Assembly: GCA_001600635.1 (NCBI GenBank)
Contig: BCKL01000023.1
Coordinates: 375,852 to 439,851 of the forward strand
DNA: 64,000 bases
DNA from: Leucosporidium creatinivorum
Lineage: Eukaryota > Basidiomycota > Microbotryomycetes > Leucosporidiales > Leucosporidiaceae
Reading direction: 5' to 3'
Shown here in pieces: positions 1 to 64,000 of the stretch. The position numbers were made by a program, and so were the translations under genes. Each line of letters opens with the position of its first letter. Position 1 is the first letter of the stretch. The notes under the pieces are model-generated. The model saw only the letters and a list, made by a program, of their open reading frames with translations. It was not told the DNA's origin and ran no database searches.

Positions 1-1778
1 TCATCAAGCAGCTCCTGGTCATGACTCACGACGTCAACGAGGTTCGTTTCGGCTTCGCTTCCCGAGCCAGGCGCGCTGAGCTGACTGCTTCCTCCACCAT
101 TCTGATAGGCCGTCCTCGCCGTCATCCCCTTCCGTAACATCCTCGCCCGCTACACCCAGCGCGGCTACCTCACCCACTTGCACTGTCACCTCGCCAACGT
201 GAGTCGACGTCTAGTCCGAGCAGCTGCCATTCCTCGCCGCGCTTGCTGACTTGCTGGACATTGCACAGCTTGTGATGAACACCCGCTCCTACACCGCCAT
301 CTTGGAGCTCTTGTCCGAGGAGATCGTGGACCTGGACCTCAGCGTGAGTTCGCCCGCTCGCTCGGCGCGGCTGAGGAGGAGGGACGCTGACTCTCATCTG
401 CACATAACAGCTCGGAGCGATCAAGTACCACGACAACCTTCTGTACCATTACCTCGGAGGAGTGATCATGGCTTTGTCGGGACAAAAGACGAGGGCGATG
501 GACATGTTGGAGATTGTGAGCTTCTCTCGTCGGGCGCATGGGGCTCTTCTGGCCTGAGCTGACTCGTTCTTGCATTCTCCTTTCACTACAGGTTGTCACC
601 GCGCCCGGACACGCCGTGGCGGCCATCCAAGTCGACGCCTACAAGAAGCTGCTCCTCGTCCAGCTCCTCGCGCTCGGCCAGGTGCGCTTGTTCCTCCTCA
701 TCCACCTTCTCCTCTCACTGACCCACCTCTCCCACTCATCGCAGATCCAACCCCTGCCCAAGTACACCACCCCCGCCGTCGTGACGGCCTGCAAAGCGCA
801 AGCGAGCGCCTACCTCGACTACGCCCACGCCTACGCCGCGCAGAACAAGCCTGCTCTCATCAATCTGACGGACAAGCACAGGGAGGTGTTCGAAAAGGTT
901 TGTCCTCCTCCCCTCCTTCTCCCTGCTCCGCTGTCCTTCCTTCCCAAGAGACGAGCTGATTTCCTCGCCCGACCGAAACAGGACCTCAACGTCGGCCTTC
1001 TCCGCCTCTGCGACCGCGCCTTCCGTCGTCGTACGATTCAAAAGCTCACGGATACGTACATGACGCTGTCGCTCGAGGAGATTGCCAAGGCCGTCGAGTT
1101 GAGCACGGACGAGAAGGGGCTGAAGGAGGTTGAGGAGGAGATTTTGGGGATGGTGAGTCCTTGACCGCTTCTGCCGAGTCCTCGACTTGACGTCAAGCGT
1201 GCACGAGCCAAGCTGAGCCCCCTCCCCCTCTCCCCCGCCTCTGCAGATGGCCGACAACGAGATCCACGGCTCCATCTCCCACTCTCCCAGCAGCTCGGAT
1301 CCCAGCGCCTCCCGCGGGTCCATCACCGTCACGTTCACGGACGATCCCGAGCCCTACAACTCGCACGAGACGGTGCAGCGCGTGACGAGGGCGATTGAGA
1401 AGGCAGAGAGGATCGAGAGGATGACGGTGAGGGATGATTGGAGGATCGCGAGGAGTAAGGAGTTTGTGCAGAAGGTAAGTTTTGGGGCTGTATTTCGTCC
1501 TCTGCCCTCCCCTTCCGCGAGAGCAGCCAGCTGACCCACTTTCGCTCTCCCGCCTGCTCGCTCGCTTCGTCTCTCCTCCATCGCTACACAATCTCCACCC
1601 TCGACGTCCCTCACCCTACTATACACCCTCCTTCTCCACGGAACCCAAACAGGCCTACAACGCCGCCTCGACCCAACCCTCCCTCGGCGCCGGTGGGTTT
1701 GGCCTCGGCGGCGCCGGCGCGGCAGGAGGAGGGGACGATTTTGACGTCGATCTCAGTTGGGAGGGGGATGATGAGTAA
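1..1778 (+). CDS. CSN3: COP9 signalosome subunit 3 (5' partial)
   Basis: C-terminal part of CSN3, a PCI-domain subunit of the COP9 signalosome, which removes Nedd8 from cullin-RING ubiquitin ligases. The start lies before the window. Exons: 1-41, 109-198, 269-343, 411-515, 592-681, 745-897, 982-1152, 1247-1474, 1653-1778. Family blocks recognisable from animal CSN3 are YHDNLLYHYLGG, the AYKKLLLVQLLALGQ helix followed by LPKYTTPAVV, and the PCI winged-helix segment QKLTDTYMTLSLEEIAKAVEL, then a tail with DDPEPYNSHETV and EFVQK. The last exon encodes a Gly-rich then acidic end (DFDVDLSWEGDDE). The introns carry CTGAC or a close variant before the acceptor. The identification rests on my recall of the human protein. 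I am confident of the family, less so of the Gly-rich last exon, which the animal protein lacks. Confidence 0.9.
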
Positions 1779-2209
1779 AGGGGATGGTCGCTTGTTTCGT
1801 AGTTTCGTTCGTTAGCGCTTTTTCGTTTGTTAGTTTTCTCCCCGTTCTCCCAGCCTTCTGCCTCGCCTCGGTTCTCCCCGCTCCGAATCGTCATCTCCTA
1901 GTGACAGTGACGAGGCTCGCAATCCACACACACACACACCTCGTTCGATACCCCATCTTCCTTTGCGGCGTCTCTCGCCGCGAGCAGAGAGTAGACGAAG
2001 CGCCGAGCGAGCCCTCGCGAACGAGCGCCGAGAGTCGAGGGATGTGATGAGAAAGTGCGAATGCGTTGCTCTGCTAGGGGTGTACTGATAAGGAGGAAGG
2101 AAAATCTAAACGTCGTGAAAAGGATACAAAATGGTCATGGATGCTCGTCGCCCTGCCCTCCCTCCCTCTCCCTCCTTCCCTCCTTTCCTCCCCTGCTCGC
2201 CGAACCGCT
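1779..2209. other. Convergent 3' intergenic region
   Basis: A 431-bp stretch between the 3' ends of CSN3 and the minus-strand gene that follows. It holds a short CA repeat near 1926-1939 and pyrimidine-rich sequence near 2155-2195. I see no gene in it; it presumably carries both transcript ends. Confidence 0.6.
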
Positions 2210-4648
2210 CTACCAAGTCGCCCAAGAATCACTAACATGGCCATCCTCCTTCGACGGTAATGCAGGCTTCTCCTCCGCTTGCTGTTGCTGCAGCGGGTGC
2301 TCCAAAGGAGCTGGTGTCGTCGCCTTCTCGGCTCCAGCGGGCTTCCGCTCGTCGCTCAGCCTCTTCTGCGCCGGCGCCTGCGCCGAAGTCGAAGGTGAAG
2401 GCGCGAGGCCTTTCGCTGCCGAGGCGGGGGATCTGGGAGATTTGGCGGTAGTAATGGTGGAAGAGGAGGAGCCGCCGTGCTTGTTGGGTGTGAGGGAGGG
2501 TCGGCGGTAGCCTCCGATCTTGGGCGCGGCGGCGGAGGAGGAGGAGGAAGAGGGGTCGTCCCCATCGTGAAAGGCGGACCAATCCCAATCGTCTCCTTGT
2601 TTGGGCGTCCTGACCTCTCCCTCGGCTCTTCGGTCGTCGACGTGGGAGGAGGAGGAGGAGGGGTTGGGCGACAACGATCCAAACTCATCGGCAATAGAGC
2701 TCAACGGCGGCGGGTCCAACGGGCCCAAGGCCGTAGCGAGGCCCTGCTCAAACGTGTCCAACAGGCCATAGGTCGTTTTCCTCCCATTCCTAAACGTCTC
2801 GCTCTCGGTCACTGCCGTCCATTTTTTGCCGAGGGAGGACCACCCGCCGGAGGTCACGTTGGAGAGGACGTCGAAAGTGGATCGTGAGCGGGCGTGGGAT
2901 TGCGAGGAGGAGCGAGGGAGGGAGGAAGGGGGAGGTGGGGAGGTGAGGGCGTGTCGCCGGTAGGGGAGGTCGGGGGAGAGAGGGAGTGGTGCAGAGGAGG
3001 GCGAGGAGGGCGTGGGAGTGGGTCCTTCGTCCTCCTCCTCGGGCTGAGTACTGGTGCTCGTCCTCGCTGACTCCCCCCCGCCGCCGCCGACGCCGCCGAG
3101 GAACCCAAACCCAAACGAGCTCGAACTATCGATGCTGGCCGAGCTCGAGCTAGCCTTACTCGCCCTTCGTTCTTGCCTCCTAGTCCCACTCCCTCCCACC
3201 CTCGGACTGCCTTGCACTTCCTCCTCGGGTTCTTCCTCCTCGACCAAACTGCCCAACCCGCGCTCCTCCTCCCCTCGTTCGTACACAGGCGACATAGCCT
3301 CCTCGACCGCCCCGACCGCATCCAACACTTTGCCAAACATGCCTCCCATCCATTTCGTCGCCGCCTGGACTGACTCGGGCAGTTCCAACTCTTGCTGCTC
3401 CGCTCCGTCGTGCGAGGAGGAGGAGGAGGTGGGGTCAAAGGTGGAGGAAAGGAGGGAGAGGTCGAGCGTGTGTAACGGCGCGTGAGGACGCGGGGTGGGC
3501 GAGGTGTGAGGTGATGTGGTGGAAGTGGAGGAGGAGGAGGCGGACGAGCGCTTCATGTCGGGCGAGGAGAGGCGCGGCATAGATGTCGTTGTTGGTGGAG
3601 AGTTGGAGTGGAGCGATTTCGCGACGATGGCTTCCCATTTCTTTTTGAGCTGTTGAAGCTCGGATTCGTGTCGCTTGAGTTCTGCGCGCGCGAGGGAGGG
3701 AGGGAGGGAGGGAGGGAGGGTTAGCGAGCGCCGAGACGGGGGAGAGTGAGGGAGACAAGAGGACACACCTTCTCGTAGATCCAAACACTTGCGCTCCTTC
3801 TTCGCGATAAAGGAGAGTAGATCCGCATTCGCTTCCGTCAACGTGGGTTGGTTCCCTGCTCCAGCTCCTCCTTCTCGCCTCGAGAGGTTCGACGATCCTC
3901 CTGCTCGACCGAGCAGCGGACTCCCTCTCTGCTCCATCTCCCCTTCCCGTACTCCAGCGTTCGGCGTAACGCTCCTACTCCTCTCTTCTTCCTCTCCTCC
4001 CAACTCCAACTCCCCAATAGGCGATACACTCCTCCCCGAGCTGGGACTAGCGACACCGAGGTTCAGCCTTGTCCTCTGCGCCTGCGCCTGGGCCGAGGGC
4101 GACGCAAGCCCTCCTCCCGGTGATTCCCCAGCTTCTCGAGAAGAGGAAGCATACGAGATGCTACTCATCCTCCTCGAGTGCCCTCCTCCTCCTCCACTGG
4201 CACTTCGTCCGAGACTGCGAGAGCCAGAGGGGATGCCCGCCGAGCTGGCTCCGGCGGCGGGGGTGGTGGGGGCGCTACTTGTTGATCCTCCTTCTAGTGG
4301 GGAGGACCATCCGTTGGTGAGGGTCGAGCGAGAGGCGGTAGGTGACTCGCCAGTGGGGGGCGCTGAAGCCGGGCTCGAGTTGCTGTCCCTGGTGTACCCT
4401 AGCCCTCCGCCAGACATGCTCAACCTGAGAGCACGGTTGCCATGTCCCCTTGAAGCGGAGGTGGGAGTCGCCTGATTTGTTGAGCGAGGTGAGTTGGGCG
4501 AGGAAGGCGAGGAGGAAGGGGAGAAGGCGGTCCCTCCCAGGCTGAGTCGTTTGAGGTGTCGTGAAGTGGAAGTGGAAGGGGAGGGAGATGTAGCTGATTG
4601 ATGGGAAGGGGTGGAAGGGAGGGAGAAGGCTGAAGGGGAGGCGGCCAT
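2210..4648 (-). CDS. Conserved low-complexity protein, unknown function
   Basis: Predicted 783-residue protein read from 4648 down to 2210 with one intron (3682-3768). That intron is 87 nt, in frame and free of stops, so it is easily mistaken for coding DNA. It has a GTGTGT donor, a CTAAC branch site and an AG acceptor. The start is the first ATG (GCC follows it); the frame extends ten codons further up without another ATG, and a 5'UTR intron ending just upstream looks possible. Most of the protein is Ser/Pro/Gly-rich. Conserved-looking islands are a short coiled-coil stretch around the intron (SFIAKKERKCLDLRE, then ELKRHESELQQLKKKWEAIV), KWMGGMFGKVLDAVGAVEEA, and GWSSLGKKWTAVTESETFRN followed by TTYGLLDTFEQGLATALGPL. 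This resembles fungal DUF4048-type proteins, but I cannot confirm that. No catalytic motif was seen. Confidence 0.7.
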   Translation of the reverse strand: MAASPSAFSLPSTPSHQSATSPSPSTSTSRHLKRLSLGGTAFSPSSSPSSPNSPRSTNQATPTSASRGHGNRALRLSMSGGGLGYTRDSNSSPASAPPTGESPTASRSTLTNGWSSPLEGGSTSSAPTTPAAGASSAGIPSGSRSLGRSASGGGGGHSRRMSSISYASSSREAGESPGGGLASPSAQAQAQRTRLNLGVASPSSGRSVSPIGELELGGEEEERSRSVTPNAGVREGEMEQRGSPLLGRAGGSSNLSRREGGAGAGNQPTLTEANADLLSFIAKKERKCLDLREGVSSCLPHSPPSRRSLTLPPSLPPSLARAELKRHESELQQLKKKWEAIVAKSLHSNSPPTTTSMPRLSSPDMKRSSASSSSTSTTSPHTSPTPRPHAPLHTLDLSLLSSTFDPTSSSSSHDGAEQQELELPESVQAATKWMGGMFGKVLDAVGAVEEAMSPVYERGEEERGLGSLVEEEEPEEEVQGSPRVGGSGTRRQERRASKASSSSASIDSSSSFGFGFLGGVGGGGGESARTSTSTQPEEEDEGPTPTPSSPSSAPLPLSPDLPYRRHALTSPPPPSSLPRSSSQSHARSRSTFDVLSNVTSGGWSSLGKKWTAVTESETFRNGRKTTYGLLDTFEQGLATALGPLDPPPLSSIADEFGSLSPNPSSSSSHVDDRRAEGEVRTPKQGDDWDWSAFHDGDDPSSSSSSAAAPKIGGYRRPSLTPNKHGGSSSSTITTAKSPRSPASAAKGLAPSPSTSAQAPAQKRLSDERKPAGAEKATTPAPLEHPLQQQQAEEKPALPSKEDGHVSDSWATW
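3691..3720. repeat. GGGA tandem repeat inside an intron
   Basis: About six copies of a four-base GGGA unit, read as CCCT on the coding strand, lie in the single intron of the 2210-4648 gene between its branch site and acceptor. They form the polypyrimidine tract of that intron, so length variation here could affect splicing. Confidence 0.8.
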
Positions 4649-5438
4649 CGAGTGATGATGAGCTGAGGGAGAGTGCACAGACGCGTCGTGTTGATTAGTA
4701 TGAGGGAGTGAGGGGGTAGGGGAAGGTAGCTGTGTAGGCAGCGAAGTGTGAGCTTACTGTGAATGTGCTACAGAAGCGCAGAAAGAGCAGAGAGCAGAGA
4801 GCAGAGAGAACCGGATGGACGGGTAGAGTGAAGGGAGCGTGCTGCGAGGTCGTGTCAAGTTGAAGTCCAATACGTAGGGGCGTACAGTGAGAAAGAGCGT
4901 GTCGAATAGTCGTGAGATTCCTGTAGCTTAGTCAAACGAGGAAGACGAGGTGAAAGCGGGAGGAAAGGAGAGAGAGAGGCGACGTTGAACGTTGCGAGCG
5001 AGGAGCGCGTTCTAATTGCCCCTGCGAAGGGCCGAGCGGAGGAGGAGCTGGATTCTGTAGCTCTTCACTTAAGAATTTCTGGATATAGACTGGCTACTGA
5101 ATAGATTTGAATTTGAATTCTAATGGTAAATCAAGGGACTACAAATGGAGTGAGATTAATGCTCAGTAGTAGATCGCTTTCCTCTTGGTAAAGTGCGGTT
5201 TCCAAACCTCCCTCAGCGACTTTTGTCCTTCTGCCATCTCGCACTCTACCCGCTCGACTCTAGCTCTCGCTTCTGTACGCTATACACTACACCAGCTATA
5301 CCACCCTACAGCTCAGCAGCTGACTCGCTCACATTCTACTACAGCTCCTTCCACTCGGCTCCATCAAAAGTCGAAAGCTCAGGCGACAGCGCAACCTTTG
5401 CTGTCCTCTCCTCCTCTTCGACCTACTCTCCTACAACC
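4649..5438. promoter_or_regulatory. Divergent upstream region
   Basis: A 790-bp region shared by the minus-strand gene ending at 4648 and the La-motif gene starting at 5439. It is AT-rich around 5080-5170, against a GC-rich background, which suits a promoter. Two TGTAGCT motifs occur (about 4922 and 5056). A candidate 5'UTR intron for the minus gene has a GTAAGC donor near 4760. I found no coding region in it. Confidence 0.5.
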
Positions 5439-8400
5439 ATGGCCGCAGCAGCTCTCTCCTGGGCTCAACGAGCTAAAGGGGATCAATCAGATCCTACTGC
5501 TACTGCTACAGCAGCAGGAGATCAACTCTCCCCTCTCGAATCGACTTCCTCCCGCACCGACTCTCACTCTCCCGCCGCTTCCACTTCAAAGGCAAACTCG
5601 TCCGACAACTGGCGAGCAGCAGCCACTCCTAAATCCTCTTCTACCAACAAGCAGGACAAGAAGTCGGCTCAGAGTAACGAGCAGCAGCAGCAAGGAGGTT
5701 GGCAAAAGATGGAAGGCAAGAAGGACAAGAAGTCGCGCTCGGCTTCCCATTCCAAACCTCACGACTCGAGGCCTCCCCGTCCTCGTCAGTCCACCGCTAC
5801 TACCCTCGACAAGGCCGACAAGTCGACTGCCGCCGTCGCCGAGAAGAAGAAGGAGGAGACCGCCCCCGCTTCTTCGTCGCTCAAGCCTACGCCCAACCCT
5901 TCCACTCCTTCCTCGCCGACTTCGTGGGCCGACCACGACGACGAAACGGACTACGCTCTCCCCTCGCCTTCCTTCCCCGCCGCTTCCCTCTCTCCCATCC
6001 CCACGACTCTGAGTCTCGACTCCTCGGCCCTTCCTCCAAATCCTTCTACCTCCACCGCCGAGGAGGAGCCTTCCACCACCACCCCCGCCATCGTCGAGCC
6101 TACAGTCGAGGAGTCCACCGAGGAGACCCCCGTCGTCGAGGAGCCACCCAAGGTCATCCGCAACCCGGCGCCCATTCCCAAAGTCAACGTCTGGAGCGTG
6201 AGGAAGGAGCAGCTCGCTTCGGCTGCTCCTGCTCCCGCTTCCGCTTCTACTCCCGCCGCTACCCCCGCTCAGCCTAGGGAACCCACCAAGAAGGAAGCCA
6301 AGAAGGCTCGCGCCGCTGCCGCTGCTGCTGCCGCCGCCGCTGCTCTCGCCGCCGCCGAGCCCGCCAAGGTCAACGGCGATGCTCCTTCCCCTTCCCCCTC
6401 GACGATCAAGACCGGCGCTCCTTCTCTCGGAGCTCCCGTCGCTTCCTCTTCCTCCTCCAACACCGCTCCTACTCCCGCCCCCGCCCCCTCCGCCCCCGCG
6501 GCGCCCAAGCGCAAGCCCGAAGGATGGAGCGGCGTCAAGAGTGCTTCGTCGGCGAGCGTTCCTGTTCTTGGTGCCGATGCGGAGAGCTGGCCGAGTCCGA
6601 ATGAGGAGCCTAAGGAGAAGAAGGAGAAGAAGAAGAAGGGAGCTGCCGCTGCTGCTGCGAAGGAGGCCAAGGAGGGAGAGAGTGGTGAGGCTGGATCGAA
6701 GAAGAAGGGTGAGTTGCGTGTCGATATGACGACCGACGAGGGAGGGCAAGAAGCTGACTGATGTCTACTCGACTACAGGCGCCAAATGGATCCCCATCAA
6801 GGCCGACATCACCGTCGCCAACTCTCGCACCTTCAACGCCGCCGGTCCTCAACAAGGAGGAGGCGAGACCAAGCGCAAGGGATCTACCCGCCGCGAGTCC
6901 ACCGCCGTCGACGCCGAGGGCGCCGCCAAGAAGGCCACTTTGACCGCCAACGCCTCGGGCGAGAAGAAGGCCACCGCTCCTCGTCCCCAGGCCGTTGCTT
7001 CCTCTTCTTCCAAATCTACTACTACCACCAACGCCCGAGGCGACCACCCCCTCCCTCAAAAGCCTAACCACCCTACCGCACCTTCCTCCTCTTCCAACAA
7101 AGCAGCCAACAAGGCCGCCAACGCCGCCCGAGCAGCTCAGATCGCGGCTCAATCCAAGTCGACTGGCGATGTCGTCGCTGCTGGTGGAGCCAAGCCTACC
7201 GCCGAGGGAGGAGCGAATGGAGTCCTCCGCCCTTTCGCCAAGGATGCTACAGCCCCCTCCGCCGCCGTCAACCCCTCCTCCTCCTCCACTCCCCCTGCTT
7301 CCATCCCCACCGCCCCCCTTCGACCCGCCAACAACCCCCCTCGCTCCACCCCCTCCACCCGCGGTTCCCACGCCTCTCGCGGCGGTCGTCCCGCCACCGC
7401 TCCCCGAGGCGGCATGACCCACCCTCAATCCCAATCCCACCCCTCCTTCGCTCGCGGCGGCCATTCGGGCGCCCACCAACTTGCCCAAGCCCAGGGGGCA
7501 CCGGTCCCTCTCCCCATGTTTGTCGATGGACAGCAACAGGCGTATGATCCTAACTTTGGTGTGCCGGTGGTAGGAGGCGCGGTGGCGGGGAGTGAGGCTA
7601 TGGCGATGCAGATGCCTGATCCGAGGGTGTTGGACCCGACGAGGTATTGGTTGTTGGGGCAGTTGGAGTGGTGGTTCTCGGTGGATAACCTCTGTAGGGA
7701 TTTGTTCTTGAGGTCCAAGGTTCGTTTCGTTCTCTTCTCCTTCTTCTCTTTCCTCCTTCTCGGCGCTGAGCTGAACCCGCCCCCGAACCCAAACAGATGG
7801 ACGCCGCCGGCTGGATCGACATCTCCATCATCTCGTCCTTCAACCGCATCAAGAACCTTACGACCGATCAATCCATCGTGCGCGACACCATGTGCTTCAC
7901 GCCCCTCCTCGAAGTGGTGGACGACTTCGTTCGCCTCCGTCAGCATTGGCCTGAGTGGATCTTGCCCTCGGCTGTGCCTTCCCGGGTTAGCGAGGAGAGG
8001 ATGGAGGAGGCGAGGAAGAGGGGGTACACGCCTTTGATGCATGCGCAGTTGATGAAGGCGGGAGGAGCGGCGAGGGAGTGCGAGAGTGATGAGGCGATTG
8101 GGAGGGAGATGCAGGGGGAGGAGGATAAAAAGGAGGGTGGAGCTAGCAGTGAGGTCAAGGCCGTCAAGGAGGAGGAGGAGGAGGAGGAAACCGCCGCGCC
8201 GTCGCCTGCACCCGCCGTCCCCGCCGCCAGCACCATCGCCGACAAGGAGCCTTCGACCGTCGTCGAGCCGGAGCAGGCCTCTTCCGAGGAGGGAGAGGAC
8301 GATGGAGAAGGAACGGCTGCGACGACCATTTCTACGGGATCGCAAGCCGAGGCCGAGGGAGAGGAGACGGCCGTTGAGGTCGAAGGATCGGGAGTCGAGG

Positions 8401-8705
8401 GAGGTCAGAAGCAGAAGAGCGTAGCAGAGGGAGGCCCCACCGAGACGACGGAGCCCGACGCCCCATCCTCATCCACCACCACCACCACCACTACCGAGAC
8501 TGATAACAAATCTGTTTCGGCGGAGGGGGAGGGGGAGTCGGCGGGGGCCGAGGGTAAGTCCGTCTTTTCCCCCTTAGGTCTCCTTCGCTCCGTCTTTGGG
8601 CGCTGATATAGGGGATCCCGTGATATAGCAGGCAAGGGGAGGAGCAGCATGGAGGAGGAGCCTGCTGCTCGGGTTGCTGTTGCTCGTAGCGAGGAGAGGC
8701 CATGA
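5439..8705 (+). CDS. La-motif RNA-binding protein (Sro9/LARP1-like)
   Basis: Large protein with a La-type helix-turn-helix near its C-terminal third, expected to bind mRNA in the cytoplasm like yeast Sro9/Slf1. Exons: 5439-6708, 6779-7719, 7797-8553 and a short last exon 8632-8705 (1013 residues). If the last intron is retained, translation stops at 8606 (1006 residues). The start ATG sits in a good context (ACC ATG G) and opens MAAAALSWAQRAK. The N-terminal half is Ala/Ser/Pro- and Lys/Glu-rich, with a poly-Ala run near residue 290. KWIPIKADITV follows the first intron. The La motif spans the second splice junction: RYWLLGQLEWWFSVDNLCRD before it, then DAAGWIDISIISSFNRIKNL and FVRLRQHWPEWILP after it. 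The tail is acidic. No second RNA-recognition domain was seen. The identification of the La motif is firm; the family member is inferred. Confidence 0.88.
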
Positions 8706-9029
8706 CATAGCGCAGATGCAGGAGCGAGGGAGATGGGAGGAGCTTGAATAATCGGATCGTCGGACCTTTCTCTTCTCTTGTATCGAAATAACACACCTTG
8801 TACCCCCTTGTCATCTGGAGCTCGGACCGAGTCGGCGCAGGCGAAAAGGAGAGTAGAGGGAGGGGAGCTGCGCGAGCTGCAGAGCGACAGGACAAGGAGC
8901 GGTCTTCTGCCCACCTTTCGACCTCGAAGCTACATCTCAACACTTCGAATCTCTCGAACGACCGAAGTGGCCTTTCGCTCCTCCGAGGAAACACATCTCT
9001 CGCTTCTCCCTCATTCTCGTCTCTCTCGC
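8706..9029. other. Tandem intergenic region
   Basis: A 324-bp stretch between the La-motif gene and the IKS-like kinase gene. The frame of the kinase remains open upstream of its ATG, back to about 8778, but has no earlier ATG. No other gene or repeat was seen. Confidence 0.5.
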
Positions 9030-11595
9030 ATGTCGTCTCCAACAGCTCTAATACCAACAACACGAGAAGTGGGACCTCTGTCCGACCCCTCAGCCTGGCA
9101 AGTCGTCCTAGTAGACCGCGGCGGCCAACAAGTCGTGCTCCACAATCGCGCTCGCAACGAGTTCAGCGTCCGCTCCAGTCGCAGGGCAGCCGAGGAGGAG
9201 GGAGACGAATCGGATGCAGAAGAGCTGGAAGTCATCTCCCAGCAGCCGCAATCGGACGACGAGGAGCGCTCTGAACGCTCGAGTAGTTCCCCACCTCATC
9301 CCATCAACGTCTGTCCCCTCTGTCGACGACCTACAGCTCCTCCGCCGCCGAGGGATAGCCGGTCCCGCCGTCTACCCTTAACCAAGGATTCCACCTACTT
9401 CAACCTGCTTTCAGAGGCCAACTCGCTCGCCAATACGCCGAGGACGACCAGTCAACAAGCTCGAGGAGATGGGAAGCACGAGGGCGAGCCGGCGTTGGAT
9501 AAGACGACGCTCAATAGCGGGTACTTTGGGACGTTCTTTGAGGAGATTCAGCTGCTGGGAAGAGGGGGAGCGGGCAGCGTTCATCTCGTTAGGCATGTCC
9601 TCAATGGCGAGCAGCTCGGTTTGTACGCTTGCAAGAAGGGTGAGTTGGCTCGCTCGCCTGAAATACTGTACGAACACTGATGCCTCTGCTTCAACAGTCG
9701 CCGTTGGAGATTCATCGCCCTCGCTGTTCGTTTCGCTCCCGTTCCTCCTGCTCGGCGCTCAGCTGACCCTCCCTTTCCGAGCAGGCTGCGCATCCTCCGA
9801 GAAGTCCATCTACTCGAAACTGTCCAGCACCCCAACATCGTCACCTACCACCATGCCTGGGTCCGGCTCCCTCTCCGCTCGCCTCAATCTCCGCTAATCC
9901 TCCCCTCATCATACAGGTCGAGAACTCCTCCCTCTCCACCTTCTCCCCTTCGGTCCCAACTCTCCACATCCTCATGGCCTACGCCAACGGCGGTTCCCTC
10001 GACTCCTTCATCAATCAGCGGCGGGGTGGGCCTCCCAACTCGTCGGAGGAGGGAGAAGGCGCCAGCGAGGCGACTTCGGCGAAGAGGAGGAAGGAGAAGC
10101 ATCGGATGAGGAATTTGGGAGCGGTCCATTTGCTGAGGTTGGATGAGATACTGCAGCTGTTTGAGGATATTGTGAATGGGTTGGCGTTCTTGCATGCGAG
10201 GAATATCCTCCATCTTGACATGAAGGCGAGTTCGGCGAGGGAAGCAGGCTCGTGTAGGCGACAGAACTGACCTCGTTGCTATTTCTACAGGCCGAAAACG
10301 TCCTACTGCACTGGGAGGAAGACGATCTGCTACCGACGGCCAAGTTGAGCGACTTTGGAAACGCTACGAGCGATGCTTGGACTCGGGAGAGAAGTGAGCT
10401 CTTTCGCTCAATTCCCTTCGCTCGCTCCGCTCACACTCTACTCTTCCACAGCCGGAGGATCGGGAACCCTCGCCTACACTGCCCCCGAGTCATGGGAGCA
10501 CGATGCAAAGACGGGTCGCCTGCACACGCCGGATCGAGCGACAGATCAGTGGGCGCTGGGTGAGCTCGATTGGGCTGCTCAGCAGCTCGACGCAGGCTGA
10601 TCCTTGCTACACTACAGGTCTCATCCTCCATCTTCTCTCCTTCTTCACCCTCCCGTATCACAACGAGGACGACATGGCCCTCCTCGAGCCCGAGATTCGC
10701 GCCTACCCTGGGTAAGTCGAGCTCCGTGGGGGGCTCGACGCCGCTCAACTGACGAGCTTCTCATACACCACACAGCTTCTTCACCAAGGACGCAGAGTCG
10801 CTCGACCATGGAACCCGACACGACGTCCCTGCAGCTCTGCTCCGCCTCATCGCCCGCCTGGTCAATCGACAGCCTTCGCAACGCCCTTCGTGCGAGAAGG
10901 TGCTCATGGCGATCCAGCAGCTCAAGATGGAGGCTTTCTCTGTGAGTTGCCCTTCCTCCCCGCCAAAAGCCGTAGCTGACCCCCGCCTTACAGACTTCGA
11001 CACCTTCGCCAGAGCTCTCGGCGCTCGTTCGCTCGCCTTCGCCCAACCCGAGGCGCCTCACGCCCGACTACGTCTCGGTATGAGTGATGCACCACGTCAA
11101 CGAAGCTCTCCCTCTGACGCTCATTTACCTGCAGGCCCGCCTGCCCGCCAACACGAGTGAGGCGACCCTCACCAAGGTCGACGAGACGCCGGATGCTCCC
11201 GTCACCGTCGCTCTCCCGCCAACACCCCGATACCGCATCATCCCCCCTCTCCAACAACGGCAACTCCTCGCTGCCGCTTTTGCCATGGTCAAGGTGAGCT
11301 CCAGCAGTCTGGCCTCCCTGTGGAGAGGAAGGGAGGAGCCTTCCTCGGTTCGGGTTCGAGGGCGCCAACTGATCGACGGCTTCCTCTCTCCCGCCCTTCC
11401 CCCTCGCCGGTCCTACAGCTCGCTTCTCTCCAACAAGCCTGCCGCAATTCTACTCCCGGGCACTGGACCCTTTACGCCCTTCTTCTAGGTGTCGTGGTCG
11501 ACCTCGTCTTCGCCGACGTTCGTCCTACCTTTGCACTCGCTGGCCTGCACTTCCTTGGCTTATGGATGGGGAGGACGTACATCTGTGCACTCTAA
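9030..11595 (+). CDS. IKS1: IKS-type serine/threonine kinase, membrane-anchored
   Basis: Predicted 637-residue kinase in 11 exons: 9030-9639, 9698-9725, 9785-9860, 9917-10225, 10291-10393, 10452-10559, 10618-10711, 10776-10941, 10994-11077, 11135-11293, 11419-11595. The N-terminus (SAWQVVLVDRGGQQVVLHNR, then CPLCRRP and YFNLL) and the block SGYFGTFFEEIQLLGRGGAG match my recall of the fungal IKS1 family. Kinase features: glycine loop GRGGAGSV, YACKKV, catalytic loop LHLDMKAENVLL, DFG in KLSDFGNAT, APE in YTAPESWE. The arginine of the usual HRD is leucine here. A C-terminal hydrophobic segment (WTLYALLLGVVVDLVFADV, then FALAGLHFLGLW) suggests a membrane anchor. The intron 10226-10290 begins with GC rather than GT, and the 28-nt second exon is needed to keep the frame. 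Substrates are unknown. Confidence 0.88.
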
Positions 11596-12100
11596 TACGA
11601 TACTTGCCCACCTCATCAGCACACGACCGGGCGAGGAGCAAAGAGCTTCCCTAGCTCCCTTTTCACCTTTTTTCATTTGCAGTTGTCTTCCTGCTCGGCG
11701 CACGCAGTCTTCGCCGAGCAATCGCAATCCCCTTCTATCGGCTTCGAACCTCGTTTCCACCAACCTCGGGACGTCAGAACACCCTTGTTTCGTTCCACGA
11801 GATCGAGTTCCTCTTCCTCTCGTCGTGGCCCCGCGAGGCTGAGACATTGTATTCGCCAACGACTCTCTGATGAAGGGTTGTCAGCAGATGGAAGGTCGGT
11901 GAAAGCCGTTTCCGCGGTCCCCTCCTCCCCTCCATGCTCGACTTCGCCGTCCCCGGTAATTGTTCTTTGCTGCCGGCCGTTGGAGAAGGGCCAGCTTGCT
12001 TCGGCTCCCTCTTCCTCTCTCTCTTTCCTTCCCACACTTCACTCGCTACCACTTCTTCGACTCTTCTCCCTTTCACGACCGGCCTTCACGACACTTCACG
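11596..12100. other. Tandem intergenic region
   Basis: A 505-bp stretch holding the 3' end of the kinase transcript and the upstream region of the secreted-protein gene. The last 100 bp are pyrimidine-rich (CTTCC, CTCTTC), as is common before the ATG in this window. No gene was seen. Confidence 0.5.
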
Positions 12101-13215
12101 ATGCTTTCCACTTCCTTCTCGACCGTCCTCTTCACCCTCGCCGCGAGCGCTTCGCTCGTCGCCGCTGGACCCATCCCTGAGCTGGCTGAGGGCAACTTCT
12201 CCGAGTCCGCCTCTGGTGAGTATCTTTCCGTTTCTCTCGATGAGCGAGAGGGCGGACGAGGCATCTCAGAGCAGCTAAACAAGGAACTCGGCGCTGACCT
12301 TCGCTCGCCTGTCCTCAAAGTCCTTCTCCCTCGCCATGTCTCCTGCACCAAGACCTCGCAGTGCTCAGGTATCTACCAAGCTCCTCATTCCCACTACTAC
12401 TGCAACCCCAAGAACAACAAGTGCCAGTACAGTGCGTCTTGCTCAGTCCATGTCGAGCCGAAGAAGGAGAGCTGACCTCATTCTCGCTTCCACAGACTGC
12501 AACAGCGGCTACACCTACAACCACTGGACCTCGGCATGCACCAAGAACAAGGGAACCTCTTCCTCGTCGTCGTACAGCGCCCCTGAGGTGAAGGTGCAGG
12601 CCACCTCGGGAACCACTTCCGCCGACATGTCGACTTCCGCTTTCCAGGCCAACTCTGGCGGATGGAACACCAACGCCATCGCCTCGTGGTTCGACACTTC
12701 TTCCTCGACCGACTCGACCAACGGTAACAGCTGGTGCTGGTACCCCTACAACGTGAGCCGCCCTCTCTCCCTTTCGCCGAGCTCGGCGATGGACTGACCC
12801 GCCCCCCTCTTCACACAGAACGAAGTTCCCGGCTTCGCGCCCTCGCTCAAGACCATGCTCGACGCTGCTGGAGGTGACGAGACTGCCGCTCGCAAGATGT
12901 TCTGTGGTCTCGAAGCTCAGGTCGTCGCCCCCGACGGCAAGACCATGACTTTGTACATTGCGTGAGTCTTCGGCTCTCCCCTGCTACGCCGCGGCGTTCC
13001 GAAGTGTCTCATGAACCAACGCTGACCCTCATTTCCCACCTCACAGCGATGCCTTCGACGACACCTGGGTCCGCACTCCCAACTCCATCGACATTATCCA
13101 CCCATCGTACGAGTCCCTCCGCGGCTACTCGACCAACGACAAGAACGATGTTATCAACGATGCCAAGTGGAAGCTCACCGGCAGGAGGAGCACCAAGTAC
13201 GCGTACTCTGGTTGA
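12101..13215 (+). CDS. Secreted Cys-rich protein, possible double-psi barrel
   Basis: Predicted 264-residue protein in five exons: 12101-12215, 12321-12431, 12496-12752, 12819-12961, 13047-13215. A clear signal peptide (MLSTSFSTVLFTLAASASLV, then AAGPIPE) indicates secretion. Next comes a compact six-cysteine module (C-x5-C-x13-C-x6-C-x2-C-x11-C, from VSCTKTSQC to HWTSAC), then a Ser/Thr-rich linker. The C-terminal domain holds SWCWYPYN, MFCGLEAQVV, TMTLYIADAFDDTWVRTP, SIDIIHPSYESLRG and NDAKWKLTGRR. The order of strand, acidic loop and late tryptophan recalls RlpA/expansin-type double-psi barrels, but the usual cysteines of that fold are not in place, so this is a weak inference. No glycosidase motif was seen. 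The role is unknown; a cell-wall or environmental role is plausible. Confidence 0.8.
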
Positions 13216-13488
13216 GCGACTCAGGCCGGGCTCGGCGATGATGAAGAGAGCGGGGGAGGGCGATGAGGGTACACCTTTTTGGGTTCTTGGACGTAGACGA
13301 CCACTATAAAGTAACGACTTACGACTTACGAACATCACAACATCATCTTTGGGCTGCACCTCTTGCGAAATGACTTCTCGAGCCCAGCGAGCTTCGCCGA
13401 ACACTCTCTCCTTCTCTCGCAAGCTCTCTGTACGGCTCTTCTCGCCTGACAATGGATGAGAGTGGCGACTAAGCATCTCCATTACCTC

Positions 13489-15973
13489 TCAACCAACAAC
13501 ATGACTCCTCAACGGTGCAGCAACCGCCTCCAAATCCCCCAACTCAACCTCATGCCTCCGGCCCTTGAACGAGTACTTTACTCTCAGCCGCTTCTTCTCA
13601 CCATAAGCACAGTCGAAAAAACCGAGGAGGCTGGCTCTGGAGCGGCCTGAGGGGATGATGAGTTGGGAGGAGGTTACGAGGGCTTGGACGGCGACTGTAA
13701 GGGGAGGGGAAGGTTAGCGAGGGAGTTGGGAGGGGAGAGAAGAGGGAGAAGCGTACTGGTGACATCTAGCCATCGCTGATCCTCCTCGGCTTCCGTCTTG
13801 TCCCCCACTGACTCGAGGACACCATAGATGGCTTCCTCGATGACGAGACCTGCAAGCGCCGAGCGAGCAAGTCAGTTCTCGAGTGACGCGAGCAGACGGC
13901 AGAGAGAAGGGACGTACCATTGACCAACCGCTCAGCCTCCACCTTCCGTCGAACATGCTCCTGCAGCAGCGCGACCGCCTCTGCCGCCTCTGTCCTCTTC
14001 TCCGCGATATACTCGGCGTGCTCCTTCCTGAGCTCGCTGATGCGCCTACGCGACGAAGGTAGGAAGGCGTCGATCAGTGTCTGCTCCTTCGCGCGAGAGC
14101 GAAGCTCGGTGTGGGCTCACCCGGTGACCTTCCGCCGTTTGCGAGGGTCGAGAACGAAGTGGTTGGCGATAATGATGGAAACGGCGGGGAAGACAGTGAA
14201 GGAGGCGATGAGGGTGGGGTTCCAGGAGGAGGATATGATGACAGGGAAGGTGAGTCGCTGGCCTAGTCGGTTCAACCTGCGTGCTGGATCGTCAGCTCCG
14301 AGCGCCGAGAAGGAGAGCAAGCGCGACGTACCGAACCTTCACAGTCATCACTCCACTAACCCCCATATCGAGCGTCATCCCCGCCCTCACATTCTCGGTC
14401 ACCCTCCTATCCCCTGACACAAACGTCGAAACGGCTCCCTGACTAGTGACCACTCCCCCCACCACGACCTTCACGCCCCCCATCATCGTCTGCGCATAAC
14501 TCGCGGAAACCTGCTGAGCGAACACTCCCGAGGTAGCTTCTACGCCCCATCCGTTGTTGTGATTCAGGCCGAGGGAGACGGTCGAGGAGGAGACTGGCTC
14601 CAGGGCATCTCGGCCCCAAGGTCCGACCGCCCATACGCCAGAGCGGAGTGTGAAGGACCCAGTGATGTGCTCGAATATCCGGCGACCGAGGGTGAGGGTG
14701 AATTGGGGAGGGGCGTGGAGGTCTTTCACAGGCATGTTGAGGGTGAGGAAGCTGGTCGTTCGGGGAGCGAGTCAGCGAGAGCCAGGGAAAGGGGGGGGGG
14801 AGAAGATGAACGAACGAATCAGGATCGGGCGTGTAGGTCGTTTTGAATGCGAGGGCTCGAGGTCGGAGGAGGGTGGTGCCGATCTGTGAGGTGAGGAGGG
14901 AGGTCAGCTCGGGTTCGGCAAGCAAGCGGCGGAGAGGGGAGAGCTTACCTCGGTTGACAGCTTTGATGAGGGGTTCCATAGCAGCTTGGCGAGGACGTTA
15001 CCTGCTCCTACTCCTTGACGAGCGAGAAGCTGGCTGGTGAGGACTACGGAGGTAGTTGGGTTGACGGGGGTCTGTGAGGAGAGCGAGGTCAGCAGCGGGG
15101 CGAGTCGAGAGATGGCAGATGAAGTACAGTGAAGGAGTGCTTGAGGAATAGCTGCTTGGTGGTGACGGTTCCCAGCTTCTGAGCGAGGCTCATTTGCTGT
15201 GGGCAGGCGAGAGGTCAGCCTGTGAGCATCGGCGAAAGCGAGAGAGGGCGTACTGGTGGTCCGCCGAGCGCTCTCCGCTCTTCGTCGGGCAGAAATAGTA
15301 CTCGGGCATCAGTGATGACTGTAAGCTCGCCCTATGGTGTACGAAGTGGGTCAGCCACGCGCGCCGAGGTCTTCGAGTCGAGCGGGGAGACTTACCTTGC
15401 TCCGCACCAGGTTCTCCACGTTAGCCTCCAGCTGTTTCCGTCCTAACCGTTCAAATTCGGCCCTCATCTGCGTGCAACAACACCGTCAGCGTCGATCCAA
15501 CCCGCTCATCGACCTCCCCACACGCGGCCAACTCACCTCCGCCGGGGTCTTATGCCTCGACCCGACCTCCCACGTCGTCTTCAACCCTTCAACGCCGAGC
15601 TCATCATACACTGCCCTCTTCTGCGGATCACTGAGCACCTCGAATGCTCGGTTCAGCTCTTGGAAACGAGAATCGGCGGCGTGCTTGAGTGTAGGATCGG
15701 GGTGTCGGTCGGGGTGTAGCAGGGCTGTGTAGCGCGTTGTCAGCTGATAGTTCTGCTTGATCGACTGTAGCTTGACAGCTCACCTGCTAACCGCTTGTAA
15801 CTCTTCTGAATGTCCTCCTCTGAGCAGTCCTTGGGGAGGTTGAGCACGGCGTACAAGGCTTCGGTATCTGTAGCATCTTCTTCGTGCTCTTCTGGTACGG
15901 CTGAAGTCCAGAAGGGCTCTTCGTCGACGTCTGGTGAATCCGAGTTGAGCCCGGGGAAAGCGCTTGTTGACAT
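13489..15973 (-). CDS. DNAJC11: DNAJC11-like mitochondrial J-domain protein
   Basis: Predicted 596-residue protein in 12 exons on the minus strand: 15784-15973, 15537-15724, 15396-15467, 15254-15331, 15128-15196, 14949-15071, 14816-14883, 14332-14751, 14121-14276, 13918-14045, 13757-13849, 13489-13694. The N-terminal J domain has the Hsp70-activating HPD in ALLHPDRHPDPTLKHAADSR, then AFEVLSDPQKRAVYDELG. Downstream blocks follow animal DNAJC11: WEVGSRHKTPAEMRAEFERL, the beta-barrel-like middle with GVWAVGPWGRDALEPVSSST, the membrane-proximal LTFPVIISSSWNPTLIASF, a coiled coil (RISELRKEHAEYIAEKR), and the conserved end LLGFFDCAYGEKKRLRVKYS. Animal DNAJC11 associates with MICOS and the SAM complex. 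Here the gene is divergent from SAM50, its likely functional partner, with 247 bp between the two ATGs. Confidence 0.92.
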
Positions 15974-16220
15974 CTTGAGCTGTAGGAGAGGCTGTAGAGT
16001 CGAGAGAGAGCTTCCGGGGTGAAGCCGAGACTGTATGAAGTGCTACCGAAGTTGAAAGAGGGCCACGATTTGAGACGAGTGAGGTTTAGAAGGGAGAGAG
16101 TCGCCGAGCTGTTACGACTCGCCTTTCTCCCTTCCACCGAACCGCTCACTTTCCGCTCCGACTCTCGGCGCCGCTCTTTTCGCTACCAAAAGGCTACAGA
16201 AGCTGCTGCTTTGCTAAGCC
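15974..16220. promoter_or_regulatory. Shared DNAJC11/SAM50 upstream region
   Basis: The 247 bp between the divergent ATGs of the DNAJC11-like gene and SAM50. Both products act at the mitochondrial outer membrane, so a shared promoter would allow co-expression. That is inferred from arrangement only. No clear TATA box was seen. Confidence 0.5.
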
Positions 16221-18477
16221 ATGTCATCCGAGGTGCGCTCCCTTGCTCTCAGCTCTCTCCTCCCCTAACGCACTGGTCGCTCACCTCTCTTTCCCCCCCC
16301 CCGCTGTAGCAGTCCAAGCCCTCGACTTCACGAGCACAAGAGCACGCAGCTCGCGCCTTTGCACCAGAGGATGTCCTCTTCACTCCTCCCATCGTCCAAG
16401 GGCCCTTCACCAACAGCTCGTCCAGCGATCCCCTTCCCCCTCAACAACCCGAGGTCGTCGGAGTTGAAGTCGTCCTCGGCGAGAAGGAACAGGCAGAGGC
16501 TACTAAATGGAATCAGGAGCGGATAGAACGGAGACTTAGAGGAGAGTATGAGAGGGCTGGCAGGCAACTCTCCGAGCTGGTCAGTCCCTACGCGTTCTTT
16601 TCTCGCTGTCCAGAAGCTGTAGGCTGATCTCTGAGGCGGGCTGCACAGGTACACGACAACCTCGACACCCCTCTACGACTCAACGCCATCCGCATCGTCG
16701 GCGCCAAATCCACTCGCGCCTCTTTCCTCTCCTCCCTCGTCGCGCCCTACCTCCCCACCCTCCCACCAGCATCTTACCTCTCCTCCTCTCCCCACCCCTC
16801 CGAAGGGGCACCAACTCAAACGCTCAGATCCCTGCTGAGCACCACCCGAGACGTCAGTGGCCTCTTCGCCAAGTTTGACATCTTCAAAGAGATAGATGCC
16901 AGCTTGGAGGCTTCCCCGAGCGTGTTGGCCGAGGCGGAGGACGTGGATATCGTGTTGAGGGTCAAGGAGGCTTCCAAGTACTTTTTGAGGACAGCGACGG
17001 ATATTGGAGATGGAGAGGGCAGTGCTGTGAGTGGTTAAAGCTGGTCCAAGCCGAGCGCCGAAGCTGACCTTTCGCCTTTCGCAGACCGGAACGGCTCGCA
17101 TTCGCAATGCCTTCGGAGGAGCCGAAATGCTGGAAGGAAATGTCTCTTTCGGTACTCGCACCAAGAACGCTTTCCAGGTGAGTTTAGACGGCTGCTGACT
17201 GACTCGGCTCTCGCTGACTCTTGCTCGCTTCCTCGCAGCTCCGTCTCGATACACCAGTAGCAGGCTCACCCGTCACCAAGGCCGATTTCTCCATCTTCTC
17301 GGCGCAGCGGGATCTTAACTACTACGCCAGCTGTAGTGAGAGTACCAAGGGAGCGAGGGCTTGCCTTCGCGTGAGTTTGTGCGATCTCGGCGAGCTGCTG
17401 AGGGCTGCGCTGACTTGCTTATCCAACAGACCCTCTCACCTTTCGGATCCCACGAGATTGCCTACGAGGCCATCCTGCGGCAAATTGGCGACATCCTGCC
17501 CGTCGCATCCATGTCGTGAGCCACCTCGACGCCGACTTTCGCTTCTGTCCGCTAACTCGATTCCGTTCTCAGAGTACGCGACGCCGCAGGACAAAGCGTC
17601 AAGTCGTCCATCTCGCACACCTTCATGAGGGACACGAGGGACGACCCTTTCGTTGCGACGAAGGGATCTTTCCTCAAGCTCAAGCAGGTGGGTTCTGGGC
17701 TTCTCGCTAAGCCCGCCGTACGCGAGTGCTGATACTCTGTATAGGAATACGCTGGACTCGGAGGTGATGCCTCGTTCATCAAGACGGAGAGCGAGAGCTC
17801 CATCTCTCGAGCAATCGGAGCTGGCTGCGTTCGTCCTCCCCCTCTCTCCCTCTGTCCCGAGCATCGCTGACCCTCGACTACCGCACAGACACTATCCCTC
17901 GGCTTCCGCTCGGGCTTCCTCTTCCCCCTCGGCGGCGCCCCCTCCCACTTTGTCGACCGCTACCACCTCGGCGGACCTACTAGCGTTCGGATGTTCCGAC
18001 CGAACGCCATGGGGCCAAAGGACAGTGGTTCGTCTTCTCTCTCCTTCTCTCTTGCTCTCCCCCCGCTGATTTGGTGGTTGACGAACAGGCGACTATATCG
18101 GCGGTGATTTGCACTGGGCGAGCGGTCTTTCGATGACTACTCCCTTCCCTCGCAAGCCGGATTGGCCACTCAAGACGCACCTCTTCCTGAACGCCGGTCG
18201 CTTGACCCGCTACTCACCCGGTGCGTCTTCCCCTGGCCCCCGCCTCCCTCTCCCTGCGCCGCACTGACCCTCCCTCCACTCGCGGCGAGCAGATCAATCC
18301 CTCACCTCCTCCCTCGGCTCGCTCCTCTCCCAGCCGTCAGTCACGGTAGGCGCAGGACTGATGTACCGTCATTCCCTCGTGCGGGTGGAGGCGAATGTAG
18401 GAGTTCCGGTCGCTATGGGGAGGCAGGAGGGCGGTGTTAAGGGGTTGCAGTTTGGGTTGGGGTTGAGCTTCCTTTAA
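16221..18477 (+). CDS. SAM50: Mitochondrial outer-membrane assembly protein SAM50
   Basis: Predicted 540-residue Omp85-family beta-barrel, the core of the sorting and assembly machinery that inserts beta-barrel proteins into the mitochondrial outer membrane. Eleven exons: 16221-16232, 16313-16579, 16649-17026, 17085-17177, 17239-17370, 17430-17515, 17573-17687, 17745-17828, 17889-18027, 18089-18220, 18293-18477. The first exon encodes only MSSE. The POTRA-like region includes LRLNAIRIVGAKSTRASFL and DVDIVLRVKEASKYFLRT. The barrel shows SFGTRTKNAFQLRLDTPV, LSPFGSHEIAYEAILRQ, HTFMRDTRDDPFVATKG and the signature TLSLGFRSGFLFPLGG followed by FVDRYHLGGPTSVRMF. The end (GLQFGLGLSFL) fits the C-terminal beta signal. 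The acceptor of exon 2 is a tandem AG (TAGCAG), which could add one Gln at no frame cost. Confidence 0.95.
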
Positions 18478-18979
18478 AGTAGAGCTGGCGAGTTGATTAT
18501 ACGCACGGAGTTATCACCTTTCAGGCGATTGCAAGACTGCGAGGAGAGATGCCAGAAGCGGGCTCGGCGATGGCTTTCGGCGGCGAGAGTTGCTCGGCGA
18601 GATAGACTGCAAGCCAGTGATCATCAGTAAGACGGCACGGAGGTACTACTGAGCCTGCCATGCGAAGATACATGTATCATCCGAGCCAACTCGCCTCTGA
18701 ACGTAATTCTTACGCGAAACAATTCCGCCATTAGAAGCGATTCCTAATGCTTCAATTTCGAGCCCGATGCGACCAAGTCCCAGCTCTCTCCGTCTCTCGC
18801 CCATTCCTCCCTCCTCCTCTTGCAACTCTTTCTCGTCTACTCAGTCTCTACTACATACCCGTCGGGCGCCCCTTCCTACAGCACCCACAGCCCGTCACCT
18901 ACATCAACTCTCCCTCCCCCTTCTCAGTGCGCTTCCACGTCCGACTCGTCACGACCTCACGCCTACTCCGCTCGCCATC
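18478..18979. other. Tandem intergenic region
   Basis: A 502-bp stretch between SAM50 and clathrin heavy chain. It is comparatively AT-richer near 18640-18750 and pyrimidine-rich just before the clathrin ATG. No gene or repeat was seen. Confidence 0.5.
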
Positions 18980-21900
18980 ATGGCAGACCGCCCTATCAGC
19001 TTCTCTGAGCTTCAGCAGGTATGTTCCGACCCTACGAGCGCTGTAGCAGGGTAGAGCGTTGCAAGGGAAGGGAGGGCGGGCGAGCTGTGCATCTTGCTTG
19101 GACCCGAGCGCGCGACACGCGTTCGTCGCTTGCGCTGAGCTGCTAGAGAGCAGAGAGCTGGGCCGAGAAGGGTGGCATACTGCAGGAGTACAGAGGAGGA
19201 GCAGAACAACCTACAGGGGTGCACCAGAGCTAACCGTTTGCTCCCAAACAGATCACCGCCCTCGGGATCCAGCCAGCAAGCATCGGATTCGCTACGCTTA
19301 CGCTCGAATCGGAGCGATACATTTGTGTACGAGAGGAAGTGAATGGCGCCAAGCAGGTCGTCATCATCGACCTCGCCGACGCTTCGAATGTCATCCGCCG
19401 CCCCATCTCGGCAGAGTCGGCCATCATGCACCTCGAAGAGAAGGTCATTGCTCTCCGAGGTGAGTACTAGAGGGCTGGATAGCTCTGCAGCTGAGCTGAC
19501 GCCTCTGTGATACAGCCGGACGTCAACTGCAGATCTTCAACATCGACCTCAAGCAGAAGGTCAAGTCGCACTTGATGCACGAGGACGTAGTCTTCTGGAA
19601 GTGGATCTCGACTACCACCCTCGGTATCGTCACCGATACGGCCGTCTACCAGTGAGCTACATGCGATTAGCTACGTTCGCCGTGCAGAGCTGACGCGTTT
19701 CCTTCGCGCTCCACAGCTGGGTCGCGTACGCTCCTGCTTCCGCTCCTGCAACCCAAACCGCCGACGCTCCCGTCAAGGTGTTCGACCGTCATGCTTCCCT
19801 CGCCGGCAACCAGATCATCAACTACCGCGTCACCCCCGACGAGAAGTGGCTCGTCTTGGTCGGCATCAGCTCCAACACGACCAACCCCGCTGGGTTCAAG
19901 GTCAAGGGCGCCATGCAGCTTTACTCGCGCGAGCGTGGAGTTAGTCAGCCGATCGAGGGACATGCTGCTAGCTTTGCTCAGCTGAGGCTGGATGGAGCGA
20001 GCGAGGATACCAAGCTGTTTGCCTTCGCCGTTCGCACCGCGACTGGCGCCAAAGTGAGTCGTTACGGAGCGAAGGAGGAGGAGAACAGGAGCTGACTGTA
20101 GTTTCCACAGCTCCACGTCGTCGAGATTGATCACAACGCTGCCAACCCCGTCTACGCCAAGAAGGCGGTGGACGTCTTCTTTCCCCCCGAGGCGACCAAC
20201 GACTTCCCCGTCGCGATGCAAGTCTCGCAGCGCTACGGCATCGTCTACCTCGTCACAAAGTACGGCTTCATCCACCTCTACGACCTCGAGACGGGCACGT
20301 GCATCTACATGAACCGCATCTCGGGCGAGACCATGTTCGTCACCTGCGAGCAGGAGGCCACGGGAGGCATCATCGGAGTCAACCGCAAGGGACAAGTCCT
20401 CTCCGTCACCGTCGACGACGATACCATCATCCCTTACATCCTCTCCACCCTCAACAACACCGACCTCGCCATTCGCCTCGCCTCGCGCGCCAACCTCCCC
20501 GGCGCCGACGACCTTTACACTCGCCAATTCGCCAACCTCTTCCAAGGCGGCAACTACTCTGAGGCCGCCAAGGTCGCCGCCAACTCTCCTCGCGGCATCC
20601 TTCGCACGGCGCAGACGATCGAGCAGTTCAAGGGCGTCCCCGTTCAGGCGGGCCAGCTCTCCCCGATTTTGCAGTACTTTGGCATCTTACTCGAGCGCGG
20701 CAAGCTCAACAAGTTTGAGAGTTTGGAGCTCGCTCGTCCCGTGCTGGTGCAGGGTCGCAAGCAGCTGTTGGAGAAGTGGTTGAAGGAGGACAAGGTGAGT
20801 TTTCGGCGATGATGTTGAGGCGCGGGAGAGGATCGTGCAGGTCGCTGACTCTCTTTGACACCACAGATCGAGTGCAGTGAGGAGCTCGGAGACATTGTGC
20901 GCTCCCACGACATGACACTCGCGCTCTCCGTCTACCTTCGCGCCAACGTCCCCAACAAGGTCGTGTACGTTGTCTCGCCGCTCGCATCTACCTCGATACA
21001 TCGCTAACAAGTCCCCCTCGACAGCGCCTGCTTCGCCGAGACTGGCCAGTTCGCCAAGATTGTCGTCTACGCCAAGCGCGTCAACTACACTCCCGACTAC
21101 GCCTCGCTTCTCCAGCACATCACTCGTCTTAACCCCGATCAGGGAGCCGAGTTCGCCGGACAGCTCGTCAACGACGAGAGTGGACCTTTGGTGGACGTTG
21201 AGAGGGTGAGTTCGGAGCTCAGGCGCTTCCTCAGAGCTTGCTGACCCCGCTGGTACCATAGGTCGTCGACGTCTTCATGTCGCAGAACATGATCCAGCAG
21301 GCCACCTCCTTCCTCCTCGACGCCCTCAAGGAGAACCGCCCCGAGCAGGCCCACCTCCAAACCCGCCTCCTCGAGATGAACCTCGTCAACGCCCCCCAAG
21401 TCGCCGACGCCATTCTCGGTAACGAGATGTTCTCGCACTACGATCGCCCCCGTATTGCCAACCTTTGCGAGAAGGCTGGTCTTCTGCAGCGTGTGAGTGG
21501 TAGTGGGCTCGATCTTCGCCGAGAGCGAGTGCTGACCCGCTCTTACATCTAATAGGCCCTCGAGCACTACGAGGATATCGCCGACATCAAGCGCGTTGTC
21601 GTCCACACCAACCTCCTCGCCGCTGATGTACGTCTCGCCTGTCCGCCTTTCGAGAGCGATGGATCTGACGCTCCTTAACGCTCGCAGTGGCTCGTCAACT
21701 ACTTTGGCACCCTCACCGTCGAGCAGACCCTCGAGTGCTTCAACGAGATGCTCAAGGTCAACATTCGCCAGAACCTCCAGGTTGTCGTGCAGTCGGCTAC
21801 CAAGTACTCGGATCTTATCGGACCCGTTCGCTTGATCGAGATGTTCGAGTCGTTCAAGACTGCCGAGGGTGAGTACGATGCGGGTTAGAGTAGTAGAGGG

Positions 21901-24900
21901 TATGAAGCTGACCTTGTGAACCTACAGGACTGTACTACTACCTCGGCTCGGTCGTCAACCTCAGCGAGGACTCGGAGGTCCACTTCAAGTACATCCAGGC
22001 CGCCACCAGGACCGGTCAGATCCGCGAGGTCGAGCGCATCGTCCGCGAAAGCAACTTTTACAACCCCGAGAAGGTCAAGAACTTCCTCAAGGAGGCCAAG
22101 CTCGCCGACCAGCTCCCCCTCATCATCGTCTGCGACCGCTTCGACTTTGTCCACGACCTCGTCCTCTATCTTTACCAAAACGGCCTTACCAACTTCATCG
22201 AGGTCTACGTCCAGCGCGTCAACTCGGCTCGCACGCCCCAGGTCATCGGAGGCCTCCTCGACGTCGACTGCGATGAGACCACCGTCAAGGCGCTCCTCGC
22301 TTCCGTCACGGGCCCCGTTCCCGTCGATGAGCTCGTCGACGAGGTCGAGAAGCGCAATCGCCTCAAGTTGATCCTTCCCTGGCTCGAGGCCAAGATCGCC
22401 GCCGGAAACCAGGAGCCCGCCATCTACAACGCTCTCGCCAAGATCTATATCGACTCGAACAACAACCCCGAGGCCTTCCTCAAGGAAAACAACGTGCGAC
22501 CAATACGCTCACGACTCGAGAACAACTGCTGACCCTCGCTCCCTGCTACAGATCTACGACCCTCTGATCGTCGGCAAGTACTGCGAGAAGCGCGACCCTT
22601 ACCTCGCCTACATCGCCTACGCCAAGGGCTTCTGCGACGACGAGCTCGTCACCATCACCAACGACAACTCGATGTTCAAGCACCAGGCTCGCTACCTCGT
22701 CAAGCGACGACGCCTCGAACTGTGGACTCAGGTCCTCAGCTCGGACAATGTCCACAAGCGCCAGCTCGTCGACCAGGTGTGTCCTTCTGCTCGGTTGTAG
22801 CCCGAGCGCCAGGCTGATCCAGCGCATCTCACAGGTCGTCGCCACCGCCGTCCCCGAGTCGACCGACCCCGAGGACGTCTCGGTCACCGTCAAGGCCTTC
22901 CTCTCGGCCGATCTCCCCTCAGAGCTCATCGAGTTGCTCGAGAAGATCATCCTCGAGCCTTCCGCCTTCAGCGACAACGCCAACCTCAAGAAGCTCCTCC
23001 TCCTCACCGCCATCCGCGCCGACAAGGGCAAAGTGATGCAGTACATCGAGAAGGTCGAGGGCTTCGACGTCAACGAGATCTCGAGCATTGCGGTCGAGCA
23101 CGGGCTCTACGAGGAGGCCTTCACCCTCTACCGCAAGCACAACCAGCACCTCGACGCCATGAACGTCCTCGTCGAGTACATCGTCAGCATCGACCGCGCT
23201 TCGCAGTACGCCACCAAGGTTGACGAGCCCGCCGTCTGGAGTCGCCTCGGAAAGGCCCAGCTCGACGGTCTTCGCGTCAAGGATGCCATCGACTCGTACA
23301 TCAAGGCCGAGGATCCATCCAACTACCTCGAGGTCATCGAGACTGCCTCCCGCGCCGGCAAGCACGACGACCTCGTCCGCTACCTCCAGATGGCTCGCAA
23401 GACGCTCCGCGAACCCGCCATCGACACCGAGCTCGCCTTCGCCTACGCCCGTACCGACCGCCTGCACGATATGGAGGAGTTCCTCGCGATGACCAACGTC
23501 GCCGACCAGCTCTCGGCCGGAGAGAAGGCCTTCGAGGCGGGCATGTACGACGCCGCCAAGCTCCTGTTCACCAGTATCTCCAACTGGGCTCGTCTCGCCA
23601 CCACCCTCATCTACCTCGGCGAGAACCAGGCTGCCGTCGATGCCGCTCGCAAGGCCGGCAACACCCAGTGAGTTCGCCCTCGTCTTCTCGTGCTGATCCG
23701 AGCTGACCTCTCGATCGTCTCGCAGGGTCTGGAAGCAGGTCAATGCCGCGTGTATCGACAAGAAGGAGTTCCGCTTGGCCCAGATTTGCGGTCTCAACCT
23801 CATCGTCCACGCCGAGGAGCTTACCGTGCGTTCCCCTTCGCTGCTCTTTCGCTTACACCTCGAGCTGACCTTGATTCTCTTCGCAGGCTCTCGTCCGTCT
23901 GTACGAGCACCAAGGCTTCACCGACGAGCTCATCTCGCTGCTCGAGGCTGGCCTCGGACTCGAGCGGGCTCACATGGGCATGTTCACCGAGCTCTCGGTT
24001 CTCTACGCCAAGGTACGTCTTTTGTCGAGAGCTCGAGGCCATCGACTGACCGTCTTGCTGCCTCGCAGTACCGTCCCGAGCGCCTCATGGAGCACCTCAA
24101 GCTGTTCTGGTCGCGCATCAGTACGTCTCGCTGCTTCCGAGAAACTCGCTCCTCGTCGCTGACCTCCTGCCCCTCCCACAGACATCCCCAAGGTCATCCG
24201 CGCCTCCGAGCAGGCTCATCTCTGGTCGGAGCTTGTCTTCCTCTACGTCAAGTACGACGAGTTCGACAACGCCGCCCTCGCCATGATGGAGCGCGCCGCC
24301 GACGCATGGGAGCACAACCAGTTCAAGGAGGTCGTGGTCAAGGTCGCCAACATTGAGATCTACTACAAGGCCCTCACCCACTACCTCACCGAGCAGCCCA
24401 TGCTCCTCAACGACCTCCTCGTCGTCCTCGCCCCTCGGATCGACCACACTCGCGTCGTCAAGATGTTCCAGAAGGCGGACGAGCTACCGAGTACGTCCAG
24501 CTGCTTCTGAACTCGCTTCTCTGCTAATCGCGGTCGCCTCTTCGCAGTGATCAAGTCGTACCTCATCGCCGTGCAGCACGTGAGTTGCTTTCGCTGCTTC
24601 TCCGCCGAGGTCTCGAGCTGACCTTCTCTTCGACTACAGAACAACATTCCCGCCGTCAACGAGAGCTACAACGAGCTGCTGATCGAGGACGAGGACTACA
24701 AGACTCTTCGCGACTCGACCGACTCGCAAGATGCCTTCGATGCCCTCGGCCTTGCTAGCCGATTGGAGAAGCACGAGCTCCTCGAGTTCCGTCGACGTGG
24801 GTTTTTGTTACATAGCAAGCTTTGCGAGAACACGCTGACACTCGTTTCATCTTCGCAGTGGCCGCTCATCTCTACAAGAAGAACAGCAAGTGGGAGCGTG

Positions 24901-25544
24901 AGTAGCCTGCCTTCGTCTCTCGGAAAGCGTGAAGCTGACTCCCTTCTCTCCTATCCTGCAGAATCGATCTCGCTGTCGAAGCAGGACAAGCTGTTCAAGG
25001 ATGCGATCGAGACGGCCGCGACGTCGGGTGAGAGCGAGGTCGCCGAGGAGCTGTTGAACTACTTCGTGTACGTTGCCTCGCCTTCTCGGATTGTCGCAGT
25101 ACCTAATTCGCTCCTCACCTTGCAGCGACATTGGATCCCGGGAATGCTACACCGCTACTCGTGAGGCCTGCGCCGCCTCGGCTCGCGCTCTGCCACAGTC
25201 GCTGACTTCGTTTGTTCACCCACAGTCTTCGTCTGCTACGACCTCATCCGTTCCGATCAGGCTCAGTACTTGTCATGGAAGTCGGGACTCAACGACTTCA
25301 CCAGTGAGTCCGCTTGGCTTCGCTCGCTCTCGGCGGCGATCTGCTCGACCGACCACTCGCTAACCTCTCACGCTCCCTCGCAGTGCCCTACCTCATCACT
25401 CAGGAGCGGCACCGCAACGACCAGCTCGCTTCGCTCGCAAAACTGGTCAAGGAGCTGTCAACGAAGGAGGCAAAGAAGGAGGAGGCCGAGTCGGCAGCAC
25501 CGATTCTGATGGGAGGTGGACAGATGGCGCTTGGTTGGCAGTAA
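18980..25544 (+). CDS. CHC1: Clathrin heavy chain
   Basis: Predicted 1661-residue clathrin heavy chain, within the usual 1650-1680 range, in 24 exons. The first is 39 nt (18980-19018), followed by a long 233-nt intron. Others: 19252-19459, 19516-19651, 19717-20053, 20111-20794, 20867-20964, 21025-21205, 21262-21492, 21556-21627, 21688-21868, 21928-22493, 22552-22776, 22835-23667, 23726-23825, 23887-24012, 24069-24120, 24182-24490, 24548-24579, 24640-24796, 24859-24897, 24962-25067, 25126-25160, 25226-25303, 25384-25544. The start [13 protein letters not shown] and the propeller ([40 protein letters not shown]) are typical, as are [20 protein letters not shown] and the CHC repeats of the leg ([40 protein letters not shown]). 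It ends [10 protein letters not shown]. It forms triskelia coating vesicles at the plasma membrane and trans-Golgi. Confidence 0.98.
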
Positions 25545-25684
25545 ATCCGTTAGACAATGTTTACCTGAAGTGCTCTTTCAGCTTGTGCAGCTGTACTCGA
25601 CCGCGAGTAGGGAGGACCAGAGTTGACTTTCGAGTCCCTTCGCCTCTTGACCTCTCACGCTTCGCCTCGCTTCTCATAGACGCC

Positions 25685-27146
25685 ATGGCGCCTCCACCCG
25701 AGTACTCTCTAGGATCGTTCGGCTACAGTGTCGGTCCCTCCCCTTTACTCGACGGGTCTATCGTCGTTCCACCAGGCTCGATTGCCGCCATGCGCATCCC
25801 GCCCTCGTCGCCGCCCCTCGAGTTTGATACCAACTCGCCTCACCCTAGTATCGCTACATCGTACGAATCTGCTTCTGCACCGCCCTCGGCTGCCGGATCG
25901 CAACACAACTCGCCCGCTCCCTCGCGCCCCTCCTCTCCCTCCTCCGCCGCGCCCATAACCAAACCCAAGCCCAAGCGCGTCCGCAGAGCCAAGGGTTGTC
26001 CTCATCTCCTCGCCGTAATTAGCCTGTACTCCACTGAGCCACAGGTGCGCAAAGCCTAGCTCTCTTCGACTGCTGCTTAGCTGATCCATGAGCGTTTCGC
26101 AGAAGCTGTACGCGAAGGTGGCCTACATCGCTTCGTTCGGCGGGCCGAGCGACCCGGACTTTGATGCTCCCGTACCCACAACTGCCCTACTCCGCCGCAA
26201 CTACCTCCTCTCCGTCGAAGCGACTGGCCGCGCCTCGGCCAACGATATCAGCCAGTCTCTCAAACCGGCTCTTTACCGCTCGCATAACTACTTCACTGCT
26301 CCCCGATTCGAGGTGGAGGATAGGACGGGTCAGAAGTATGTCAATGATCGCATGAGTTGGTTGATCGCGAGGGAGGAGATCGTTGAAGTGACCGACAAAA
26401 ATCCTGTACGTTCTCCGGACTCCCTGTCAGTCTCAACTCTCACCACTAATATACACTTTCCCAGCTTCGCTTCTACATCCCCTCACCCTTCGACTACCCC
26501 TCCTCGCTCGCTCCCGGCGCTCAAGAGCCCATCAAAGTCCTTCGCCTGTCACCCCTCAGTCTCGGCAACCTTCTCTCCAGTCTCCCCCTTCTCAATCCGA
26601 CCGCAACGCACAACCTTGCCGGCGCCCCTCCTCCCACACCCAGCTCTTCGCTCGCCCTTCCCAGCACCGGCGGAGGAGGACCCTTCGGCGGAGGAGGACC
26701 CGCGCCTACGGGACAGCCCAGCGGTACGAGTGGGGCGGGAGAGACGACGAGGAGCGGAAGTTGGGGAGCCGCGAGGGGGCTGGAGCAGCAGCAGGAACAG
26801 CAGGCGAATGATGGGAGCAAGACGGAGAGCGGAGGAGAAAGCGACGAGGAGACTGTGGATGGAGGCGAGCTTCAGGGATGGGAGGAAGCGGTCGAGGAAG
26901 AGGAGCGCATGTATAGGATGTTCAGTGGAGGCGGTGGGGGAAGGGAGAACAGTTGCGGAGAGAGCGCGGTTGGAACGTGGATGGCAGAGGTCGCTTTGGC
27001 TAGCGAGGGTGCAGGGGGAAGTGGTGCTGTATTTGAAATGCTTGCTATCTGCTCTTTAAGCTCCCTTGCTAAGCTGGAAGGCTGATTTTCTCGAAGTTCA
27101 CTGATTGAGGTTGCAGACCCGCCGGAGAGCGCTGGCCAACGGATAG
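25685..27146 (+). CDS. Unknown protein with one conserved-looking domain
   Basis: I do not recognise this protein. Best model: exons 25685-26044, 26103-26405, 26465-27028 and 27117-27146 (418 residues). If the last, weakly supported intron (GTATTT donor) is retained, the frame ends at 27085 (427 residues). The N-terminal 100 residues are Ser/Pro-rich and end in a basic patch (KPKPKRVRRAKG). A folded-looking domain follows across two junctions: CPHLLAVISLYSTEPQ, KLYAKVAYIASFGG, LRRNYLLSVEATGRASANDI, ALYRSHNYFTAPRFEVEDRT, MSWLIAREEIVEVTDKNPLR. A Gly/Pro-rich stretch and an acidic tail come next (ELQGWEEAVEEEERMYRMF). No catalytic motif, signal peptide or membrane segment was seen. The stop is only 123 bp from the stop of the convergent neighbour. 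Confidence 0.6.
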
Positions 27147-27269
27147 CTCGGTCGACTGGAGCGGAAGGGAGCAAGAGCTCTCAGCGAACGAGGCGCAGCA
27201 GTCCGAGCGAGCTATTACAAAGCTTTCAAATTGTCAAGATTATCGCACTAAGCAGTTCACGCCTCTTAC

Positions 27270-28975
27270 TCAGGTCAACGTCGGCCTCGGCCTCGCGCAG
27301 CGCTCTTCGGCCGTCTCGGCGCTTGCGCTCTCCCCTCCTTCCCTCGCCGTCCACACTTGCGTTTTGAGCAGCGTCGAGTCCTCCTCTACAACTTCCCCTC
27401 CAGCACCGCGTTTCAGCTTGATCTGAGCTAGCCCGAACCCCAGCGTAGCGACGACTTGCGATCCCTCGCGCTCGGCGTTGATCTCGTTGCCTCCGACCTG
27501 CTTCATTGTCATGTCGTCGAAGGAGAGGGCGACGAGCTCGGAACCAGAGGTTGTTATCGAGGGGAAGATGATGTCGAACTCGGAGGAGAGGTAGTGCTGG
27601 CGGTGGAGCTTGAGCCAGGCCAGCGAGTCGACGACGAGACGGTGCAGCTGTTGAGCCATAGGCTGGAGGAACGTCTCCGCATGGAGAAACGGGTCGCCTA
27701 CGCACTGCCATGCATCTCCTACGGCGTTCAGGAGGCTGCTCGAGATCTGACGGAGGAGACCAAGTCGTTGCTCGGGGGTGACAAGCGACTCGAAGGCGCC
27801 GAAGCTGGTCGCTCGCCATTGCGCCGCGTGTGCTCGAAGCCCTGTGTTATAGCGAGTCGGTGTTAGTATCTCCCCGCCTTCCGTTCGCAAGGATCTTACC
27901 AGTATCCCTCGTCTGCTGCTGCATCTCTCGCAGGAGATCGAAGCCGTTGCCCGAGAAGTAGCGGGCGAAAGGGTGGAAGGGGCCCAGGAAGCTGGCGAAG
28001 ACTTCTTCGCAGAGGATGACCTTGAGAAGGGGATAGAAGAGTTCGTTGATGTTCGTCGGCTGGCCGTTGGCTTTGAAGGAGGCGAGGAGGCGCTGAGCGC
28101 CGAAGTCCCCGCGCGCGGCGCGCTGCTCTGCGAGCGCCTCCAGCTCGGTGGGGATGGGCATGGCGCCGACTGCGTCGGGAAGCTGCTCAAAGAAGCTGAA
28201 GGCAATCTGGTCGATGGCTTCGTTGATGTCCTTGAGGCCGACGACGACTCGGTTGACGTCTCCAGCGTCGTCGAGGTCGAGGAACGTCTTGGCCTCCGCT
28301 AGCGACTTCTGAGCTCGGGTACACTTGTCGTTGAGCTCCTCGTATGCCGCCGAGAGAGCGACTCGATCCGCCTGCTGATTCCTGAGCTTCGAGCGAAGGT
28401 CGGCGTTCTCGTCCGAGACGACCGAGTAGCTCCTCCTCGCCCTCTCTAGCTCGGCGAGGGCTTTGGCGAGGTCGTTGCGGAGGACAGCTACCTTGGAATG
28501 ACCCTTGAACTGCTGCTGGAGTTTGGCGTTCTGCGACTCGATCTGGCGAATCTTCTGCTGGTCGGCCTGGCGGTCGGCTTCGTACTGACGGGCGAGCTTC
28601 TCATCCTCGCGTCTCGTTTTGTTAATGAGACCGCTCAAAGAAGGGAGCTTGATGCTGCTCGAGCTTGCTCCGGCAGCGTTGGCGTACGAGCGAGTCGAGG
28701 TGGGAGTCGCCGAGCGAGAGCCGGGTGGGGAGGAGAGCAAGCTCGCGTCGTTGTTTATGAGGCTAGCGAAGCGATTGGTGATGGGGAGGGAAGCTGCATA
28801 GCCTGAAGCGTAGTCCGAGCTGCCGCGCATGCTGTTTAAGAGTCGTCAGCGCGACGCCGAGCGCGCCCGCTTCTCACATTGAGCAGCTAGCTCACCTGTC
28901 GGTGTCCTGCCAAGCAGCACGCTGAGATGGGTGACTACCTGTTATCCACGCTGTAGTGCGACTCAAGATGCCCAT
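27270..28975 (-). CDS. Coiled-coil protein, unknown function
   Basis: Predicted 527-residue protein in three exons: 28896-28975, 27900-28831, 27270-27841. I chose the start at 28975 because the small first exon (MGILSRTTAWITGS, then AAWQDTDS) splices in frame onto the main exon through a good GTGAGC donor. Starting inside exon 2 at 28830 would lose 48 residues. Residues of about 90-220 form a coiled coil (KLARQYEADRQADQQKIRQI, NDLAKALAELERARRSYSVV). The C-terminal half looks globular and helical: NEAIDQIAFSFFEQLPDAVG, VILCEEVFASFLGPFHPFAR, QQLHRLVVDSLAWLKLHRQH, LVALSFDDMTMKQVGGNEIN. This arrangement fits a cytoskeletal or tethering protein but I recognise no family. Convergent with the unknown gene at 25685 and tandem with tRNase Z, 169 bp away. 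Confidence 0.72.
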
Positions 28976-29144
28976 GAGCTGTCGAGACGAATCGAGTCGA
29001 GAGCGAGCGAGCGAGCGACGAGCAATGTGGTCGAAGCGAGAGAGGCGAGGGCAGCTTCGCTCCGAGTTCGATCTCTGAGCTGCTCACCCTCGTGGTGGAG
29101 CTCTAGAGTAGTGAGTTGATTTCTCAGCAGCCTCTATCTGCTGC

Positions 29145-32100
29145 CTACTTTCCCACCTCATCAACCACCATCCCCTCCTCGCCCACCTTCCCCTCCTTCT
29201 TCGCGCTCTTCACCTCCTTCTCCAAACTCGCCAACACCTCACTATCCTCCTCGGCCTCATCCCACCCAAACAGCGTATCCATCGGCTCGCGGTAATGCTC
29301 CATCTTCCAGAATTCGTCGAGGCGAAGGGTGGCTAGATCGAAGGCGATGGCGACGGTGGGTTCGGCGATGGAGGAGTCGGAGGAGGAGTGGGTGAGGGGA
29401 GGCAGCTTGGGGTAGCGGGCGGAGAAGTGAGTGAGGAGGAGGTGGCGGGCTTTCATCCTGTGCGAATCAATGAACAGGAGCGATCAGCTGTCGCCCTCTT
29501 CGGCGGAAGAAATCAGGCCGCGAACTTGAACGTACCGCGTAGCAACGTCGATAGCCTGTCCGAATGTACTGTGCCCCTTGGCGTGAGCTACCTCGGGCAT
29601 GTCGTCCTGAATGGTAGCCTCGTGGATGAGGAGCGAAGCGCCTTGGCCAGCGTCGACGAGGGCATCGCAGGGCATCGTGTCGCCCGAGAAGCTGAGTGGG
29701 CGAAGATAACGGAAAGAGAAGAGGTCAGCGATGGCAGATATACTCGGCAGCAAGCAACGAGCACTCACGCAGCCTTCCAGCCCGACTCGTGCGTGATGAC
29801 CAAGCCCCAGCAGCGGCATCGGTGCAAAACGGGGACGGCGAGGACCTTTGTAAGGCCGAGAAGAGACTTGAGGTCGTCGATGACGGTAAGCCTGAGAATA
29901 TGAAGAGACTTGGTCAGCTTCCGGTGTCTCGCGCATCAGTCTCGCCTGCGTCGAGGAGAGCTCGCTCCTCGAGATGGGCAGCGAGAACGCCGAGAGACAA
30001 GGACGAGTCACCTCCAATCCCCGTCCCTCATCGCCTTCCCCGGCTCCATAACTCCACTATCCACAAACTTGACGTCCCTCCCCCTCTCACTCATCCGCTT
30101 CGCCGAATCGAGCCCGACATCAAAGAGGTAGTTCTGCTCATTCAGGTAGACGCGCACGCCCGGTGGGCCGATGATGGTGATTGGGTCAGAGGGAGGGGGG
30201 TTGAGCTGTTCTCACACAGGAGAGGGTCAGCGAGGAGGGAGAAGGAGGGAAAGGGAAAGAACGAACCTGTGAGCGCTCACGCATGATGGTCGTTAGACCG
30301 GCATGATGATCCTGATGCAGATGACTGATGAAGAGCAGCTTGACGCCCCTCAATACCTCCCTCGCTCCCTCCAAGCCGAACCTCCTCGCCAACTGTCCCC
30401 AAGTTCCCTCCCCAGCATCCAACAGCACATACGCCGGCTCCTTCCCCTCCGTCGGCGGTAGATGGATGAGCGTAGAGCTGACATTCCGGTACTTGGAGGG
30501 GATGGCGCTGCCCGTCCCGAGTGGAGTGACCTGCAGATCATCCCCCGGCTGCATCGACCGCTCCCCGCTCTCCAACTTAGCTGCCCTCCTCTCGCTCAGC
30601 CTCTTCACCTCCTTGTTGACCTCGCTCGCTTGCTTGACAAACGCATCCCAAGCCTCGCCCGCTTTCCTCTGCACCTCTTCACCCTTCTCCGCTCCCTTCA
30701 ACCTCGAAGCCTCAAGGTCCGCTTCGGGGGAAGGGACGGCGAAATTGAAAGTGCGATAGTCTGTGCCGGCGGTGTTGGGTAGAGGGACATGGGTGTTTGA
30801 GAAACGGTCGTTCGTCGATAGGAGGGTTGTGGAGGGTGGGAGTGCGGAGGAGGAGGAAGGGGAGGGAAGCGAGTAGATAGGAAGGGAGAACATCGCGGGG
30901 TCGAGGTAGCTCAGTCGGAGGGAGAGGAGGGCGGAGGGGACGAAGGTGAGGGGGTTGTTACCCTCCACTAGATCGGCGGAGGAGATGCGATGCGAGATGT
31001 TGAGTGAGGGGTCGAAGGAAGCGATGAAGGAGTGGAGGCGAGGGTCGGCGAGGACCGAGGGGCCGAGGAAGTAGAAGATGGTGCGGATTTGACCGCCTGT
31101 TGGGAGGGTGGTGAGGAGGGAGGAGGGGAGGGCGGCGAGGGAGGTGAGGTAGGAAGGGGAAGGGATGTTGAGGACGAGGAAGGCCTATCTCGAAGGTCCG
31201 AGGTCAGCGAGGCTCAGGTCTGGGGGGCAAAGAGAGAGAGAGATGACAACGCACAGTAGCCTCCTGACCCTCCGACATACAATCCTTCGCCTCAACCCAC
31301 TCTCCCTCTCCCTCCCCCTCAACAACCTTCGCCTCCTCCTCCCGCTCCCTCGCCATCCGCTCCCCCCTCTCCTTCTTCGTCTCCTTCTTCCTCTCTCCCC
31401 CTCCTCCTTCCTTCTCCGTCGCAAGAGCGTCCATCGCCTTCTTCGTAACCCAAACCCTCTCCCCCTTCGTCAACCTCGCAAAAGCAGCTCCGGGTTTGAC
31501 ACCCCGCTTCCTCGCTTCCTCAGGCTTGAAAGCACCTCTCAACTTCGGTCCTACGGCAAGGTAGCTGACCGTCGTCTCCTCCACCTTGCCACTCGCCGAA
31601 TCAACAGGAGGAGGAAGGGGCATAGGAAGGTACGCTGGACTCTGGGTCCTCCTGCCGTTGCTCGGAGGCGCAGAGGGAAGGTAGGGGTTCGTCGAAGTGC
31701 CGAGTGTGGCGAGCTCGTTCTCGGGCACGAAAGCCTTGCCGCGGAACATGTCGCGGAGGACCATTGTGCGCCAGAGGGAGGCGGAAGGGCCGGTTAGATG
31801 CGAGGGGTTGAAAGAGGGCTGAGAGGGATCGAAGAGAGGTGCTGGGGGTTCGGCGTTCTCGGAGGTGGTGGAGGTCGATGGTGGAGGTGATTTGGCGCGA
31901 GGAGGAGGCGAAGGGGAGGCGGAGGAACGCTTGCGCTTGAGGGAGGAGGGGGAGGAAGGAGTGGGCTGAGTCTGAGCAGCGGGTGCCGAGGGTGAGAGGG
32001 AGAGGGCGTAGACGATTAGGTTGCGGTCGGCGTGGACGGGTGCGGGGAGCTCAGTGAGTGGCGTGGTAGAAGAGATGGTTGGGGGAGTGGTGATCTTCAG

Positions 32101-32510
32101 CGAGAGTTGCTCGCTGTGGGGGAGAAAGGGAGGGAGTCAGTCTCGGCTCGGCTCGGCGAAGGCTGAATGAGAATAGCAAGGACCCACCGCCTCGTGAAGA
32201 ACCTGCAGCTCGCCACAAAATGCTCCAACCCTTGAGGTCCCACCAGCTCAAGTTCCCTACTCCCCGCCTCCACCGTGCTCAACACGAAACCCGGCAATCC
32301 CGTACTCCCCTCCAACCGATCCAAGAAGACCTGTCCCATCTTCTTCATCCCAATCTTGTTCTGCACGCATACACGACTGATACTCTCTGGTGTATTGAAG
32401 AGATAGCGATGTGAGTCGAAAGTGACGAGAAGGGAGGGAGACGAGTCGGTCGAATGGGTCGAGAGGAGCGAGAGGGTGTAGCGCGTGTTCATGGGCGCGG
32501 GGGAGGTCAT
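29145..32510 (-). CDS. TRZ1: tRNase Z, long form (tRNA 3' processing endonuclease)
   Basis: Predicted 961-residue long-form tRNase Z, which cuts the 3' trailer from precursor tRNAs in nucleus and mitochondria. Coding exons: 32188-32510, 31255-32113, 30267-31184, 30012-30205, 29769-29891, 29536-29691, 29145-29457. The N-terminal half is a degenerate metallo-beta-lactamase half with YLFNTPESISRVCVQNKIGM. The C-terminal half holds the active motifs: LGTGSAIPSKYRNVSSTLIH, the metal site ISHLHQDHHAGLTTIM, FSGDTMPCDALVDAG, LLIHEATIQDDMPEVAHAKG followed by HST, and LLLTHFSARYPK. Low-complexity acidic/basic insertions lie between. The first ATG opens MTSPAPMNTRY. The same frame stays open for 54 codons upstream within this exon (to 32672) and reads like a mitochondrial presequence. 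An upstream exon with a GTGAGT donor near 32893 appears to be 5'UTR. A mitochondrial form from a near-cognate start is possible. Confidence 0.93.
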
Positions 32511-33110
32511 CCTCGCGCGGCTGATGTGGGATTTGTAGGTGATTGAGGTGGAGTGGAAGGGCCGAAGAAGGGTAGCCGAGCGAAAGGCGAAGCGGGGGAG
32601 GAGAGGCCCGCGAAGGGAGGTAGAAGCCAGCTTGTGGCTTTCGTGGCACGCTCTGGTCGGAGAGAGGAGCGTCTGTGGTGGTGTCAAGGTGTCAGTCAGC
32701 TCTGTGGACGGCAGAGCTGCAGCTGCTCGGCGAAGCTCCCCAGCTGTTTTCTCGCGCTTCGAAAAGTTGCGGAGGTGGATGTGAAGGTCGGAGGAGCTAG
32801 GGAGGGGGCTGAGGGGTATTGTCGAGGTACAGGAATGTGTCCCTGGTGCTCTGCAGCTGCTTGACGGCGAGAGAGATGAGAAGCTGGACTCACGGAGGGG
32901 TTGAAGCGAAGCCAAGCTGCAGGGGGGCCGAAGGTGGTCGCTGGAGCTGTCTAGAGGTCTGATCCGAGCTGTACGAGAGTGTTCGGATACGCTGAAGCAG
33001 ACACGAGAGAAGCGGGCGAGTCTAACCTTCGAATCGCTCGCGGGCTTCGAGCGCTGATCGCGAACCTAAGGTTGCTCTCCTCCATTTCGCTCGTCTCTCA
33101 CTCGCTCAAC
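32511..33110. promoter_or_regulatory. Divergent tRNase Z / VMA4 upstream region
   Basis: Six hundred bp between tRNase Z (minus) and the first base of the VMA4 start codon. It contains the non-AUG presequence-like extension of tRNase Z (32511-32672), its 5'UTR intron (about 32673-32893) and presumably both promoters. No ATG lies on the minus strand between 32511 and 33082. Confidence 0.55.
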
Positions 33111-34617
33111 AGTAAGCTTTAGAACAGTTATGTAGCTCTTCGCAGCTCGCCCGCACGTTAAGCCTCGCCGTTCAGCCCATGGCCACCCACCTCTTGCCGA
33201 GTCCTCGCCATCTCAACGCTGGCTCTCTCGGCGTTCGGATCATTTACAGGCAACGAGGCAGGCTCAATCTGATGGCCTACAGCCTTGCACATTTCTGCTG
33301 CTCTCTCAGTCGACTACAACCCCGTCTCATCCCACCGTCCTGAGCGCTGACCCACGTCGTCTCTCGTCTCTCCACTGCTGTCCTCTCTCTTCCTGTACCG
33401 TTTCGCTACTCTTCAGTGCCAGGACTTACCGATGATGAAGTCGTATCAGAGATGCGCAAGATGGTATGTCGCTGTCTCCCTTCCGTCGAGACCTCAGCAT
33501 GACGCTCTAGCTGACCCGCTCCCTCTCTCCTGCTCTGTAACAGACCGCTTTCATCAAGCAAGAAGCGCTCGAGAAGGCTCGTGAGATCAAAGTCAAGGCA
33601 GATGAGGAGTTCTCCATCGAGAAGGTACGTCTCGGCGGAAGTGAGCAGACGAGGGAGTGGGGGTTGGTGCGCTCGCTCGATCCGAACGCTGACTCGGCTG
33701 TACTACGACCACAGGGAAAGATTGTTCGTCAGGAGAGCACCAACATTGATGCCAACTTGGAGCGCAAGAAGAAGCAGGTCGAGATTGAGAAGAAGATGTG
33801 CGTTAAGCTCGTCGCCGGTCGTCGCTCGGCTCGGGAGCTGTAGCTGATCTTTTGGCTCTCCTCCGTTTTCTCACTCGCCCTCTATCGTCCCGCCTACACG
33901 ACTACCACAGCGCCATCTCCAACCAGAACAACAAGTCCCGCCTCCAACTGCTCGAGCGCCGCGAGGAGTTGCTCGAGAAGGTCTTTGACGACGCCCGAGC
34001 AAAGATTGCCTCGACGACGAGCGATGAGAAGAAGTATGCAGAGCTGCTGAAGGGGTTGATTCTTCAGGTGAGCCCTTCTCTCTCCCTCGCCGCCGAACTG
34101 AACGCTGAGCTGATGGCGGAGACCAACAGGCCCTCTACACTATCATGGAGAAGGATATCAAGGTCTCGGGAAGGAAGAAGGATTCCAAGTTGGTCAAGAA
34201 GGCGGCAGAGCAGGCGGCCGCTGAGTTCGAGAAGGAGGCGGGCTATGCCGTCAAGTTCGCTGTCGACGAGGAGTTGGCCGAGAGCTCGTATGTTCTCTCG
34301 CTGTTTGCTCACGGGACAGAGCTGATGTGGACGGTGTTACAGCTCCGGTGGTGTCATCATCAAGGGATATGGATCGAGGATTACCGTCAACAACACCCTG
34401 GATGAGAGGCTGAGGCTGTTGGAGGAGAAGGTCCGTCTTGCTCCCACCCCCCCTCGCTGCTTCTCTCGCTGATCCCTCGTTTGCGCACAGATGCTCCCCG
34501 AGATCCGAGAGTCCCTGTTCGGCAAGAACGAGAACCGCAGGGTGAGTTCTGGCTCTCTCTGTTTCAGCTCGGCTCGGCGCTGACCCCTCTCCCTCCCTTT
34601 CGCAGTTCTACTCGTAA
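33111..34617 (+). CDS. VMA4: V-ATPase subunit E
   Basis: Predicted 225-residue peripheral-stalk subunit E of the vacuolar proton ATPase. Exons: the single base A at 33111, then 33417-33463, 33544-33624, 33715-33797, 33911-34067, 34130-34287, 34343-34430, 34491-34541, 34606-34617. The initiator ATG appears split: the A ends exon 1 before a GTAAGC donor, and TG opens exon 2 after a TTCAG acceptor, giving MPGLTDDEVVSEMRKM and then TAFIKQEALEKAREIKVKAD. This matches the start of the family, and the coding length closes exactly. Without it, the first in-frame ATG is MRKM, which drops the conserved LTDDEV. Later blocks: GKIVRQESTNIDANLERKKK, RLQLLERREELLEKVFDDAR, GGVIIKGYGSRITVNNTLDE, and ESLFGKNENRRFYS at the end. 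The 305-nt first intron is long for this genome. Confidence 0.92.
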
Positions 34618-34779
34618 AGCTCTCCCGCCCCACTAGTATAGCTCTCGTTCCCCCTTTTTTGTGTGCATTGTGAAAGGACTCTTCCCTCGTCCATCTTGCC
34701 AAAGCGAGCCTCGCTCCCTTTCGAACCGGTCTCGACGAGCTGCCGTCCGAGCTCGAGGTCACTGCTTGAGCTCCTCCGC

Positions 34780-37700
34780 ATGCTTCGTCGCTTGCCTCTT
34801 CGCCGTCTTCGCCTGCCAACAAACAGCATGGCGCCAACAACTAAGGCACAACAGCGTCTCTCCAGCGTTCTTACCACCCTAAAGCCTACTACAGCAGAAC
34901 AACAGCGCGAGTTGCTCGGGACGCTGAGGATTGGAGAGCTCGCTCTGCCGATTTACGAGACGGATGACCCGGCTCGTATTGCGAGGGAGGTCAATTTAAT
35001 GGATACGAGGGATGGGGAAACGGTGGAGCATGTGGAATGGATGATGAGGAAGGCGGTTTTAGGTGCGTTTCCCTCTCGGCCTGCGCTGCTCGTACTCGGC
35101 CGCTGATGGTCGGTTTTGGTCGATTCTCAGCGCAAGACATATTCCTTATCGGACCTCCCGGTACCTATGCTCGTCGATTGGCCTACACCTTCGCTTCGCT
35201 CTTGAACAAGCCCGTTGAGATTGTCTCTCTCCATCGCGACGTCGGAGAGTCGGAAATCAAGCAGGGGAGGGAGATCAGGGAGGGCGGGAAGCTCGTGTAC
35301 ACCGACTCGGCTGCCGTGAGGGCTGCCAAGAAGGGTAGCATCCTCATCCTGGACGGAGTGGAGCGGGTGAGTCGAGTTTCGGCGTTCGCTTCGGTCGCTC
35401 TGTTCTGCGCTAATCTCGGACCTATCAACAGTGCGAACGCGGCGTCCTACCCCTCCTGAACAACCTACTCGAAAACAGGGAGATCAACCTCGAGGACGGC
35501 ACCCATATCGTCTCGGCCGACCGATACGAGAAGATGCTCCAGAACGGCGAGGACACGAAGCTCTTCATCCCCGCCAGTCGCGAGTTCAGAGTAATCGCTA
35601 TAGGAACACCAGTTCGTGAGTCGTCTCGATCCTCGGCCTTCGTAAATTGCCCACTGACCTCTCCATCTCGCGCTCGCCGAACAGCTCCCTACCCCGGCTT
35701 CCCTCTCGACCCGCCCTTCCGCTCACGTTTCCAGGCTCGCTACCTCGACCCTCTCTCCACCGGCAAGATCCTCGCTACCCAACCCGGCGCGAAACGCCCT
35801 CAAGACGTCAATGGCAAGGAGATGGTCGAGAAGGTCGCCGAGGCTATCGCATTGGTGCAGGTTGGGAAGGAGCTGAGTGAGTTCAGGCGCTGCCTGATGT
35901 GACAGAATAAGATTGCTGACGATTCGAATTGCACAGGAGCTCGCATGGCCTCTGGCGTCTCCTCTTCTGCCTCCGCCGAGATCCCGTCCTTCCCGCAAAC
36001 CGCCCTTCTCAAAATCTCCACCTTCCTCACTCTCTTCCCCCTTCCCTCTTCCTCCTCCCTCTCCACTCCCGCCCAAATCGCCAATCTCCTCCTCACCATG
36101 CATCCTGCTCTCGCGTTCATGGCTGCGCCGAGCTGGCGCTCCTTGGAAGAAGCGTTCGAGAAGGCTGGGATGGGCGAGTGGACGGAGGGGATTGCGGAGA
36201 GCGACTGGGGAGCTGTCGGGCTGGAGGGTGAGGGTATCGGAGGGTGGGTGTTGGAGGGCATCGAGAGGAAGGGCGAGAGGGAGGCGACCCTCTCTTTCTC
36301 GCGCGGAGGAGTCGAAAGGATCTCGCTCGACGTCCCCGCTGGTCCTCTCCCTTTCGCGACGTACCCTCTCACCAACGAAGCCTACCCACACATCTACCTT
36401 ACGCCTCGTTTCCAGCATCTCCTCACCTCCTTCCTCCAACTACACGCTCTCGGCTCATTCGACATCTCCTTCCTCCCCCCGTCGTCCTCTCTCCAATCCT
36501 CTTCCTCATCCACCACCATCTTAATCGAAACATTCGCCGCCCTCCTCGGCTACGACCTCCTCTCGCTCCACCTCTACAAAGAGCTAGGAGGCCGTGAGCT
36601 CTGGATGCGCCGAGTCGTCAACTCGGGCGCCGATGGCAAGGGAGGCGGAGTGACGAGTTGGGAGCCTAGTCTCTTGACTAAGGGGGCTTGGGAGGGCAAG
36701 TTGGTGCATTTGGAGGGGATCGATGCGTTGGGAGCGACGGCGGGGAGCTTGGGAAGGCTGCTGTGTGAGCGGGAGGGAGAGCTTTGGGAGGGTCAGAGGC
36801 TCGTCGGGCCGTTGAAGGAGGGCGAGGTGAGTTCTGATTGGCTCTCTTCACTTAGCGCTCGGCCGCTCATGCTCCTATTCGACTATACAGGTCACCCACC
36901 CTCTCCTCTCTCACATCCACCCCTCCTTCCGCATCATCGCCACGTCCTCCAAATCTACCCCTCCTCGCGACTGGCTCACCGAAGAGCTCTCCTCTAACTT
37001 CATTTCCCTCCCCACCCTCGCCATGCCTCTCGAAGAAGAGACCGCCATCCTCAGCTCCACCGGCTGTCCTCCGGCGCTGGTCAAGCAGCTCGAGCTGTTC
37101 GCGCGGGAGTATAGGAGGGCCAACTCGGCGCCGGGGAGCAAGAGTAGGAGGTTGGGAACGGCGAGTCTCGTTAGGATCGCCAAGCGGTTGGCGAGGTACC
37201 CCGACGAGGGATTGTTCGGCTTGCTCAACCGAACGCTGTTGAGCGAGTTCTTGCCGACGACCGACAAGGTCGCGCTGCAGGAGCTGTTCAAGCAGACGGG
37301 CGTGGTGGAGCCGCCGATCTGGGTGAGTCTGAGGGGGGTTCAGTGAGGTGTACGAAGAGCGTCGCTGACCTTCCATCACCGAGCAGTGGAACCCGCCTTC
37401 CGAGATCTCCGAGTCGACCAAGCAGCTCGTCTTCCCCGCCGCCAGCGACCCGGAGGAGCAGAGCAAGTCGTACTCGATCCCTCTCTTCGACATGTCGCAA
37501 GATCCCGATGGAGCGAGTCACGTCCCGTACATGACGAATTACCTCGAGTCAGTCCAGCTCTCTTCTCTCATCACCATGCGCGAGCTGACCTCCCAGTCCA
37601 TCCACAGCAACTCGCAACAGACGGCCCTCATGCGCGACATCGCTACAGATCTCGAGGTTCTCGGCGAGCACATCCTCCTCCTCGGCAACCAGGGAGTCGG

Positions 37701-40164
37701 CAAGAACAAGATCATCGACCGACTTCTCCAGCTCCTCAACCGACCTCGGGAGTTCATCCAGCTTCACCGGTGAGTCCTGAGATGTACTCGAGCTTCTCCC
37801 AGCCGCTCGAACTGCTTGGCGTTCCTCGACTCGACCCACTCGACCTTCGCCGAACCTGACCGTCGCCGAACTCGCCGAACTCGGACCTTCGAAGTTACAT
37901 AGCTCGGCCGCTGACCCCACTATGCTCAATTACAGCGACACCACCACCCAATCCCTCATGTTCCAAACCACCCTCGAAGGTGGTGTCATCCGCTACGTCG
38001 ACTCGCCCCTCCTCCGCGCCGTCTCGCTCGGTCGCATCCTCGTGATCGACGAGGTCGACAAGGCGGCCGCTCCAGTCGTCGCTGGACTCGCCAGTCTCGC
38101 CGGTCGAGGAGAGATGACCCTCGCCGATGGAAGGAGGATTCGCCCAGCCAGCAAGCTCGGTCAAGAAGGCGACATCATCGTCCACCCCAACTTCCGCCTC
38201 ATTCTGCTGGCGAACAGACCGGGATTCCCATTCCTAGGGAATCCGTTCCTCCGAGTGCTTGGAGACAACTTCTCCGCCTACTCCGTGGCCAACCCCGACA
38301 TCGACAGTGAGCAGAAGGTGCTCTCCGAGCTCGCCCCCGACATGGATCCCGAGCTCCTGCGCTCGCTGGTCGGCGCCTTCAGCGACCTTCGCAAGGCCTT
38401 CGACGCGGGCAAAATCGCCTATCCTTTCTCACTACGTGAATTGATCGCCTTGGTTCGTCACACGGCCCGTTTCCCGGAGGAAACGCTCGAGTCCGTCCTT
38501 CGTAACGTCTTCGACTTCGACGTAACTCGCCCCGAAGTACTCGACACGCTGTACGAGGTGCTGAGGAAGCACAAGCTTGGCGTTGAGCGGATCGGGATCG
38601 ACGCCGTGCGCGCCACCACCGCCGAGCTCAAGGAGAAGCCCAAGGTCATTGAGTTCGAGCCGAAGGGCGACACGAGCTTGTCGGAGCCGCCCAAGTTCGG
38701 CAAGGAGGACGACAAGGTGCATGTAGGAGGCAACACTTGGGCTGGAGGAACGGGAGGTCGCTCGACGGCAGGTCTTGGCGGAAGGGTGAGTTGTCGAGCC
38801 TTAAAACTCGCCGAAGCTCGGTGCTGACGCTCTCGCATGCGGTTCTCAGGGAGGATACATGCGCCTCTACAAGCCAGGTCAAGATATCCACCAAATCAGC
38901 GACAAGCTGAAGGCGCAGGTGCCCGAGGAGGTCAAGTCCAAGGCTCGTGAGATGGCTCGGTGAGTCCTACCCGTCGCCACTCCTCCGCCCTCGCTGACCG
39001 TACTTGTTCGCCGCCCACAGGAAGGAGCTCGCCGCCCGTCTCGCCGAGATTGACCTCACCAGCGGTCAAGCCTCCATCTACTCGGGCTACCACGACGCCG
39101 TCGCTGCTCATGTACAACAACTCGTCAACTTCCTCGACAACCTCGAGGCGAACGAGGAGGAAAGGGTCTGGCTTCGGCGCCAGGCTGATGGAGAGCTGGA
39201 CGACAGTAGGCTCGCAGACGGTCTGACGGGCGAGGCGACGATCTACAAGAGACGTGGGATGGAGAAGCCCGAGCTCGGCCGACCTCAGCTCAAGCCCAAG
39301 CGGATCCGCTTCGTCGTCGACTGCTCAGGCTCGATGTACCGCAACCAGTACGACGGCCGTCTCGCGCGCTCATTGGAAGCTAGTACGTCCTTTCTTGACT
39401 CTTCCATCACCCCTACGCCTCACCTTTGAGCCCATCAGCGCTCGCTGAGCATCGAGCTGACTCGTCTTCTTCGCTTCCCTCGCAGTCACCATGGTCCTCG
39501 AGTCCTTCTCTCGTCTGCAGCGCAAGGAGAAGTACCGCATCGACATTGTTGGACACAGCGGGGAGGAGGCCGTCATCCCCCTCGTTCCTCTCGACACGCT
39601 CGCTGGACTTCACGCCGGCGACTTCTACAAGTGAGCTTGTTCGGTCGCTTTGCTCTCTCTGAGGGGGCTCACTGACTTTTTATTATCCACAGAGTCATCC
39701 AGAAGGCGGCTCTGATCCCTCAATTCGTCTGGGCCGGCGACGTGAGCTCATTCATCTCGCCCCTCTCTCGGCTCTCACTGACCTCCTTCCTCTCACAGCA
39801 CACCCTCGAGGCCATCGAGCAAGGAGTCGCCGCCGTCGTCGACTCTGACTCGGACGACTTCTTCCTCATCGTCCTCACCGACGCCAACTTTGAGCGCTAC
39901 GGCATTGAGAAGGAGGATCTGACCAAGGCTATGAACTCGAATCCCAAGGTCAAGACGTGCGTTCGGACTCCTCTCGCCATGCATCTACTACCTCTGCTAA
40001 CTCTTTCGCGCCTCGATAGCTCCCTCATCGCCATCGGCGAAGGCGCCGAAGCCGAGTGGCTCCCCTCGGCGCTCCCTGGCAAGGCTCACCGCGTCAAGAA
40101 CACGAGTGACATTGCTACGACGCTGAGGACCATCTTGAGTAGTATGCTAGGAGGGGAGCTGTAG
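34780..40164 (+). CDS. VWA8: VWA8-like mitochondrial AAA+ ATPase
   Basis: Predicted 1452-residue protein in 15 exons: 34780-35062, 35131-35366, 35432-35615, 35685-35876, 35937-36826, 36891-37322, 37387-37547, 37608-37769, 37936-38785, 38850-38959, 39021-39382, 39486-39630, 39693-39741, 39799-39956, 40020-40164. The ATG at 34780 gives an arginine-rich presequence (MLRRLPLRRLRLPTNS); a second ATG follows 48 nt later. Two AAA+ modules are visible, with Walker A-like LIGPPGTYARRL and LLGNQGVGKNKIIDRL and Walker B-like SILILDG and ILVIDEVDKA. Then come ILLANRPGFPFLGNPFLRVL, HVGGNTWAGGTGGRSTAGLG and a C-terminal von Willebrand A domain with the metal site VDCSGSMYRNQYDGRLARSL. Human VWA8 is about 1900 residues, and its long middle section is largely missing here. 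In animals it is a matrix-side mitochondrial ATPase of unclear role. Confidence 0.93.
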
Positions 40165-40397
40165 AGCTATCGTATCGTTGTTCAATAGACCTCATCTGTT
40201 TGCCGTTAGTCGGTCCTCGGCGCTGGCTTCGCTAATCAATCTCGCACGCTCGTCGAGCTCGAGTCGTATCCAAGTCACTGCTATTCCCGAATCAAGACCA
40301 AGAAGAATGTGGGGGGGTATTCCAAGCTATACACAACAAGTGTTCGAAATCAATCCAGACCTACCCTCCTCCTTTCTCTGCTCGGCGCTCAACGCCC

Positions 40398-43300
40398 TCA
40401 CTCCAGAGCATGCCACCCACTCGCCATTCCCGGCTGCTGCTGGTTCTGAGGCGTAGCAGCACGACTAGTGTTCGAGCTCGTCGCGCCGCTGCCTCGCCTC
40501 GAACCTCCGCCTCCCCCGCCGACGACCCCGACCGAGCTTGCAGCGCCAGCGCCGAACTCCAGCCCCGACGCCACTCCCTCTCCTCCCGCTCCTCCTCCGA
40601 GCATCGGCGTTCCTCCCGCGCCTCCTCTTGCTGCTGCTCCAGCGCTGAACGCCGATCCTCCATGCTGGGGGGCTCCTCCATTCCAGTATCCCGCTCCAGG
40701 TGTAGCGTACGACTGCTGCTGCTGGGAGAGCGGAGGAGGAGCGGTCGACAAAGGCCAGCCGGGCGAGCCGGTGAAGGTCGTGGCCGACTCCGAGTGTTGC
40801 GAGCGAGAGGCGTAGGGCTGGTGGGAGTGCGAGTGAGGGTGGGGGTGCGGCTGGAGGGGCGAGTAGGGCTGGTGGTAAGAGGAAGGAGGCTGGGAGAATC
40901 GACCGAAAGCAGGGGAGGTCGGGGCGTAGCCTTGCGAGGGAGAGGCGCGGGGGTAGTAGCCTTGCTGCTGACTCGCCGAGCCGAAGCTGTCCCAGGCTGA
41001 CCACTGGGAGTAGCCGTGCGAAGGGTACTGCCCCGATTGGGCGAGGTAGGCGTACTCGGCGCCGTACGCCGAACGAGAAGAAGGACCGAGGCCGAAGCCG
41101 GCGTAAGGGTCGGCGAAGCCTTGACGAGGGTGGTGATTATGTTGCTGCGCCCAGGAAGAGGGCGAAGGAAAGTCGCCGCTGAACCCTGGTAGGCCTGAGG
41201 GGATCTCAAGCGGGTTGGGAATCGAGCCCGAGGTGCGAGCTCCTCCTCGGCTGGCGGCGGCGGAGGGTGGGTGCTGCTGAGGTTGAGGAGGCGGAGTGGG
41301 AGTGATGCCCGAGACCGGCGCGGGTGGGAGAGGCGCAGGGGAAGGGAGAGCGTTCACGGCGAGGAGGGCGGCTTCGATCTCGGCGTTACTGAGGGGAGGA
41401 GGGATCTCGGCGGGGGTGTCGTCGAGCGTCGAGGTGGAGTCAAGGGCTGCTGGTCGGTCGAGATGGCGTTGGAGGTCTCCTCGCCGTTGATCAACTCCTT
41501 CGGCCCATCCTTCTCCCCTCCCTCGACCACCCCGCCGCCCAAGCTCTCACTACTCCTCTTCCTCTTCTGCCCGGCCCTCCCCTCCTTCCTAGCCCTCACA
41601 GCCTCGACCTCGCTCTCCTTCTCCTTCTCCTGCGCCTCCTCCTCCTTCCCAACTCCTCCTCCTCCATCTCCTCCTTCCTCGCCGGTAGCATGCTTCCTCG
41701 GGCTTCTCCTCTTCCCCACAGGCGACTGCACCGACCCCTCCTTCCCTTCGCCGGCGGAAGGTCCAGCGCCGACCGACACCGAGACCGAAGCTGAGCGACT
41801 CCTCGTCCTCGAGGATACTTGGGCGGCCTCGTTGGAGGTGGGAGATCCTTTAGCCGTTGGAGCGGCCACGGCGAGGGCGAGGGAGGTCGAGCCACGACGA
41901 CCTGCTCGACCGCCGCTGAGAGGCGGTTCGGCCGAGGTGGAGGTGCTGGCAGCGGCGACAACGATGGAGGCGGTGCTGCTGCGTGTCGACCTTTTGGTTG
42001 TCGTCGTCGCCGTCGTAGAAGGGGGGAGCGAGCTGGTATCGATCGCTGCGAATCCAGCCGAGAGCGCGACCGCTGGCGAAAAGGCGACGGGCAAGTCGAC
42101 GAGTCCGTTCCCTTCGGCTTCTCCCGCTCCCTCGGCTCCCGTTGCGACGCCGTTCGAGTTGGTGCTACCGTTTAGGTGGGGAGAGGGGTTCCTACTCGAA
42201 GGGCGCGGTTTGAGGAGAGTGAAGGGACCTTGAGGAGCTGAAGCGACGAGAGGGATTGGAGCGCCGTTGATGCTGAGGGCGGTTCTGTTTTCGTCAAAGG
42301 CCGTCAGCGAGGTGCATTAAGGCGAGAAAAAAGAGTGCGCGAAGAAGGCGTACCGGAGATCTCCGGCTCCGAAGGCTTTCTGCGACCCTTGAGCCGATGC
42401 GACGAACATCTCGGCGGGCACGGCGGGAGGGTGGAGCTCTCTGGCGTTGCTGATCTCGCGGGAGACGTTGAGGCGGGGAGGGGAGTTGGAGGATCTGTAT
42501 CCATTCGAGGGGGGTCAGCCGAGCTCCCAAGCGAGTCGAGACGAAGGAGGAGGAGGAGAAGAACTCACTTGACCGGCGCCTCGACCTGTTTCCCCCCTTT
42601 CGTCCACTTGGCCTTCTTCTTCTCTGGTCCTCCACCACCTCCTCCCACCTCCCTCGGCACAGCCAGCATATTCCTCACGCTCTCCACCCCTCTCACACAC
42701 TCCAAGACAGCCAAATCCCCTCCCACAGGCCTCAAACTCTCCGGACTAATCAGCCCCCTCCAAACACTCGCACTAACGCCCTGCGCATACCCCAATGCAT
42801 CAATCCAGCACTGCACCAACTCGGCACTCACCCTCTCTCCTTCGCCCGGTCCGAGGGGGTAGATATCGCGCGAGAGGCCGAGAGCGAGAGGGAGGGGGTT
42901 GGAAGGGGGTTGCGGGAAGAGGGTGAGGAGGGTGTGCCCGAGGGGTGTGGGGAGCGTGCGGGAGAGGAAGAGGGCGACTTTGGGGGAGGTGATGGGGTAG
43001 ATGGGGAGAGAGATGGAGGGGGTCGTTAGGAAGGTGGAGTAGCGGCTGGGTGAGAGGAGGGGTCAGCTCGGCGACGCGATGGGAAGGAGAAGGAGGGAGA
43101 GAGAGAACATACTTCATGATCAACCCCATAGCTACTTGTTGCTCTCTAGTAGGGAGAGTAGCCAACGCCGTCTCGACCGCTTGATGGGAGGCCATTTGCA
43201 AGCTCTCGTCTGCTTGCGCCGAGGCTCGGTCAGCTCTTCTCTTCCTCCCTCGCCTCGACGAGTGGGGGGACAAAACTCACCTCGAGTCCCCTCCAAACGA

Positions 43301-43910
43301 GCTAGATTCAACACTTCTCCGACCCGCGAGTGAAGGTACCAGAGCGCGGGAGTTGGGGGAGGGATGAAGTTGGAGGGGAAAGGGCGAGGGGGGATTCGGT
43401 TGGCGGAGGGTGGTCGACGGGCGGAGGGAGGAGGGGGAAGAGGGTTTGTGATGGCTGTTGAGGTGCAAGAGGGTCAGCTTGCGCCCCCGAGGAGGAAGAA
43501 GGCGAGAGGAAGAGCGTACAGCTTTGGTGCGAGCCGGCGGAGGTGAAAGGACCGGTGAGAGCGGGTCGCTTGAGAGGGACGTTGGAGAAGGATTGAGTCG
43601 GTTTAGGTGGGAGTTGCTGCTGCTGCTTGGGTACAGCTAGAGCTCCGGTGATAAGAAGAGGCTGTTGAGCTTCGTTGGAAGGGAGGGATCGACGAGGATA
43701 AGGCAGAGGGAGGCCAGAAGGCTGTGGCTGCTGCTGTAGGATTGTAGGTGATGCTCGTTTCTGCTGCTGCTGCTGCTTGACTGGTCTCTTCCCTCTCCCC
43801 TTGATCCCCTTCCTACCGTTCTTCTCACTCGCCTCACTCCATTCATCCTCCGAATCGTCCTCGTCGCCTGAAGAAGCCGACGATTCGATAGCTGCAGGAG
43901 GGTCCTTGTC

Positions 43911-43952
<42 letters not shown>

Positions 43953-44063
43953 CTGTCGAGCGCTGGCTGGACTGGCAGATTCGTCGCTGCCTTGTTGTTG
44001 TCCTGCGCCAGAGGGACCTTTGCGAGCGCGGAGCGAGTAGGGCTGTCGAGGTGAGGCTGACAT
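40398..44063 (-). CDS. Unknown nuclear-looking low-complexity protein
   Basis: Predicted 1071-residue protein in seven exons: 43520-44063, 43281-43454, 43113-43209, 42569-43045, 42354-42494, 41551-42284, 40398-41446. The N-terminus (MSASPRQPYSLRARKG) is followed by a poly-Asp run and basic stretches, which suggests a nuclear protein. The only globular-looking part is in exons 2-4: PALWYLHSRVGEVLNLARLE, MASHQAVETALATLPTREQQ, VAMGLIMNRYSTFLTTP, VSAELVQCWIDALGYAQGVS. The rest is Ser/Thr/Pro-rich with KR-rich patches, and the last exon is Gly/Tyr/Gln/Pro-rich. The intron 41447-41550 is open in frame. Reading through it gives a shorter protein ending at 41354, while splicing (GTGAGA donor, tandem CAGCAG acceptor) reaches a stop at 40398. 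I do not recognise the family; a chromatin or transcription role would be a guess. Confidence 0.65.
43912..43952. repeat. Trinucleotide repeat encoding poly-Asp
   Basis: About 13 copies of CGT (GAC on the coding strand) in exon 1 of the 40398-44063 gene, read as a run of Asp residues. Such tracts vary in length between strains. Confidence 0.9.
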
Positions 44064-44899
44064 GCTGCTGGATAGCAGAGGCGAGCGAGCTGTAGGTGAA
44101 TTGAGCTACTGCTGCACCCTTTGCAGCGCTGACTGATTAATTGCGCGTCTGTCGGAGAGGCGAAGAGACGGACAAGGGCAACGAGGTGGAAGAGGGAGAG
44201 GAGCAAGCGCCTCCTCGGCGGTGGTCGAACCTCGCGTCGATTCGATTCAGAGATGGCTGAGTTCTGTAGCTCAGCAGAGTGCGGAGGTAAGCAGTAGTAC
44301 AAGCATCGAACAAGACGCAACACGCTCAGGACTCCCCCGGTAAGAGCAGCTGAGCCGAGCACGGGACAAAGGAGAAGGGGGCCCGTGCCGGCTCAGAGTT
44401 AGCGGTGAGCGTGATACTGAGAGCTGTAGAGGTGCAGGAAGGAGCCTTACATTTTAGAGTATTTGGACAGCCGTTCGGAGCTCAAGTCAGCTGAACAGGC
44501 TCAACGAAGCCATCGCCGAGCAGCGCAAGGGTCGGATGGCCGAAGTCGTCTGTCAGAAGGTGCAGAGGCTCGTTCTCAGATTAAAGAGCTGTTAATAAGC
44601 TTAGATATGCGACTCAGCTACTCAGCTACAAATTCGGCCTCCTCTCTCTGAGGACTTGGGCACGCGCTGAGTTGACGCGCCTCTCTGCTTCCCCCCGCTC
44701 ACTTTGCGATCGCTTTTGTCGACCCTTGATTTGCCCGCCCCTTTCGCCTTTGGTACAGCACAGAGGAAGTAGTATCGACCTACAGACTCGCTCAACCCCC
44801 GCCCTTCGCGTCTCCTCATCACACCCTCTCTTGGACCGCCCCGCCTCTCCCCTTCTTCTGTACCTCATCACCTCCCTCCTCTCCCCTCTCAGCCACACG
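44064..44899. promoter_or_regulatory. Divergent upstream region
   Basis: An 836-bp region between two divergent genes of unknown function. A TGTAGCTC motif lies near 44264. Around 44400-44640 the sequence is less GC-rich and has no convincing reading frame. I found no RNA gene or repeat in it. Confidence 0.5.
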
Positions 44900-45973
44900 A
44901 TGACCTCCCGTCTAGCACCTCCCTTTGCCTCTACTTCTACCAGCCTCAGCAGCTCCACTCGCCCTTCCTCCCCTTCATCACACTCTCACTCTCTCAAACG
45001 CACCGCATCGGCCATTTCACTCCCTTCCCCTCCCGACGAGCTCGCTGAATCATCCCTGCCGCTCGGACCTAGTTATCTGGATATTGGGTCGGATGCAGAC
45101 CTCGCTACAGATGAGGAGGAGGACGAGGAGGTGGATCAACTCGATTCGGACCAAGAGGACGCGCCAGCGCACGTCTCCTCCACCTCGAATCCCTTTGTCG
45201 TCCCCTCCGCTTCTACCTCTGCGCGCCAACAGCAGCAAGAGCAAGAGGAGGTCGCAGCCCGCCCGGACCACCCCCTCACCTCACCCACTCATCGCGCCAA
45301 GCGTTTGCGAAAGGGGAGGAGGGAGTTGGACCGCATCTCTCTCGGCGAGAGCGGCGGGGACAAGGGGAAGGGCAAGGGCAAGGGAGTGAGCAAGATGGGG
45401 AGAGGGTGGGATAGCCCGGATAACCCTTTTATTGAGAGGGAGGGGGAGGGGGAGAGGATTAGTAGGAGGGTTGGGGAGGCTAGGAAGAATAGGGCGGGCG
45501 AGGCGAGCGGAGGGGACGGCAAGGAGGAGATGGTCACTTATGTCTTGTGCGTTCTCTTCTCTTCGCCCTCTTCTACTAAACCACCGCATGCTGACCCGAG
45601 TACGATATGCTACAGCCGCGGCAAACGCATCCACTACGACCTCCCACTCTCCTCCCTCCTCGCCTCTGAAGATCCCTCCGACTCGCCCTTCCCGGACCCC
45701 TCTCCTCGACTCCTCTTCCCTCCAGCCGCACCAATCACACCACCCTCCGCTACCCCTTCTTCATCCTTCCTCGACGCTCTCCGAGCGACGACTCAAAAGA
45801 AGGGCTCCAACGCCGAGCAGGAGGGGGGAGGGAGGGGATTGCCCCCGACGCCGGTGACCGAGAAGAGGAAGGCGGGGAGGACAGAGGGAGCGAGCAAGGG
45901 AGAGGGAAGGTTCGGTCCTTATAAGAGGATGAAGGCGATGAAGGAGCCAGAGACGGGGGGGATGAGGAATTGA
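44900..45973 (+). CDS. Unknown protein with NPF and VFRGKR motifs
   Basis: Predicted 334-residue protein in two exons, 44900-45546 and 45616-45973. The start is the first ATG in the frame (MTSRLAPPFASTSTSL). Features in order: a Ser-rich N-terminus; an acidic stretch (DLATDEEEDEEVDQLDSDQE); a basic patch (HRAKRLRKGRRELDRISLGE); GRGWDSPDNPFIEREGEGER; then a short motif built across the intron, TYVFRGKRIHYDLPLSSLL; and a basic end (GRFGPYKRMKAMKEPE). The combination of NPF and TYVFRGKR on either side of a basic patch looks conserved and recalls an uncharacterised fungal family, but I cannot name it. Acidic and basic patches suggest a nuclear or nucleic-acid-linked protein. No enzyme motif was seen. 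Confidence 0.7.
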   Translation: MTSRLAPPFASTSTSLSSSTRPSSPSSHSHSLKRTASAISLPSPPDELAESSLPLGPSYLDIGSDADLATDEEEDEEVDQLDSDQEDAPAHVSSTSNPFVVPSASTSARQQQQEQEEVAARPDHPLTSPTHRAKRLRKGRRELDRISLGESGGDKGKGKGKGVSKMGRGWDSPDNPFIEREGEGERISRRVGEARKNRAGEASGGDGKEEMVTYVLCVLFSSPSSTKPPHADPSTICYSRGKRIHYDLPLSSLLASEDPSDSPFPDPSPRLLFPPAAPITPPSATPSSSFLDALRATTQKKGSNAEQEGGGRGLPPTPVTEKRKAGRTEGASKGEGRFGPYKRMKAMKEPETGGMRN

Positions 45974-46188
45974 GCTCGACGGTGGGCTCGGCGCTGGTCG
46001 TTGTTTCTTAGTTTTTGCAGTTCTGTAGCTCTCCCTCCTCTTTGGTTTACTTCTTCCCCTCTCTTGCTTGCTTGACTCTCTTTTGATATAGACGTGACTC
46101 TGTTTTTTTGGGTACCCCCTCCCTCGCTCTTCGGCTTAGTACTGCAACTCTCGGGACTACGTTCCCTCCCCTCCATCCTTGTCGAGAG

Positions 46189-47915
46189 CTACGCAACTAC
46201 CGCGCTCCTCCTGACCCTCACGCTCACGCCCTTCTCGACTCGCGACCATTCCACCCTCTCCTCCCTCTCCCTCTCGGCGCTCGAGCTGAGAGGCCAATGA
46301 ACGTACCGTCCCCCCGGTTGGAGGACATGAACACCCTGCAGTCCTTGAGCGTTGGCGTAGACGCGGTGAGGGAGGGGGGTGTGCCTATAGGCTGGCCTGT
46401 GGGAGGGAAGGGGGAGGGGTCAGCGATGGAGCCGAGAGGGGAGGAAAGGAGGGGAACTTCAACGGACCAGACGTCGAGGATTAGGGTCGAGAGGTAGGCG
46501 TCGCCCCTGTCAACAGCTTGGATTAGCGTGTGTGATGCGAGCGAGGGAGAGAGAGAGAGACCTACATGAAGCAAGCAGCCCACTCCAGCACTGCGGAGGC
46601 AGCTTGCAAGTCCAACCATCGCCGAGGCCAGTTCATCAGCTCTCATCCTCCTTTCCCCCTGCCTCTCCAAACTCACTAGTGACCCTCCAACACTCCCCAC
46701 CCTTCGTCGCATCCCCATCGCAGACGTAGTACATGATCCAGAACCCCCCGCCGCAGAGGACTGCGATGGAGAGGAAGATCCACTTAAGGTAGGTCGCTTC
46801 GAGGAGGTCTTTGCGGTCCGGGCTGGTCAGATCCGCGGCGAGTTGGAGAGGGAGCGAGGAAGGGGAAAGATGAGGGGGGGGCCGAGGGACGAAAAGCCGA
46901 GAGGGTTAGCGAACGTTCGGCTGGTGTGTAAGCGACCAAGCAGGACCGGGAAGAGAGGGAGAGGCAAGGAAGTCATGTAGCTTACTGCTCGTGCATGAGG
47001 TGCTCGACTTCGACGGTCTGCAGCGTCCCAGAAACGGCCACGGCGATGATGAAAGAGGACATGAAGACGTTGTGTAGCTTGGGATGGTCGAAAGCGTCGT
47101 AGATGCTGTGCCAGAATAACGTGTGAGCTTATCATGACGCCTACGCTCGTAAGCGGCGGCTCCGAACGCCCTCTTCGAACCTTCCGCTAAATTCCAACCA
47201 TCGCCGAGCTCGAGCTCCCTCCAAGAACTCACCTCAGCAACACCAACGCCGCCCCACCCAGTGCACCCACCAGCACATCCACCACCCCCACCCCAATCCA
47301 CAACCATCTCTCCTCCCTCGCCTCGCACAACACCCTCCTCGCTCTCAACCACCTCTCAGCCACCAAACTGGCTACATAGGAAACCGCTGTGATCGAGCAG
47401 CCCCAGCGGAAGAATTTCTTGTGCACGGCACCGACGTCCGAGATGTAGGGCATGCCCCCGAGGTACCATTTGTAGAGGCGGAGGTGGTCCAGGTGGATCC
47501 AGGAGAAGAGGAGGAGGAGGAGGGTGAAGAGCTGGCCAGGGGAACGCCGAGATGGGCGAGGGCGGGCGAAATAAGGGTGGTAGAGGCAATGGGAGGTCAG
47601 CTGTAGCTCTTTTGGGCTACTTTGATTTCCTGCAGCCTTTCTGCTTCCCAGCAGCGTCTTCTCCCTCCCTGCTCGGCGTCCTTCGAACCTGCCTCTCCAA
47701 CAAAAACTCACCCAAGCGATAGTAGCAACAACAAGCAACAGCCTAATCCCCATCATCTTCCATCTCTCCGTCTCGCTCTGCACCTCCGGACTAGGACGCG
47801 CATGAGGAGGCAGCAGCGCGAGCCTTGGGTCTTGGAAAGCGGCGCAGCGAGGTTGGCGGGCTTGCTCCTCGTCCGAGGAGAGGTCAGAGTCGGAGAGGTG
47901 GTTGTAGGGCTGCAT
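46189..47915 (-). CDS. Frag1/DRAM/Sfk1-family membrane protein
   Basis: Predicted 346-residue protein with about six membrane segments, in seven exons: 47712-47915, 47233-47531, 46986-47105, 46677-46822, 46566-46590 (25 nt), 46468-46506 (39 nt), 46189-46396. The cytosolic N-terminus is followed by MMGIRLLLVVATIAWLFTLL. The family signature GGMPYISDVGAVHKKFFRWG leads into the second segment. Later segments are WLWIGVGVVDVLVGALGG, KLHNVFMSSFIIAVAVSG, TYLKWIFLSIAVLCGGGFW and MLEWAACFMGDAYLSTLILD. Members include yeast Sfk1 (plasma-membrane phosphoinositide/lipid asymmetry) and animal DRAM (autophagy). The two small exons are needed to build the last segment. The last exon and stop are less certain: retaining the final intron gives a different tail. 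The frame is also open upstream of 47915, back to an ATG at 48231 inside the neighbouring gene's last codons. Confidence 0.82.
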
Positions 47916-48222
47916 TGATGGCGAGCAGAGATGAGGGAGGAGGGCAAGACGCAAAGGGGGACAGGAAAGAGGGGCCCAAGCGCCGAGGAGCTCGAGAGAC
48001 GCTGTGGAATACTGCGGTTTGTCAGAAGAGGATAATGAGCGAAAGAAGTCCTGGTCGATAGGAGATTGTGAAGAGATGCGGAACGTCTCCAGTAGAGCAA
48101 GCAGGCGCTCGCCGCTCGTCGACGAGCTTCGACTCTTCACCGAGAAAGCGGGCCCAAGCTGTTCTTCCACTGCTATCACCGCTACTGAACTCTGAAATCT
48201 CTCTCCGACAGGTCCACAATCA
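47916..48222. other. Tandem intergenic region
   Basis: A 307-bp stretch between the stop of the HSPA12-like gene and the ATG of the Frag1/DRAM gene, both on the minus strand. One minus-strand frame continuous with the downstream gene stays open across it, but without homology I can recognise. Confidence 0.45.
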
Positions 48223-50871
48223 CTACGCATGCTCAGCGACGATATCGGCGGGTAAGCGGCGACGAGTCTGGGCACCCTCGGCGCGGTCGGTCGAGTCGAC
48301 GAGGACGACGGTAGCGGGTCCCTCGCGGTGGATGCCCTGGTCGAGCCAACAGAAGCAGTATGTCAGCTTCTCAGGTATAGAAGCCCAGCCCGAGAGGCGA
48401 GACTCAGAGCTCACCCTCTCGGTCCAAGTCAACCTCGCCTTCAAGCTCGTCTGCGCGACGAAGACACGAAGGTTGAAGTTGACATGGTAGTAGGCCTGAC
48501 CGGCGGCGACGTCCTGTGTAGTAGCTTCGATTCCTCGACTGCCGCTCTTGTAGGGGGTGAGAGACGAGTGCAGCTGCGAGAGGTCGGCTTCGACCTCGAA
48601 GCGGGATTGGAAGTCGGGGAGGAGACCGCCTGAGCGAGCGAGACAGTCAGTCAAGCTCGGCCGAAGCTGATAGAGGTTAGAACACACACCCTCCTTGGTC
48701 TCGCACCACGGTGGCTGCTCGTCGCCGTAGTAGACGTAGAGGGGAGCGCGGAAAGTTGAGAGCCAGTCGAGGTTCGGCGTTTGGAACATGAAGTTCTGCT
48801 CGAACGAGGCGTTGGACTTGAGGACGGTGTTCTGTGACAGTGCAGAGACGTTAGCGAGCCGAATGAAGGAGCAGATGAGCTGCTCGAGCGCACCTTCTGA
48901 ACGATGGGCAGCCAGCCTCCGGGGACACAAGTCGCTCCGTCGGCCCAGCTGAGCTTGGGACGGCCTTCGTGAGCGCTGTCGGAGCTGCTGTAGCGCACTT
49001 CGACGTTGCTTCCATAGGTGACGCGGACGACGCGCGAGTTGATGACGGAGGAGATGAACCAGCGGACGGCTCCCTCGGCGACGGCCTTCTTGCTGTTGCA
49101 ATGTACGCAGAAGAGTGAGCTACCTCTATAGCGATATTGAAGCGACACAGGGCCCACCTCTGGTCATCGCTCGTCACCACTTGGAAGCCCGAAGGCTCGA
49201 GGAAGGAGCGAAGACGAGCTCGAAGGAAGGGGCTGTCGCCGAATCCCTGTCGAGGCGAGCAGATAAGTCAATCCGCCTGGTCTGGAGAAGTAGCGAGAGC
49301 TAGACGTACTCCAGTGATGATGATGTGCTATTGAGAGTCAGAGAGGTGAGATCTTGAGCCATGGCAAGCGAAAGGAGCGCACTCACCGAAGCCTTCTCGG
49401 ATACCATACGAAGCTGCTGCTGGATGGCGGCGAGGATCTCGTTGGTACAAGTTGCGAAGGTAGACTCGACCTCAGCACTATGGGAGAAGAGACGTCAGCT
49501 CACCGGTCAGAGAGAAGACGGCCGCCCGGCGCTCACCTCGACAGGCTCAATCTGCCCATGCTCACGCCATGAGGGCGGTCCGTGTCGGCCGACTCGCCAA
49601 ACTTGACGTACGACACCTCCCCCGCGCCGACGAACTTCCTCTTGGTCTTCTCTTCGAAGAGCGAGACGATGCGGTCGATCCTCTCGGCGGAGGCAAAGCG
49701 AGAGCCGTCGAGCTTGGCCTTGATGAGGGTCTCAGCAGCTCGGTCGACAAAGACGCCTCCAGCTTGGACAGCTGTTGTGTTTCGAGAAAGATCAGCGACG
49801 GACGATGGAACGAGAAAGAGGTAGCAGCTCACAATCAGACAGCTTGACCTCCTTGAGCTGGACGGTCGGCGAGATCTGCTCGCAGCGATCTGTGGAAGGG
49901 GGAGCGAGGTCAGCTGGGAGTACGATAAAGCGATGCCTGAACGCACACATGCAGACGTCGACGGTAGATCCCCCAAGGTCGGCGACGGTGAAGAGCGCGC
50001 CCGGCTGCTCGGCGAAAGCAAAGGTCAGCCTCGGCGATGTGTGTCTGCCTCCCATCCAACGACTCACCTGAAGCCACTCACGGACCTCGTCTCCCTTCAG
50101 GGCGAAGTGCACGCTAGCCTCAGCTTCCCTCACAAACTCGATCCTCTCCTCAACTCCATCGCCGAGCGCCTCGGTCTCGATCAACGCCTCCTTCATGACC
50201 TGCTGCTGCACCTCGTCCCATCCATCGGGGATAGCGAGAGCAATCTGAGCGTCGTGGATGAGCCTAGCCCACAACTCCTCTCCCCCGAGGGTGTTCACGG
50301 CAAACCACTCCCTCGCGTGCTCGGCGAGATAGCCGAGGAAGGAGACGTAGACGGTCTTGACGTCGACATGAGGAGGGAGAGGGGGGACCTCAAAGTCGGG
50401 TACGATGGCGGTGGGAGTCGACTGCTGTCCCGAGCTGTTGAGGTTGAGCCCACCGAGCGAGGAGGCGAGAGTCGCCGTCGAGTCGAATTGCATCTGACGA
50501 GGGTGCAGGTGCAGTTTGAACCACTTGGCGAGGTGTAGCCCTTCCCTAGCCGTTCTAGCCTTCATCCCGGGCGTCCAGCACTCGGCTCCGAAGGCTACAG
50601 GCGTGCTGGACGAGTTGAAGAGGACGAGCGAGGGGAGCTTGGACTCGGTGGGAGAAGCGGGCCACGAGGTGACGGTGCGGATGCTGGGGATCGCTCCAAG
50701 CTGAAGGTGACTGAGCGCGACACCCGCTGTAGGTGAGCGAGGGTGAGCTACAGCTGCTGGCTGAGCAGGCGGCGAGGTTTGAAAATGCGACTCACACGAG
50801 GTGGTGCCGACGTCGATGCCAATGATGAGCCTCTCTGCACCCGAGTAGGGCTGCGTGATTGAACTGAGCAT
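48223..50871 (-). CDS. HSPA12-like Hsp70-family ATPase
   Basis: Predicted 650-residue protein related to the divergent HSPA12 branch of Hsp70, which keeps the actin-like ATPase fold but lacks the normal peptide-binding domain. Twelve exons: 50796-50871, 50068-50726, 49947-50004, 49833-49889, 49537-49771, 49387-49477, 49310-49327, 49158-49246, 48894-49092, 48690-48831, 48415-48629, 48223-48336. The seventh is only 18 nt (HIIITG) and supplies the adenosine-motif strand with the following GGFGDSPFLRARL. Phosphate motif 1 is IIGIDVGTTSSGVALS and phosphate motif 2 is FTVADLGGSTVDVCMY. Then come VQAGGVFVDRAAETLI and SKKAVAEGAVRWFISSVINS. Families of such proteins are expanded in basidiomycetes. The function is unknown; a chaperone-like or sensing role is only inferred. 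Confidence 0.88.
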
Positions 50872-51056
50872 ATTGCTGGTCGATCGAGAGCGAGACGAGC
50901 GACGAGCAAGATGAAGTAGGAGGAAGAAGGGCGGCCCGAGATTCGAAGCTCGACTTGAGCTCTCGGCGCTCGGACGGCAAAGCACTACAAGGTCGAGAAG
51001 CGCTAGTGTTATAACTTCAACAAGAGACTGCAACTAAACGGATTCCCTTCTTTCCT

Positions 51057-52999
<1,943 letters not shown>

Positions 53000-53374
53000 C
53001 TCTAGGTCGTGTAGCAGAGGAAGGTGGTGAAGGAGGAAGAGCTTGCTCGTCGCTCCTCTCCCAAGATTCTTTCCGCGTCGGCTCACCCTTTGACTCGGTC
53101 TGTAGCATCTTCAGAAAGTCCAGAACGATAACACAGCAGTGTAGCTATTTGCTGGACTCGTCTCTGCTTCGCCGTATTGCGATGGCGCCTTGTTAGGAGC
53201 CTGCTCGGCGCTGGCTCCGAGGCCTGCGAAGGGCGATTTGCTAGATCATCAAAGTTTCGCAAAACCTCGGGATCTGCGCATAGATATCCTACAACACCCT
53301 CACTTGACCTCCCTTTCCTCCCACCCCCCCTTCTAGACTCCGACGGCCTTCGCCCAGCTCGACTCGGAGCAAGC
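53000..53374. other. Tandem intergenic region
   Basis: A 375-bp stretch upstream of alanine aminotransferase and downstream of the dehydrogenase gene. No gene or repeat was recognised. Confidence 0.5.
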
Positions 53375-54975
53375 TCATGACAGCTGGTGGTCGACCAAGA
53401 TCTTGACGTGGTGCTGCTCCTCAACGAGGGCGTGCAGACCCTTGGCGACAATGTCCTTGAGTGCGATACGGCTGGTGATGAGGTCGTCCACCTTGATGAG
53501 CCCGTCGGCGAGGGCAGCGACCACCTCCTTCATGTCTTGACCGAGGAAGCAGCAGGACCCTGTGACGACCTTCTCGCCAAAGAGGATGTTCTGCGGTGGT
53601 GGGTAGAGTCGAAAGAATAAGGAAGAGGTCAGCTGAGCCAAGGTACTGTGGGATAAGCTCAACGACTCACGGAGAAGTCCAGCGCCGCCCTCTTGTCCGT
53701 GTCCCAAAGCGCGACCATGACAATCCTTGCCTTGGCCCTCGTCGCCCCACAAGCCGCATCGAACGTCCTCTGATTCCCAGCACAATCGATAGCCACGTCC
53801 ACGCCGCCCTTCGTTGCCTCCCGAACGGCCTTGACGATGTCGGTCTCGAGAGGGTTGAGGACTAGGTCGGCTCCGCAGGCGGTGGCGATGGCTCCTCGGG
53901 TGGCTGTGGGCTCGGAGACGACGACGAAGGAGGCGCCTTTGGCTTTGAGGACACTGTTGGAGCGGAGAGGAGCGTTAGTGGTGGTCTGCAGTGAGCGCCG
54001 AGCGGATCAAACGGGCTGACCGAGTGACGAGAGCGCCGATGGGACCAGCTCCGATGACTAGTGCAGTCTCTCCAGGCTTGATGTTACTGCAGCTAACAGC
54101 GTGCCATGCTACCGACAAGGGCTCAGCGAGAGCGGCGACGTCGACTGTCGGCGGAAGGGATGCGGAGAAGAGTCAGCCCCCGAGCTCGATGAGGACCACC
54201 TCGCCAACTTATAGAGAGAGCACAGAGCAGCTCACGTCCAACGTGATCCGGCACGACGTGCAAGTTGGCTTGAGGGACGTTGGTGTAGGGCGCCAGTCCT
54301 CCGGGTCGGTTGTAGCCCACGAAGCCGATGCCCTTCTCACACAGTGGTCGATTGCCTTCGAGGCAAGGTCGGCACTCCAAGCATGAGATGACGGGTTCGC
54401 TTTTGATGTAATGGGAGGTCAGCTCTAGACATCTCGGAGGAGACGGCGCCGCCGAGCGAGGAGGGAGAGAGCCGCCGAGAGAGATACTACTCACATGCAG
54501 ACCTTGAAACCGACCTTCAAGCGCTCACTGTCGACACCTTCTCCCAACTCCTCGATGATACCGCTGAACTCATGGCCGAGAGTCATGGGGAGAGCTTGTC
54601 CTGTGAGGCCGTGAGGAGCGCAGGTGCAGGTGAAGGGTCCGGTGGCGTACTGCGGAGCACCGGGAGGTCAGTCTCGATACTTGGAGGTAGCTTGAGTCTG
54701 CTCGAGCTCTCCGACGAGCTACAGCGCCCGGCGAGAAGAGCGAAGTGGGGGACAGAGCGTAACGCACCTCGTGTAGGTCACTATAGGGTCACAAAGCGTG
54801 CCATTCAGCATGTCGAGCACTACGAGCAGCCCTGCTGCACTCACCTGCCACAGATACCAGCGAAAGCGACCTTTACGCGCACTTCTCCAGCAGCGAGAGC
54901 CGGGAGCTCGACTTCCTCGACTCGTAGATCCTTGGCTGCATGGAAGCGGGCGGCTTGCACAGTTGTGGGTGCCAT
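53375..54975 (-). CDS. Zinc alcohol dehydrogenase, butanediol/sorbitol type
   Basis: Predicted 361-residue medium-chain dehydrogenase in seven exons: 54845-54975, 54768-54780 (13 nt), 54495-54649, 54236-54399, 54021-54144, 53671-53953, 53375-53590. The tiny second exon supplies the residues right after the catalytic cysteine (GICGSDLHEY), so it cannot be skipped without loss of function. Other motifs: TLGHEFSGIIEELGEG for the second zinc ligand pair, the structural-zinc loop CLECRPCLEGNRPLC, LAEPLSVAWHAV and the NAD-binding ALVIGAGPIGALV. The pattern is closest to the 2,3-butanediol dehydrogenase (yeast Bdh1) group, but sorbitol or L-threonine dehydrogenase is possible; the substrate cannot be fixed from sequence. 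No targeting signal was seen, so probably cytosolic. Confidence 0.88.
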
Positions 54976-55242
54976 TCGTGAGATATTGGAGCTGCTTCGA
55001 GATAGCGAGAGCGAGACGAGGAGAGATGGAGGAGGCAGAGCTGCTTCACGCCGCGAGACTTTGGAGGCAGGCGCCGGAGCGTGAGCTTCCGCGATGTGGG
55101 TTGGAGGTCGTTCGGCGATAGCTGATGGGCCGCTTGGGCAGCGACAGGCTGGCAAAGGCGAACGTTCGGTTTCTCGAGCTAGTTTACCGGTCATCTGTAA
55201 TGTTAGCAGCTCGCCTCGGCGCCTCCTTCGGCGTCCGTCTTC

Positions 55243-55898
55243 GCCTCTCCATCGCTGCTGCCTGTACTCTTGCGGTTCTCCAGATTATCTCGAAAACCCC
55301 AAGAAGTACATCCCGGGAGCGAAGATGGCCTGTACGTTTCAGGGTCCCTCGTTTTTCTCACGGACTTGGGCGGCTGACCTTGTCCCTCCTTCTCTCCCTG
55401 TTCCCTCTCCGTCGCATCTGCCACCATCCTTCCCGCTCGCCAACCGCTCGAAATCATTTCAACTCGTCGTCTTCCATCTCAATAGTCGCCGGGTACGTCG
55501 CATTCGGATTCTGGTGGATAGCTGGAGAGGCAGATAGCGGGAGAGCGCTCGGCGCCGAGGGGAAATCTAGAGGGTGGACTAAAAGCTGACCCCGCGATGT
55601 CTAACAGTCTCAAGAAGGACAAGGATCGCTCGAACCTTATTACCTGGATGAAGGAGTAAATATCACTTGGATGCTCCTCAAGACCTTAGGCTCGATGCTG
55701 ACCCTCCCTTCGTTGCTCGCAGGGCCTGCGCTTAAAGCGTCGGCTGCTTCGGAAAAGGCGCACACCTAGCGTCCTATACCTCCATTACACGCGGCATCAC
55801 CCCCCGCCCCCGCTCCGTCTGTAATATCCTGCAACCCATCCCTCACCAGACACTCTTTCGGTCCTCCGGGCGTCCCCATCCTTGCGAGCGGAGCTTGG
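55243..55898 (+). repeat. Left arm of the CYC1 inverted repeat
   Basis: About 656 bp that matches the reverse complement of 56855-57510. Coordinates of matching bases sum to 112753 across the arm, so there is no net gap. By eye I found one mismatch in the core (55319 G against the complement of 57434), with divergence only at the outer edges. Weaker similarity continues to about 55220. It carries copies of the last three CYC1 exons and the 3' flank. Confidence 0.93.
55284..55659 (+). pseudogene. Truncated inverted copy of cytochrome c exons 7-9
   Basis: Plus-strand copy of the last three exons of the cytochrome c gene at 57094-58324: 55284-55331 (YLENPKKYIPGAKMA), 55486-55492 (the 7-nt exon) and 55608-55659 (LKKDKDRSNLITWMKE and stop). 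Splice sites and reading frame are intact and identical to the functional gene except for one base, which changes Thr to Ala before KMA. Exons 1-6, with the haem-binding CAQCH, are absent, and no promoter or ATG supplies them, so it cannot make cytochrome c. It is a fragment from a recent local inverted duplication rather than a processed copy, because the introns are present. Confidence 0.9.
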
Positions 55899-56854
55899 GC
55901 AGCTGAGATGGATTGGCCATGCGCGGGGGATAATGGAGAGTGGACCCAAATTGGCGGGCTAGCTGCGAGCACCCACGGCTTGGTCGGGCGCCGAGCCTGA
56001 AACCGACTCGTGCAGAGGCAGAGGGGTTCTGAGGCGAGGCTGCACCTTCGTGGGGGCACTGCTGACATGGTGCTACGTAAATGCGCTACACCTGCGATTC
56101 CGAGGCTGTTACAAAGGCGAGACGTGCGATTCCAGCTCAAGGAAGGCGGCTCTCATCAACGCCGAGAACGAGCGCCAAAAGGCCATTCTGCGCGAAGGTC
56201 TTCTTGTTGTGGGGTGTGCGAGGGCGTGTAGCACTTCTGTCGCAGCTGGTTACGTTCTTGCCGCCTTCTGTAACGCAAGGAGCTGTCTGCTCCCCCTCCC
56301 AACGCTCCCGCTGCGCGCCTTGCCGCTGTTCGCCTCCGCCTCTCTCTCGCTGCTCGCCTGGACTCGGTTTCGAGTTATTTTGAGAGTGCAAAGAAATACA
56401 TCCCAGGGACCAAAACGGCCTGTAAGGTATGGCCTCACCGTTGCAGCTTTCAGACTTGGGTCGTTGACGTTGCCCCCCTTCCTCGTTTCTGCCTCTCCCT
56501 CTCCGTCGCATCTGCCGACGCTTTCCACGTTCGCCTACTCCTCGGACCCGCTGCATTCTGTCACCCAATAGACTCGTAATCGCAAAGTGCAGTCCTCGAT
56601 CTTGTGGTGAGACGTAGACTCGGAGCATTCGGCTTGGGCTCGGCGATGAGCAAAAGTTGCTGCTCTCGGCTCAATCGCTTCCTCAAGCACTCCACTAGTC
56701 TGCAAACGACGCGGGCACTGCCCTTGTCTTGACGCAGCGAGTAGCATGGCGCGGGGAACCGGGCCACACAATCAAGCTCGCGCTCGTCCGCTGTAGACGA
56801 CCGTCCCACCCGCCCTCGATCCATGTTCACGCATCGCTGAATCCTCTCCTCCAC
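55899..56854. other. Spacer between the inverted-repeat arms
   Basis: About 956 bp between the arms. It contains a decayed third copy of the CYC1 3' region (about 56330-56545). The rest (55900-56330 and 56545-56850) has no recognisable gene. Some of it may be older, unrecognisable duplication of CYC1 exons, but I could not align it convincingly. Confidence 0.6.
56330..56545 (+). pseudogene. Decayed third copy of the cytochrome c 3' region
   Basis: Plus-strand sequence still alignable by eye to the CYC1 exon-7 region and following intron. It shows the CGCCTCT...CGCTGCT run before the exon, then a stretch coding KKYIPGTKTAC in place of KKYIPGTKMA, then GACTTGGG and CTCTCCGTCGCATCTGCC in the right order and spacing. 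Many substitutions have accumulated, so it is much older than the near-perfect arm. The acceptor and flanks look eroded. It has the same orientation as the left arm and opposite to the functional gene. Confidence 0.7.
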
Positions 56855-57510
56855 CAAAGCTCTGCTCGCGAGGATGGGGACGCCCGGAGGACCGAAAGAG
56901 TGTCTGGTGAGGGATGGGTTGCAGGATATTACAGACGGAGCGGGGGCGGGGGGTGATGCCGCGTGTAATGGAGGTATAGGACGCTAGGTGTGCGCCTTTT
57001 CCGAAGCAGCCGACGCTTTAAGCGCAGGCCCTGCGAGCAACGAAGGGAGGGTCAGCATCGAGCCTAAGGTCTTGAGGAGCATCCAAGTGATATTTACTCC
57101 TTCATCCAGGTAATAAGGTTCGAGCGATCCTTGTCCTTCTTGAGACTGTTAGACATCGCGGGGTCAGCTTTTAGTCCACCCTCTAGATTTCCCCTCGGCG
57201 CCGAGCGCTCTCCCGCTATCTGCCTCTCCAGCTATCCACCAGAATCCGAATGCGACGTACCCGGCGACTATTGAGATGGAAGACGACGAGTTGAAATGAT
57301 TTCGAGCGGTTGGCGAGCGGGAAGGATGGTGGCAGATGCGACGGAGAGGGAACAGGGAGAGAAGGAGGGACAAGGTCAGCCGCCCAAGTCCGTGAGAAAA
57401 ACGAGGGACCCTGAAACGTACAGGCCATCTTCGTTCCCGGGATGTACTTCTTGGGGTTTTCGAGATAATCTGGAGAACCGCAAGAGTACAGGCAGCAGCG
57501 ATGGAGAGGC
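56855..57510 (-). repeat. Right arm of the CYC1 inverted repeat
   Basis: The arm that includes the functional gene's exons 7-9 and about 239 bp of 3' flank beyond the CYC1 stop. It pairs with 55243-55898. A possible 3'-flank intron signal (GCTGACC then TTGCTCGCAG on the minus strand) is present in both arms. Confidence 0.93.
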
Positions 57511-58324
57511 GGCAGACGAACGCCGAGGGGGGCGGAAGAGGGGGGAAAGCCAGTTAGCTTCCGTTCACGAGTCGACATCGTACAACGATCCTCCACGTAG
57601 TAGAATCACGCCTCACCGAAGAGGGTGTTCTCATCCCTGCACAAACAACGACGCGTCAGTACTCGGCGACCGGACAATCCTCCTCCCGCTCAGGCCTCAC
57701 CAGTGAACGGCAGCCTTCTTGTTGGCCTCGGTGTACGAGTACGACTCGACGGATCCCGACTGGCGTCCGAACTGTATGATGAAAAGGCGATGGTCAGCGA
57801 GGATGCGACGACCGAGCTGAGACGGCGAGCAACTCACAAGACCGTGAAGGTTAGGTCCGACTGGCGACGTGTAAAGCGAGATGGTCAGCTACGTGTCCCT
57901 TTCTGGCACCGCTGCGATTCCCATGGATCCCCGGCGCCACCAAGCGAAGCGAGGATAGCCCATCATCGCGATCCTCAGACCTCCTTCCCCCTCTCCGAAC
58001 TGGCCCGCACCGTCGGCGAAGGATGCAGAAAGATGGCTGTCGCGGTAGAAAGCTGCAGCACGACCAAGACTAACCCTTGTTGGCTGTAGGAAGACGCGAG
58101 AAGGTGGATCAGTATTTGTTCTCTGCGTTCCGCGATTGGCCGATGAAGGGCCGCCCTGCGAGAGATGTAGCTCACCTCCTCCGGCCTCGACGGTGTGGCA
58201 CTGGGCGCAACTGTAGGGCAATCCAGATGAGCGAAAGAACGACCGAAGAAGAGGGCGCAGACGTGGCGTACCGGGTCTTGAAGAGGGAAGCTCCCTTGGA
58301 GGCGTCTCCGGCAGTGAATCCCAT
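57094..58324 (-). CDS. CYC1: Cytochrome c
   Basis: Complete 105-residue mitochondrial cytochrome c in nine coding exons: 58272-58324, 58176-58210, 58075-58083 (9 nt), 57838-57860, 57701-57771, 57617-57636, 57422-57469, 57261-57267 (7 nt), 57094-57145. They total 318 nt and close exactly. It opens MGFTAGDASKGASLFKTR. The covalent haem site is CAQCH, followed by TVEAGGANKVGPNLHGLFGR. The axial Met is in KKYIPGTKMAFAGLKK, and it ends in SNLITWMKE. The 9-nt exon supplies ANK and the 7-nt exon FAG, both in invariant regions, so skipping them would break the protein. A 5'UTR intron (GTAAGC donor at 58385) ends directly against the ATG. Exons 7-9 lie in the right arm of the inverted repeat. The gene is divergent from HTD2. 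Confidence 0.96.
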
Positions 58325-58550
58325 CTGATCAAAGCGGGCGCAAGGTGAGCCTGGCGCTGTAGCTGGTAAAACGAGTAGCGCTTACTTTGATTAGAAGTAG
58401 GTTGAAGGTGAGGTGAGAAGGAGAGGAGCAAGAGGAGCGAGGACCAAACTTTTGAACTTGGTCGAAATCGACTCCCTCCTCCCGACCGAGATCTGTCCCG
58501 ACGCCTCGCTCGCTCTCGCTTCCAGGCCTACTTCCATACACAGCTACGTG
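58325..58550. promoter_or_regulatory. Shared CYC1/HTD2 upstream region
   Basis: The 226 bp between the divergent ATGs of CYC1 and HTD2. Bases 58325-58385 form the apparent 5'UTR intron of CYC1, leaving under 170 bp for both promoters. Both products are mitochondrial, so co-regulation is plausible, though inferred from position only. Confidence 0.55.
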
Positions 58551-59716
58551 ATGCTGCTCCGACACTCGCTCAGGCTTACCCAACCCTTCGCCAGCTCTTT
58601 CCTTCGCCGACAAGCAACCTCAGCGTCATCGTCCGCGCCGCCGAGCTCCGCGCTCGCTCATTGGCTGGAGAGACTGCCGAGGAGCACGATCCAACAGCAG
58701 GACCATGTAGCTCTATCGCATGTGCAGGGTCTCGTATCAACGCTCGAGTTTCCAGAGGACGGATTGGCCGAGAATTGGCGGCAAGGGTGAGCTCACGGTC
58801 GAGCTGCTCGCTTATTACCCCACACGACCCCGCTCCGAGCTGTGGGCTGACCTACAGCGAGCTTGCAGGGATGCGCTACTACCAGGCTGGACTCTCATCT
58901 GCTTCCCTCCTGCCCTTGCTCGCACCTCCCAGCTCACCGGCAGCGACGCTACGGAGCAAACGGCTCCTCACCCGCCAGCGGAGGCTGCCCTCGAGAGGAT
59001 GTGGGTGGGAGGCAGCTTTACGTTCCCCAAGGATGCGGCACCACTGCAGATTGGTCAGGAGATCACCTTGGAAGCGACTGTCGATGGTGTCAAGGAGCGG
59101 GTCGGCAAGGACGGCCGAACAGGCTGGTATGTCGACCAGAGGAGGGATATTCGACCGCTGGGAGCGACCAAGCCATCCGTCATCGAAACCAGGACTCATC
59201 TCTACCGCCCTTCACTTCTCACTTCAGCGGCTACCTCGTCGCCCGCCCCGTCGAAGCCTCGCCGAGCAGCCGGAGAAGACGAGCGACGAGTCGACTTCTC
59301 CTTCCCCTTCTTGCCAACACCGCCTCACCTCCTTCGCTTCTCGGCTCTCACCTTCAATACTCATCGCATCCACTGGGACGAGGCCTATTGTCGTGACGTC
59401 GAGCACCGCGAAGGTGAGTGTCGTCTGAGCTCAGCGCCGAATCGACCGCTGACTCCGTTACCTCGCAGGTCTCATCGTGCACGGACCTCTCACCGCGCTT
59501 ATGCTCCTCACTCGCTTTCACCACGCTCTGCCCCAAGGCATGCAAGTCGAGTCCTTCAACTACCGAGCAACCGCTCCTCTCGTTGTGGATCGCCGAATCG
59601 AGTTCAAGGGCCGCTGGGACAAAGCTAGCAAGATGTGTGATCTCTGGGTCGAGGGAGAAGATGGGACGATTTATATGAGGGGCGTAGGGACTGCTGTAGC
59701 TGCACCTGAAAGCTGA
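58551..59716 (+). CDS. HTD2: Mitochondrial 3-hydroxyacyl-thioester dehydratase
   Basis: Predicted 342-residue hotdog-fold enzyme of mitochondrial type II fatty-acid synthesis, removing water from 3-hydroxyacyl-ACP. Exons: 58551-58786, 58869-59413, 59469-59716. The N-terminus is a typical presequence (MLLRHSLRLTQPFASSFLRR). Family blocks: GDALLPGWTLICFPPALA, ERMWVGGSFTFPKDAAPL, VDQRRDIRP, and the core RFSALTFNTHRIHWDEAYCR completed across the last intron as GLIVHGPLTALMLLTRF. It ends with ASKMCDLWVEGEDGTIYMRG. The second acceptor was chosen (GCTTGCAG rather than the ACCTACAG 12 nt earlier) because only it keeps this frame. The pathway makes octanoyl-ACP for lipoic acid, which ties in with the mitochondrial neighbours. 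Confidence 0.9.
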
Positions 59717-59878
59717 ACTCGAGGCTTGATACGAGATCGTCTCGGCGCTGTCGCGAGAGCTCAAACCGAGCAAGCAGCGACCTTTCTCGAGCCTCTCTGG
59801 CGAAATAGAGCAAATCGACTGAGTCGAAAGCTTTGCGTGTAACAACAGCATCTACAAGTCACCTAACAAGCGATTCAT

Positions 59879-61346
59879 CTACAGCTTCGCCGCCTGCTTC
59901 CCCTCCTGCTTAGCAAAGTGCACCTCAACCAACTCCTTGACCTCCTTCGCCACACCCCAGCTAACCTGATAACCCGCCGGACCCACTCCATAAGCATGCA
60001 CCACCGTCCCGACCCTCCTCTTTTCACCAGTAGCCGGCCGAGCATGAGGATTGAGCGAGTAGGAGGGGATGATGACCCTCTCGGCTTCGAGTCGAGGTTG
60101 GCCGACTCGGGAGGGTCGGAGACCGACGTTGTGGCGCAGAACTCGGATGCCCGAGACCGAGTTGGTGGAGGAAATGCGAGGGTCGAGGGCGAAGCAGCGC
60201 TCGAGGATCGTTCTGGCGAGGGCGGGGTTGACCGAGAGGTCCTGTAGGTCGACAAGGGGTCAGCGAGTAGTCGGGTTTACAAGATATCGGCGAGGAAAGG
60301 CTCACCCAGTCTCCGACGCCATAGCTCCCTCCACAAACAGCCTCGCCGCCCGGCCGAGGAATGATGTAGGCCGGCGCTGAAGGGTCTGCGAGAGAAGGAG
60401 AGTCAGCAGAGAAGCTCGAGCACATCGAGAGCATGATCCGAATGAGTGAACGTACTGGAAGCGTCCATGGTGCAGTCAGTCACATCCGTCTTGATGAGGA
60501 CAGTTTGGCCTCGAATCGGCTCTACGAGCGAATCCTCCACACCGCCGAGCGACTTGGCTCCCAATCCAGTAGCATTGACGACGAGGGATACGCCATCGAA
60601 AACCTCGAACGCTTCGTCCAGAGAGCCGAGAGTCCGACGCTCAAACTCAACGCCGAGCTTCCGGAGCTCGTCTGCCAGCCAGCGAATGTAGACGGGGGCG
60701 TTGACGGAGAGGGTCTCGAATGAGGCTCCAACGGCTCCTTTCGGGCATTCGGATGGTGGAAGATCGCGGTACTGCGAGCGGCAGAAGTCAGCTTCGGCGG
60801 AGGTCAAGCGGCGCCGAATCGGACTCACCGAGTGCACGACGTCCTTGTACCAGCCGTGCAAGAGCCCGGCTTGGTTTGGTGCGAATCTGCGTGCTGGTAG
60901 CTTCATTGCCAATCCTTCGGGAATCAGTTCAGAGAGTCGAGCGCTGCGAGAAGAAGGAGGTCAGCTCGCTTCGCTGTCGTAGAGCTCGGTCACTCACAAA
61001 GTCTCCCGCTCCCAAGCACAGATCTTGGGATCTGATTCCTCTGTCCTGAACGGACACCAGTTGGCGCCAGCCCAAGGCGATGCGAAGGCTTGGGAGCTTG
61101 AATCCTCAGGCAGATCGCGCGCGACGATGCGAACGGCGTAGCCTTGTCGAGCGAGCGCTAGAGCAGAGGTTAGTCCGATGACTGAAGGTGTGAGAGGTGC
61201 CGAGGTCGTTGGTGAGGAGAAGAGCGAGGGAAGCGAGATGGGGAGGAGTGGAGAGACGCGAGGTGAGCGGAAGATTGACTGCAGTCTTACAGCGATGGCT
61301 TACCTCCAGCACCAAGTACAACCACTTTGCTATCCTTGTTCGACAT
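59879..61346 (-). CDS. DAO1: D-amino-acid oxidase, peroxisomal
   Basis: Predicted 366-residue FAD enzyme that oxidises D-amino acids to 2-oxo acids, ammonia and hydrogen peroxide. Exons: 61304-61346, 60998-61181, 60829-60943, 60456-60771, 60306-60385, 59879-60241. The FAD dinucleotide loop is [20 protein letters not shown], split by the first intron. Other blocks are [52 protein letters not shown] and [13 protein letters not shown]. The two active-site tyrosines occur in [20 protein letters not shown], and the substrate arginine in [11 protein letters not shown]. The C-terminus AKL is a peroxisomal targeting signal (SKL in the Rhodotorula enzyme). Length and motifs match my recall of the Rhodotorula oxidase (about 368 residues). 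Such genes are usually induced by D-alanine. Confidence 0.96.
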
Positions 61347-61731
61347 GTTGCTGAAGAGAGAGACGTGGTAATGTTGAGAGCAAGACCATGAAGCCCGGCG
61401 CGCGAGGAAGTCGAGTTGCGAAGGCGCCGACGGCAGATTGAGCCGACGCCCAAAAGAGTCAACCTTTGCTGCAGAGCTGGGGGTGCGCTGGGGGTGATGC
61501 ATTGTTCAGGTTTCTCCTGGAGTAGCCTACAAGTCAGCAGACCGAGAGTACAGGGAAAGCCGAGTTCGCAAGAGCCTTCGCAAAGCGGTCGCCGAAGCTC
61601 GGAGGAAGGGGGGAATGCGAGTGGTGGGCTATCAAATACAACGCAGCTCTATCGAGGGTGTGTGCAGAATGAGAGAGAACTACATCAAAGGTATACAGGG
61701 GCACAACGCTGAGGCTGAACAACGACTCGCT
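61347..61731. other. Tandem intergenic region
   Basis: A 385-bp stretch between the D-amino-acid oxidase ATG and the stop of the helicase gene, both on the minus strand. It presumably holds the oxidase promoter. No repeat or gene was seen. Confidence 0.5.
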
Positions 61732-64000
61732 CTAATACCGACTCCTTCCTCCTCCTCCACCCGAGCTGCTACTCTCCCACGAGTCGGCGTCCTTGGTACC
61801 GGAACCGTACGGGCTGGAAGCCCCGTTGCGACCGAAAGAAGGGCGACTAGCGCGCCTCGGTGCTCCTCCATCGCGTTCGCCGCCGTAAGCCGACCTCGGC
61901 GCTCCTCCATCGCGGTCCCCTCCATACGACGACCTTGCAGGGCGGTCTCCGTAGCTTTTCCTCTCCCCACCGCTACCGTAACGATCGTTCGACGGGCGCG
62001 ATGACCGTCCACCGCGGTCCTCCCATGGCCTCTCTCCTCCACGATCCCTGCCCAATCCCGAGTATCCATCGCGAGCCTTGCCGCGGTGCTTTGTCCGTCC
62101 ATCCTTCATGCCCATCTTGGCGAGGAACTGCTGCGAAACGAATGGCGGCTCCTCGAGTCCCATGGCGCCGGTGGACCACTCGCGAAGTCCGGTCAGGACG
62201 ACCTCCTTGGTCGTTCGGAGCTCGTGCGCCTTCATGATGTAGTAGCCGAGGAGGGAGGCGAAAGTCTCGCGCACGTCGAGCTCGTCGAGGGTGGGGAGAA
62301 CGTTGGTGGTGAGGGAGGTGGGAAGGGACTCGAGACGCTCGGCGACGGGAGCGGCGATGGTGCAGGCGCGAGCGGGGCGGTCGCGAGAGCGGCGGTCGGG
62401 GATTTGGTGAGCGGCGGGCTTCTGGAGGGTGGCGGGGTTGGCGTCCCACTCCTCAGCGAGAGCGGTGAGCTGGCGCTGAGCCTCGCCGATGGTCCAGGGC
62501 TTGAGGGGAATGTCGTTGAGCTGCCACGAGATGAACCCGATCTCCCAAGGAAGGAGAACGAGGTCTCCACGTCCCTCCTTGCCGGCACGTCCAGTACGTC
62601 CAACTCGGTGGATGTACAGGTCGCGAGATCCGGGTACACCGACCTGAATCACACGAGTGACGCCGGGGTAGTCGACTCCGCGAGCCGAAACGTCCGAGGT
62701 GACGAGGATGGAGTAGCCCGTTTTGGCCGAGCGGAACTTGTCCGAGGCGCGAGTGCGCTGCTCCTGGGACTTCTTGGAGTGGATCTCGACGATGTTGGTG
62801 TCGCGGCCGTAGGGGAGGTGGGTCTTCATCGAGGAGAGGATGAGAGAGAACATCTGGGTCATGCGAGTGGTGGGGAGGAAGATGACGGCCTTGCCTCCAT
62901 CGACGCCGCCGTTCTCGGCAGCCTTGCGAGCGTGGAGGAGCTGGTCGTGAGCGAGAAGGCGAAGGATGTGGACGATCTGATCCTCAGCCGAGGGGAGGAC
63001 GGTGTGGTATTGAGGGATGTGGAGGTGGGTATCGACGTCGTCGGCGCGGACAGTGTCGACAAAGACGTGGTCCTGCTTCATGCTTTTGCGAGCGACCTCG
63101 CGAATCGACTTGGAGACGGTGGCCGAGAAGAGGAAGGTCTGGCGATTATCGTTGTCGGGCATGAAGCTGGTGACGGTGGCGATGTCGTCCGAGAATCCCA
63201 TGTCGAGGAGGGTGTCGGCCTCGTCAAGGATGAGCATGCGAGCCTGCTGGATGGGCTTGCGCACCATTGGCTCGGATTGAAGGAGGTCGACGCAGCGACC
63301 AGGGGTGGCGACGACGATATCGTTGCTCGGCGACCTGGACCATTCCCTGAGCTGCATGCTCTTGGACGATCCTCCGACGAGAAGACGAACGCCGAACTGG
63401 GGAAGGTGGGTGGTGAGGGCGACGGCCTCGTTGGCGATCTGAGTAGCGAGCTCGCGAGTCGGCGAGAGGATGAGAGCGCCGACGGAGGATTTGGCGTAGC
63501 CGGCGAGCGCCTTCTTGGCCTCGGAGTTGGAAGCCTCGGGGTTCTCCTTCTTGTACGTCTGGAGGAATGACTCGAGCGAGCGAAGGCGGCCTTCCAGTGC
63601 AGGGATGAGGAAGGCGAGGGTCTTGCCCGTGCCCGTCTTGGCGCGCACGAGAAGGTCCTGAGCCTGCTGCAGCTCTTCGGGGATGTCCTTGTCGGTGACA
63701 GCGAGGGGAACGGCGGTGGGCGAGCATGATAGGCGGGGGAGGAGGTCGAGGACGGCAGCTTGAACCTCGCTCATCGTCTCGTACTTGAAGGGGCTGTATT
63801 GAGATCTTCGTCAGCTGCGAGAGCAGGACAAGAGAGCTACAGAACATACCGTTCAGTCACAGCGCGGTAAACGGGAGAGTGCAGAGCTGATTCGATGGAC
63901 TTGAACGTCTTGGGCGCCGGAGCGCTCTCCTTGACGGGTTCAAGCTGCTCCTCCTCCTCGTATACCTCCTCCTCGGCGACGGGAGCACGAGCAGTGGCAG
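61732..64000 (-). CDS. MSS116: Mitochondrial DEAD-box RNA helicase (5' partial)
   Basis: C-terminal two exons of a DEAD-box helicase: 63850-64000 (runs off the window) and 61732-63793, joined through a GTATGT donor. The upstream exon is acidic and ends SIESALHSPVYRAVTER, followed by PFKYETMSEVQAAVLDLLPR in place of a canonical Q-motif region. Helicase motifs: RAKTGTGKTLAF (I), ILSPTRELATQ (Ia), ATPGR (Ib), LDEADTLLDMGF (II), FLFSATVS (III), VIFLPTTRMTQMF (IV), VTSDVSARGVDYPGV (V), YIHRVGRTGRAGKEGRG (VI). A helical extension follows (ASLLGYYIMKAHELRTTKEV), then an Arg/Gly/Ser-rich tail. This is the architecture of yeast Mss116 and Neurospora CYT-19, RNA chaperones for mitochondrial group I/II intron splicing. 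The presequence would lie outside the window. Confidence 0.92.

Follow-up and report, generated by a model that had tools for sequence, protein, structure and literature searches.

The 64-kb window (the whole stretch of Leucosporidium creatinivorum DNA analysed here) contains the cytochrome c gene CYC1, in a genome of intron-rich genes and about 60% GC. The exon model of CYC1 is a prediction based on reading frame and splice sites, in which ten exons encode 108 codons and some are extremely short, such as the minus-strand micro-exons of 7 nt (57261-57267) and 9 nt (58075-58083), together with a 13-nt exon 10. The spliced 108-aa protein matches Pfam PF00034 with 50.8 bits, against a cut-off of 21.3, and its best match among solved structures is a variant of yeast iso-1 cytochrome c. 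An exon-by-exon search of the genome for other cytochrome c genes gave six matches at E<=10, all of them at the CYC1 locus, although a search of this kind could miss a diverged or intron-rich paralogue.

The 3′ end of CYC1 recurs nearby in inverted orientation. The near-perfect inverted duplication described by the first-pass annotation is real, as the two arms align without gaps over 655 bp (55242-55896 of the plus strand with 57511-56857 of the minus strand) on either side of a 960-bp spacer, and a repeat search recovers them too, with less tightly drawn ends (682 nt at 98%). This pair is the sole self-match of the window, direct or inverted (BLAST E<=1e-5, low-complexity filter on), while the left arm finds three matching places in the 27.7-Mb genome, namely itself, the right arm and a weak third copy. 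The composition of the arms has to be revised. Instead of three exons and two introns, the exon model places exon 7, the 7-nt exon 8, exon 9 and the 13-nt exon 10 in each arm, together with three complete introns and a portion of intron 6, and the 3′ flank, formerly put at about 240 bp, extends for 161 bp from the predicted stop codon at 57018-57020.

It had been stated that a single mismatch separates the arms. That count is correct for a 641-bp core (left-arm positions 55242-55882), of which only 116 bases are predicted exon, but two more mismatches (55883 and 55890) lie in the last 14 bp. Read in the gene sense, the core mismatch is a G at 55319 in the left arm and an A at 57434 in CYC1, and the arm alignment bears out the Thr/Ala coding difference proposed for it, with Thr in CYC1 and Ala in the left arm. 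Since Thr also occupies this position in the third copy and in four solved cytochromes c among the alignments listed (three named iso-1 and 1yeb), Ala is probably the derived residue. A minus-strand alcohol-dehydrogenase-like gene (ADH_N match) apparently starts 266 bp from the beginning of the left arm, which lies on its upstream side (interval 54976-55241) and may therefore border the promoter of that gene.

Table. Features of the CYC1 locus (window positions) and the inverted Argonaute-domain pair of contig 14 (contig positions)
Feature	Position	Strand	Basis or detail
CYC1, cytochrome c gene	57018..58324	-	10 predicted exons, 108 aa; exon model, Pfam and structure match
Left arm, inverted partial CYC1 copy without exons 1-6	55242..55896	+	arm alignment, genome search
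Right arm, the real CYC1 3′ end: part of intron 6, exons 7-10, 161 bp of 3′ flank	56857..57511	-	repeat search, arm alignment, exon model
Outer edge, decayed in-register homology with 57512-57534 (18/23 columns)	55220..55241	+	0/300 shuffles; 1/1500 genomic controls
Inner edge, weak in-register homology with 56856-56776 (51/86 columns)	55897..55970	+	4/300 shuffles; 13/1500 controls over 60 nt, 9/800 over 100 nt
Decayed third copy, CYC1 intron 6 to intron 8, exon 7 still discernible (56376-56420)	about 56223..56651	+	alignment; 0/200 shuffles as good
Argonaute-domain pair, contig 14	651528-654294 and 658839-661605	inverted	spacer 4544 bp (4.5 kb)

The spacer is not wholly unrelated sequence, as it holds a decayed third copy of the CYC1 end that the first-pass annotation had missed. 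The alignment of this relic with the intron 6 to intron 8 region of CYC1 scores 173, against 46 for the best of 200 shuffles. Within its exon 7, third codon positions differ from CYC1 at 9 of 15 sites and first and second positions at 4 of 30 (Fisher P 0.004), an excess that is to be expected if coding constraint acted on either lineage or on both, as it must have done on CYC1. The relic shows that old copies of the CYC1 end existed at this locus. The possibility that the spacer holds a more complete second cytochrome c gene was considered and rejected: upstream exons 5-6 lack support (154 of 800 controls score as high), and so does the relic's far 3′ part (52 of 200 shuffles as good). A comparison of the left outer flank with the sequence flanking the relic, equalled by 12 of 300 shuffles when anchored and by 10 of 200 unanchored, was not used; a match of the right outer flank to the relic (3 of 300 anchored, 31 of 200 unanchored) is among the readings tried and rejected.

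Were the left arm a single fresh copy, it should end abruptly and show evenly spread mismatches; instead, the similarity fades. On both sides the near-identical tract is bounded by more diverged homology, the configuration of a gene-converted duplicate, which is matched by 1 of 1500 genomic controls at the outer edge and 13 of 1500 at the inner one, with the unanchored flanks not significant. The latter were assessed by local alignment of 300-bp flanks, in which 11 of 200 shuffles did as well at the outer side and 81 of 200 at the inner side. The argument is weaker at the inner edge, where the inner part on its own is only moderately significant: from 55897 there are 20 ungapped identities in 40 positions, a level reached by 35 of 20,000 controls. 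When measured from 55883, none of 1500 controls is as good, but this stretch includes 14 bases already counted in the arm. That two of the three arm mismatches fall within the final 14 bp of the 655 has a P of about 0.001, a value that is optimistic because the extension of a local alignment partly favours mismatches at arm ends.

The reading that we favour, with a probability of roughly 0.6, takes the left arm for an old, most likely non-functional fragment of CYC1 in inverted orientation, in which gene conversion from the working gene recently overwrote the core. An inverted partial copy of the CYC1 3′ end, a pseudogene fragment, would have arisen long ago at the left-arm site, and about 641 bp of it would have been replaced much later with the working gene as donor, through recombination, or a switch of template, between inverted repeats that lie close together. 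It has been reported, in the excerpted text of PMC8604942, that short inverted repeats are homogenised by template switching. The arms, the location of their mismatches, the weaker homology past their edges and an independent relic in the spacer are observed; that sequence passed from CYC1 to the copy, how it recombined, how old the fragment is and that it has no function are what we infer. The event looks like a known kind, in which repair overwrites an old broken copy from the working gene. Conversion is supported by the homology continuing past the arm edges, by the clustered mismatches, by the relic as a sign of old copies and by the probably derived Ala residing in the copy without exons 1-6. 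The contig 14 Argonaute pair also speaks for it through its mismatches at the tract ends and the homology that resumes from its left inner edge, and against it through its negative edge-anchored tests. The alternative posed by the first-pass annotation, a very recent event or gene conversion, is narrowed by the edge tests, which favour conversion of an older copy over a fresh event, although with less force at the inner edge. The shortness of the decayed flanking homology counts against this interpretation.

The CYC1 3′ end may instead have been duplicated in inverted orientation in one recent step, for instance through template switching during replication, and have had too little time to diverge, but this is unlikely. 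It would explain why only one difference is found in 641 bp despite the presence of introns and flank, and the copy breaks off within intron 6, as a random breakpoint would. The fading of the edges would then represent junction homeology or chance; if its junctions used brief, imperfect homology, a one-step duplication could produce a similar pattern, and the unanchored flank alignments agree with this possibility. What tips the balance towards conversion of an older fragment is the in-register similarity running past both arm edges, to which the concentration of mismatches at one arm end adds.

It had also been proposed that the facing arms could act as a hairpin. The geometry is sound, as the predicted fold of a single transcript spanning both arms forms 640 of the 641 core pairs. 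Regarding the machinery, Dicer and Argonaute domains occur in the genome as domain matches, which are not whole gene models: 12 of 14 Piwi and five of six RNase III matches exceed the cut-off, and RdRP domains match on four contigs. A second Dicer domain was absent from all ten reading frames beside the RNase III matches; a later Dicer-dimer search gave one match on contig 7 and another on contig 2, each close to an RNase III match. One RNase III match adjoins a 411-bp direct repeat at 93% identity (stretch L033, 562-970 and 2309-2713). The presence of Argonaute, Dicer and RdRP domains makes siRNA silencing possible in principle, and on the predicted fold a hairpin-siRNA role for the arms is possible. 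That they are a functional siRNA source or a brake on CYC1, for which a transcript would have to read some 1.8 kb past the stop codon, form the long duplex and be diced, is nonetheless improbable. Any inverted repeat folds likewise, little of the core is predicted exon, and the target would be CYC1 itself, which we take to be an essential respiratory gene. By default, and most likely, the left arm is a fragment without function that repair has kept like CYC1. A more elaborate version, in which the inverted tail of an essential gene would be a self-updating silencing trigger, kept matched to the evolving gene by conversion, is highly improbable.

An assembly artefact, in which one piece was duplicated in reverse, appears quite improbable. 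Near-identical inverted arms are a recognised type of assembly error; however, the arms show three differences, their homology fades at the edges, a separate decayed relic lies between them, and the locus is interior to a 479-kb contig. We consider it very improbable that the arms serve as a reversible switch, recombining to flip the 960-bp spacer so that the orientation of the relic varies among cells or strains. Recombination between closely spaced inverted repeats in yeast does yield both inversions and gene conversions (PMC8748988, as excerpted), but the spacer contains no known promoter or gene to be switched. Finally, a foldback transposon or MITE is rejected, as arm and spacer match only this locus in the genome and no direct repeat is visible by eye in the 20-bp flanks, and so is a processed pseudogene, as the arm retains its introns.

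A near-identical inverted pair is also found elsewhere in this genome. The Argonaute-domain pair of contig 14 differs at three positions of its 2767 bp, none of them more than 11 bp from an end, and includes 2746 identical bp. This pair is like the CYC1 arms in its near-perfect inverted tract and unlike them in that the edge-anchored tests are negative (89 of 200 shuffles as good at the outer edge, 200 of 200 at the inner one). In unanchored comparisons its inner flanks reach 96, the best of 20 shuffles 47, and its outer flanks 57 against 43 for the best shuffle, and from the left inner edge homology resumes at 66/84 after 1410 extra right-side bases. A second inverted Argonaute-domain pair, at about 863-883 kb of contig 4, is 92-93% identical over about 2.5 kb compared. 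The Argonaute sample is biased, since it was found through a search of an RNAi gene family. In four segments of 30 kb (120 kb), sampled regardless of genes, there were no inverted pairs, and three of the four held direct repeats (74-89% identity) that may be tandem gene copies (contig 5, about 309.7-312.6 kb; contig 18, about 200.4-204.1 kb; contig 10, about 217.3-218.8 kb).

If the favoured reading is correct, the left arm would be a small example of an inverted gene fragment that looks new though it is old, repair having copied the working gene over it. Conversion can make duplicates look younger than their true age, as put forward in the excerpted part of PMC3375281. Together with the contig 14 pair, the CYC1 arms hint that this genome may convert inverted duplicates, a tendency measurable across strains, but two near-identical inverted pairs, one of them from a biased search, are too few for a genome-wide rule.

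No description of this locus was recognised among the literature matches listed, in a search made without the species name. Several known systems resemble it in part. The palindromes of the human Y chromosome, whose arms are more than 99.9% alike through conversion (PMC3723533), and the GSTT2 inverted duplication (PMC3375281) share with it, according to the excerpts of these papers, inverted arms at least 99% identical, in their case kept alike by conversion as is proposed for CYC1. The CYC1 locus differs from them in being far shorter (0.65 kb), in containing only part of a gene, in belonging to a fungus and in holding a decayed third copy in its spacer. Yeast inverted-repeat recombination and template switching resemble the proposed event in combining arm homogenisation with spacer inversion (excerpts of PMC8748988 and PMC8604942). 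The repeats in those yeast systems were either engineered or short and tracked in strains, whereas the CYC1 event is deduced from one sequence. Young plant miRNA genes are hairpin-RNA loci that silence related genes and whose inverted repeat carries part of the target gene. The hpRNA loci of Drosophila, as described in excerpts of PMC10292708 and PMC10317233, likewise resemble the CYC1 arms: a long inverted repeat includes a piece of a target gene, and the genome has RNAi domains. In fungi, hairpin small-RNA loci have been re-analysed, and the excerpted account calls their hairpins mostly short (PMC9757828). What sets the CYC1 locus apart from hpRNA and young miRNA loci is that one of its arms is the source gene's own end, and that it is known here through its sequence.
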